DNA from: a virus
Strand: one strand, 5' to 3'
Length of the DNA stretch: 38,298 bases
IMG/VR virus record: IMGVR_UViG_3300041407_000068
Coordinates: 1-38,298 of that record
The translations under genes and the position numbers were made by a program. Positions 1-38,298 of this stretch are shown piece after piece (positions within the stretch are counted from its first letter, which is position 1; each line of letters begins with the position of its first letter). The notes beneath the pieces are model-generated. The model was not told the DNA's origin and searched no databases. It was given only the letters and a program-made list of their open reading frames with translations.

Positions 1-3000
1 GGTGTCGCCCATCTTGTCCTTGTCGTCATCGTCTCCCTTCGGCAATGCGCCCTTGATCGCGCCGGCAAGGATCGCCGGGATGATGTTCAGGTACACAAAG
101 CGCTCCAATGCCACCAGCGTTCCCTGCGCGTCCTTCTCCTTGATTGCCTGCGTGCCGCTGCGTGCAATATCGACGTTCCGGTTCCACAGCAGCGAGGCAT
201 AGCCGTAGACCAGCAGGAAGAAGCGCGCCAGTTCGTTGTGCTGGATCGGCGCCAGGTCTTTTGCCCCGCCAGCCATCTGCGTGAGGCGCACGGCGCGATC
301 TGCAGCATCAATCGCATCCTTGCCGCCGTTTCCAGAGTTCACACCGCCTTCGGCCTCGTAGGCGCCCATCCAGACAGGCGTGTCCACCACGCTCTGCATC
401 ACAGACATCGGAACGAATGCCCAGCGCTTGATTGCGTCGTGGCCGTTCTTCACGTCGTTGAATGCGGTGCCAATGCGGCCTTCACCCACGCGAATGATCC
501 GGTTGGTGGCTTCGCGAATCGAAGGGTCGAGGTTGATCGATCGGTTGCGCATTTCTCCCGACAGTTTCATCACGTCGGCGCGGGTCTTCAGCGGGTTCAT
601 GGCGAACTTAGCCAGGGCCCGCATGTAGTGCTTGCGCTGCCCCTTCTGTGCGAAGTACTCCAGCGCCTGCGATGCGCCGCCGACTTGGTTGAACATCGTG
701 GTGACGCTGTAGCCCATCCAGGCGATGGCCGCGTTGCCGCGTAGTGTGTTCATGGTGCGACGGAAGATACCAACACCTTTGGCGCTGCCCGGTGACAAGT
801 CGTTCGTGATCCCATCGAGAATGTTGATGAATTGCTGAGCCTGGAAGCGTCCCATGCGCTCGTTCATCACCTGGCGCACGGTTGGCGCAGTGATCAGCTT
901 GCGAGCGTCAGCGATGGCGACACGGTGCGTAAGGTCGTGGATCACGCCGCTCAGGTGGTTGGCGATCACGGTCACGTCCAACACTACAGGCGCCGCGAAT
1001 CCGTCAACCCGTGCCTTGGTGTGGCCGCGTGGCGTGGTTGCCCGGGCGCCGCCCTGCTCGTTGAGTGGCGACAGTTCGCCCAGGTTGGCCTGCACCTTGG
1101 CGTATTCCGGCGACAGGAAGTCATAGACCAGCGGCCAGTAACCGCCCTCGACCACGCCGAATGGGGTCTGGACCGGGATGCCTTCGACCTTCTCGGGTGA
1201 GATCCCATTAACCTGCTTCTCAAGCGCGACGATGTCCGGCCACAGGGAATTGACGATCTCCCACAGGTTGGTCACGTATCGCCAGTCAGCCTCGTGCATG
1301 TGGCTCAGGATCTCGGCGTGCGCTGCGTCAGTCCAGCCGTTGCCGTCGAGCATCTTCTTCAGGTTGCCGGCGTTGCCGCTGTTCAGCGCAACAGCCAGGA
1401 TGCCGTTGTAGTCGATGGACTTGCCGAGGTTGTTGATCTTCACTTTCTGGCCAGCGCGAGAACCGGCCGCGGAAAACCACTCGTTCGTGGCCTTCATCAG
1501 CTTTTCAGTGATGTCGCGGTTCATATCGTCGCGGCGAGCCTGGGCATCGGCCAGTGGTTGCCACCAGATTTGGGACCATGCGCCGTCCGGGTTGCCGCCG
1601 TCGGCCTGGTCGATGATCTGCTCGAGCTTCATCAGCGAACTGTTCGCCTCAGACAGCCAGTCGCCCATAGCCTCCGGCAGCGTTCGGCTGGAATCGTTCA
1701 GCGGCAGCGGCTTGCCTTTGTTCAGGTTGGTGACCATCGCCTGGATCAGCAGTTCCTGGGCCTCTTTCTGATCCTTGATCCGTTTGTTGGCCTGCAATTT
1801 GCCCTTGAGCCCGGACAGGTGGCTCAGGTGCGCAACGAAATCATCCAGCTCCTGAAGCTGCGCCAGGCTGAGTTCCTTGTAATTGGTTTTGCCCATGGTG
1901 TTCAGGATGAATTCCGGCACGTATGGATCGTTGCCGGCCGCCACCTGATCGTTGTACCACTGGCCGAAGGTCTTCATCTTGTCCAGCTGGCGCAGGCTGA
2001 CGGTGCGGAACTCGTACTGCTCCATCACCGCATCGATCTGGTCAAGGTAATCGCCGCCAGTCTTGCCGATGCGCTGACGTTTCTTCGTGTTGTTGTAGCT
2101 GTTCAGCCGGTCGGTGATGGCTTCGACCTCGGCGCGAGCCTTGGCCGCTTCCCGGTACAGGTAGAAGTTCAGCAGCTGACGCTGTTTGGCCTCATAGGCT
2201 GCGTCCAAATCCCCTTTTGTGAAGGCTTCGAACGACTGGCGGGATGCCTTTGCCTCGGCACGCTGGTACTCGATCGGCTGGATGTCACGCACCTTGCGTT
2301 CGCTCATCACGCGGGCCGCGGCTTCCTTCAGGATCTGCTGGCTGGTGACGTTCTTGCGGTTGCCGACCTGAGCCAGGCGGCGCAGCTCCTTGCCCAGCAC
2401 TTCAGCGCGGCGCTCGTTGTGCACGGCGTCCATGGCGCGCTCGGCGATCTCACCGGTTTGTTTCGGGCCGTGGCGCTCCTCCATTCGACGCAGGGCTTCG
2501 GCCTCGATCACGTCCTTGCGTGGCCGTGCGCCCATCATGGCCTTCACCATGTCGTCGCCGGATTCGAAGCCAAGGATGTTGGCGGCCATATCCAGCGGCA
2601 GGCCGGTCTTGCTGTGCATGAAGGCCAGCTTCTGCGTGCCTGGCTTGCCGTAGCGGTCTGCCAGCTCGGCGCTATTCAGCTTGAATTCACCGGCGCTGCC
2701 GTCAGGGTTTTGGCCGCTGCGCAGGGCATTGCGCGCCACGTATTCAGGCTGTAGGTCGACTTCCTCGGACACTTCCAAGCGGATGTTGGCCAGCTGCTCG
2801 TTCCACCACTTCGACTGACGGCGCATTTCTTCCCGGGTGATCTGCTCTTCAACGCTGTCGCGGGCGTCGGTGTGCGCCAGCTCGATGCTGTTCTGGTACT
2901 GGGCGAACTCGGTTTCAGTCATGCCGGCCGCTTCGGCGTCCTTGAACAGCGGCAGGGCTGCGGATACGCGCTCAGCGTCCTGAATCTGTTCATCGCTGGC

Positions 3001-5967
3001 CACGATCCGGTCAAACACTTTGCGCACATCGTCGTTCAACGCAACATTCAGCCGGCTCAGGTGCTTGTAGATGGCGAGCATCCAGCGCTTGAAGCGGGCG
3101 AATGCACCGTTGAGCTCAGGCGCCGGGGCCTTACCTTCGGCCAGGTACGATTCGAAGCCGCGGGCGAACTGCTCGTGCTGCTCTGTCGTCAGTGGTTCAT
3201 CGCCTTCGGCGCCAACCCAGTCGCGGATCGCCTTGACGTCATCCTTGATCTGCTGCGGAGCGTTCTCGGCCAAGGCCAGATCCTGAATCACCTCCAGATA
3301 GTAGTGCCCCAGTTCATGCACCAGCGTCGACAGGTCGCGCTTGTCGCCCAGGGTGATGTTGAACTTGCGGTTTGACTGGCCGCGAGGGCTGAAGCTGATG
3401 TAGCCGCGGGCGTCGTCATCGTTGCCGCCCTGTTCCAGCTGCGTCACGTCGCCGGCTTCAGCTGCTTGCGGGTTGCGCAGGATGGCCAGCGCTTCCTGAT
3501 CACTCAGCTCGGACAGGTTTACGCCAAGGCGGTCGAAGTACTCCTGCAGCTGGTTGAGGGCGTCTGCTTGATCGGCGCGGTTCGGGTTCTCCTGCTCGGT
3601 GCTGTAGACCGGATTGCCGGCCATTTCGGATTGCACGGCGTCGACGATCAGCTGCGGGGTTACTTCTTCGCGGGTGACGCCGGGGAAATATCCGCGCTCC
3701 CAGGCATTCATCGCCGCGTCGTCGAGGCTCATACCGCCGTCTTTACGGGTCAGACGGTTGCGTCCGACCTTGCCTACGTCGGCATCGAGGGCGGCCAGTT
3801 CGCCGCCTGCATCGCTAACACCGCCTGCATCGCGCAGGTATTGGCCAAGAGACTTGCCGAAGATGTCACCGGCCTGTGGGATGTCGCCGGAGCGCAAGCG
3901 CTGGATGGCCAGGGTGGCGTCATCGATGGTCACACGGCGCAGGTCTTCGGGCGCCTTGTTGCGGATGTCCAGCGGGAACTGCCGGTCCAGCTGGTCCAGG
4001 CCCAGCGCGTTACGCTCTGCCAGGTTGCTAAGCACGGACGAATGCAGTGCGGCGTATTGCTCGGCATCGGCGCGACGGAAGCCGGCCTGCACCAATTGCC
4101 CAATGAAGTCCTGCTGCGCCTGTGCGCGCACGTCCGGGCCTTTGCGGAACTCTTCGGCCAGTTGCGTCAGCTGCTCTTCTTGCTGATCGCTCCAGGCTTG
4201 CGCGTCCTCGGCGCTGAAGTTGCCGGCGCTGGTGCGGATGCTCTTCGAAAGCTGTTCGTCGTGATCTGCCAGGAATGTCAGGTAATCGGCGCCCTTCATG
4301 GCCACGTTGCCGCCGCGCACTAGGGCATCGCCGAACTGCTCAGTCAGACCTGGCACTTGCGCCATGATCGCCGGCAGGTCGATAGCGCCGCTCTGATTCA
4401 GGCGCTGCAACTCTTCGGCAGGAATCCACAGAGTTTCGAGCGGAGTGCCGGACAGCTGCTGGGTGGCGATCTGGTTGAAGGTGCCCGGGTCGAGCTTGCG
4501 CGTCTCACTTTCCACAGATGCGGTTGCGGCGGCGCTCAGCGACTGCTGGCCAACGCGAGCTTGGCGCGACTTCGACAGGCCGTCGGCCAGTGTGGTGAAC
4601 ATGCGTTTTCCGCCGAACGCCATCACGTCAGCGCTCGAGCCCAGGCCGCCAGCAATGCCCTCAAGCAGAACCTCGCCAGCATCCACCTTACCTTCGGCTG
4701 CGAGCTGTCCAGCGGCCTCGCCAGCGGCCTCGCTGACACCCTGCACGGGGAACTGAACGGCCAGGTTGGCCAGCTCGCGCTGCGTTTGTGACAGTGGACG
4801 ACCAGCAATGCGTGCCGGCGCCAGCAACTTGCCCGCGAACATCATGCCAAGGGCGTCAACGGCAGTGGTGCCGGCAGCCTTGCGCACGGCCTTGTCGCTG
4901 GCTGTCTGCATCAGTTCGTCGTCTTGCAGCGCCTTCATCACCGCGGCCGGATCTTTGAAGTCCACGCCGGCTTCGCGGATCACGTCGGCCAGCTTCACGT
5001 CGAATTCGGTGCCGAAGTTGATCGCTGATGCGAGTGGGATGCCGCCGCCCAGCGCGCCAGCAAGCAAGGCTGGCGCCGAAGAGGTTGCAGCGCCAAGTGC
5101 GGTGCGTGCGGCAAAGCCAGGGGTCAGGCCTTCCAGCGTGGCATCGAAGCTGCTCATGCCTTCGCCGGTATCGATCACCTGGCGATCAAGGCCGCCAAGT
5201 GGGATGCCGATCTGATCGCCGGATTGCAGCTGCTGGATCTGACGTGCGGCAGGATCAACCGGCGCCGATTCCAGCTCGATCTGCTGCTCGCCAACACGGG
5301 CCACAAACTCGCCTTGCTGAGTTGTCAGGTTTTCACGCATGACCTGTCGCTGCTCGGGCGTGCTGCGCAGGTACTCGCCAGCAAACCCGCCAGGCTCTGA
5401 TGCATCGAGGAACGGTTTCACGCCAGCAGCGGTGGCGCGAGCAATCTCAGCATCAACTGCATCGAATCGTTCGCCAATTCGCTGAAGATCGCGAGCGTTA
5501 GAAAGCGTGGTTCCTTGCGCCTGGCTGGTCCACTGCTGCTGAATCGCGCCCAGCATCTTTTCGCCAAGGCTCTGCTCATTGAAGCGGGTATCACTGGCCG
5601 CGCCTTCGATGCGAGTCAGGGCATCGAGGTCGTTTTGCGCCACGGCCGACAGGTTGCCGTCGCGCAGGGCGTTGGCCGTCTTGCGCGAAGTGTCGTAGAT
5701 CGCCGCGTACTTGTTGCCTTTCTCCAGCTCGGCCATGCGATCGCGCTGCTGATACAGGGTCGCGGCCGGGATGCCGCTCATGCGTGAGGTGGCGTTTGCC
5801 TTGGCGTATTCGGCCGGTGCAATCGTGGCCACGGTCTTCAGGCTGTTGACGAAGTCAGTGCGCTCATCGTCGAAGGAATCACGGATTGCAGTGGTCAGCG
5901 GCGTAGGTGTCGGCTGCTGGATGGTTTCGTCTACGGGTGCAACGAGCGACGGAACTTCAAGGCTCAT
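1..5967 (-). CDS. Giant virion-associated polyvalent protein, partial
   Basis: At least 1989 codons read leftward without a stop and leave the window, so the C terminus is missing. It starts at an ATG that overlaps the TGA of the upstream transglycosylase gene (ATGA), with GGAG about 10 nt ahead. A zinc-peptidase signature HELGH lies at residues 884-888, followed by an EQFARGFESYL segment (932-942) that could give the third metal ligand; this resembles the metallopeptidase domains of phage polyvalent proteins. Much of the rest is predicted helical and charged, with segments rich in Q, A, E and K. Residues about 1960-1980 contain a hydrophobic stretch (NIIPAILAGAIKGALP). In podoviruses of the Bcep22/BPP-1 type a giant protein follows the lytic transglycosylase and is packaged in the virion for ejection with DNA. 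That role is inferred here from length and position; the peptidase is inferred from the motif. Confidence 0.85.
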   Translation of the reverse strand, partial: MSLEVPSLVAPVDETIQQPTPTPLTTAIRDSFDDERTDFVNSLKTVATIAPAEYAKANATSRMSGIPAATLYQQRDRMAELEKGNKYAAIYDTSRKTANALRDGNLSAVAQNDLDALTRIEGAASDTRFNEQSLGEKMLGAIQQQWTSQAQGTTLSNARDLQRIGERFDAVDAEIARATAAGVKPFLDASEPGGFAGEYLRSTPEQRQVMRENLTTQQGEFVARVGEQQIELESAPVDPAARQIQQLQSGDQIGIPLGGLDRQVIDTGEGMSSFDATLEGLTPGFAARTALGAATSSAPALLAGALGGGIPLASAINFGTEFDVKLADVIREAGVDFKDPAAVMKALQDDELMQTASDKAVRKAAGTTAVDALGMMFAGKLLAPARIAGRPLSQTQRELANLAVQFPVQGVSEAAGEAAGQLAAEGKVDAGEVLLEGIAGGLGSSADVMAFGGKRMFTTLADGLSKSRQARVGQQSLSAAATASVESETRKLDPGTFNQIATQQLSGTPLETLWIPAEELQRLNQSGAIDLPAIMAQVPGLTEQFGDALVRGGNVAMKGADYLTFLADHDEQLSKSIRTSAGNFSAEDAQAWSDQQEEQLTQLAEEFRKGPDVRAQAQQDFIGQLVQAGFRRADAEQYAALHSSVLSNLAERNALGLDQLDRQFPLDIRNKAPEDLRRVTIDDATLAIQRLRSGDIPQAGDIFGKSLGQYLRDAGGVSDAGGELAALDADVGKVGRNRLTRKDGGMSLDDAAMNAWERGYFPGVTREEVTPQLIVDAVQSEMAGNPVYSTEQENPNRADQADALNQLQEYFDRLGVNLSELSDQEALAILRNPQAAEAGDVTQLEQGGNDDDARGYISFSPRGQSNRKFNITLGDKRDLSTLVHELGHYYLEVIQDLALAENAPQQIKDDVKAIRDWVGAEGDEPLTTEQHEQFARGFESYLAEGKAPAPELNGAFARFKRWMLAIYKHLSRLNVALNDDVRKVFDRIVASDEQIQDAERVSAALPLFKDAEAAGMTETEFAQYQNSIELAHTDARDSVEEQITREEMRRQSKWWNEQLANIRLEVSEEVDLQPEYVARNALRSGQNPDGSAGEFKLNSAELADRYGKPGTQKLAFMHSKTGLPLDMAANILGFESGDDMVKAMMGARPRKDVIEAEALRRMEERHGPKQTGEIAERAMDAVHNERRAEVLGKELRRLAQVGNRKNVTSQQILKEAAARVMSERKVRDIQPIEYQRAEAKASRQSFEAFTKGDLDAAYEAKQRQLLNFYLYREAAKARAEVEAITDRLNSYNNTKKRQRIGKTGGDYLDQIDAVMEQYEFRTVSLRQLDKMKTFGQWYNDQVAAGNDPYVPEFILNTMGKTNYKELSLAQLQELDDFVAHLSHLSGLKGKLQANKRIKDQKEAQELLIQAMVTNLNKGKPLPLNDSSRTLPEAMGDWLSEANSSLMKLEQIIDQADGGNPDGAWSQIWWQPLADAQARRDDMNRDITEKLMKATNEWFSAAGSRAGQKVKINNLGKSIDYNGILAVALNSGNAGNLKKMLDGNGWTDAAHAEILSHMHEADWRYVTNLWEIVNSLWPDIVALEKQVNGISPEKVEGIPVQTPFGVVEGGYWPLVYDFLSPEYAKVQANLGELSPLNEQGGARATTPRGHTKARVDGFAAPVVLDVTVIANHLSGVIHDLTHRVAIADARKLITAPTVRQVMNERMGRFQAQQFINILDGITNDLSPGSAKGVGIFRRTMNTLRGNAAIAWMGYSVTTMFNQVGGASQALEYFAQKGQRKHYMRALAKFAMNPLKTRADVMKLSGEMRNRSINLDPSIREATNRIIRVGEGRIGTAFNDVKNGHDAIKRWAFVPMSVMQSVVDTPVWMGAYEAEGGVNSGNGGKDAIDAADRAVRLTQMAGGAKDLAPIQHNELARFFLLVYGYASLLWNRNVDIARSGTQAIKEKDAQGTLVALERFVYLNIIPAILAGAIKGALPKGDDDDKDKMGDT

Positions 5968-8063
5968 TGTGCTTTCACTCCAAGTTCAGAAATGCCCTGA
6001 ACATACAGGCCGATAATGTTTTCCACGCTCGCCGGTTCGCCGCGGCTGCGCAGAGTGCGGACAATCTTCGCACGGTCGCCGGCCGGGATGTCGTCGAGGC
6101 CGATATCCTTGCTGCGCAGATACGCGTTTTGCATCTGCTCAGGCGCCACGTTCCACAGTTGTTCGGTGGTTTCGCTGAATGTTCCTGTTCCGCGCAGGCG
6201 AACGTCGATCAGCAGTGAATTGGCGATATCGCTGGATTCCTTGGCTGTCGGCTGGCGGCCATTGGACAGGAAGAACGCATCTTTCTGGCCTTGATAGGCT
6301 GTGCGGAACTTTTCTTGCGCGGCGATGTTCTTCGGCGTGGTGGCCTTGACGCTGGTGCCGGTGAGAATCCCAGCCTGCTGCATAACCATCGTCAGCTGAT
6401 CGTTCTCAGCCTTGGTTGCGCGCTGGTCGCCATAGTCGCCCTGCACAGCCTTCTCCCACGAGCTTTTCACGGTCTTGTAATCGGCATCGTTGAGGAATGG
6501 GCGGATGTCGCGGGTCAGGCTCAGTTCGCCGAACTGCGGACCAGGCATCGACAGGAATTCGCGCAGCTTGCCTTCGTCGGTGGCTGGCTCTGTTCCCTTG
6601 CGGCGGTGATCGTCCAGCTTCTGCAACTTCACGCGGTCCTCTGCGCCGATGTTGGCCAGCACTTGTGGCGGGATGGCGTTGTATCCCTGATCAAGCGCGA
6701 TGTCTGCCGCCTGCTCATAGTTGGCCTTGATCACCAGTTGATCGGCTTTGTTCAGGTCGTCGATCCGATCCAGCGCGAACTTGCGCGTCTCCGGGTCTTT
6801 GATCTGGTTTGCCGCGCTGGTGGCTGCCGCGAGCTTGCTAGAAGCGCCCGATGGCGCTAACTGGCTGACGATCTTGCCGGTGTAGTCGCGGGTTTCCTTG
6901 AAAGGGATTGCGTCGATGAACGCCTGGTTGCTGATGTCGCCAGTGCGTGGGTCGCCGTTCTCCTTGATCCACTTGTCCACGCTGCCAGGGCCGGCGTTAT
7001 ACGCCGCGACAGCCAGGGTGGAGTTTCCGCCGTAGCGACCAAGCATCTTGTTCAGATACGCATTACCAAGCGCCATGTTGTAGTTCGGGTCAGCGGTCAG
7101 GCGCTCTTCGCTGTAGGGGATGCCCAATTCCTTGGCCATTTCCTCAGCCGTCTCAGGCATCAGCTGCATCAGGCCTTTGGCGCCTTTTGGTGAAACGGCC
7201 GTAGGATCGCCGCTGCTTTCGGCCTGAATCACCAGATTGGACAGGCCATTGATGCCGACGGTGCCGGCGTTGTATGCCGCCTCGCCGATCTGACTGCCAA
7301 GCTGCTGACGCACGCCATCGCCAAGCAACTTGGTCACCCGTGCCTGGTCGTCGACGGTCATGCCGTCATAGGATTTTGCGTAGTAGCGCTGGGCCGCGAT
7401 TGGATCTTGCTGCATCAGGCGCTGGATCACGGCGGTATTGATGCCGCTGTTGTACTTCAGCACCTTTTCTTGGGTCAGTTCCGGCGCTTCGCCGTTTCGC
7501 TCACCCTGCATGGCGATAACCCGCGTGCCTTTGTTCTGGTAGAACGCCACCTGCTGCGGGTCGTCGTAATACGCCACAGCGCTTTCTGTCGCTGCGTTGA
7601 GGGTGGCGTCCTCGGCTTCCTTGTAAAACACCTGGCGCTCGCCGAACTCGTAGCGGTTCAGCTGGCCGTTGAAGCGCTCGGCCTGGCTCTTGGCGATCTG
7701 GTTGAACCGCTGGCGCTGGCGGTCGTTGGTCAGGCCGTTGCTGATGTTATCGACCTGTTGCTGGAACTGCGGCAGCGTCTGGTTGGTGATGTCGATCGCG
7801 TTTTTGCCCTTTCGGGTGTAAACGCCGTTGTCCGGGTTGAACAGCGTATCGGTCTGCCACTTGCTCAGGCTGCTTTCGGCCTCCATCAGGGCGGCAGTGT
7901 CTGCGTCGTCCTGGGTCTTCTGCCAGATTTGAGAGGCGACCTGCACCAGCGGCTTTGCCAGATTGGCGCCGATCGTATCTTCCTGCTCGATCTGCACCTG
8001 CGGCGCGCCAATGCCTCGAGTGCGTACACCTGGGCCATTAAGCGTTGGGATTTGTACGGCCAT
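5964..8063 (-). CDS. Internal virion protein with lytic transglycosylase domain
   Basis: This 699-residue protein has a soluble lytic transglycosylase (SLT) domain at about residues 270-375. The catalytic Glu is E282 in QAESSGDP, followed by GAKGLMQLMP (294-303) and AYNAGPG (354-360), the usual SLT motifs that cut the glycan strand of peptidoglycan. The N-terminal 260 residues and the C-terminal 320 are mostly helical and show no recognised domain. The family role in short-tailed phages is an ejected core protein, like T7 gp16, that makes a local hole in the cell wall during DNA entry. It sits between a small core-like protein and the giant polyvalent protein, which supports this. The ATG follows AAGGGGGAATC. 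It is probably not the lysis endolysin, because of its size and its place among virion genes. Confidence 0.9.
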   Translation of the reverse strand: MAVQIPTLNGPGVRTRGIGAPQVQIEQEDTIGANLAKPLVQVASQIWQKTQDDADTAALMEAESSLSKWQTDTLFNPDNGVYTRKGKNAIDITNQTLPQFQQQVDNISNGLTNDRQRQRFNQIAKSQAERFNGQLNRYEFGERQVFYKEAEDATLNAATESAVAYYDDPQQVAFYQNKGTRVIAMQGERNGEAPELTQEKVLKYNSGINTAVIQRLMQQDPIAAQRYYAKSYDGMTVDDQARVTKLLGDGVRQQLGSQIGEAAYNAGTVGINGLSNLVIQAESSGDPTAVSPKGAKGLMQLMPETAEEMAKELGIPYSEERLTADPNYNMALGNAYLNKMLGRYGGNSTLAVAAYNAGPGSVDKWIKENGDPRTGDISNQAFIDAIPFKETRDYTGKIVSQLAPSGASSKLAAATSAANQIKDPETRKFALDRIDDLNKADQLVIKANYEQAADIALDQGYNAIPPQVLANIGAEDRVKLQKLDDHRRKGTEPATDEGKLREFLSMPGPQFGELSLTRDIRPFLNDADYKTVKSSWEKAVQGDYGDQRATKAENDQLTMVMQQAGILTGTSVKATTPKNIAAQEKFRTAYQGQKDAFFLSNGRQPTAKESSDIANSLLIDVRLRGTGTFSETTEQLWNVAPEQMQNAYLRSKDIGLDDIPAGDRAKIVRTLRSRGEPASVENIIGLYVQGISELGVKAQ

Positions 8064-8072
8064 GATTCCCCC

Positions 8073-8630
8073 TTAAGCGATGGCTTGGTTGTAGTTGAGG
8101 CGAGCGGCGCCGCCCAGTGCGGCATTGGTGCCGGCTCCGGCGCCCCCTCCACCACTGAACATGCCGCTGGAAAATGCACCGCCAAGGCCGCCGACAACGC
8201 CGCCAAGCAGCGAGCTCATCATCCCGGTTTTGGCGTTCTTCTTCAGGGTGCTGGCGTTGGCCAGGTTACCGGTTGCCTGTGTTTCATATCCGTAGGCTTC
8301 GCGGGCCGCGTTGTTGCTGATGATCATGGCGTCCAGCTCGCCATATTGAGCGACGTCCTGCTGCAGTAAGGCGTTTGAGCCTTCGTCGACAACGCCGCCG
8401 TTTCCGGCCATGGCGGCGCGCTGGGTGCCGATCATGTTCTGCGTCTGCACGCGCTGCGTATCTGCGTCAACAACGCCACGATAGCGCGCGTCATTGGCCG
8501 CCCGGTTGAGGTAGGCAGCGTTTTGGGTGAGGGCAGAAGCCTGGCCAATGTCGCCGGCCGACTTCTGTTGCCCCTGCATCATGCTGCCCGCTACGGAGAC
8601 AGCTAACGGAATCAAAGCCATCCAGCACAT
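8073..8630 (-). CDS. Small internal virion (core) protein
   Basis: A 185-residue protein with a hydrophobic N terminus (MCWMALIPLAVSVAGSMM), an Ala/Gln/Asn-rich helical middle and a Gly-rich C-terminal segment (about residues 135-170: GGVVGGLGGAFSSGMFSGGG). This composition and its place just upstream of the transglycosylase match the T7 gp14-like class of core proteins that are ejected early and insert in the outer membrane. The match is to the class, not to a specific homologue. The start has AGGGGAAACTGAT ahead of ATG. It is separated by 9 nt from the next gene and follows the gp13-like gene by 1 nt, so it belongs to the same late transcript. Confidence 0.75.
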   Translation of the reverse strand: MCWMALIPLAVSVAGSMMQGQQKSAGDIGQASALTQNAAYLNRAANDARYRGVVDADTQRVQTQNMIGTQRAAMAGNGGVVDEGSNALLQQDVAQYGELDAMIISNNAAREAYGYETQATGNLANASTLKKNAKTGMMSSLLGGVVGGLGGAFSSGMFSGGGGAGAGTNAALGGAARLNYNQAIA

Positions 8631-8631
8631 A

Positions 8632-9093
8632 TCAGTTTCCCCTGGTCATTTGGAATTGCCGAAATAGTAGCTGTTTTGGCCCGTATGGCGTAGGGCTGCC
8701 CATGCTAAAGCCCAGCCACTCAAGCCACCGGATGGCGGCGGTGTTTCGGGTGTCGACGTAATTCACCAGTGTCTGGTGCCGCTCCATCATCTGCGCCACC
8801 AGCGGCTGACAGATTCTCAGGAAGGCGCGCGGATGCTGCTCGATGGCGTTCGTGCTGATCAGCCACGGGATACCGATGCCGGCGCCAGGGCTGTAACTGA
8901 CGTCACCAAAGGCTGCCAGCGGCGTATCTCCCCATACGATGACGTGAGCCGCCACGCTTGAGCGCAGACCAAGAGCCAAGGCCGAAGCAATGGTTTGACC
9001 GCAACCCTCTTCGATCTCGTCACGGTCGGCCTGTCGCGCCTCCCTGGCGATAGGCTCGATGTCATCAGCGGTCATGCGTCTGACGTGAATCAT
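8632..9093 (-). CDS. GNAT-fold internal virion protein A-like (T7 gp13 type, DUF2833)
   Basis: A 153-residue protein with the pattern of the phage DUF2833 group: MIHVRRMTADDIEPIA at the N terminus, PWLISTNAIEQHPRAFLR (about residues 75-92) and NYVDTRNTAAIRWLEWLGF (about 111-129). The last segment is the typical end of a GNAT acetyltransferase fold. T7 gp13 (internal virion protein A) belongs to this family and is needed for correct core assembly although it may not stay in the virion. Whether this protein binds acetyl-CoA is not clear; the Q/RxxGxG/A loop is not obvious. It starts 4 nt inside the end of the nozzle gene (overlap), showing tight late-operon packing. Confidence 0.8.
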   Translation of the reverse strand: MIHVRRMTADDIEPIAREARQADRDEIEEGCGQTIASALALGLRSSVAAHVIVWGDTPLAAFGDVSYSPGAGIGIPWLISTNAIEQHPRAFLRICQPLVAQMMERHQTLVNYVDTRNTAAIRWLEWLGFSMGSPTPYGPKQLLFRQFQMTRGN

Positions 9094-11432
9094 AATTTCC
9101 CACCAATCTCATCACGCGGGATGGCGGCAATGATGTTCATCGGCAGGGGGTCGTCCTGAACCATCAGGAATCGCCCAGTGTTCTCCCAGGTGTCGCTGAT
9201 GCTCACTTCCGCAAGCCCGTTGATCGCGGCCATGCTGCCGTAGTTGTCGCTCGTATGGCGCTGCTTCATTTCGAACAGGGCGCTTTCCTTGGAACCGGCT
9301 TTCCCGCCGCGGGTGTCGCGCACAAGTAGCGCAACGCTCGAAACCTGAACACCTTTGTCCAGCAAGGTTTCCTGGCCGGCGATGTTGATCGACAGCGTTT
9401 CGCCAATCGAGCGGTAAGGCAGGCCGATATGCACTATTGCCGACGGGTCGGGGATGGTGATTGCCCCGCCTGTGACGATCTGCTGCGGTGCCACATTGCC
9501 GTCTGCCAGAACAGACACAACCTTGCCTTCAAGGTGGCTGAGGCCGCTGAAGTTGTCGCGGGCAAACGCCCATGCGGTGAAGGCTGCGCCCCGGATCTCG
9601 GCAGGCACAACGCCAAGCGGCTGCACCTGAACCGCTGTCGGGCTGGTGTAAGACAGGATTTTGAAGCGGAACGGCTCAGCGATCGGTGTTGGCACGTATT
9701 GGAGGATGTCTCCGACGTCGCCCGCGGAAAATATCGCTGAAGATGCTACGGCGGTCAGGGGTTCCGGCGATTGCCAGGTTGTACCACCAGTGACGGTAAG
9801 CGTGGTTGCTGTCGTGTTGGTGCCGTCGTAGACAAGGCCACAGTCAACAAAGTGGGAGTGACTGATAACTGCCGTGCCGTTGTAGCGATCGAGAATTCGA
9901 TTGGCGAACAGCTCGACATAGTGCTTGGTGGCGCCATCAATCACGCGCTCCACGCACGCATAGACCGAATCATCACGACCCTCTGGCACGGAACAGATCG
10001 ACAGATATTTACCGTCGGTATGCTGGTGCGCCCAGCCGTTGACATCCTGTTCCGGGATGTAGGTGCAGGTAACGGCCGCGCCGTCGGAGCGCGCCGCCCA
10101 AATGACGTGGTAGGGGATCTTCTGATAATCCCAGTCAACCAGGCTGAAGTCCTCGATCAGATGCGGCGAAAGGATGCTGATGGTGCTACCGCTGAAGCCG
10201 TCCGCCTGCAAGCTGTAGCCGAATGCGGTGATCTCACGGCCGCGCTCCTGGGCATAAACGACACTGGTGCCGATCAGTAGCGGGCGCAGCTGGCCAATAC
10301 CGTTGTAGGACTGCGCATCGCCGTTGATGGTCTTGGCGGTGAAGCCTGCTGACGATCCCTGGATAAGCCATTCGGCGCCGTCGGTGAACGGAAGCAAAGA
10401 CTTCAGCGGAACCAAGTGCATGATCGTGTTCACTTCGGTGCTGAACATCGACCAAGTGATAGCGTCGTCATCCTTTTGCGGTGTCGAGTAGCCGAAGTTC
10501 GTGAAGATCCCGGTCTTGCTGAACCACAGTGTTTGCGGCCTGTTCAGAGTCGAGGCGTAGGCCAGGCGCTGCTGATAGTAGGTCACGGCGCGCGGGTAGT
10601 TACCGGCACCAATGAACGGGTCTGTGCCGGTTGGTGGTGTGTCGGTCTTGGTTGGCGTGATGTTGTTGTCGGTGAAGGTCAGCGCGGTGGACTTGCCCAC
10701 AAACCCATAAATCCCGGCCCCGGCGTTGTCCTTGTAGATGTTGTAGTAGGCCGCGCCGACGACTGCCGGAAAGGTCACCGTTGCCTGGATGTTGCTGTTG
10801 AACACGGTCACGCTGTTGGATGTAACCGGTAATGACTCTTCGATGGCGTTGCTGCCGTCGTCCAGCACGGCTGTGACCTGATAGCGCCAGACCTGAGTGT
10901 TCCCGGTGCCGCCGCCTGGCGTTGTTGCTGTGGCGCTTGCTGGTGCAGCCACGCTTGGCACCAGAGAAACAGGAGTGATAGTCCAGTTATCGTGGGCGAA
11001 GCGCTTCAACTTCTGCGGCTTGTGGTTGACGTGGACCATGTCCATTACGTCGCCGGACTGGGTGAAGTTGATCGAGAACAGTTCGTCCCGGGTGAATGGC
11101 GTCACCAGCGTGAACGGTAGGCCAATGTTCGGGCCGGCAGTGTTCAGGACCAGGCCGCCGTTGCGATAGACACGCATGGCCAGGTGCGTGAACTCAAGCG
11201 CGTAGGCGTCAGAGTTGTTGAACTTGAAGCGGATCATGCGAGCAACTTCGTTGTTCAGCGTCTGCGACAGGAAGTAAGAGCCGGCACGGTTCACGAATCC
11301 GCCATAGGGCGTGACGATGAAGTTGCTCAGCTGGCGCAGGCCGTTCTGGTAGGCGGCCAGGTCCACGCGCCCATAGAGCTGCGGACCAATCTCGCCACGG
11401 CTGAAGCTGGTTTGAATGATGCTCGTGGTCAT
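9090..11432 (-). CDS. Tail nozzle-like structural protein (T7 gp12 type)
   Basis: A 780-residue protein beginning with TSFSRGEIGPQLYGRVDLAAYQNGL, where SFSRGEI and a G-rich YGGFVNRAG (about residues 42-50) are hallmarks of the large tail tube/nozzle proteins of podoviruses. Residues about 165-265 look like an inserted Fn3-like beta domain (ATTPGGGTGNTQVWRYQV, AAYYNIYKDN). The segment NYPRAVTYYQQRLAYAST and the long beta-rich remainder fit a beta-propeller nozzle. It directly follows the gp11-like adaptor with an ATGA overlap, the same order as T7 gene 11-gene 12. Function at the tail tip is inferred from family and order. Confidence 0.82.
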   Translation of the reverse strand: MTTSIIQTSFSRGEIGPQLYGRVDLAAYQNGLRQLSNFIVTPYGGFVNRAGSYFLSQTLNNEVARMIRFKFNNSDAYALEFTHLAMRVYRNGGLVLNTAGPNIGLPFTLVTPFTRDELFSINFTQSGDVMDMVHVNHKPQKLKRFAHDNWTITPVSLVPSVAAPASATATTPGGGTGNTQVWRYQVTAVLDDGSNAIEESLPVTSNSVTVFNSNIQATVTFPAVVGAAYYNIYKDNAGAGIYGFVGKSTALTFTDNNITPTKTDTPPTGTDPFIGAGNYPRAVTYYQQRLAYASTLNRPQTLWFSKTGIFTNFGYSTPQKDDDAITWSMFSTEVNTIMHLVPLKSLLPFTDGAEWLIQGSSAGFTAKTINGDAQSYNGIGQLRPLLIGTSVVYAQERGREITAFGYSLQADGFSGSTISILSPHLIEDFSLVDWDYQKIPYHVIWAARSDGAAVTCTYIPEQDVNGWAHQHTDGKYLSICSVPEGRDDSVYACVERVIDGATKHYVELFANRILDRYNGTAVISHSHFVDCGLVYDGTNTTATTLTVTGGTTWQSPEPLTAVASSAIFSAGDVGDILQYVPTPIAEPFRFKILSYTSPTAVQVQPLGVVPAEIRGAAFTAWAFARDNFSGLSHLEGKVVSVLADGNVAPQQIVTGGAITIPDPSAIVHIGLPYRSIGETLSINIAGQETLLDKGVQVSSVALLVRDTRGGKAGSKESALFEMKQRHTSDNYGSMAAINGLAEVSISDTWENTGRFLMVQDDPLPMNIIAAIPRDEIGGKL

Positions 11433-12034
11433 GCGTGCGCCTCCGCTTCGTAGGTCGAGATCGGCGGGTTATCCGGCTGCTGCTGGTTGAGGCTGGACGC
11501 CATCGCTACCTGAGTCATCTGCTCGGCCATCTGAAACAGAGCCTGCGCGGTGGCCATGTCTTTTTTCAGTGGGGTACAGATCAGCGCGGCCAGCTGATAC
11601 GACAGGGCCATGACGAATGGCGATGGCAGGCGCTCAGCCGGCAGGCCTCGGGCGATGTAAAGCAGCTCAGCCTCTGGCATATCCGTAACGATCGTCAGGC
11701 TGGAATCGCCCTGCTGTAGGTCGTACGGGATTTGCTGGCCTTCGGCTGGGCTGCGCGTACCCGGGATGACAATCTGAATGGCGCGAACGCAATCGTTCGG
11801 GTAGGTGTAGCGGTAGAGCCAGTTCGTCGGCGGACTTCCGATGTCAGCAAGCGTTACGCTTTTTGTGGCAAACCCCCAGTCGGCAGACTTGTAAGACAGA
11901 AGGGCGTCCAGAGCAGTCGGATAAAATGTGCTGCACACAATTTGTTCCATGCTCTGTTCGGTGTCGCTGGCCACTTTCGACGTGCTGCCGACGTGAAATA
12001 GGGCCATGTTGTAGATCTCGATCTTGCTCGCCAT
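11429..12034 (-). CDS. Tail tubular/adaptor protein (T7 gp11 type)
   Basis: A 201-residue protein starting MASKIEIYNMALFHVG, which is typical of the gp11-like adaptor family (KIEIYNxAL). It carries WGFATKSV and YRYTYPNDCVRA in the first half, both common in this family, and a Gln-rich C terminus. The adaptor ring joins the portal to the nozzle. I chose the internal ATG at 12034 rather than an upstream in-frame start because a perfect GGAGGA lies 7 nt ahead and the protein then begins at the conserved motif. It is the first gene after the mid-operon terminator and is overlapped by the nozzle gene (ATGA). Confidence 0.85.
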   Translation of the reverse strand: MASKIEIYNMALFHVGSTSKVASDTEQSMEQIVCSTFYPTALDALLSYKSADWGFATKSVTLADIGSPPTNWLYRYTYPNDCVRAIQIVIPGTRSPAEGQQIPYDLQQGDSSLTIVTDMPEAELLYIARGLPAERLPSPFVMALSYQLAALICTPLKKDMATAQALFQMAEQMTQVAMASSLNQQQPDNPPISTYEAEAHA

Positions 12035-12056
12035 GGGGCGTCCTCCAGCGGCGCAA

Positions 12057-12080
12057 ATGAAAAGGGGCCTTTCGGCCCCT
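12057..12080 (-). terminator. Rho-independent terminator inside the late operon
   Basis: Leftward RNA would form GGGGCC-GAAA-GGCCCC followed by TTTTCATTT. The stem is 6 perfect GC pairs with a GNRA tetraloop. It lies between the capsid-side gene ending at 12095 and the tail adaptor gene starting at 12034. A terminator here would give more capsid than tail transcripts. Confidence 0.75.
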
Positions 12081-12094
12081 GTCATGGTAGTGGA

Positions 12095-12526
12095 TTAAGC
12101 GTCTGGAAGGGTCGGATCAGAATCATCCTCTTCGTCCACTGGCAAAGGCGGAACCGCGCCCCCGCCACTCGGCCCCGGCATAACCGGTGTGCCGCCAGCG
12201 TTCAGCCGAAGAGCTTCCTGCTCGGCCAGTTCCTTGGCGTTGCCTTCATCCTTCTTGAATACTCGACTGAAGCGCTCGCCATCCTTGTTCAGCACGACCC
12301 AGTTACCGGCCGGGACATGCTTCACGGTGAAGTCCAGACCGGCAACATCTGCCGACTGGCTTTCCACTGCTGCCGCTTCCTTCGGCTCCAGGCGTTCCAT
12401 CCAGTTTGCAGCAAAGGCTTCTTCGTTCTGCACCTTGAACTTGTCACCAACAAAGCGCAGTGATCCGAAAAAACCCATCTGTGTTGCCTGCACCATGAAG
12501 CCGGTGCCGCTGTCTTTCTTGGACAT
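12095..12526 (-). CDS. Hypothetical head-module protein
   Basis: A 143-residue protein without a recognised domain. It starts MSKKDSGTGFMVQATQMGFFG, has a central region that could be a small beta domain (AGNWVVLNKDGERFSRVF) and ends in a Pro/Gly-rich and very acidic tail (PLPVDEEDDSDPTLPDA). Position between the cement protein and the tail adaptor suggests a head-completion, head-decoration or assembly role; that is inference only. The ATG is chosen at 12526 because AAGGAGTGGGGATT lies directly ahead, whereas an upstream GTG in the same frame would fall inside this ribosome site. A terminator follows the stop. Confidence 0.75.
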   Translation of the reverse strand: MSKKDSGTGFMVQATQMGFFGSLRFVGDKFKVQNEEAFAANWMERLEPKEAAAVESQSADVAGLDFTVKHVPAGNWVVLNKDGERFSRVFKKDEGNAKELAEQEALRLNAGGTPVMPGPSGGGAVPPLPVDEEDDSDPTLPDA

Positions 12527-12562
12527 AATCCCCACTCCTTAAAACCGTCGGCAGTCAGTCGA

Positions 12563-13000
12563 TTAAACGACTTTGGCCAGGCTGTCAGGATAGGCACGCT
12601 CAACCGTCATACCGTCGACGACTTGGGCGCTCAGGGTGCCACCGGTGAATGGGCCGGAAGCGATGGTGTAGTTGTTGCGGATGTAGCGGCGCATCTTGGC
12701 CGGCAGCGGGATGTACAGGCGAGTGCCAACTACCAGGCTACCGAAAGCAATCGGCGGCAATGTCAGAACATCGGCAAAGCTGGAGTTGTCCGCGGAGTCT
12801 TGCAGGGCAATGGCCAGGGTGCCGGCGCCGGTCATGGTTGCGGTTACGCAAATTTCCATGAACAGCTGGGTGCCGCCGCCGAGGTCACGACCAATGGCCG
12901 CGTTTTTGGTAGCGCCAGCGTCGATCACGTCCGTGGATACGGCGGTCACGGTGATGGCTTGGTTGTTGGAGACTTGCAGGAAGCGGTCGATGATGCTCAT
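12563..13000 (-). CDS. Capsid cement protein, Bbp16-like
   Basis: A 145-residue beta-rich protein (MSIIDRFLQVSNNQAITVTA at the N terminus; TGAGTLAIALQDSADNSSF in the middle; PLPAKMRRYIRNNYTI before the C terminus). The pattern of alternating strands, the repeated small polar residues and the place directly after the major capsid gene match the Bbp16-type cement proteins of BPP-1, which clamp neighbouring capsid subunits. Identification is by resemblance and synteny, not by alignment. TGAGGAATAAAC precedes the ATG. The gene lies 60 bp downstream of the capsid stop, with a strong hairpin in the gap. Confidence 0.72.
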   Translation of the reverse strand: MSIIDRFLQVSNNQAITVTAVSTDVIDAGATKNAAIGRDLGGGTQLFMEICVTATMTGAGTLAIALQDSADNSSFADVLTLPPIAFGSLVVGTRLYIPLPAKMRRYIRNNYTIASGPFTGGTLSAQVVDGMTVERAYPDSLAKVV

Positions 13001-13034
13001 GTTTATTCCTCAATCATGGAAAGCAAAGGGTCAT

Positions 13035-13054
13035 GCCGCCCATTGCTGGGCGGC
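13035..13054 (-). other. Intercistronic RNA hairpin after the capsid gene
   Basis: Leftward RNA forms GCCGCCCA-GCAA-TGGGCGGC: 8 perfect pairs closed by a GNRA tetraloop. It lies just after the major capsid stop codon and before the cement gene. There is no T-run after it, so it is more likely a stabiliser of the capsid mRNA 3' end or a processing site than a terminator. Confidence 0.6.
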
Positions 13055-13060
13055 GCTGGA

Positions 13061-14065
13061 TCAGACCACGCGGGCTTCGTTGGACAGGATCGCATCCATG
13101 CGGCGAACTGGGACGTCATCGAACATAACGGCCTTCTTGCCCGCCACTTCGCCCATGTTGATGAACACGTTTTTGCTGTTCTTGATCTGGCGGCGCAGAT
13201 ACGAACGAACAACGCGCGGCACGTAGAAGCGCAGTGTGCCGGTGGTTTCGTTCGGCAGCAGTTCAAGCATCTGAACCATGATGTCAACCAAATCAGCGCC
13301 GGTTGCTGCGTCCTTCTTCAGCAGGGTGACGTCGATGTTGGCGGCGCGAACCACGTAACGCCAGTCACGCACGGTCAGGCCAGCATCCCAGCTGTAGTGG
13401 GTGCGGTAGCCTTCGTACTTGCCTGGCGGCGTCTGGTTGTCCAGCAGGGTTTCTTCCTTGGTTTCGCCGATGTGAATGCCGCCGACGGAGCCAGCCGGGA
13501 AGATGCCGTGCACGGTGGTGTCGCCAAATGCGATCAGCCACATCGAAGTGTTGGTGGAACCGGTGCCGCCACAGTCGATGATGTTGTCGCCGTTCTCGGC
13601 CGACAGGCTGTTGAAGCGCGGCGCCAGGCCGGTGATGCGCTCAGGGTTTACGGCAGCGTCACCATAGATCAGCTGGGTGCCCATGTTCTGAGACATACCT
13701 TCAAGGAAGGCACGGCTCTCGGACATCATGAAACCTTCTTTGTCCTGAGAGATCGCTACCAGCTTTTTATCGATCTCAGAGTAAGTTTCCAGCATGCCGG
13801 TCTGATCGCGGATCTGAACGGTGGTCGACTTCTCAGGTTGAACACCGTAGTTCAGTTTGCGCCAGGTACCGGTCGGCAGGCCCGAACGGATGGTGGTCTT
13901 GTGGCCGGTGCCGTCGTTGCCTGGCATCCATGGGATGTCCTGCAACATTTCGTTTTGCAGAGAAAGAATCTCGATAATCATCGCGATCTTCTTCCCGGCG
14001 TCAGTACCTTCCTGGCGTTTCGCCAAGTCGGCCAGGGTCAGCGATACGCTAGAGAGCAATGCCAT
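13061..14065 (-). CDS. Major capsid protein
   Basis: A 334-residue protein whose start (MALLSSVSLTLADLAKRQEG) and the sequence that follows (EILSLQNEMLQDIPWMPGN at about residues 31-49, LPTGTWRKLNYGVQPEKSTT at about 62-81) are typical of the HK97-fold major capsid proteins of BPP-1/Bcep22-like podoviruses. Length is normal for this group. It sits directly downstream of the acidic scaffold gene and upstream of the cement protein. GAGGATTTAAACC precedes the ATG. The C-terminal part contains a long helix (LVDIMVQMLELLPNET) and a basic strand region (FYVPRVVRSYLRRQI) that may be the spine helix and P-domain. Confidence 0.9.
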   Translation of the reverse strand: MALLSSVSLTLADLAKRQEGTDAGKKIAMIIEILSLQNEMLQDIPWMPGNDGTGHKTTIRSGLPTGTWRKLNYGVQPEKSTTVQIRDQTGMLETYSEIDKKLVAISQDKEGFMMSESRAFLEGMSQNMGTQLIYGDAAVNPERITGLAPRFNSLSAENGDNIIDCGGTGSTNTSMWLIAFGDTTVHGIFPAGSVGGIHIGETKEETLLDNQTPPGKYEGYRTHYSWDAGLTVRDWRYVVRAANIDVTLLKKDAATGADLVDIMVQMLELLPNETTGTLRFYVPRVVRSYLRRQIKNSKNVFINMGEVAGKKAVMFDDVPVRRMDAILSNEARVV

Positions 14066-14094
14066 GGTTTAAATCCTCTTCACTTGTGGGGTGT

Positions 14095-14817
14095 TCATTT
14101 CTTTTCGAACAGGTGGCCAAACATGATTTCTTCGCCTCTGCGCTCAGTCTTCGCCGGCTCGCCTCCTTGCACAAAGTTATCGGGTGACATCTTAGAGCCA
14201 ATTGCAACCATCATCTTGAAAAATTCAGGATGAGAGCCAACGCCAGTGTAGGCAATCAGCTGGCGGAATTCAGGTGAGCCGAACTGCTGCATGACTTTCG
14301 AAGCGGTGGCCAGGGACTCGCCGAACTTCTCCCCGCCGATATCCGGCAGGTTTTTGCACTCTTCAGCCAGGCGCGTGTTGAGCGCGACAATTTGTTCTTC
14401 TGCCTGCTGCATTTGCTGCTCTGGCGTGCCGGCCAGTTTTTCCTGAATGCCCAGGAACTTTTCGAAAATCTCCTGAGCCTTGTCTTGCGGCAGGCCGAGA
14501 TCCTTGAAGATCTCGTGGATTTCCGGCATGACAGACTCATCAAGCTCAATGCCGTCCGGCGCCTTGAATGCCTCGTAAACTTCGGGAGCGCCTTCAGGCG
14601 GCTTTTCGGCCTCTTCGCCTTCTTCGCCGTCGACTGGTTTTTCTTCGGCGGCTGGCGGAGCATCACCAAGCAGGCTTGAGCCTTCAACGCTGGCTGGTGC
14701 AGGCTCGGCGGCTGGTGCTGGTGCAGGCTCGGCGGCGCCAGATGGAACGCCATCAGCTGGCGCTTCTTCCATCGGGCCAAGGCCGAACAGTTTTCGTAAT
14801 CCGTTGATTCCGTGCAT
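14095..14817 (-). CDS. Capsid scaffolding protein
   Basis: A 240-residue, strongly acidic, Ala/Pro/Glu-rich protein. Residues about 17-80 are low-complexity (PAPAPAAEPAPASVEG), followed by helical segments with coiled-coil character (about 105-165, IFEKFLGIQEKL, QAEEQIVALNTRLAEE) and a short basic C terminus (KTERRGEEIMFGHLFEKK). A disordered acidic N terminus, central coiled coil and basic C-terminal helix is the usual build of phage scaffolds, and the gene lies directly upstream of the major capsid gene. GGGGGAAAAGTAA precedes the ATG; its start abuts the stop of the previous gene. Confidence 0.82.
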   Translation of the reverse strand: MHGINGLRKLFGLGPMEEAPADGVPSGAAEPAPAPAAEPAPASVEGSSLLGDAPPAAEEKPVDGEEGEEAEKPPEGAPEVYEAFKAPDGIELDESVMPEIHEIFKDLGLPQDKAQEIFEKFLGIQEKLAGTPEQQMQQAEEQIVALNTRLAEECKNLPDIGGEKFGESLATASKVMQQFGSPEFRQLIAYTGVGSHPEFFKMMVAIGSKMSPDNFVQGGEPAKTERRGEEIMFGHLFEKK

Positions 14818-15129
14818 TTACTTTTCCCCCATTGGGTTTGTGATTGCGTCTTCGCGGGCTTCTTCGGTCATCTTCGCGTATTTCTCGGGCGTGAAGGTGT
14901 CGATCAGTTGCATCAGTTGCAAGCCAGCAGAGCGGCGCCCGGATGATCTGGCCATGATCAGCGCGTTGTCACTGAAGCCTTCGTTGAACACGCCGAACTG
15001 CTCCAGCAAATGCCACATCAGGGCGCGGCCGGAGCGGCTGCCCATCATGTACTGGGCTCCGCTCTTTAGGCGATTGGCTGCGAGTCTACTTGCCTCGGCC
15101 TGATTCTTCAAAATCTGCTCATCATCCAT
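14818..15129 (-). CDS. Conserved phage protein next to portal
   Basis: A 103-residue, mostly helical, soluble protein (KNQAEASRLAANRLKSG, RSGRALMWHLLEQFGVF). Small proteins of this kind sit between portal and scaffold genes in related podoviruses; I do not know a tested function. It begins 2 nt after the portal stop codon and its stop TAA is directly followed by the scaffold ATG, so translation of the three genes is probably coupled. The many Arg/Lys and Met residues and lack of any membrane segment are consistent with a head-assembly helper. Confidence 0.75.
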   Translation of the reverse strand: MDDEQILKNQAEASRLAANRLKSGAQYMMGSRSGRALMWHLLEQFGVFNEGFSDNALIMARSSGRRSAGLQLMQLIDTFTPEKYAKMTEEAREDAITNPMGEK

Positions 15130-15130
15130 G

Positions 15131-16855
15131 TCATTCGGCCCCGGTCAGCGCACTCAGCGCGGTGTCGCCACCGGTTGGTGTTTCGGAAAGGGTCTTGGCT
15201 CCTTGCGCCAGTGCCTGCCCCTGTTCCATGGCCATCTGCTGCTGCTGAACCTGGGCGCGCTGCTGGCGAATCGCGGCAACCTCATCCTCTCCGCGGAGGA
15301 TCGTCGGCGGCGCACCAATGGCGTCGTAGTATTCGTCTTGGGCCGCATCCGGATTGAACTTGTCGCCAGCGTCTTGGAAGCCGGCGCCCATCAGCATCCC
15401 GGTGAACTGCGCGGCTCTCTGGATCGAAGCGGTGGCTACCGACTTTTGCGCCTGGGCCAGCACGCTGATATAGCCGACGTCCAGCTTCATGTCCTGAAGC
15501 TCTTCAGGCGGCGGGGGAAGAAGCGGCTCGCCGGGGAGCAGACCCATCCAGTGCGGCATGGATTGCTCAACCATTGCGTCGAAGGTCAGGGTGATCACGC
15601 GATCAAGCAGTTCCTTCTCGTTGCGCTCGATCACCGGACCAAGCATGGCGATCTTCTCTTCCTGTAGTTGTGCCACTTCATACGCGGTCATCGTTGAATC
15701 GCGATTGGTGATCAGCAGGAATAGGTCTTCGGAAAATGCCTCGCCGATGTCGGTTTCGCACTCGTTGATCTCGGCGCGTAGGTTGCCGATGGCGTTGGGG
15801 TCGGGCACATAGGTCGGCTGCATGGCGATGCCGATCAGGTTGTCAGGCACCCAGTTGATGCCGCCCGGAACGATCGATCCGCCGCCCAGGCCCTTGAGGC
15901 TGACCGGCGCAGTGCGGTTTGGGTTGGCCAGGTGCGAGATCAGCCGCATTTTGTCCGACTCGAGTTTTTGCAGTTCGCGTGACTTCGGCAGCGCCTGGTA
16001 TCCGGGGCCGGTCCCATACACGTTGTTGCCGGTGACCAGCCAGCGCGGCGCGGCAATCGGGAACTGCTTAAACCCGCTTCGGCGGAGGATTCCGCAATTG
16101 TCGCCACCAGCATTGGATTCCCAATAGGTCGACTTGTAGGCCATCGACAGGTTGTCGACGTAGCGCATGTCGGCATCCGGGTTTGGCTCGATCAGGTGGT
16201 GCACGGTGACACGGGAGATATCGCCACGCTCGGCGGCGGCCTTGGTCTGTGCCGATACGTTGTCGATGCCGAACTTCTGCACCATTTGCCGGGGTGTCAT
16301 TTGCTCGCAGCGATAGAAGGTGTCGACGTCGCCTTGGTCGTTGGTGTCCAGGCAGTAGGTGCCGCACGGGTAATGGGTGAAGCGAATCACCTCGTCTTTG
16401 TGCGGAACGCACGACATGGCCGCTGTGCCGTAGATCCCTTGCGAGTTGTAAACCTGCTCAAGCGATTCATACAGGTTGGTCTTGGACAGCGTTACGCGCA
16501 GGGCGCTTTGCACCGCGTAGAGCCAGCGGCGTACAGGCATAGTGTCTTTTGCGTCTTTCGGGCGAACCACTTCAAACCATGGCCGCGACTTGCTCGACAT
16601 GCCGCTCGACATGCCGGCCGACAGTCGCTCGCTGGATCGGATCGGTTTCGGGTTGTTGATCCGCTGATCTCGGCGCTCGCCAGAGTTGGTGATGTCGCCT
16701 TCGAACTGTGCCGAGTAGGGCGAGATAAACGCGCGCAGGTCTTTGTAGACCGGGAGCCAGGATTTATTTCGCTCATTGACCAGTGCGTTGGCCTTCTTCT
16801 GTAGGCGCTCAAGTTCGGCGTACTTGCCTTTATGGCCTTTGCCTTTGTCGTCCAT
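15131..16855 (-). CDS. Portal (head-to-tail connecting) protein
   Basis: A 574-residue protein of the T7-like head-to-tail connector family. Seen features: ERLQKKANALVNERNKSWLPVYKDLRAFI at the N terminus (typical for the family), GMSSGMSSKSRPWFEV (about residues 85-100), WLYAVQSALRVTLSKTNLYE (about 114-133), and a C-terminal Gln-rich helix (QQRAQVQQQQMAMEQGQAL). The portal forms the dodecameric ring through which the terminase pumps DNA and to which the tail adaptor docks. The length fits the family (about 500-600). It lies between the terminase block and the capsid block as expected. Confidence 0.9.
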   Translation of the reverse strand: MDDKGKGHKGKYAELERLQKKANALVNERNKSWLPVYKDLRAFISPYSAQFEGDITNSGERRDQRINNPKPIRSSERLSAGMSSGMSSKSRPWFEVVRPKDAKDTMPVRRWLYAVQSALRVTLSKTNLYESLEQVYNSQGIYGTAAMSCVPHKDEVIRFTHYPCGTYCLDTNDQGDVDTFYRCEQMTPRQMVQKFGIDNVSAQTKAAAERGDISRVTVHHLIEPNPDADMRYVDNLSMAYKSTYWESNAGGDNCGILRRSGFKQFPIAAPRWLVTGNNVYGTGPGYQALPKSRELQKLESDKMRLISHLANPNRTAPVSLKGLGGGSIVPGGINWVPDNLIGIAMQPTYVPDPNAIGNLRAEINECETDIGEAFSEDLFLLITNRDSTMTAYEVAQLQEEKIAMLGPVIERNEKELLDRVITLTFDAMVEQSMPHWMGLLPGEPLLPPPPEELQDMKLDVGYISVLAQAQKSVATASIQRAAQFTGMLMGAGFQDAGDKFNPDAAQDEYYDAIGAPPTILRGEDEVAAIRQQRAQVQQQQMAMEQGQALAQGAKTLSETPTGGDTALSALTGAE

Positions 16856-16860
16856 TCGGA

Positions 16861-17208
16861 TTAACTCCCCAGCAGGCTTTTCATGGATGTGGACGCTGGG
16901 GCCGACAGGCCTTGCGAGCCGGTGAGAATGGTCCCGGACAACCCAGCCGCTGCGAGCTGGCGCTTCTTCTGTGCTTCGCGTGCGGCCATGGTGTCATCGC
17001 TGACTGCTACTGGAACAGCCTCGGGGGTGTCTGCTGATCCGGCCGCTTTTGCAGCGTCCTTGGCCGCCTTCTCGGCTGCCTCTGTAGGCGACAGGGCTCG
17101 ATCTGAACCGTAAAACAAATCGCCACTGGGATCAGGCAGGCCCATCTTTTTTCCGTACTGGTGGCCGAGGTCGTATTTTGCGACGGTCTTTCTGATTTTC
17201 TTGCTCAT
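16861..17208 (-). CDS. Hypothetical protein upstream of portal
   Basis: A 115-residue protein with a basic start (MSKKIRKTVAKYDLGHQYGKK), an Ala/Lys-rich helical middle (AAEKAAKDAAKAAGSA) and a C terminus of GLSGTILTGSQGLSAPAST type. Short proteins ending in a GxxGTxLTG(S/P)xG pattern occur next to portal genes of several phages; the role is unknown and could be a minor head component. GGAGACTGAGAT precedes the ATG. It is 3 nt from the neighbouring GNAT-like gene and 5 nt from the portal gene, so it is part of the late operon. Confidence 0.7.
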   Translation of the reverse strand: MSKKIRKTVAKYDLGHQYGKKMGLPDPSGDLFYGSDRALSPTEAAEKAAKDAAKAAGSADTPEAVPVAVSDDTMAAREAQKKRQLAAAGLSGTILTGSQGLSAPASTSMKSLLGS

Positions 17209-17211
17209 ATC

Positions 17212-17652
17212 TCAGTCTCCAAGTAGGGCGTAAACGAAAAGATCACTGCCGTCAGGGGCTCCGCGCTTCATGGTCGATTCGTATCGGTAGCCGATTGCAC
17301 GCAAGAATACCTGACTTACGCGATCGCTGACGTCGCTGGTTGCCTGTACGCGGTGCAGTCTGTCGCTCTGCATCAGTTCGTTGATGCGCAGGCGCACAGC
17401 CATAGCCAGGGCCTTGCCGCATCCTTTGGCGATGGATCGGTTAACCAGGGCGCAAGAGTCGGCCACGCCATCCCAAGCCAGCGTGTAAAACGACACGGCG
17501 ACCAGAAGTCCGTCGTTGTAATAGCTGGTCATGCCTCGCCCCGACGATTCGATCTCGCGCAGCCAGAACCCAAATGGGTCGGCCTCGGCCACCGGGATCA
17601 GCGCGCCGTCGCCCGGGCGGTACGGCTTCACCTCGATGGCGTCAGCTTGCAT
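17212..17652 (-). CDS. GNAT-like protein in packaging module
   Basis: A 146-residue protein that looks like a second GNAT-fold protein in the late operon. It starts MQADAIEVKPYRPGDGALI and carries strand-helix segments ending in TSDVSDRVSQVFLRAIGYRYE, the usual last part of a GNAT domain (a NxxxxxxYxxxGF-type motif in altered form). A clear acetyl-CoA loop is only partly visible (SIAKGCGKALAMAVR, about residues 72-86), so it may bind CoA, but the substrate is unknown. The ATG at 17652 has GGAG 9 nt ahead; the gene overlaps the end of the large terminase by 11 nt, so in-frame starts further upstream within terminase are less likely. Confidence 0.65.
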   Translation of the reverse strand: MQADAIEVKPYRPGDGALIPVAEADPFGFWLREIESSGRGMTSYYNDGLLVAVSFYTLAWDGVADSCALVNRSIAKGCGKALAMAVRLRINELMQSDRLHRVQATSDVSDRVSQVFLRAIGYRYESTMKRGAPDGSDLFVYALLGD

Positions 17653-19144
17653 AGGGGTCGAACTCCGTTTGCACGCCGTCGCTGTTGGTGCCGGCCTTGT
17701 GTTCTCGGCGCATGATCGGCATGGCGAAGGACAGGCAAAGCGCGTCCGCATCATCGGGGCTGATGCCGATGCGCTTCTTGATTTCCTTCTTTTTCTCAAG
17801 GTGCACAATTTCTTTGGCGTCGGTGTTGTAGTTCGGCGCGGTCAATTCGCGCTCCAGTTCAGGGTCATCCTCGATGGCCAAGCCGGCGCGCAGGGCTTCG
17901 CGCATCTGCCACCACATATACGTGCGCATGTTCAGGAATTTCGGGTCGGGGGAACCTGAGCCAAAGTTGATGTCGATCACGTTGGCATTTGGACGCAGCT
18001 TGCGGATCTGGTCCGCGACTGGTCCGCCGACGCCCGTGCTGTCAACGAAAACGGCATCCGGGTTGTGTTCATCAATCAGCGTGCAGACCTTCATGGCGAA
18101 CTTTGTGGTGTCGCGGGTTTCGCTGCCCGGAATCTTCAGCTTCTTGATCGACCGGGCGTCCATGCCGCGCCGGAAGCGGATCACATTGTTGTCGGCGCCG
18201 CCCCTGGCGATGTCGATCGACATGACCAGACCGTCGTGCATGGTGCTGTAGACCGGACGCTTGCGGGCCTCGGCCACCCAATCCTGCGGGATAAGTTGCA
18301 ATTCAGATGCCCTCGGGAATTCACCGCGCACGCGGATACGGAAAAAGTCGGAGTCTTCGCCAAAGTCTTCAGCCCACTTGGCGATCTCTGTTTTGTTGGT
18401 GCCTTCAACGGTGCGGCTGTCGATTTGCCGGCAGATCCAGCGGTGCCGGTACCGGGTGAAGCATTCGGCGAATCGCCCGGTGTTCAGCGTCGGGTTGCCG
18501 AAAGCGATCCAAATGATTTCTGTGTTCTCGTCCGTCAGCGCACCTTCTGCTACTTCCCACACCTTGTCAGCGATACCTGATGCTTCGTCGAAGATCAGGA
18601 GGATGCGCTTGCCCTTGTTGTGCAGACCGGCGAATGCCTCGGTGTTGTGTTCGCTCCAGGGGATCGCATCGGCACGCCAGCTGCGCGTGTGCTCGCTGTC
18701 GTTGCTGGACACGGCTGTTGCCGTGGTGTTGAACCAATCCGCGGTTATTGATAGACGCCGCCACTTGCCGACCTCTGGCCAGGTCTTGGTGCGCAACTGA
18801 TTCTCGGTGGTTGCGGTGACGACAATCTTGCAGTCCTCGCAGGTCGACATAGCCCAGTCGATGATCATGCTGATGTCGGCAGACTTTCCGATACCGTGAC
18901 CTGACGCCACGGCGATCCGCAAAGGCTGAAAGCGGGTTTCGGGGTTCTGCAGGTGCTTGCCGATGATCTGCAGGTTCTCCCGCTGCCAGTCACGCGGTCC
19001 TTTCACCTCGGCCAGTTCCGTACCTTCCACGCCCCACGGGTATGCGTAATAGGCAAACCCCTCCGGGTCGTGGGTGAAGCCGGCCATGTCCTCGATCAAC
19101 TCAAGTTCAAGGTCGTGCCGACTCATTTCGACAAGGGCTGTCAC
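17642..19144 (-). CDS. Terminase large subunit
   Basis: A 500-residue packaging ATPase/nuclease. Walker A is A80-SGHGIGKS, Walker B is ILLIFDE (181-187), with D186/E187 as the catalytic acids. The C-terminal RNase H-like nuclease has D311 (MSIDIARGG), D368 (FVDSTGVGG) and the D465/D467 cluster (ISPDDADAL). It cuts concatemeric DNA and drives it into the head through the portal. The start used is a GTG that overlaps the small terminase stop (GTGA); a later ATG at 19126 is a possible alternative because neither has a strong ribosome site. Length fits the family. Confidence 0.93.
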   Translation of the reverse strand: MTALVEMSRHDLELELIEDMAGFTHDPEGFAYYAYPWGVEGTELAEVKGPRDWQRENLQIIGKHLQNPETRFQPLRIAVASGHGIGKSADISMIIDWAMSTCEDCKIVVTATTENQLRTKTWPEVGKWRRLSITADWFNTTATAVSSNDSEHTRSWRADAIPWSEHNTEAFAGLHNKGKRILLIFDEASGIADKVWEVAEGALTDENTEIIWIAFGNPTLNTGRFAECFTRYRHRWICRQIDSRTVEGTNKTEIAKWAEDFGEDSDFFRIRVRGEFPRASELQLIPQDWVAEARKRPVYSTMHDGLVMSIDIARGGADNNVIRFRRGMDARSIKKLKIPGSETRDTTKFAMKVCTLIDEHNPDAVFVDSTGVGGPVADQIRKLRPNANVIDINFGSGSPDPKFLNMRTYMWWQMREALRAGLAIEDDPELERELTAPNYNTDAKEIVHLEKKKEIKKRIGISPDDADALCLSFAMPIMRREHKAGTNSDGVQTEFDPYAS

Positions 19145-19725
19145 TGGCTTTCAGCTCTGCGCTTGCGGGCTGCGGCAAGGCGCTTGGCCAGGGTGCCGGC
19201 ATCTTCCTCGATGACGCGTTCGGCGAAGGCGCCGACGTCGACGTGTTTACCCAGCAGCTCAAGGTTTTTCAGGCGGTCAATCCACTTGATCTTCTTCAGC
19301 ACGCCCATGACCTTGCGTGCATCGCCTTCGCTTTCAAGCAGGTCGGCGATCTCTACGCCGTTGAGGGATTGACGCCAGATCTTCGGCCACTCGCTCAGGT
19401 TCTTCAGACTCATGTCATCGTTAAGGATGTCGATGATGTCCATCTGGTCCATGTCGTACAGGCGTTGCAGCACGTAGTCGGAATCGACCTTTAGGCGATC
19501 GGCACGCTCCTTGGACAACTTGGCGATGTAGGTCTGGCACAGTGGGTCATTGATCAGGCGATAGGCTGTGGCGCCAGAGCTTCGCGCGGAGTAGCCGGCC
19601 TTCCTTGCTGCAAGGGCGCCGTTCAATCCATTGTCTGAAATGTAGTACTCGCAAAACAGCCGCGGCTTGCCTGTTGGCTCTCCGGCTTCGTTCTTCTTTG
19701 AGCGTTTAGGTAGTTCGAATCCCAT
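19141..19725 (-). CDS. Terminase small subunit (Terminase_2 type)
   Basis: A protein of about 194 residues with the small-terminase pattern: FCEYYISDNGLNGALAARKAGY (about residues 24-45) is the helix-turn-helix that recognises the packaging site, followed by SSGATAYRLINDPLCQTYI. The remaining helices (about 70-150) would form the oligomer, and the C terminus is basic (LAKRLAAARKRRAES), as expected for contact with the large subunit. Two ATGs six nt apart exist; the second (19725) is preferred because AGGA then lies 8 nt ahead. It directly precedes the large subunit gene. Confidence 0.88.
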   Translation of the reverse strand: MGFELPKRSKKNEAGEPTGKPRLFCEYYISDNGLNGALAARKAGYSARSSGATAYRLINDPLCQTYIAKLSKERADRLKVDSDYVLQRLYDMDQMDIIDILNDDMSLKNLSEWPKIWRQSLNGVEIADLLESEGDARKVMGVLKKIKWIDRLKNLELLGKHVDVGAFAERVIEEDAGTLAKRLAAARKRRAESQ

Positions 19726-19773
19726 CCCCATTTTCCTATCAGGTTTTCTTCATGATACAGATCACGCCCCCGC

Positions 19774-20070
19774 TCACGGTTTTTCCTTATGCGGGCAGGT
19801 CGCGCAGCGGATACGGTTGACCATATAGATTCTGACGTGAGGCCAGATGGTTTTCATCCACCAGTGCCTGACGCCAACGGCGGCGAATGTGCAGTAGAGG
19901 ACTGCATCCGCCACCTGAGAGTTGGGGCGGCTCAGCTCGCCAAGGGCGGCGAGAATCAGAAACAGGTATAGGAATTTGCCAACTATCCCATCACTGACTC
20001 GGCGTGATAGCAGGCACCAGAAAGCGTGAATCGTGATTAATACAACGGCAAAAACGCCAATACTGACCAT
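19774..20070 (-). CDS. Small membrane protein, holin or antiholin candidate
   Basis: A 98-residue protein with three predicted membrane segments (about residues 3-21, 29-47 and 53-71) and a basic C-terminal end (RIYMVNRIRCATCPHKEKP). It overlaps the preceding holin-like gene by one nt (TAATG). Two adjacent, differently sized membrane proteins just upstream of the terminase genes is a common phage pattern for a holin/antiholin pair. I infer a lysis-timing role from topology and position only; neither has a diagnostic motif. The two Cys at the C terminus (CATC) are unusual for a holin. Confidence 0.6.
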   Translation of the reverse strand: MVSIGVFAVVLITIHAFWCLLSRRVSDGIVGKFLYLFLILAALGELSRPNSQVADAVLYCTFAAVGVRHWWMKTIWPHVRIYMVNRIRCATCPHKEKP

Positions 20071-20375
20071 TAGTTGCCACCTCCAAATCGGGACTTGATG
20101 AGGGCAACCAAGTCAATTGACTTGACCGCCCTTATGCCGGCGGAGAGCAAAGAACCTCCGAACGCACCCAATAGGAACCCAACACTGCCGGCCAGTTCCG
20201 GGATGATGCTCCACTTGTACACGGCGAGCGGGGTTGCAAAGTATGAGCAGGCCACGCCGCAGAAAAGGAAAAACAACTTTCCCTGCCAGGTCGTTAACTC
20301 CTTTTCAATGGGAAGAACAACGATTGCGCCGACAAGTCCGGCGAGCGCCAGCTTCGTATCGTCCCACATGCTCAT
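20070..20375 (-). CDS. Holin-like membrane protein
   Basis: A 101-residue protein with three hydrophobic segments (about residues 9-22, 32-53 and 58-82), a short acidic N terminus (MSMWDDTK) and a basic C terminus (KSRFGGGN). This is the layout of class I holins, which form membrane holes at the end of the lytic cycle. It is the first sizeable gene after the strong leftward promoter at 20538-20567. The start is placed at 20375, where the ATG overlaps the TGA of a 16-codon upstream open frame; a second ATG follows two codons later and could give a shorter form, as in dual-start holins. Confidence 0.72.
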   Translation of the reverse strand: MSMWDDTKLALAGLVGAIVVLPIEKELTTWQGKLFFLFCGVACSYFATPLAVYKWSIIPELAGSVGFLLGAFGGSLLSAGIRAVKSIDLVALIKSRFGGGN

Positions 20376-20422
20376 AGGTGGAATCCCTCGCACGTCTTGT
20401 TCTTGCCTTCGTATGCAGCCAT
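20372..20422 (-). CDS. 16-codon leader peptide upstream of holin gene
   Basis: A short open frame (MAAYEGKNKTCEGFHL) with an excellent ribosome site (AGGAG, 7 nt from the ATG). Its TGA overlaps the holin ATG (ATGA), so translation of the holin is probably coupled to it. The holin gene itself has only a weak, distant GAGGG. This looks like a device for controlling holin expression, or a real microprotein; its conservation is unknown to me. Confidence 0.5.
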   Translation of the reverse strand: MAAYEGKNKTCEGFHL

Positions 20423-20462
20423 TGCCTGACTCCTGATCAGTTGGTATTGCCCAGACGCGCAA

Positions 20463-20489
20463 AGGCCCGAGGGTTTTAAGCTCGGGCCT
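20463..20489 (-). other. Hairpin in late leader RNA
   Basis: A perfect 9-bp stem AGGCCCGAG / CTCGGGCCT with a 9-nt loop, about 40-70 nt downstream of the predicted start of the late transcript. On the leftward RNA it is followed by only three T residues, so it is at best a weak terminator. It may be a pause or attenuation site, as used by Q-type antiterminators, or simply an RNA-stabilising leader. Confidence 0.5.
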
Positions 20490-20537
20490 CTGCACATCCA
20501 CTGGCGCAATGGGGGAACGCCCGGCTGGGATGGGCGA

Positions 20538-20567
20538 ACTATAGTGGCGGCCTAATGTCGCGGTCAA
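20538..20567 (-). promoter_or_regulatory. Strong sigma70-type late promoter
   Basis: On the leftward strand: TTGACC, 18-bp spacer, TATAGT. Five of six and five of six matches to the consensus boxes. It lies directly downstream of a terminator that closes the accessory/lysis block and upstream of holin, terminase and structural genes, so it most likely starts the late operon. Confidence 0.7.
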
Positions 20568-20576
20568 ATTTTGGGC

Positions 20577-20606
20577 AAAAAAATCCCGGCGGTGTGAACG
20601 CCGGGT
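20577..20606 (-). terminator. Rho-independent terminator after Tad2-like gene
   Basis: Leftward RNA forms CCCGGCG-TTCACAC-CGCCGGG followed by ATTTTTTTG. The 7-bp GC stem and T-run are classical. It separates the accessory block ending with the DUF2829 gene from the late promoter 10 nt further on. The region 20607-20694 between gene end and terminator holds nothing else I can recognise. Confidence 0.85.
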
Positions 20607-20694
20607 AAGCCCGTGATTGTCTGATGAGGTTCCGCGTGATGCGGGCTGGCGGCAGCTGTTCGCCACGTCGCTGGCGTTGGTTGATTTGGCGATG

Positions 20695-21195
20695 TTACTC
20701 GCTAACGATCTGCCAGTCATCAGCCAGCATGTCGGTTTGCGAAGCCAGCCAACCAGGCTGCATTTCACCTGTCGCCGTCTTCATGTCGATGTGTCCGTTG
20801 ATGGCGAAGGCGCCAGTGATGCCGGCCCGATGATACGCACTGCCCACACGGGCCTCGCTGACAATCGATCCCGGTTCAAGTACAAGCCACATGCCCTTAC
20901 CATTCCAGCCCGCACGAGCGACGCGCTCGCCAAGCTTCAGAGCCTCGATTGCCATGCCAAAGGTAATTCCATCGGTTGGGCGATAGGCGTTATCGAACTG
21001 AGGCTTCGGCGACCAGCTGATGTAACCGGCATGATCCGGATGGTTCGGCTTTCCGCCGTCGGTGTACTCAACCAGATAGCCTTCGTCCGCGCCATTCTCG
21101 TCGGATGGCAACTCCCAGCCGCGATAGGCGTTGTATGCAAGGCGGGTCATTGCGATGGCTGCGATGATCTTTGTTCCGATAAATAGTTTGCTCAT
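20695..21195 (-). CDS. DUF2829 / Tad2-like (Thoeris anti-defence) protein with N-terminal extension
   Basis: A 166-residue protein. Residues about 77-166 form a DUF2829 domain: TFGMAIEALKLGERVARAGWNGKGM, and near the end WLASQTDMLADDW. This family includes Tad2, which binds and hides the cyclic ADP-ribose-type signal of Thoeris defence. The N-terminal 75 residues (MTRLAYNAYRGWELP, DEGYLVEYTDGG, GYISWSPKPQFDNAY) are a separate small domain that often accompanies DUF2829 in Pseudomonas phage proteins; its job is unknown to me. Anti-Thoeris function is known for other family members and is inferred here. It is the last gene of the leftward accessory block, directly followed by a terminator. TGAGGAAATACC precedes the ATG. 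Confidence 0.85.
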   Translation of the reverse strand: MSKLFIGTKIIAAIAMTRLAYNAYRGWELPSDENGADEGYLVEYTDGGKPNHPDHAGYISWSPKPQFDNAYRPTDGITFGMAIEALKLGERVARAGWNGKGMWLVLEPGSIVSEARVGSAYHRAGITGAFAINGHIDMKTATGEMQPGWLASQTDMLADDWQIVSE

Positions 21196-21204
21196 GGTAT
21201 TTCC

Positions 21205-21657
21205 TCAGCTGCTGCCAGCTTTCGATAGTGGGGTGAGGATTACTTCAACCCTCGGGGTGGATGAAAAACGCTTGCGCATGTGAATGTCGGTGGCCTGGGT
21301 GTCGTCCTTCCATGCAACGCCGTTCAGCGCATCGCAGACGGCCTTCAGGCAGTTGTCGGCATCGGGCTTGCTGGTTGGGTAGATCTCGCCGGCCATGGCC
21401 TGCGCCTGTTTCTTCTTGCTCCAGCTCGGACGGATCGGGCAGTGCATCAGAACTTCGACCATCACTGGGCCGGTGAACAGATCGGCGCCGTTCATGGCGT
21501 CCTGTGCTGCGATGGCAATCAACCCCTCATAGGCCACCGTCTTCGCTGGGGTGAACATCCGCGCCTTGCCGGCGATGGTGCCGACCCGTGCACGGCCCTT
21601 ACCTTGCGGTTCGCCAGGGACCGTGAAGCGAACTTCATCCGGCGATGATTTGTTCAT
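21205..21657 (-). CDS. rusA: RusA-type Holliday junction resolvase
   Basis: A 150-residue protein of the RusA family, a homodimeric endonuclease that cuts four-way junctions. The active-site acids are visible: D99 and D101 in KPDADNCLKAVCDALNG and D118/D119 in WKDDTQ. The N terminus (FTVPGEPQGKGRARVG) is typical and contributes to the DNA-binding face. In phages it resolves recombination or replication branches before packaging. The ATG at 21657 is chosen because GAGG lies ahead and it gives the usual length; the gene overlaps the preceding one by 23 nt. It lies next to the Tad2-like gene. Confidence 0.92.
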   Translation of the reverse strand: MNKSSPDEVRFTVPGEPQGKGRARVGTIAGKARMFTPAKTVAYEGLIAIAAQDAMNGADLFTGPVMVEVLMHCPIRPSWSKKKQAQAMAGEIYPTSKPDADNCLKAVCDALNGVAWKDDTQATDIHMRKRFSSTPRVEVILTPLSKAGSS

Positions 21658-21874
21658 TCTCGGCCTCGTCTTTGTCCAGCTGGGCATTGGTGGCGGCGAA
21701 CTCACATGCCACCAGCGTGAGGGCCAGGAAGGCATCACCGCTGCCTTCGCTGAGGATGTCGCGAATGTCCTCGCTGTAAACCAGCACCTGGTGTCGGCGA
21801 TCTTCTGGCAGATCGTTGATCAGCTGCTGCATCGCCTCAAGCGCTTCAAGTTCCTTGGTTTTCTGGTCGGTCAT
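21635..21874 (-). CDS. Hypothetical small acidic protein
   Basis: A 79-residue acidic, helical protein starting MTDQKTKELEALEAMQQLI and containing LPEDRRHQVLVYSEDIRDIL and ALTLVACEFAATNAQLDKDEA. No recognised domain or membrane segment. AGGACAACCAGC precedes the ATG. It overlaps the previous gene by 29 nt and the RusA gene by 23 nt, so it is embedded in a translationally linked run of small genes. Function unknown. Confidence 0.65.
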   Translation of the reverse strand: MTDQKTKELEALEAMQQLINDLPEDRRHQVLVYSEDIRDILSEGSGDAFLALTLVACEFAATNAQLDKDEAENEQIIAG

Positions 21875-22061
21875 GCTGGTTGTCCTGTGTTGGCCTGCTC
21901 GATGCCGGCTCAATTTTGAATTCTGCTTTAGGCCAGATCAGCGCAGCGGCTTGCCGCGCTTCAGCCTCCGTGTATTCCTCGCCACCCATTAGGAATGGGC
22001 GGTATCCCGGCACGGTTACGCGCCAGGATCTGTGCTTGTCAGGCTTCGATGGCGGTTTCAA
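21846..22061 (-). CDS. Hypothetical small protein
   Basis: A 71-residue basic protein, if translation begins at a TTG (22061) inside the end of the preceding gene. The recognisable part is WRVTVPGYRPFLMGGEEYTEAEARQAAALIWPKAEF, a pattern seen in small Pseudomonas phage proteins of unknown role. No strong ribosome site is visible, so the start is uncertain; translation may depend on coupling to the upstream gene, which ends 23 nt inside it. Confidence 0.55.
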   Translation of the reverse strand: MKPPSKPDKHRSWRVTVPGYRPFLMGGEEYTEAEARQAAALIWPKAEFKIEPASSRPTQDNQHDRPENQGT

Positions 22062-22416
22062 TCGGTGTTGCCAGGTCGATTATTTCGCGAAGGTCATCAG
22101 CAATATTCGGGTTGCTGTCACTGATTGCCACAAGCGCTTCACTTGCAATCTGGTGGATGTCCACCATCTTGTTGCGCAGCAGCGCCAGGTTTTTCGCCAT
22201 GATCCCAGCGCTTTTTTGCGTGCCGGCCAGTTCCAGCTGAAGCGCTGCATTGTCTTGGCGCAAAGCTTCGGCAATGGCTTCAGCGCTGTCGTCGGTTGAC
22301 GAAATAAGGCTGACGATCAGCTGGTTGATCTTCGCGCTGGCGGCGGTGCTGCCGATCTGGCTGGCGGCATGGGCCAATGTGGCGATCAGGTTTGCGGCTT
22401 CTTGGGTGATGCTCAT
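22039..22416 (-). CDS. Hypothetical helical protein
   Basis: A 125-residue protein, nearly all helix: MSITQEAANLIATLAHAAS, then TDDSAEAIAEALRQDNAAL and a heptad-like stretch (LELAGTQKSAGIMAKNLALLRNKM) that could be a short coiled coil. No catalytic motif. The ATG at 22416 has AAGTGGGGAATACCGAC ahead, the local ribosome-site style. It lies between the candidate muralytic gene and the RusA block; function unknown. Confidence 0.65.
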   Translation of the reverse strand: MSITQEAANLIATLAHAASQIGSTAASAKINQLIVSLISSTDDSAEAIAEALRQDNAALQLELAGTQKSAGIMAKNLALLRNKMVDIHQIASEALVAISDSNPNIADDLREIIDLATPIETAIEA

Positions 22417-22441
22417 GTCGGTATTCCCCACTTGTGTTGTG

Positions 22442-23002
22442 TTATTGGATGTTCATTTCCAGCCGTGCGGCGGCGTGGTTCTTTAGGAACTTGGTTTTCA
22501 GCGCCTGTTTCTGGTCGGCATCGCCTCTGGTGTAGGCGCCCGGGCGCCAGGTGCGGAGGTACAGCGCAAAGGCGCCCTCTGCATCGCTGATGCTCGGCAT
22601 CTTCAGCGCATCCGACCACAGCAGCAGGCGGGCAAAGCAGGCGGCCAGCACGTCGTTCTGCTCGATCGCGTTCCAGCAGGTTATAGCGGCCGGCGTCACG
22701 TCCATACTGATGCAGATGTCGGTGATGTAATTGCTGGTGCTGTCATGGTTCAGCACGCCGCGCACGCCGCCGCCCAACTCCATCTGCCACAGGCTGCGGG
22801 CCGGACCTTTCGCCGTGCGCTGACCAACAACGTTTTCTGGCGCTGTCGCCTCGGTGCGCTTCACGACCTGATAGCGGCGCTCTTCAGGATCTTCCTGCTT
22901 CTGGATCGTCAGCATCATCAGGCGGGCGCCGACGGTATCCATGCGGTCAGGCAGGTGTTCGATCAGAGCCCGACGGATTGCAGCGAGAACGATGGCGCTC
23001 AT
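22442..23002 (-). CDS. Lysozyme/transglycosylase-like protein, candidate endolysin
   Basis: A 186-residue protein without a standard endolysin signature. Its first half, however, has the spacing of a lysozyme-like active site: an acidic residue at E37 (TIQKQEDPEE), then GPARSLWQMELGGGVRGVL (about 66-84), which resembles the G-x-x-G/S-x-x-Q segment of lytic transglycosylases (compare GAKGLMQ in the virion protein of this phage). The second half (WNAIEQNDVLAACFARLLLW, EGAFALYLRTWRPG) is conserved-looking and helical. It lies right after the Rz/Rz1 spanin genes with an ATGA overlap to the gene in between, and no other endolysin is visible in the window. The muralytic role is inference; a minor structural role is the main alternative. 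Confidence 0.55.
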   Translation of the reverse strand: MSAIVLAAIRRALIEHLPDRMDTVGARLMMLTIQKQEDPEERRYQVVKRTEATAPENVVGQRTAKGPARSLWQMELGGGVRGVLNHDSTSNYITDICISMDVTPAAITCWNAIEQNDVLAACFARLLLWSDALKMPSISDAEGAFALYLRTWRPGAYTRGDADQKQALKTKFLKNHAAARLEMNIQ

Positions 23003-23322
23003 TGATTCACCTCAAACACTGGCTCTTGGTGGAATACGTTAATGGCCGGCGACTTGCGCTGGTCTTTCTTCGCTGGCTTCAGTTCGTCAGCTAGGTAGTC
23101 GCCGAAAACCCACAGCATGTTCTGGATCAGCAAAGGCTTCAGGCGTATGCAGTTCAAAAACACCGGGTAGAAGATGTTCCAGGCGGCGCCCAGGGTGATG
23201 CACGGGTTGGCGTTGCTCGGCTCGCGCCAGTCGATGATCGAGGCCTTGGCCTTTTCAAACATCACGGCCAGCTGCTCGCGAGTGATGGTTTCGGCGATGA
23301 TCTTCGCGTCACGCTTGTTCAT
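22999..23322 (-). CDS. Hypothetical protein of the lysis block
   Basis: A 107-residue soluble protein starting MNKRDAKIIAETITREQLAVM and containing ITLGAAWNIFYPVFLNCIRLKPLLIQNMLWVFGDYL, a moderately hydrophobic stretch that is probably packed helix rather than membrane span. No domain recognised. Its ATG overlaps the Rz1 stop (ATGA) and its TGA overlaps the ATG of the candidate muralytic gene (ATGA), so all these genes are translationally linked. The position suggests a lysis accessory, but nothing in the sequence proves this. Confidence 0.6.
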   Translation of the reverse strand: MNKRDAKIIAETITREQLAVMFEKAKASIIDWREPSNANPCITLGAAWNIFYPVFLNCIRLKPLLIQNMLWVFGDYLADELKPAKKDQRKSPAINVFHQEPVFEVNQ

Positions 23323-23615
23323 TGGTTGATCCCTCTGTGCCATTTCTGCCACTCGATCAGCAGATTCAGGTTCTGGCGTGCACACTGGTTGTTGTGGGTG
23401 ACGGTGCCGATGTCGTCGGTGTCGTCCGGGTCAGTTCCTACCGGCAGGTAGTAGCATGTCGGCGCTAGCAGGCGCTGATCTGGCTTCGCCGGCTTCGGGC
23501 ATTGCTGGATCTGATCCGAAGAGGCTTTCATTGTAGAGCTGCAACCAATCATCAGAGCGCTTGCAAGAGCGATCACGCCAGCGGTCTCGATACTGGATAA
23601 CCTGCTTTTGCACAT
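23319..23615 (-). CDS. Rz1-like outer-membrane lipoprotein spanin
   Basis: A 98-residue product read in a different frame and overlapping the 3' part of the Rz gene. It starts MCKSRLSSIETAGV, has a hydrophobic signal (IALASALMIG) and a lipobox ending at C25 (MIGC), so it should be cut by signal peptidase II and anchored in the outer membrane. It is longer than classical Rz1 (about 60) and extends 112 nt past the Rz stop with a PDDTDDIGTVTHNNQCARQNLNLL segment. With Rz it would bridge the periplasm and disrupt the outer membrane in the last lysis step. Confidence 0.75.
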   Translation of the reverse strand: MCKSRLSSIETAGVIALASALMIGCSSTMKASSDQIQQCPKPAKPDQRLLAPTCYYLPVGTDPDDTDDIGTVTHNNQCARQNLNLLIEWQKWHRGINQ

Positions 23616-23871
23616 AGACGGTTTCCTTCTGCTGTTCGGCCTGTTGCGTATCCAGGCGCTGGGTTGATTGGCCGGTTGTGGCTTCCTGCTTGATCTCGAT
23701 AGCCTGGCTGGCCTCGCGCTGGTCGCCGGCCTTTTTCGACTGCTCGGCCTTGTAGTTGGCCATTTCCGTATCACACCGCCAGCCGCGCAACGTCCAGCCT
23801 ACGGTTGCGCAGCCCAGCATGATGACCATCATCGAGGCGCAGACGGCCAGATACCTGAAGACCGGGTTCAT
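23431..23871 (-). CDS. Rz-like inner-membrane spanin
   Basis: A 146-residue protein with an N-terminal membrane segment (about residues 8-27, LAVCASMMVIMLGCATVGWT) and a helical, Gln/Glu/Lys-rich periplasmic region (about 35-95) that could form the coiled coil expected of an i-spanin. The C-terminal part holds two Cys and a Pro-rich end. The start overlaps the stop of the Arc-like gene (ATGA). Together with the nested Rz1 gene it forms a typical embedded/overlapping spanin pair. Annotation rests on topology and nesting. Confidence 0.75.
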   Translation of the reverse strand: MNPVFRYLAVCASMMVIMLGCATVGWTLRGWRCDTEMANYKAEQSKKAGDQREASQAIEIKQEATTGQSTQRLDTQQAEQQKETVYVQKQVIQYRDRWRDRSCKRSDDWLQLYNESLFGSDPAMPEAGEARSAPASADMLLPAGRN

Positions 23872-24143
23872 TTGTCACTGCTCAGGATTACAAGAGCTGC
23901 CAGCTTCTTGTCAGACGAAAGCTTGCGGAAAGCCTCAAGGATTCGGATCTCTGCCGCGCTTTGAGCCAGCGGGCCGGAGTTCGGAACATGCGTTGCGTCA
24001 TCGATCAGTTTTTCCAGGGCGATGACGATTTCAGAGTTCATGCTGCGGTGATTGGTGCGCGCGATCTCGGCGACCTTCTCGCGCACGCCGTCGGGCAGGC
24101 GGACTACAAACTTATCTGCGATGCGGGATTCGCCATTGAACAT
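23868..24143 (-). CDS. Arc-family ribbon-helix-helix DNA-binding protein
   Basis: A 91-residue protein with a clear Arc-type ribbon-helix-helix: DKFVVRLPDGVREKVAEIA (strand and first helix, about residues 10-28) then RTNHRSMNSEIVIALEKLI (about 29-47). Arc-like dimers bind operators through the FVVRLP strand. The C-terminal half (SAAEIRILEAFRKLSSDKK) may support oligomer formation. It probably regulates phage promoters; the targets are unknown, and the repeated TTGCCA boxes in this window are one possibility. GAGGCATAACC precedes the ATG. Confidence 0.85.
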   Translation of the reverse strand: MFNGESRIADKFVVRLPDGVREKVAEIARTNHRSMNSEIVIALEKLIDDATHVPNSGPLAQSAAEIRILEAFRKLSSDKKLAALVILSSDK

Positions 24144-24145
24144 GG

Positions 24146-24355
24146 TTATGCCTCTTCCTGTTGTGGATCGTTGAATGCGAAGCCGTGGCGCGCTGCGATT
24201 TGCTCGACTTCTGTTCTGCTGATGCCAAGCATGTTGGCGATACGACTCGCCGGCAGCGCCTCGGCCAGCGCCTTGATGCGCTCGGCAATGTGGTTGTCAC
24301 GCAAGGCCGAGGCCCTGCGCAGGTGTTTCATTGGGTTGAAGCTGGGCGCTGGCAT
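24146..24355 (-). CDS. Small helix-turn-helix protein
   Basis: A 69-residue protein starting MPAPSFNPMKHLRRASALRD, with a helix-turn-helix-like segment ALPASRIANMLGISRTEVEQ (about residues 32-51). The start ATG overlaps the previous gene's TAA by one nt (TAATG). It lies beside the Arc-like gene, so two small regulators sit together at the head of the lysis block. Whether it binds DNA alone is not known; it could be a cofactor of a regulator. Confidence 0.65.
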   Translation of the reverse strand: MPAPSFNPMKHLRRASALRDNHIAERIKALAEALPASRIANMLGISRTEVEQIAARHGFAFNDPQQEEA

Positions 24356-24630
24356 TACGCCGCGCCCTTGTCGTATTTCACCCCGCAAAACGGGCAGAAG
24401 GTGGCGCGCATAGAGATCTTCTGCTTTACGGTTTTCATGCCGCCAGTTTTCTTTGGAGCCTGATACTCGATTGCAACCGGCATCGCAGCACGGTGATTCA
24501 GCCCGTCAGCGCCACCAAGGCTGAAAACATAGCCTTGCAGCTCAAGATCAAGCCCTGTTGCGCCGGCCGGCAACTGATTGGCTACGTGTTCGCGCAGAGT
24601 TTTTGTTGTTTCGCTGTGGCAGTTACACAT
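24355..24630 (-). CDS. Phage protein with C-terminal zinc knuckle
   Basis: A 91-residue protein starting MCNCHSETTKTLREHV and ending ATFCPFCGVKYDKGAA. The two Cys pairs (C2/C4 and CPFC near the end) suggest one zinc site joining both ends. The middle has a beta-rich part (VAIEYQAPKKTGGMKTVKQ). Proteins of this kind are common in phages of Enterobacteria and Pseudomonas and have no assigned function. AATGGGGAAACATC precedes the ATG (24630), which is why the longer upstream frame is not used. Confidence 0.75.
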   Translation of the reverse strand: MCNCHSETTKTLREHVANQLPAGATGLDLELQGYVFSLGGADGLNHRAAMPVAIEYQAPKKTGGMKTVKQKISMRATFCPFCGVKYDKGAA

Positions 24631-24666
24631 GATGTTTCCCCATTGGTTTGGCTGTATTGGTTGTGC

Positions 24667-24756
24667 GATCTGGCTGGGATTCGAACCCAAAAGACTTACG
24701 TTGACTTCGGCAGCGCTACCTAATCAACCGCATCGCTTCTGCAATGGACCCTGATC
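24667..24756 (-). tRNA. tRNA-like element, degenerate or non-canonical
   Basis: Leftward RNA has a perfect T-loop TTCGAAT inside a 5-bp stem (TTGGG/CCCAG, one G-T pair), directly followed by CCAGATC, which pairs with GATCAGG at the 5' end (6 of 7). This stacks as in a tRNA acceptor/T arm. In the D-arm position there is a different hairpin, CATTGC-AGAA-GCGATG (6 bp). Between these lies a GTTGA/TCAAC stem enclosing GGTAGCGCTGCC. I could not find a normal D-loop, a 7-nt anticodon loop or a CCA end, so no amino acid can be assigned. It is either a decayed tRNA or a tRNA-like structure. Confidence 0.4.
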
Positions 24757-24785
24757 CCCCGAGGCCAACTACAGATCACACACCG

Positions 24786-24810
24786 ATAAAGCCGGGGCCG
24801 AAGCCCCGGT
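24786..24810 (-). terminator. Rho-independent terminator after FtsK-gamma gene
   Basis: Leftward RNA forms CCGGGGC-TTCG-GCCCCGG followed by CTTTATC. Seven GC pairs with a UUCG tetraloop; the T-run is short. It lies 6 nt past the stop of the FtsK-gamma-like gene and ends the recombination block. The tRNA-like element lies between it and the next gene. Confidence 0.75.
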
Positions 24811-24815
24811 GGTGA

Positions 24816-25781
24816 TCAGTCGTAGATGGCGCGGCCGCCGATGTCGTTCGGTGCCGAGATCACGCCGTCCTGCTCCATGCGCAGAATCATGGCTTCGGCG
24901 GTTTCTTCGTCGACGGAAAAGTTCGACTTGATGAAGCTGATGCTGACCTTGCGTTCACGCTGCACCATCAGCACGGCGTCAAGGTACTGGTCTTCGTTGA
25001 ATGGCTGGGACTTGTTCAGTGATTCAATGGCCTTGTCGGAGACTTCAGCGAACTCGTCAACGATTGTCATAGTCGGAACAAGCAGGGTGCGCAGGCCTTC
25101 GTCATCCGGAGCGCTGATCACGCCATTTTCGGCCAGGGCCAGGATGATGTCGGTTACGTCCTTGCGCTTCACGCCAGCAGCGGTCTGAATCGCCTTCGCA
25201 CTGATATCGCCGCCACCGGTGACGTGATTGAAAGCCAGTTCATACGGGGTCAGTGGAGCTGGCTTGGCCAGGTCGTCCGGCCATTGTTTAGCGTTTTCAT
25301 CGGCCAGTTGTTGAAGGGCGCCCAATGGGTTTTCCGGTTCCGCCTCCAGAGGCAAATCGTTCTGGTCCTTCTGCGGCTTGTTGCTGTCGAGTGCGTCGTA
25401 GTATTCGTCCGGCGCCAGCACCAGCAGCGCACGGTGGTTGACGGTGTCGGTCAGGGCGTGGCGCTGCGGATCGCTGGTGTCGACATCAGACACAACACGA
25501 ATGGTCTTGCCGGCCACCATTACGCTTTTCACGGTGGTGACGATTGCGGATCGGCCATTGGCAGCGATCACGGCAACCGCCGAACTGATCAGATCTTTCA
25601 CCGCGTCGTTCAGATCGTCGATCAGCTTGGCTTCTTGGTTTTCCTTCAGCTTCGTGTTCTTGCGAACAGCTGTCAGAGCCGCTTCGACCAGATCGCGAGC
25701 AATGAACTTGGCTGAAAATTCATGCGCAGGGACGTTCATCATGCGCGCTTGTTCGATCAGTTCTTTTTCTTGCAGGTTCAT
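24816..25781 (-). CDS. Protein with two tandem FtsK-gamma-like winged-helix domains
   Basis: A 321-residue protein. The C-terminal 62 residues (about 260-321, FNEDQYLDAVLMVQRERKVS then EAMILRMEQDGVISAPNDIG) match the FtsK gamma winged helix, which in FtsK reads oriented DNA motifs and contacts XerD. Residues about 177-236 look like a second, diverged copy that ends the same way (GVISAPDDEGLR). The N-terminal 130 residues are an unrecognised helical/beta region, then an acidic linker. No ATPase motor is present, so it is not a translocase. It may bind phage or host DNA, or influence Xer recombination. The ATG at 25781 is chosen because AAATGGGATTTACGCCT lies ahead. Confidence 0.7.
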   Translation of the reverse strand: MNLQEKELIEQARMMNVPAHEFSAKFIARDLVEAALTAVRKNTKLKENQEAKLIDDLNDAVKDLISSAVAVIAANGRSAIVTTVKSVMVAGKTIRVVSDVDTSDPQRHALTDTVNHRALLVLAPDEYYDALDSNKPQKDQNDLPLEAEPENPLGALQQLADENAKQWPDDLAKPAPLTPYELAFNHVTGGGDISAKAIQTAAGVKRKDVTDIILALAENGVISAPDDEGLRTLLVPTMTIVDEFAEVSDKAIESLNKSQPFNEDQYLDAVLMVQRERKVSISFIKSNFSVDEETAEAMILRMEQDGVISAPNDIGGRAIYD

Positions 25782-25822
25782 AGGCGTAAATCCCATTTGG
25801 TGAGGTGTTATAAAGAGAGGCC

Positions 25823-25851
25823 AGTATCTTTGCCATCACGGCTCAAGTCAA
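25823..25851 (-). promoter_or_regulatory. Promoter for FtsK-gamma-like gene
   Basis: Leftward TTGACT, 17-bp spacer, GATACT. A TTGCCATCA box (on the plus strand, 25830-25838) lies in the spacer, and another at 25878-25886 upstream. The gene is thus likely transcribed on its own as well as from the recombination operon. Confidence 0.55.
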
Positions 25852-25886
25852 CCACTTAGCCAGCATTATTTTCATAATTGCCATCA
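25830..25886 (+). promoter_or_regulatory. Two TTGCCATCA operator-like boxes
   Basis: Identical nonamers at 25830-25838 and 25878-25886, 48 bp apart, one inside the promoter spacer. The same sequence occurs at the promoter at 29275-29303. A common regulator is likely; which one is unknown. Confidence 0.45.
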
Positions 25887-25890
25887 AGCT

Positions 25891-26187
25891 CTAGATCTTC
25901 ACAATCCCTTCACGGACCAGGGTGTCAATCGTGCGGAAGCAACCTTCCGCGTGGTAAAGCCGGTAATCCCTGATTGAGCTGGCATCTGTCCGGCCGTCAA
26001 TCGCATCATGGCAAGCTGAGCAGGCCCATGCACCTTGCAGGTCGTTCGGCTTCATGCCCGTGCCGCAGGTGCCAGCCAATCGGTAATGCGCCAGCACTAC
26101 GGTTTCAGGGTTTCCGTTGCAGATGCCGGGGATGCGCACCATGCAATCCCGTCCGCGTGCTGCTTTGGTGATTCTGTTCTGGCTCAT
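25891..26187 (-). CDS. YbcO-type putative nuclease (DUF1364)
   Basis: A 98-residue protein of the DUF1364/YbcO family, which is thought to be HNH-like. Visible residues are CMVRIPGICNGNPETVVLAH, then TGMKPNDLQGAWACSACHDA, the family's Cys/His arrangement that should hold zinc and form the active site. YbcO of the E. coli DLP12 prophage has been described as a probable nuclease; the cellular substrate is not established. It overlaps the DUF1367 gene (ATGA), a pairing often found in lambdoid and Pseudomonas phages near recombination genes. Confidence 0.85.
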   Translation of the reverse strand: MSQNRITKAARGRDCMVRIPGICNGNPETVVLAHYRLAGTCGTGMKPNDLQGAWACSACHDAIDGRTDASSIRDYRLYHAEGCFRTIDTLVREGIVKI

Positions 26188-26771
26188 GCAAATGTTCCAA
26201 GTTGTTCGGCTGCATTCATGGCTTCCGCCTCGGTTTCGAAATGTGATTGCAGGACCAGGCGCCAGCAGGTGGCAAATACATCCTTGTAAAGCGCTTCGAA
26301 CGCAACATCGTCCATGCGTGACCAGCTGATCGACTTCGGCCGCTTCTCAACGCCGGCTGGGCTCTTCACAAGCGTGAAATGGCCCGCCTCTACTGTGATC
26401 CACTCGCGGAATGCTTCGCGACTCTTCTCCACTACAGGAAATCGTTCGGCTCGCGACTGCTCAAGCCCTTCGATGTAGGCCGCAACTGCATCAGAGAGCT
26501 GTCCAGGCTTTCCGCTTTGGGCTTCGAAGAACTTGGCCAGCCCGTGGATGCCGCGCAACTCCTGTCGTGGTATCAGTCCGCCGACGGGCTCCCAGTAATC
26601 GAACGCCAGGGCCAGCAGGGCGAAGAACTTGCCATGGAACTTCGCGTTGCGCATTTTCTTGAAGTCGCCGTGAACAGTGGCGCCGTATTTCATCTTCGAA
26701 ATCAGCTCACGGTCGGCATCGGTTGCGCCGACCAGGCCGTTGGCAGAGCGAACAAGGGCAAGGTCGGCCAC
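26184..26771 (-). CDS. DUF1367 family protein
   Basis: A 195-residue protein matching the DUF1367 pattern: ADRELISKMKYGATVHGDFK and MRNAKFHGKFFALLALAFDYWEP (about residues 40-62), then SREAFREWITVEAGHFTLVK (about 117-136) and MDDVAFEALYKDVFATCWR (about 152-170). The family lies next to YbcO/NinB-type genes in many phages and is presumed to act in recombination, but no activity is known to me. The start is a GTG two nt after the exonuclease stop. The length is normal. Confidence 0.85.
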   Translation of the reverse strand: MADLALVRSANGLVGATDADRELISKMKYGATVHGDFKKMRNAKFHGKFFALLALAFDYWEPVGGLIPRQELRGIHGLAKFFEAQSGKPGQLSDAVAAYIEGLEQSRAERFPVVEKSREAFREWITVEAGHFTLVKSPAGVEKRPKSISWSRMDDVAFEALYKDVFATCWRLVLQSHFETEAEAMNAAEQLGTFA

Positions 26772-26773
26772 GA

Positions 26774-27391
26774 TCAGATACCCAGCACGCGATTCATGCG
26801 ATCTTCAAGGATCTCGTAGAAGGTTTTCACGCGCTCTTGCATCTTGCGGATCATCTTTTCATCACGCTCCATGCGCTTGATGAACAGCGGCATGCCCGGG
26901 CAATAGCTGATGAAGTCGATCCAGTCCCGATCTGAAAGCCATAAACCGCCCTGGCACTGGGCAACGTGTTCCTTTGGAACTTCATCGGAAAGGATGATGT
27001 CGACCTGAAACTTCGGGAGTTTTGTCTTGATCTCGTTGAGTCCTTTCGGGCCTACGAGCGAGTCAGGACTGTAACCACAGCCGTGATTGAGGATGATCGC
27101 CACCTGATCACACTCAAGATCAGTTTGCGCCAGGTACAGGGCGCGTGCCTTCGGCTCCAGCTCGTGGCCGCGCTCGGTATGCTTGTTTCCTTCAAATGCA
27201 TCCGCCGATTCGCCAGTGATGCGCTCGCCAATCAGGATGTTCATGTAGGTGATTGCTCCTACACCAAAGCCTTCGACACCTTTGCCGTCTACCAGCAAGC
27301 TGCTGATTTCGGACATGGTCACAATGCCAGTGCGCAGCGCGTGCCACTCGGGCGATCCTTGTTCTAAGTCACGGATGATTTGCATGCCCAT
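26774..27391 (-). CDS. YqaJ / lambda-type exonuclease
   Basis: A 205-residue 5'-3' double-strand exonuclease of the PD-(D/E)xK fold. Seen: SPEWHALRTGIVTMSEIS (about 13-30), the conserved N-terminal helix; E77 (GHELEP), D110 (YSPDSLVG) and E120/K122 (LNEIKTKL), which together form the metal-binding active site. It would resect DNA ends so that the ERF protein can load on single strands. Its start overlaps the ERF stop (TAATG), so the two are coupled as a two-component recombination system. Confidence 0.93.
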   Translation of the reverse strand: MGMQIIRDLEQGSPEWHALRTGIVTMSEISSLLVDGKGVEGFGVGAITYMNILIGERITGESADAFEGNKHTERGHELEPKARALYLAQTDLECDQVAIILNHGCGYSPDSLVGPKGLNEIKTKLPKFQVDIILSDEVPKEHVAQCQGGLWLSDRDWIDFISYCPGMPLFIKRMERDEKMIRKMQERVKTFYEILEDRMNRVLGI

Positions 27392-28152
27392 TATGCGTTC
27401 CCCTGTGCGGCCTTTGCCGCTTTTGAAATTGAGTTGTTGAGGCCGGCCACCACGCCGTCAAATGCTGACTTCGCAATCTGGCCCGGGTCGCCGTACATCT
27501 TTTCGAAGTTGGCGTGAACCGCTTCGCTGCACTTGTCCAAAAGCCCCTGAACCTGGCGGGCCTGAGCAGGCGTGATCAGCGGATCGGTCGGCGCCTTGTA
27601 TCCATCGTTGTCGTTGTCGTCGCCGCTGGTGATGTTCAGAAGGGCGCACATGACGTACCGTTTGCCGTAGGTGGTGGTCGACCCAACTTCCTGGACAGCG
27701 CTGCGCTGGGCGCCTTTATCTAGAGGCAAAATCATTTCGGTTTCTTCGCGGTGCCCGGCCTTGTGCATCAGAATCCCGATGATCTTTACGGCGCCGTCGT
27801 TGTTTTTTACCTTGAAAGACACGCCAAAACCGAACTTGGCCATGATCGGGCGCACCGCATAATTGATGTCGTCAAGGTCGGCATACATCTTTTTCGTGTG
27901 CGTGTTCTGCGTGCGCTTCTCCACCGACGGCATTTCACATTGCATTTCGGCAAACGCTGCGTTGAAGGCCTCCAGCGCGCTCTTGGCTTCCATCCGATCC
28001 TGCAGCGCGATCAGGCGTTCCAGCTTGTCCATGTCGCAGCGCGGATCGAGGGCCAGCCGGCTGATGGTCGATAGCATGCTGACTTCTTGCCCTGGTTGCT
28101 GGATCGCGATGGATTGGTGCCGCTCTTCCGGCATGATGATTTCTTGGGTCAT
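27391..28152 (-). CDS. ERF-family single-strand annealing protein
   Basis: A 253-residue protein of the ERF family (P22 Erf type). Characteristic parts are EAFNAAFAEMQCEMPSVEK (about residues 61-79), the middle HTKKMYADLDDINYAVRPIM, and EVGSTTTYGKRYVMCALLNI (about 155-174) followed by the acidic SGDDNDNDGY. ERF proteins form rings on single-stranded DNA and anneal complementary strands, here with the coupled exonuclease. The C terminus (KAAKAAQ) is basic. It may circularise terminally redundant phage DNA after injection. Confidence 0.92.
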   Translation of the reverse strand: MTQEIIMPEERHQSIAIQQPGQEVSMLSTISRLALDPRCDMDKLERLIALQDRMEAKSALEAFNAAFAEMQCEMPSVEKRTQNTHTKKMYADLDDINYAVRPIMAKFGFGVSFKVKNNDGAVKIIGILMHKAGHREETEMILPLDKGAQRSAVQEVGSTTTYGKRYVMCALLNITSGDDNDNDGYKAPTDPLITPAQARQVQGLLDKCSEAVHANFEKMYGDPGQIAKSAFDGVVAGLNNSISKAAKAAQGNA

Positions 28153-28162
28153 TGTCAGTTAC

Positions 28163-29230
28163 TCAGAAGGAAATGGTGACGCTCGGTACTTCGCCGCGGG
28201 CGATCTTCAGGACGATGGCCTTGGCCAGCTCTTCGCTGATGTTCATGCCAATGAAGGCATCTTTGGCGGCCTTGAGGACTTTCGATTTGTGCTCGACATC
28301 GGCCTGGCGTTCTTTTGCCTGGCGCTCAATCTCTGCCTTTTCATCCGCCTGGCGCTCGCGCTCGGCCTGTGCAGCGGCCTCAGCCTTGGCAGCGGAATCG
28401 CGCTCGGCCTGCTCGGCGCGCTGGTTGGCTTCCAGCTTTTCGCGTTCGGCCTTCTCAGCCTGCAGCTTCAGATCCAGTTCTCGGCGTTCGGCGGCGTTCT
28501 TTTCATCAAGAGCCTTTTGCGCCTGTTCGTCGCGCTCGCGCTGGGCCTTCTCTTCAGCTTCAGTGCGCGCCTTATCAGCGGCTTCACGGGCAATGCGCTC
28601 TTCACGGTCTTTCTGCTCGCGAGCTTCGGATTCGGCGCGCAGCTTTGCAAGTTCGGCCTGCTCTGCGTCTTGCTTCTCACGCTTGGCCAGTTGCGCGGCC
28701 AGCGATTCAATGGCGGCAGCTTTGGCGCGATGGGCTTCGGCTTCGAACTCTTCCCACTTCTCACCGACGACGATGCTTTGAACCTTAGCGAGCGAAGTCT
28801 TCAGCTCTTCAGCATCAAGGTCGGTGTTTTCGTTGGTGCGAAGCTTGAACCAATCAATGCCGTTTTGGAGTTTGTCAACTCGGGCGTCTTCTGCTGCCTG
28901 CCAGTCGTCCAGGGGCTTGCGAACCTCGTCCTTCCAAGCGTCTAGCAGGTCACGCATGCGTTTGCGCTCGGCGTCTATCAGCTTCGGGACTTCCTTCAGG
29001 TCGGCAACCAGCTTTTTGCCGACATCGTCCAGCGCGGTTTTTGAGCGGGCGACCTTGTGCGCGATCGAGGCGATAGCCTCTCGGCCTTTCTTGGTGGTGA
29101 TATCAGGAATGAATCCATCGATCTCTTCACGGATATGCGCCAGGTATGGATCGAGGCCTTGCGCAGCACTGAACACGGCCAGGGCGTTTTCCTTGGTCGG
29201 AACTGTTGCGATTTCTGTCTTGCTGGTCAT
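28163..29230 (-). CDS. Long coiled-coil protein of the recombination operon
   Basis: A 355-residue protein. The N-terminal 160 residues are folded and helical (GREAIASIAHKVARSKTALDD, then LLDAWKDEVRKPLDDWQAAED). Residues about 165-325 are an almost continuous Glu/Lys/Arg/Ala coiled coil (AEKAEREKLEANQRAEQAER). A short C-terminal domain follows (LKAAKDAFIGMNISEELAKAI VLKI). Similar proteins, often with this head and long coil, precede ERF or RecT genes in many phages; their role in recombination is not known. It is the first gene after the promoter at 29275-29303, with the ribosome site AATGGGGATTATCGA. Confidence 0.8.
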   Translation of the reverse strand: MTSKTEIATVPTKENALAVFSAAQGLDPYLAHIREEIDGFIPDITTKKGREAIASIAHKVARSKTALDDVGKKLVADLKEVPKLIDAERKRMRDLLDAWKDEVRKPLDDWQAAEDARVDKLQNGIDWFKLRTNENTDLDAEELKTSLAKVQSIVVGEKWEEFEAEAHRAKAAAIESLAAQLAKREKQDAEQAELAKLRAESEAREQKDREERIAREAADKARTEAEEKAQRERDEQAQKALDEKNAAERRELDLKLQAEKAEREKLEANQRAEQAERDSAAKAEAAAQAERERQADEKAEIERQAKERQADVEHKSKVLKAAKDAFIGMNISEELAKAIVLKIARGEVPSVTISF

Positions 29231-29269
29231 TCGATAATCCCCATTATCAGGCGCCGGATTGGCGCTGCG

Positions 29270-29303
29270 TTGCCACTATAATTGCCACCACGAATGATGG
29301 CAA
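29270..29303 (-). promoter_or_regulatory. TTGCCA-type operator cluster overlapping promoter
   Basis: Three boxes: TTGCCACTA (29270-29278), TTGCCACCA (29282-29290) and, inverted, TTGCCATCA (complement of 29295-29303). The last two form an 8-bp dyad (AATTGCCA/TGGCAATT). They cover both the -10 and -35 elements, so a bound protein could block or steer RNA polymerase. Confidence 0.5.
29275..29303 (-). promoter_or_regulatory. Promoter of recombination operon
   Basis: Leftward TTGCCA, 17-bp spacer, TATAGT, ending about 45 bp before the coiled-coil gene's ATG. It should drive the coiled-coil, ERF, exonuclease, DUF1367 and YbcO genes. The boxes themselves contain the repeated TTGCCA motif. Confidence 0.65.
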
Positions 29304-29308
29304 TTGTT

Positions 29309-29509
29309 TTATTCGATTCCAGCAGAAATAACGTTGTGCATGGTGCGAGTCATGGTTTCGATGGCGCGCTTGAACAGCATCACGCGATCAATTGCGCGAG
29401 CCCAGCGCAGGCGCTCGATGATTTCGAACAGCTCAAGGTCGCCGCGCTTGCAGGTCAGCAGGTAGTAGTTTTCGTGCGGTGTTGACTGCCAGGTAATGCG
29501 CTCGCTCAT
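29309..29509 (-). CDS. Hypothetical small protein
   Basis: A 66-residue protein beginning MSERITWQSTPHENYYLLTC and containing a helical part (LFEIIERLRWARAIDRVMLF). No domain recognised. AAGGAGCTTAATCA gives a strong ribosome site, and the ATG overlaps the stop of the previous gene (ATGA). It is the last gene of the small-protein operon before the recombination promoter. Confidence 0.7.
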   Translation of the reverse strand: MSERITWQSTPHENYYLLTCKRGDLELFEIIERLRWARAIDRVMLFKRAIETMTRTMHNVISAGIE

Positions 29510-30117
29510 TGATTAAGCTCCTTGACCTTGTCGAGGCAGGCGTTCAACTCGCGAGCCAGGTCATAGCATTGGTTTGTCGTCAGGACTGGTGCGCCACGGA
29601 CTTTTTCGAGGGCCTTAAATACGTCAAGACCAAGCACCGCTACCGGCGCGGGCTGCGAGACTGGTTGGCGGTAAAGGATTCGAGTTTCATACATGTGGCT
29701 GTCAGTGCGGCAGACACTAAACGTGAAGTCGTCCATATCCTCCCATGTTGCTGGCTCTCCTTTGATCTCGCGGGCCTGCAGCACCGCCTCACCCTGCCCA
29801 CCCTTCAGCCGCTCGTTCTCTACTTGCAAATCACTGTGGTACTCGGCGGCTATCTCAAGCTCACGATCCCGAATCTTCAGATCCGCCGTCAGCCGTGCGA
29901 TGGCGGCTTGCAGTTCGGCGAGTTCGGGCGCGAGTGCTTGTGTTCGGAGCTGCTCCGAACATTGCGGATCGACCTCCGAACATTGGCGCTCGACGACAGG
30001 GGCGGCGAGGATTGCGCTCAGCTGATTAGCCGCATTACCTCCTAAACCCCAGCACTGAACGGTATCGCCGCATAGAAGCGATGCCAGTTCCCGGCTGATT
30101 TCAATTTTACTGCTCAT
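29506..30117 (-). CDS. Hypothetical protein with coiled coil
   Basis: A 203-residue protein. The first 45 residues (MSSKIEISRELASLLCGDTV) are followed by a duplicated QCSE segment (RQCSEVDPQCSEQLR), a coiled-coil stretch (about residues 65-110, LAELQAAIARLTADLKIRDR) and a C-terminal part with ALEKVRGAPVLTTNQCYDLA. Early phage proteins with this type of middle coil are common but uncharacterised. The ATG at 30117 has GGAGAGGGTGAAGCG ahead and lies 5 nt after the small zinc-ribbon gene. The coding sequence contains a strong inverted repeat (29941-29961). Confidence 0.7.
   Translation of the reverse strand: MSSKIEISRELASLLCGDTVQCWGLGGNAANQLSAILAAPVVERQCSEVDPQCSEQLRTQALAPELAELQAAIARLTADLKIRDRELEIAAEYHSDLQVENERLKGGQGEAVLQAREIKGEPATWEDMDDFTFSVCRTDSHMYETRILYRQPVSQPAPVAVLGLDVFKALEKVRGAPVLTTNQCYDLARELNACLDKVKELNQ
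29941..29985. repeat. Inverted and direct repeats inside coding sequence
   Basis: A perfect 9-bp palindrome TGTTCGGAG-CTG-CTCCGAACA (29941-29961) and a direct copy of CTCCGAACATTG at 29953-29964 and 29974-29985. Three copies of CCGAACA thus lie within 45 bp. It encodes the QCSE repeat; it may be a protein-binding site or just local duplication. Confidence 0.6.
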
Positions 30118-30122
30118 TCGCT

Positions 30123-30221
30123 TCACCCTCTCCAAGCCGTGTTGCAGATATGACACTTGTGCATCAGGCCAAAATTCCAATGTTGGAATGGCGACGTACC
30201 GCACTTCGGACACTTTGTCAT
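30123..30221 (-). CDS. 32-residue zinc ribbon microprotein
   Basis: A tiny open frame of 32 codons. It reads MTKCPKCGTSPF, then a His/Trp/Phe-rich middle, then KCHICNTAWRG: a CxxC-x(n)-CxxC zinc ribbon that is complete by itself. The ATG overlaps the stop of the previous gene (ATGA) and the stop is 5 nt before the next ATG, which strongly supports real translation. Zinc ribbons this short usually bind nucleic acid or a partner protein. Confidence 0.65.
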   Translation of the reverse strand: MTKCPKCGTSPFQHWNFGLMHKCHICNTAWRG

Positions 30222-30409
30222 TTTTTAGAATCCTTCCAGCCCTTACTGAACAGCTTGCGTGACATTTTGTCGGTGCGCGGATAAGGGTTATCTGACTCTG
30301 GAAGACCAACAGTCCCGAAGTACATGCCCTCCTCGTAAGGTGAATCCGCTACAGAAACTCTTGAACCATCCGGGCGGATACGCGCCGCTGGCATTGGCAG
30401 ATCATTCAT
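30218..30409 (-). CDS. Hypothetical small protein
   Basis: A 63-residue protein starting MNDLPMPAARIRPDGSRVSV and ending in a basic stretch (KMSRKLFSKGWKDSKK). No recognised domain; Pro-rich and probably partly disordered. Its ATG overlaps the end of the previous gene and its stop overlaps the next ATG (both ATGA), so it belongs to a chain of coupled genes. GGGAGCAGGCGT precedes the ATG. Confidence 0.65.
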   Translation of the reverse strand: MNDLPMPAARIRPDGSRVSVADSPYEEGMYFGTVGLPESDNPYPRTDKMSRKLFSKGWKDSKK

Positions 30410-30945
30410 ACGCCTGCTCCCGATTCGGTGGGTTTTGTATCTGTCGGCGCACCGTTGCCCGAGCCAAGAAAGCCGCAACCAGCGTCATCGCACTGCTCGA
30501 CAGTTGCTCTATCGCAGTTACTGCAACGTGCCGATTCGGTTGGTTTGAGTGCGGCGTCTTCCAATGCTTCTTCAGCCGTCAGCTCAATCGCATGACACGA
30601 CCACCCAGCGTTGCACCGCGTGATTATTTCCTTCAACCCTGCCGTAAGGATCGCATTCCGCTGCTCGGCGGCTTGAAGTGATAATTTCAGACTGATGTTG
30701 CTGTGTTCCAGCGTATCGAACTCATCTTCCAGTTCGGTCAACTCTTCCCGCAACTCTTCCTGCTTTTCGATTGCAGCCTTGTACGCAACTTCAGAGTTGT
30801 GTTCGCTGCGCTTGGCCGTGGCCAGCTCTTCCCGCAGCGCAGCCTCGGTTGCCTGATGATCATCCAGCCTTACCCATTGCCCCTCTGAGTCTTCATAGTG
30901 GCCGTTATCGTTATGACTGCCGCTGTATCGCTTCACTTCACTCAT
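30406..30945 (-). CDS. Coiled-coil protein with C-terminal cysteine motif
   Basis: A 179-residue protein: an N-terminal YSGSHNDNGHYEDSEGQWVR segment, a coiled coil from about residue 33 to 105 (REELTELEDEFDTLEHSNIS), an Ea22-like helix region (GLKEIITRCNAGWSCHAIEL) and a Cys cluster (ARCSNCDRATVEQCDDAGC) that could bind zinc. Such mosaic early proteins are frequent in lambdoid and Pseudomonas phages with no tested role. The start ATG at 30945 has GGAGG 7 nt ahead; an upstream TTG in frame is not needed. Confidence 0.72.
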   Translation of the reverse strand: MSEVKRYSGSHNDNGHYEDSEGQWVRLDDHQATEAALREELATAKRSEHNSEVAYKAAIEKQEELREELTELEDEFDTLEHSNISLKLSLQAAEQRNAILTAGLKEIITRCNAGWSCHAIELTAEEALEDAALKPTESARCSNCDRATVEQCDDAGCGFLGSGNGAPTDTKPTESGAGV

Positions 30946-30962
30946 TTTCAAACCTCCGATAG

Positions 30963-31037
30963 TCAGTTATGAAACAGGCGGCACGTCAGCGCGGCCGCAG
31001 TTATTGATGCGAGAATCCAGCAGGCAGCCAGGGTCAT
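30963..31037 (-). CDS. 24-residue hydrophobic microprotein
   Basis: A 24-codon frame (MTLAACWILASITAAALTCR, then LFHN) that forms one short membrane helix. Its ATG overlaps the stop of the preceding zinc-finger gene (ATGA), as for the other genes of this operon, but no good ribosome site is visible. It fills the otherwise empty gap between two genes. It may be a membrane regulator or a chance frame. Confidence 0.45.
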   Translation of the reverse strand: MTLAACWILASITAAALTCRLFHN

Positions 31038-31195
31038 TCGGAGACCTCGTCAAGCTCGCGAGCGTCATCACTATCAAGCAGCAACGCTCTCTGGCAGCGC
31101 GCCGTGTGGTGCGACAGGGTGCCGAAGCCGTTGAATTGCATGCCGCAGCCTTGGCATTCATGTTCTGATTCGTGCTGCTCGTCTGGCTCGCTCAT
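31034..31195 (-). CDS. Small zinc-finger protein
   Basis: A 53-residue protein starting MSEPDEQHESEHECQGCGMQ, followed by FNGFGTLSHHTARCQRALLL and an acidic tail. The spacing CxxC ... H-H ... C suggests a single zinc finger (HHTARC as C2HC-type ligands). The ATG is 2 nt after the previous stop. It is one of several zinc-binding small proteins in this operon; the target is unknown. Confidence 0.65.
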   Translation of the reverse strand: MSEPDEQHESEHECQGCGMQFNGFGTLSHHTARCQRALLLDSDDARELDEVSE

Positions 31196-31196
31196 A

Positions 31197-31373
31197 TCAA
31201 TCCTCACTCTGTTTCCCTGCATACGGCTTTCCGCATCTCGGGCAATCACCGTGGTTAGAAAACCACTCAGCCGAATAGGCGCTCTTGTGGCACTCGGTAC
31301 AATTGACCATTACGAGGTCTTCGGGCGGATCAAGGGGCGGGCCTCCGATGTAGATGCGGTTGCGTGGTTTCAT
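31197..31373 (-). CDS. Small zinc ribbon protein
   Basis: A 58-residue protein starting MKPRNRIYIGGPPLDPPEDL, then a zinc ribbon with CTECHK and CPRCGKP separated by about 18 residues (CxxC-x18-CxxC). The IYIGGPP start is unusual. The short form fits a nucleic-acid or protein-binding ribbon. The ATG (31373) was chosen since it leads directly into the conserved part; the stop overlaps the next gene's leader region. Function unknown. Confidence 0.65.
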   Translation of the reverse strand: MKPRNRIYIGGPPLDPPEDLVMVNCTECHKSAYSAEWFSNHGDCPRCGKPYAGKQSED

Positions 31374-31681
31374 AATTTCCCGGCCCCGCGACACTTCCAG
31401 CAGTCCGAGTCGCTGTAATGGCTTGAGCTGATGATTTCGATCAGCCGACCAGTACCCTTGCAGGTCACGCAGAAGACTTTAGCCTGCTCGATTTTTAGCT
31501 TGCGGCTCAGCTCAGCAGCTTCACGCACGGCTGGGTTTTCAACCGGCGCTGAGTAGTCGCCCTGTACGCTTGCGCATGATTCGAAGTCCTTTGCCATCGC
31601 CTCGATCTGCTCGCTCGTGGCTTCAACGCCGTGATCGCCAAGAATCTCTTCTAGGCAGATTCGCCAGTATTCAATACTCAT
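31370..31681 (-). CDS. Protein with DnaJ-type zinc finger
   Basis: A 103-residue protein starting MSIEYWRICLEEILGDHGVE. The C-terminal third has two CxxCxGxG motifs (CVTCKGTGRL and CWKCRGAGKL), the pair needed for one DnaJ-type zinc centre, whereas real DnaJ has four repeats. The N-terminal part resembles short phage proteins with SxEQIEAMAKDFE. It could bind an unfolded protein or a partner; not a chaperone by itself, as no J domain is present. The ATG overlaps the previous stop by one nt (TGATG). Confidence 0.75.
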   Translation of the reverse strand: MSIEYWRICLEEILGDHGVEATSEQIEAMAKDFESCASVQGDYSAPVENPAVREAAELSRKLKIEQAKVFCVTCKGTGRLIEIISSSHYSDSDCWKCRGAGKL

Positions 31682-31905
31682 CAGTAAATCCCCGCAGCTT
31701 TGCCAAACCAGGCGCCGAACAGAGTCAGCGCCGCGATGATGACCACGATCCCAAGCAGCCACGATGCCCGAGGCTCGTCCTTTGTCGGCGCCGTCAGCGC
31801 GCTTAACGGAATCGGCTCATCGATCGTCAGCATGTAGCCGTTTAGCCGCCAGTGCGACAGATAGGCAAGTTCCTTGCGGGTGCAGCGTTTGGCTTGGGTC
31901 TTCAT
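31681..31905 (-). CDS. Small single-span membrane protein
   Basis: A 74-residue protein with a cytoplasmic, basic start (MKTQAKRCTRKELAYLSHWR) and one clear membrane helix (about residues 48-68, ASWLLGIVVIIAALTLFGAW), ending in GKAAGIY. No known family. TGGAAGCGACC precedes the ATG. Early phage membrane microproteins often affect the host envelope or superinfection, but nothing here identifies the target. Confidence 0.65.
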   Translation of the reverse strand: MKTQAKRCTRKELAYLSHWRLNGYMLTIDEPIPLSALTAPTKDEPRASWLLGIVVIIAALTLFGAWFGKAAGIY

Positions 31906-31941
31906 GGTCGCTTCCAGAGTGGCGGGGTTAGTCGGTGCGCA

Positions 31942-32154
31942 TCAGTCGTCGCATACGCCATCGCATGCCGCATAATCGACAACTATGGTTGCGGGCTTGT
32001 CTGTGTATGCCCACGAAGATACATTTCTCCAATCGATACGATCCGCGCGCTGAACAATCTCTTGGCCTCCGCCACGAGCGTGAACTATGGAATCCTTCTT
32101 TACCCCAGCTGGCCGGCGGGACCCATTCCGAACGTGTAATTGAAACTCGCTCAT
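31942..32154 (-). CDS. Hypothetical small protein
   Basis: A 70-residue protein starting MSEFQLHVRNGSRRPAGVKK and ending with TIVVDYAACDGVCDD. The start ATG at 32154 has GGAGATTGAG ahead. The C-terminal Cys pair could bind metal. No domain recognised; function unknown. Confidence 0.6.
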   Translation of the reverse strand: MSEFQLHVRNGSRRPAGVKKDSIVHARGGGQEIVQRADRIDWRNVSSWAYTDKPATIVVDYAACDGVCDD

Positions 32155-32166
32155 CTCAATCTCCAA

Positions 32167-32481
32167 TCAGGCGATATACCCGCCCGGCATAGTGGTAACG
32201 ACTTTCTTCGGCGCGTCGTGCATGCGGCCGTTGGCGCAGTCACTGACGTTTGGGAGGTGCGCGGCGCGCTTCAGCTCCGCGGTTCCGACCATGATGCCGG
32301 CTGCCGTGCAGAGTTTTCGGTAGGCCCGGGATTCGACTGCATCCAGATGCCCGGTGGCGAACAGCGTATCCACCAGTTCTTTGGCTGCCGCCAGATTCTC
32401 CCGCGCCACCGTCGGGTGCTTCACGTCTTTGGCAAACTCCAGCAGCAGATGAAAGCGCTGCTCAAGGTAGATCGGCATCAT
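32167..32481 (-). CDS. Hypothetical early protein
   Basis: A 104-residue helical protein (IYLEQRFHLLLEFAKDVKHP, then ENLAAAKELVDTLFATGHLD). The second half (SRAYRKLCTAAGIMVGTAEL) contains Cys but no metal motif. Two consecutive ATGs exist; AAGGGGAATAACC precedes both. It follows the 48-codon gene by 11 nt. No function can be assigned. Confidence 0.65.
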   Translation of the reverse strand: MMPIYLEQRFHLLLEFAKDVKHPTVARENLAAAKELVDTLFATGHLDAVESRAYRKLCTAAGIMVGTAELKRAAHLPNVSDCANGRMHDAPKKVVTTMPGGYIA

Positions 32482-32492
32482 GGTTATTCCCC

Positions 32493-32639
32493 TTAACGGA
32501 ACAGGATCGGCAAGAACGGCACGTTTTCTTCGCTGAGCATGTACCAGAGTTCGCGGATCTCACGCGGCTCGACGAAGCGCAGGTAACCGCTTCCGAAGTC
32601 GGCGACGTGTAGGCCTTTGGTGCGTCTGCGTTCTTGCAT
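32493..32639 (-). CDS. 48-residue early protein
   Basis: A short open frame with a good ribosome site (GGGAGAACGACC, then ATG). It begins MQERRRTKGLHVADFGSGYL and ends in a hydrophobic segment (ENVPFLPILFR). Basic N terminus; not membrane-like enough to call a span. Its stop lies 11 nt before the next start. Its coding character (matching codon use, coupling) supports it, but nothing is known of its role. Confidence 0.6.
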   Translation of the reverse strand: MQERRRTKGLHVADFGSGYLRFVEPREIRELWYMLSEENVPFLPILFR

Positions 32640-32704
32640 GGTCGTTCTCCCGGTTGTTGTACTGGCAAAGCCCCAGTTAAGGGGATTGATGTGGGCGGGG
32701 TTGG

Positions 32705-32860
32705 TTAGCAGCCACTGCGCGCTTCATGTTCAGACTCGGCGGCCTCTTGCAGTTCGCGAATCTTCTGTTCGGTCTTGGCTGCCATTACAGTTTTGCCGCG
32801 AGCATTGAAGTCTTCCAGCATTTCGCAAAGGGACTTGAGTTGCGCTTGTTGGTTGGTCAT
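32705..32860 (-). CDS. First gene of leftward early operon, small coiled-coil protein
   Basis: A 51-residue helical protein: MTNQQAQLKSLCEMLEDFNA, then KTVMAAKTEQKIRELQEAAE. Heptad-like spacing suggests a small coiled coil or helical hairpin. GGAGCAAGACGAG precedes the ATG. It is the first gene after the promoter at 32895-32923, so it is probably made early and in quantity. It could be a host-takeover factor; no specific hint. Confidence 0.65.
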   Translation of the reverse strand: MTNQQAQLKSLCEMLEDFNARGKTVMAAKTEQKIRELQEAAESEHEARSGC

Positions 32861-32894
32861 CTCGTCTTGCTCCGTTGTTCGTTTCGATGTGGCG

Positions 32895-32923
32895 ACAATA
32901 TCAATATGCAGATAATGCGTCAA
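32895..32923 (-). promoter_or_regulatory. Leftward early promoter
   Basis: Leftward TTGACG, 17-bp spacer, TATTGT. It lies 35 bp upstream of the first small gene and about 60 bp beyond the terminator of the oppositely positioned regulator-region gene, so it fits the start of the long leftward early operon. Confidence 0.55.
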
Positions 32924-32981
32924 CGAGCATTGGAAATATATTTAAAGGCTTGTGAGGATGCGAGATAGATAAATCTCAGGC

Positions 32982-33009
32982 AAAGAAAAGCCCAGCGCTT
33001 GGCTGGGCT
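32982..33009 (-). terminator. Rho-independent terminator after leftward regulator-region gene
   Basis: AGCCCAGC-(5 nt)-GCTGGGCT, 8 perfect pairs, followed on the leftward RNA by TTTTCTTTG. It lies 17 nt past the stop of the gene at 33026-33562, making that gene a separate transcription unit. The plus-strand side has CTTTT and may also stop rightward RNA. Confidence 0.85.
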
Positions 33010-33025
33010 CTTTTGGCGCGACTGA

Positions 33026-33562
33026 TCAGGCTGCCTTTTTCAACTCGGCCGGTGCCTTCTTCGTGTATTGCGACAGGAGGCGCTGAAGCTTTGCCTCGAA
33101 CTCATCGCGCTCACTGTCAGGCAGGTGCTTGATCACCGCCGATATATCGTGAACGAGGAAGCCGGTCAGGATGTCATCCTTGCTGATCTGGACGCCAACC
33201 AATGAAGGCATCACCTCGGCCTTTACGCGGTTTGCTGCCTTGACCTCATTTACGGCGTTCCTGATGTCTCGCATCGTCTTGTAGTCCCGGATGTCCAGGC
33301 CGAATTTGTACATGTTTCGCAGAGCGCTCAGGTAGTTCTTCACCGTCGGCGGAGCGGCCGTTAGATCTGAGCCGGCTTTTGGCCTTCCCTTCCCCATCAA
33401 CCATCCGTTTTCCTGATAAGCCTTGGCAAACAGAGGCTCCGCAATATCGGCTGTGAAGGCCTTGTGTTTTACCAGGTACGCGATGCACTGAGCGCCAAGG
33501 TCGTCCCGCTTTCCGTCCAGATCTCCAGCTTCCTGAAACATTTTCGCAAGTATGGTTTTCAT
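33026..33562 (-). CDS. Hypothetical protein in immunity-region position
   Basis: A 178-residue protein starting MKTILAKMFQEAGDLDGKRD. The middle part (APPTVKNYLSALRNMYKFGLD, about residues 69-90) looks like the helical core-binding type of region, and the end is basic (AELKKAA). It has its own terminator and is transcribed away from the XRE gene, the place where many phages keep a repressor or antirepressor. No HTH is obvious, so it could be a non-classical regulator. The start at 33562 has AGGTCACACATC ahead. Function unknown. Confidence 0.6.
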   Translation of the reverse strand: MKTILAKMFQEAGDLDGKRDDLGAQCIAYLVKHKAFTADIAEPLFAKAYQENGWLMGKGRPKAGSDLTAAPPTVKNYLSALRNMYKFGLDIRDYKTMRDIRNAVNEVKAANRVKAEVMPSLVGVQISKDDILTGFLVHDISAVIKHLPDSERDEFEAKLQRLLSQYTKKAPAELKKAA

Positions 33563-33789
33563 GATGTGTGACCTGCTGCTGTCGTTCGCCGCAAGTGCGC
33601 TCCCTCCTGGAGGCCCTACCTTCTGCGGCACGGGCGGTTGCCCGGTCCATGTAAGTATGGGTTGTATGCGCGATCAAGCAAGCGACACTGACGGACGGCA
33701 ATCACAAGAAAACTAATTAGTCGTTGATCACAAAACGTAAGAAGCATACGATGTGCCGGCACACACTTATGAACCATCCAGGGGAAGAT
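33563..33789. promoter_or_regulatory. Divergent control region
   Basis: This 227-bp gap lies between divergent genes. It holds a plus-strand promoter (33724-33752) and a weaker minus-strand candidate near 33648-33676 (TTGCTT, 18 bp, TACTTA). GCATAC occurs in each direction next to both (in GCATACAAC leftward and GCATACGAT rightward) and may mark operators. An A/T-rich patch lies around 33708-33722. Confidence 0.45.
33724..33752 (+). promoter_or_regulatory. Rightward early promoter
   Basis: TTGATC, 17-bp spacer, TACGAT. It lies 37 bp upstream of the XRE gene's ATG and directs transcription to the replication genes. Four matches in each box; the fit is fair. Confidence 0.55.
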
Positions 33790-33990
33790 ATGAATATTGG
33801 AAAATCTCTGAAGATTGCCTTGCTACAAAACGACATGGAGCAGGCTGATCTTGCGAATCGGATGGGAATACATCAGTCGAACATCAGTCGTATCGCCTGC
33901 TGCAAAACGATTACCACCGAAACACTTGAGCGGATTGCAGCCGCCTTCAATATGAAGGTCAGTGAATTTGTTGCGATCGGTGAGGACTGA
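33790..33990 (+). CDS. XRE-family small helix-turn-helix regulator (Cro-like position)
   Basis: A 66-residue protein with a clear lambda-type HTH: EQADLANRMGIHQSNISRIA (about residues 19-38) followed by the conserved end TTETLERIAAAFNMKVSEFV. It is the first gene of the rightward operon and lacks any C-terminal cleavage or dimer domain, so its size and place fit a Cro-like repressor or early regulator rather than a CI repressor. AGGGGAAGAT precedes the ATG, which is why upstream in-frame starts are rejected. Confidence 0.82.
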   Translation: MNIGKSLKIALLQNDMEQADLANRMGIHQSNISRIACCKTITTETLERIAAAFNMKVSEFVAIGED

Positions 33991-33993
33991 GAA

Positions 33994-34902
33994 ATGGCCC
34001 GGGCGCGCAACATAAAGCCCGCTCTTTTCAAGAACGAGATTCTTGGGGTGGCAGATCCGATCTACACGCTTCTGTTTTCAGGGTTGTGGCTTCTTGCTGA
34101 CCGCGAAGGACGGTTAGAAGATCGGCCTTTGAGAATCAAGGCTGAGTTATTTCCGTACCGTGACGGCATGGATATGCCAGCCATGCTCGGATGGCTTCAC
34201 GATTCTGGATTTATTTATCGGTACTCGTACGGAGAAAATCGGTACATAGAGATCGCGAATTTCACGAAACATCAAAACCCACACAAGAATGAGGCGGCCT
34301 CAGAAATTCCTTCTGTATCAATAGGATGTATCAGTACCGATAAAATCGGAACGAATACCGATAAAATCGGAAGCGCTCCGGCTGATTCCCTCTCTCTTGA
34401 TCTTCTGATTCCTGATTCCCTCTCTCTTGATTCCCTTAACACTGATTCAAAAACCTTGACGAGCGCTGTCGCTCCGTCGCCGGCCAAAAAACCAAGGAAG
34501 CCGAAAGATCTAGAGGCTGAAGCGGCGAAGGAGATAAACCGGGAGACATGGCGGGCGTATGCCGATTCGTATTTCAACCGATACGGGGCTGAGCCGGTTC
34601 GCAACGCCAAGTCGAACGCATTGGTGGCCCAGCTAGTTCAGCGCCTTGGTGCTGAAGAGGCGCCCGATGTCGCGTTTTACTACGTGACGATCAACGATGC
34701 GTTTTATCTGCGGACGCTGCACGACCTTGGCAACTTGGTGGCCAAGTGCGAATCAATTCGAACGCAATGGGCTACTGGCCGCCAGATGACCGGGACAACC
34801 GCTAGGCAGATGGAAAACACTCAATCCAACATGACCGCCGCCGAAGAGGCTAAGCGGATGCTGAGAGAAGGAGGGACACAAAATGCTTTCCTCGCACGAT
34901 AA
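33994..34902 (+). CDS. Phage replication initiator (O-like)
   Basis: A 302-residue protein. The N-terminal 100 residues (ARNIKPALFKNEILGVADPI, then GLWLLADREGRLEDRPLRIK, and FIYRYSYGENRYIEIANFTKHQ) are the winged-helix part found in many phage initiators and replisome organisers. Residues about 108-165 are a repetitive, hydrophilic linker coded by tandem DNA repeats. The C-terminal part (WRAYADSYFNRYGAEPVRNA to TRWATGR-like helices) resembles the DnaT/helicase-loading half. An in-gene origin and the following loader gene support the call. It begins 3 nt after the XRE stop. Confidence 0.75.
   Translation: MARARNIKPALFKNEILGVADPIYTLLFSGLWLLADREGRLEDRPLRIKAELFPYRDGMDMPAMLGWLHDSGFIYRYSYGENRYIEIANFTKHQNPHKNEAASEIPSVSIGCISTDKIGTNTDKIGSAPADSLSLDLLIPDSLSLDSLNTDSKTLTSAVAPSPAKKPRKPKDLEAEAAKEINRETWRAYADSYFNRYGAEPVRNAKSNALVAQLVQRLGAEEAPDVAFYYVTINDAFYLRTLHDLGNLVAKCESIRTQWATGRQMTGTTARQMENTQSNMTAAEEAKRMLREGGTQNAFLAR
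34335..34431 (+). repeat. Candidate replication origin: iterons inside initiator gene
   Basis: Two copies of TACCGATAAAATCGGAA at 34335-34351 and 34356-34372, with 21-bp period (two helical turns); each has an inner palindrome CCGAT-AAA-ATCGG. They are followed by two 19-bp copies of TGATTCCCTCTCTCTTGAT (34383-34401 and 34413-34431), then A/T-richer DNA. In lambda the origin iterons are also inside the initiator gene. Confidence 0.65.
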
Positions 34903-35641
34903 GAGCCAGCTGATCGATGCGCTTTGCGTGACGGCCGAAGCCATGGGCAATGTGATTACAGCGTCGACCGCGATGATGATGGCCGATGACTTGGCTGATT
35001 ACTCGCTTCCAGAGCTGGGGCGCGCGCTGCGGGCCTGCCGCCGTGAGGTGAAGGGTCGGCTGTCGGTCGCCGATGTTATTCAGCGCTGCCAGGCAGAGGA
35101 TGGGCGGCTGGCCAAGGATGAGGCATGGGCCGAGGGGCTTGAGTCGTCTGACGAATACGGAACAGCGGTCATGACCTGGGAGATTCAGCAGGCCATGGCC
35201 GTCGCCAAAGTGATCATGGATGAGGGCGATCAGGTCGGCGCGCGCATGGCGTTCATGTCCGCCTACGAGCGACTTGTAAGGGAAAGTCGGCAGATCAACC
35301 GGCCGGTTGAGTGGATCGTTTCGCTGGGCTTCGACAAAGAGCGCCGAGTTACTGCGGTTGAAAAGGCGGTCCAGTTGAAACGAATCCCGCGAGAGAAGGC
35401 GGATCTTTATCTGAAAGGCCTGTGCCTGGAAGCTCCTGGCAAAACCAGTCAAGCAATCGCAGGCCTGATCACCGGGAAGGTCGTCAAGCCGAAGGAGGAG
35501 GATCGCAAGAAGTTCGCAAGCTTGAAGGAAATGGTTAAGCATCGCGCCGAGGAACTGGCAGCCATGACGCCTGAAGAAAAAGCGGCCGAACGTGAGCGTG
35601 AACTTCACGAACACAACAAAATCATCAAGGGTATCGACTGA
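34883..35641 (+). CDS. Probable helicase loader / replication protein (P-like)
   Basis: A 252-residue protein that starts inside the end of the initiator gene. The N terminus (QLIDALCVTAEAMGNVITAS, DDLADYSLPELGRALRACRR) has the pattern of proteins placed in the lambda P position in Pseudomonas phages. The middle has VARMAFMSAYERLVRESRQ-like helices and the C terminus is a charged helix (LAAMTPEEKAAERERELHEH). No Walker A is seen, so it is not an AAA+ loader; a lambda-P-type adaptor is more likely. AGGAGGGACACAAA precedes the ATG. Confidence 0.65.
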   Translation: MLSSHDKSQLIDALCVTAEAMGNVITASTAMMMADDLADYSLPELGRALRACRREVKGRLSVADVIQRCQAEDGRLAKDEAWAEGLESSDEYGTAVMTWEIQQAMAVAKVIMDEGDQVGARMAFMSAYERLVRESRQINRPVEWIVSLGFDKERRVTAVEKAVQLKRIPREKADLYLKGLCLEAPGKTSQAIAGLITGKVVKPKEEDRKKFASLKEMVKHRAEELAAMTPEEKAAERERELHEHNKIIKGID

Positions 35642-35688
35642 TAACGGTCAGGCAATGCCCTGCACTTCAAACCTGAGAGGTTTTAAGC

Positions 35689-35862
35689 ATGAAAACGAAT
35701 CAACGTACCGCCTCAACTCCAGCGAGCCGTGAAGAGCCCTTCAAGGACTGGAAGACCGCAAGGGAAAGATCAGAGCAAAAGGTCGCTTTGATCGGCTGGC
35801 TGATGGTCATGATCATCGCAACGGCGGCAGGCTTTCTGATCGGTTTTATCGCGAAGAACTGA
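35689..35862 (+). CDS. 57-residue membrane microprotein, paralogue A
   Basis: A short gene with a good ribosome site (GAGAGGTTTTAAGC). The N-terminal 32 residues are polar (RTASTPASREEPFKDWKTAR); the rest is a single membrane helix starting IGWLMVMIIATAAGFLIGFI. The end GFLIGFIAKN is nearly the same as in the 42-residue protein at 36898-37026, so the two are paralogues. Role unknown; tail-anchored topology suggests an inner-membrane partner. Confidence 0.65.
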   Translation: MKTNQRTASTPASREEPFKDWKTARERSEQKVALIGWLMVMIIATAAGFLIGFIAKN

Positions 35863-35890
35863 CATCAACGAAATTGAATGGGGATTCAAA

Positions 35891-36166
35891 ATGAACGAGA
35901 AGATGCGGGAAGAGTTTGAGGCGTGGGCAATTACCAGCGCATGGCTTGGATTGGTAGGCGATGACCTTGAGTTTATCAATGGCGGCTACGTTTACCCTGA
36001 AGTCAAATCGGCATGGCTATCCTGGCAAGCATCCCGCGAATCGCTGGTGATTGACTTGTCCGACCTGTCGCGATGCTTCAGCCCGAACGATTGTGGTGAT
36101 TGGGCGATGTGGCTGGATGATGTGCGGATAATGGCGCAGGCAGCCGGCCTGAAGGTGAAGCTATGA
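35891..36166 (+). CDS. Hypothetical early protein
   Basis: A 91-residue protein: MNEKMREEFEAWAITSAWLG, then GGYVYPEVKSAWLSWQASRE. The EFEAW-...-AWxxWQ spacing is common in small phage proteins that occur in repeated, variable copies; their job is not known. AATGGGGATTCAAA precedes the ATG. The stop overlaps the next gene by 4 nt. Confidence 0.75.
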   Translation: MNEKMREEFEAWAITSAWLGLVGDDLEFINGGYVYPEVKSAWLSWQASRESLVIDLSDLSRCFSPNDCGDWAMWLDDVRIMAQAAGLKVKL

Positions 36167-36894
36167 GCGACCATAGCGAACTGAAGCGACTGGCTGAGGA
36201 AGCGAAATCTGAATTTCCTGAATGGTACACGGTGGAACAGCTGAGCTTCCGGGCCGTGGATGAAGCGGAGTATGTTTTCGCTGCAAGTCCCGATGTAGTG
36301 CTGGCGCTGATCTCCGATCTTAACGTGTCGAACAATGTCGGCCGCGCCCTGGGCGAAACGCTTGGGTCAGTTGTCGATAGCCGTGACGCGCTCGTTCGTG
36401 TTGTTGACCAGCTCAAGTCCGAGAACGAGGCGCTGCGCTCGAAACTCTCCACGGTCCACTTAGTCTGCGACCGCCTTCCAGATCAGGACGGCTGCCGATT
36501 CATCGAGCTGGAGAACCCGCAGGGCGAGAGCTTGGGCGCTGAGGCCGGCAAGTGGGAGATTCGTCCGGATGGTCTGGCGCAGTTGGTGGTGGCGTTGGGC
36601 GATCCTGACAGCAAGCGTCTGGCCGCGCTGCTGGAGTGCGCGCAAGGTGATTGCCGCCAGGCCGTGCAGATCATCGAGAAGCTGACGCCTCAAGCGGAGC
36701 TTTACCAGCAAATCCAGATTGCAGCTGGCTCACTTCCATCAGGATGGGAGATTGCACTGCGTGTTGAGAACGGTTGCGGGAGCGTTGATTTGATCGACCC
36801 ATATGGAACGGTCGTTGACCTTGACAATGTGGATGAATCGCTTGGCGAGTCGATTGCCAGTGCAGTCGCGTTTGCCATGAGCAAGGAGGGCTGA
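36163..36894 (+). CDS. Ea22-like early protein
   Basis: A 243-residue protein. It starts SDHSELKRLAEEAKSEFPEW, a pattern of Ea22-like proteins with LKRLAE and FAASPDVVLALI, then a coiled coil (about residues 80-95, QLKSENEALRSKLSTV) and a C-terminal region that ends LDNVDESLGESIASAVAFAM. Ea22-like proteins are early, non-essential phage proteins of unknown function. Its ATG overlaps the previous stop (ATGA). Confidence 0.7.
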   Translation: MSDHSELKRLAEEAKSEFPEWYTVEQLSFRAVDEAEYVFAASPDVVLALISDLNVSNNVGRALGETLGSVVDSRDALVRVVDQLKSENEALRSKLSTVHLVCDRLPDQDGCRFIELENPQGESLGAEAGKWEIRPDGLAQLVVALGDPDSKRLAALLECAQGDCRQAVQIIEKLTPQAELYQQIQIAAGSLPSGWEIALRVENGCGSVDLIDPYGTVVDLDNVDESLGESIASAVAFAMSKEG

Positions 36895-36897
36895 GCC

Positions 36898-37026
36898 ATG
36901 AGTGGATACAGCGAGGAACGCCGCGCCCAAGACGCGAAAGAAACCCGGGAAGGTTGCATAGGCTGGCTGGCAGTTATGACAGCTGCAACGCTCGCCGGCT
37001 TCCTGATCGGCTACCTAGCACAATAA
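36898..37026 (+). CDS. 42-residue membrane microprotein, paralogue B
   Basis: A 42-codon gene with a very strong ribosome site (AAGGAGGGCTGAGCC). It has a charged start (MSGYSEERRAQDAKETREGC) and one membrane helix (IGWLAVMTAATLAGFLIGYL), ending in AQ. The helix repeats that of the 57-residue protein at 35689-35862 (IGWL-VM-AT-AGFLIG), so both come from one ancestor. Confidence 0.65.
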   Translation: MSGYSEERRAQDAKETREGCIGWLAVMTAATLAGFLIGYLAQ

Positions 37027-37074
37027 TGCCTTTGATGAAATAGGCACATTTTCGATCTAGAAATGGGGATTTTT

Positions 37075-37101
37075 ATGATTATTGAGCAGGTTTTACGATG
37101 A
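37075..37101 (+). other. 8-codon leader frame
   Basis: MIIEQVLR with AATGGGGATTTTT directly ahead, the local ribosome-site style, and a TGA that overlaps the next gene's ATG. It may couple translation; it may also be chance. Confidence 0.35.
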
Positions 37102-37562
37102 GTAAGCGTAAAGCGCATAACCCGAGACACAGGGTTGAGCGCTCACTCAGGTCGCTGCTGAAGTCGAATCACGTCGCGGTGGTGTGCATCGAGACGACTG
37201 AGCGTCAGGGCTTGATCAATTGGAAGTCAGCCAAGAGCATTGCGCCGTCGCAGGCTATTGCTGATGCGGTGTGTGAGATTGCGCACCGATGGACGATCCT
37301 TGTGGGCGTGATGTGCCAGGCGCCTGACGGTGTGCAGTATCTGCGCTGTGAGGAAGCGTCACCGCAAGGCGTGTACCTGGCTTCGCACCTAAGCGACGTG
37401 ATCGCCAAGGTGCATGACGACTTCCTGGCCGGCGCCAATCCGAATCAGGTCGTGACGTCAGGATGGCTGGCGGTGCCGGATGAAGTGGAAATACCAGAAG
37501 CCCAGGCCGCGAAGGTGTTCGCTGCGGTGGGTGGATGGCAAGCGAAGGAGTCAGCAGCATGA
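37098..37562 (+). CDS. Hypothetical early protein
   Basis: A 154-residue protein starting MSKRKAHNPRHRVERSLRSL, a basic patch, then VAVVCIETTERQGLINWKSA and KSIAPSQAIADAVCEIAHRW. The middle and end look like a folded domain (VTSGWLAVPDEVEIPEAQA). Similar proteins are found in Pseudomonas phages; no function is known to me. The start overlaps an 8-codon leader frame. Confidence 0.7.
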   Translation: MSKRKAHNPRHRVERSLRSLLKSNHVAVVCIETTERQGLINWKSAKSIAPSQAIADAVCEIAHRWTILVGVMCQAPDGVQYLRCEEASPQGVYLASHLSDVIAKVHDDFLAGANPNQVVTSGWLAVPDEVEIPEAQAAKVFAAVGGWQAKESAA

Positions 37563-37723
37563 TTGAATTGATCGAAGTGGTTGATGTTGAGAATTCAGCG
37601 CCGCCGCGCGAACCGGTATGCAAGGATCACGACAGCGATTGCGAGGATATCGAAGATCGCATTGGCTGCTGGCTGTACGACATGGGGAAGGGCCGCTGCC
37701 CGTACCTGACGAACGACAAATAA
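37559..37723 (+). CDS. Hypothetical small acidic protein
   Basis: A 54-residue protein: MIELIEVVDVENSAPPREPV, then CKDHDSDCEDIEDRIGCWLY and MGKGRCPYLTNDK. Four Cys and the acidic content suggest a metal site. The ATG overlaps the preceding stop (ATGA), supporting translation coupling. Function unknown. Confidence 0.65.
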   Translation: MIELIEVVDVENSAPPREPVCKDHDSDCEDIEDRIGCWLYDMGKGRCPYLTNDK

Positions 37724-37745
37724 CCAATACCAATGGGGTGGCAGC

Positions 37746-38298
37746 ATGAAGATCAATTGGAATGAAGCGCCTAGTGCAACGCATTACGACAAGCGCAAAG
37801 GATGTCTTCCGGCGTTCATGCGCAAGAGCACGCGCGGCAATGAATGGGAGTTTCTTAAAACCAACGGCGAGTGGATGACCTACGGCGTGCTGACCGATGA
37901 AGAGGCGGCCAAGTTGAAGAGGCGCCCAGCTTCAAAAGCACCATGGACCGGCGAAGGCCTGCCGCCAGTAGGGACGGTGTGCGAATACAACGTCGGCGGC
38001 GGTGGTTGGTTTGAGTGTGAGATTCGATATGTGACGACTCCTTACCATGACTGTCCTGTCGAAGTCGTTATGTTCCCGCCGCATCTTGGGGGAGAGCAGA
38101 CCGGCGTAGTAGGTAATGGTCCCGGTGAGGTTTCTTTCCGCCCCATCCGCACGCCCGAGCAGATCGCGGCTGAAGAGCGGGAGAAGGATGTTATTGCCGT
38201 GCTTGAGGTTATGAAGTTCGCTCACTGGAATATCAAAAACACCGAGATATCTCCCTTAGGGAAATGCCGTATTTACGCCGAGGCGATGGTGGATGCCG
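37746..38298 (+). CDS. Hypothetical protein, partial at right edge
   Basis: An open frame of 184 codons that continues past the window. It begins MKINWNEAPSATHYDKRKGC, then TRGNEWEFLKTNGEWMTYGV, then a PxxGTVCEYNVGGGGW motif (about residues 73-90) and an EQIAAEEREKDVIAVLEV helix. This two-part pattern (short N part and a PPVGTVCE domain) is common in Pseudomonas phage early proteins of unknown role. AATGGGGTGGCAGC precedes the ATG. Confidence 0.75.
   Translation, partial: MKINWNEAPSATHYDKRKGCLPAFMRKSTRGNEWEFLKTNGEWMTYGVLTDEEAAKLKRRPASKAPWTGEGLPPVGTVCEYNVGGGGWFECEIRYVTTPYHDCPVEVVMFPPHLGGEQTGVVGNGPGEVSFRPIRTPEQIAAEEREKDVIAVLEVMKFAHWNIKNTEISPLGKCRIYAEAMVDA

What the first reader, a model, noticed from the sequence alone, without database searches (positions are those of the whole stretch)
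34335..34440. Likely replication origin inside the initiator gene
Two palindromic 17-bp repeats at exactly 21-bp spacing, followed by two 19-bp repeats of another kind, code the linker of the initiator protein. This is the same logic as the lambda O iterons, with different sequences.
Basis: partly seen in the sequence, partly recalled or inferred. Interest (0 to 1): 0.65.

Follow-up and report, generated by a model that had tools for sequence, protein, structure and literature searches.

The report
Phage replication origin inside initiator gene
The repeats are almost certainly the place where this phage starts copying its DNA: two initiator-binding sites plus a second repeat array that related phages keep in the same form, either inside the initiator gene or, in some relatives, moved out into non-coding DNA.

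Summary
TACCGATAAAATCGGAA occurs twice, exactly 21 bp apart, then a TGATTCC array (an exact 20-mer twice; better, five units 15 bp apart). All of it encodes the predicted-disordered linker between a winged-helix N-domain and a helical C-domain of a phage replication initiator. Comparative evidence makes a replication origin by far the best reading. Synonymous divergence among relatives falls from about 0.9 to 0.1-0.26 of expectation just over the repeats. The 15-mer CTGATTCCTGATTCC marks initiators of this family (62 of 80 contigs in-gene, 5 more near one). Decisively, in relatives whose initiator lacks the repeats (for example L042-L050) the same palindromes, 21-bp spacing, spacer and TGATTCC array lie about 2.3 kb away in non-coding DNA; of 67 loci fetched by protein 54 have it in-gene, 9 outside (8 clearly intergenic), none both. 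Palindromes change with the N-domain; the TGATTCC array does not. It works like lambda ori/O, but neither protein is detectably homologous to lambda O or P, and the array replaces lambda's AT-rich tract. No binding or replication was tested. New variant of a known kind.

The parts
33994..34902 (+). Initiator gene: winged-helix N-domain (aa 9-95), disordered linker (about aa 110-160) encoded by the origin, helical C-domain (aa 170-292)
   Evidence: phrog_16167 replication initiation protein E=1.4e-45; AlphaFold2 model, pLDDT >90 for most of both domains and <50 in the linker; Foldseek matches to winged-helix DNA-binding proteins, weak E-values but prob up to 0.99
34335..34351 (+). Iteron 1, TACCGATAAAATCGGAA, palindromic core CCGATAAAATCGG
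34356..34372 (+). Iteron 2, identical 17-mer, 21 bp from iteron 1; the 21-bp register is kept without gaps in close relatives, in-gene and intergenic
34372..34382 (+). Conserved spacer AGCGCTCCGGC between iteron 2 and the TGATTCC array (AGCGCTC[C/G]GGC; ACCGCTC in a few), also kept in the non-coding copies
34383..34449 (+). TGATTCC array: units at 34383, 34398 (degenerate), 34413, 34428, 34443 (TGATTCA) every 15 bp, plus 34406; G-poor top strand; candidate unwinding / single-strand element
34300..34430 (.). Stretch of strongest synonymous-site constraint within the initiator gene (aa 103-145)
34883..35641 (+). Putative helicase loader or loader-like partner (P0002, phrog_6028, unknown function), overlapping the initiator 3' end
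   Evidence: follows initiators with this C-domain in 10 of 10 scorable cases, across different N-domain types; no PDB fold match; loader role inferred from position

Best explanation
The segment from about 34335 to 34449 is the phage's replication origin, carried inside the initiator gene and read through as a flexible linker. Proposed mechanism: (1) the winged-helix N-domain of the 302-aa initiator binds the two palindromic 17-bp iterons, probably as dimers, on one face of the helix because they are two turns (21 bp) apart; (2) this strains or opens the adjacent, relatively unstable, G-poor TGATTCC array, which serves as the unwinding or single-strand-capture element; (3) the C-domain recruits the partner encoded by the next gene (P0002 here, a DnaC-like AAA+ protein or DnaB in relatives), which delivers the replicative helicase. 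Shown by sequence: DNA-level constraint, family-specific association, portability to non-coding DNA, coupling of iteron type to N-domain and of C-domain to downstream gene. Inferred: binding, melting, helicase loading.
For: Initiator family assignment and wHTH-linker-C-domain anatomy. Observed/expected synonymous divergence about 0.80-0.96 over most of the N-domain (0.71 at its very start) versus 0.10-0.26 over the repeats in 45 unique relatives. Iterons, 21-bp spacing and spacer align without gaps between in-gene and non-coding copies. Non-coding copies with stops in all frames about 2.3 kb upstream of initiators that lack the repeats; in-gene or outside but never both (54 / 9 / 0, with 4 having neither); 29 of 31 initiators found near (TGATTCC)3 arrays contain no TGATTCC; outside-type initiators have linkers of 35-37 aa against a median of 67 aa. 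In a pair of related phages the iteron zone and the initiator N-domain diverge together, 2.3 kb apart, while array, C-domain and loader are conserved. 80-mers starting at 34286-34381 rank about 15th-17th least stable of 7644 in the window. C-domain type goes with downstream gene type.
Against: No binding, footprint, melting or plasmid-replication data exist. The window has only two iterons (lambda has four) and in most Pseudomonas relatives the palindromes are degenerate (TACCGATTTTGGCGGAA ... GCCATTCTCGGAA). Low synonymous divergence could partly reflect recent recombination at the linker, where C-domains are swapped; the constraint also starts about 50-80 nt upstream of iteron 1. In the L232/L233 pair the flank upstream of the iterons is divergent too. 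The loader role of P0002 is positional only.
Confidence: 0.9

Rival explanations
1. Protein-level repeat: the linker peptide (TDKIG..., DSLSLD, LIPDS) is selected as protein, for example as a docking motif, and the DNA repeats follow from it.
For: In frame in every in-gene case; LIPDS-like peptides recur across hosts.
Against: The same DNA occurs in non-coding stretches with stops in all frames, on either strand; TGATTCC is read in two frames; synonymous sites are frozen; the linker is predicted disordered.
Confidence: 0.03
2. Operator: the 17-bp palindromes are binding sites of the adjacent Cro-like protein (33784-33990) or the phage repressor.
For: 17-bp palindromes two turns apart are typical of operators (general knowledge); a small HTH gene lies just upstream.
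Against: Homologues of that HTH protein are found only in the window record, L001/L209 (one contig) and L210, not in L002, L055, L042 and others that carry the sites; no further copy in the 38-kb record; in L045 the sites lie between two converging gene ends, away from the repressor promoter.
Confidence: 0.03
3. Recombination linker: the segment is conserved because it is a homology patch for exchange of N- and C-domains, with no replication role.
For: Several C-domain types are joined to the same N-domain and linker; mosaic breakpoints near the array.
Against: Does not explain palindromes at a fixed 21-bp spacing, conservation in non-coding DNA, in-gene-or-outside-but-never-both, or iteron type following the N-domain. 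Both roles may coexist.
Confidence: 0.03
4. RNA element: the palindromes act as mRNA hairpins controlling the initiator or loader message.
For: Each palindrome could fold as a 5-bp hairpin (from the sequence; not folded here).
Against: In the L118 group the element is on the opposite strand to the initiator and about 2.3-3.7 kb away; in L042-L049 it lies outside the initiator gene, between converging genes in the member examined (L045).
Confidence: 0.01

Closest known systems
Phage lambda ori / O protein (in-gene origin with iterons; also Stx phages)
   Same: Origin in the middle of the initiator gene; palindromic repeats of 17-18 bp about two turns apart (lambda iterons start 20, 24 and 23 bp apart); followed by an element for unwinding; partner gene immediately downstream. 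PMC7466680 cites that two iterons plus the AT-rich tract are the minimal unwinding unit.
   Different: No detectable homology of P0001 to O or P0002 to P; two iterons not four; a G-poor TGATTCC array instead of an AT-rich tract; the element can sit outside the gene; Foldseek finds only general winged-helix proteins.
Pseudomonas phage MD8 O-like gene (PMC8508860)
   Same: The paper notes repeats within the O-like gene and infers lambda-like replication.
   Different: Its repeat sequences were not compared here; the passages read describe no cross-family element or relocation.
Initiator families phrog_16167 / phrog_12556 / phrog_1408 (relatives include Pseudomonas F10 and JBD44, Escherichia HK639 and Louie, Hafnia yong1, Vibrio, Acinetobacter and Bordetella phages)
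   Same: Same N-domain (M-A-R-x-R-N-x-K-P start) and an in-gene TGATTCC-type array.
   Different: Different palindromic or direct repeats in the iteron position; different C-domains and loaders.
Iteron plasmid origins (Rep iterons plus unwinding element)
   Same: Direct repeats for an initiator next to a melting element (general knowledge).
   Different: Iterons there usually lie outside rep; initiators of a different family (general knowledge, not tested).

Membership tests
lambda-type in-gene phage origin (functional class) | Repeats lie inside the initiator gene between its N- and C-domains | tested here: met
lambda-type in-gene phage origin (functional class) | Palindromic iterons in register, about two helical turns apart | tested here: met
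   21 bp here versus 20/24/23 bp in lambda
lambda-type in-gene phage origin (functional class) | DNA-level (not protein-level) constraint on the repeats | tested here: met
lambda-type in-gene phage origin (functional class) | Adjacent AT-rich unwinding tract | tested here: inconclusive
   Region is among the least stable of the window but about 55-58% AT and dominated by TGATTCC units, not an A/T tract
lambda-type in-gene phage origin (functional class) | Initiator binds iterons; origin supports plasmid replication | not testable with these tools
   needs experiment
lambda O protein family | Sequence homology to O | tested here: not met
   BLASTP E=0.27; profile comparison probability 0.2%; no Pfam replication-O match
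lambda P helicase loader family | P0002 homologous to P | tested here: not met
   BLASTP E=0.52; no PDB fold match
phrog_16167 phage replication initiators | Significant profile match over the N-domain | tested here: met
   E=1.4e-45, residues 1-177

The most novel reading that the evidence does not exclude
The TGATTCC array is a distinct origin element, separate from the iterons, that acts in single-stranded or melting form and is read by a part of the initiator that hardly changes (for instance the near-invariant N-terminal arm) or by a conserved host factor. This would let the origin be swapped, moved or inverted relative to the gene while only the iterons track the N-domain. It would be a phage counterpart of bacterial unwinding motifs.
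Probability: 0.35. Interest if true: 0.72.

Novelty: new variant of a known kind. Interest (0 to 1): 0.58.

Why it matters
It turns a guess about one phage into a rule that predicts origins in many temperate phages of Pseudomonas, Escherichia, Hafnia, Vibrio, Acinetobacter and Bordetella and a Nitrosomonas relative, many of them annotated only as hypothetical proteins with low-complexity LIPDS linkers. It shows that such in-gene origins are portable DNA modules, and exposes a second, unexplained origin element that can be tested directly.

Tried and rejected
Minus-strand ATCGGTA pair at 34214-34244 (also 21 bp apart) looked like a mirror-image pair of half-sites, but it is kept only in L001 and L002 and coincides with conserved YRY/NRY codons, so it is set aside. 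Cro-operator reading rejected. Foldseek search with the P0002 model gave no meaningful match. Literature searches for the TGATTCC motif and for HK639 replication gave nothing relevant. A named isolate with the intergenic form was sought and not found in the phage collection. Codon counts inside the array are partly circular because the array defines the region, so they are not used as evidence.

Full report
Observation. The window holds an initiator-like ORF at 33994-34902 (302 aa). Within it TACCGATAAAATCGGAA stands at 34335-34351 and 34356-34372, and CTGATTCCCTCTCTCTTGAT at 34382-34401 and 34412-34431. The latter is one part of an array of TGATTCC-type units at 34383, 34398, 34413, 34428 and 34443, exactly 15 bp apart, plus 34406. 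The pair of palindromic repeats is unique in the window, absent from 20 shuffled windows, and unlikely under synonymous re-drawing of the same protein (1.3e-4).

Context. The protein matches phage replication-initiation families (phrog_16167, E 1.4e-45) and no Pfam family. AlphaFold2 gives a confident winged-helix N-domain (aa 9-95), a disordered linker (pLDDT <50 at 119-135 and 140-150) and a confident helical C-domain; Foldseek finds winged-helix DNA-binding proteins for the N-domain, at weak E-values. The repeats encode the disordered linker. The next gene, P0002 (phrog_6028), overlaps the initiator end; its homologues follow initiators of several unrelated N-domain types. Initiators with this C-domain are followed by P0002-like genes in 10 of 10 scorable cases, whereas those with an FWxxYPxK C-domain are mostly followed by DnaC-like AAA+ genes (23 of 32). 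That fits a C-domain that addresses the loader, but the loader role of P0002 is inferred.

DNA-level constraint. Among 45 unique relatives, fetched by protein similarity and kept if they carry the conserved linker motif, the ratio of observed to expected synonymous difference is 0.80-0.96 over most of the N-domain and falls to 0.10-0.26 over aa 103-145, window about 34300-34430. Recent recombination could lower this ratio, so it was not taken alone.

Natural experiment. Relatives L042-L050 (L044 excepted; N-domain about 72% identical) have initiators without repeats. In the same contigs, about 2.3 kb upstream (about 2.9 kb in L043), in DNA with stops in every frame, lies for example TACCGAGTTATTCGGTA...CCCGATAAAATCGGTACTACTCCCGATTTATTCGGTAGCGCTCGGGCTGATTCCTGATTCC.... 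In L045, the member whose genes were read, it lies between the converging ends of an upstream gene and the repressor gene. In-gene and non-coding versions align without gaps, with the same 21-bp spacing and the same AGCGCTC[C/G]GGC spacer. Among 67 loci (66 fetched by protein plus the window), 54 have the array in the gene, 9 only outside it, 0 both, 4 neither. Of the 4, L004 and L041 carry degenerate or TGACTCC versions, L014 has another N-domain and L053 has none; one of the 9 (L054) has it just past a truncated initiator ORF. A scan for (TGATTCC)3 found 54 contigs; 31 hold an initiator of this family in the fetched stretch and 29 of those initiators contain no TGATTCC. Several groups have the element on the strand opposite to the initiator. 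Outside-type initiators have linkers of 35-37 aa against a median of 67 aa. On the N-domain tree the outside label changes three times.

Two modules. Palindromes follow the N-domain: CCGATAAAATCGG here, CCGTTAAATAACGG in the Nitrosomonas relative L057, GCAC...GTGC types in L137 and the Escherichia phages, GGCCTAGG-N5-CCTAGGCC in the L118 group. Between L232 and L233 the iteron zone and the N-domain, 2.3 kb apart, are mostly 50-73% identical while the array is about 90% and the later C-domain and loader region 75-100%; the upstream flank is divergent too, so this is supportive, not proof. The TGATTCC array is shared across host genera: a 51-nt query hits mainly initiator genes of this family in the phage collection, and 62 of 80 contigs with CTGATTCCTGATTCC have it in-gene in an initiator of this family, with 5 more nearby. 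The unit is used in two reading frames in 71 of 73 genes. Initiators with other N-domains have other repeats in the same linker (L075, L076, L072, L087).

Mechanism and comparison. Best model: N-domain dimers on the two iterons, melting of the adjacent array, C-domain recruiting the loader partner and helicase. This is how lambda ori/O works, and a Pseudomonas phage with repeats in an O-like gene has been noted before (MD8). But P0001 and P0002 show no detectable homology to lambda O and P and the array differs from lambda's AT-rich tract. Hence: works like lambda ori, not a member of the lambda O family, a new variant of a known kind. What reads TGATTCC is open.

Noticed in passing
L075 and L076 (phages Medea1, phiAH14a), L072 and L087 (LPPA33, PotUPM1), L088, L073, L081: Initiators with unrelated N-domains carry their own repeats in the same linker position (for example CGGAAAAATATCCG palindromes, CACCCCCGCAGATGCTGCACCC), often followed by a second short repeat family containing GATACC or GAACC; suggests a general two-module plan.
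   Followed up: partly
L041:4300-4500: Nearly all copies of the array unit are changed together from TGATTCC to TGACTCC (one TGACTGC), as if homogenised.
   Followed up: no
L054 / L249: Initiator ORF ends at 128 aa and the iterons and TGATTCC array follow just after it; may be a split initiator or a sequencing error.
   Followed up: no
L042, L045, L048, L049 about 1560-1660: Non-coding origins carry an additional palindrome about 31 bp (three turns) upstream of the pair, absent from in-gene versions.
   Followed up: no
window 34250-34300 (aa 86-102): Reduced synonymous divergence starts about 50-80 nt before iteron 1, where no repeat is visible.
   Followed up: no
window 34214-34244: Two minus-strand TACCGATAAA/TACCGATTTT half-sites 21 bp apart, kept only in the closest relatives L001 and L002.
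   Followed up: yes
L268 (NZ_CP081694.1) and L267 (NZ_CP081787.1): E. coli records filed as plasmids (29.7 kb circular, 6.2 kb linear) carry a phage replication region with this array; could be autonomously replicating remnants or assembly products.
   Followed up: partly
plasmid NZ_CP011457.1 (Anabaena) 74403-74452: Weak TGATTCC-array match with no annotated gene under it.
   Followed up: no
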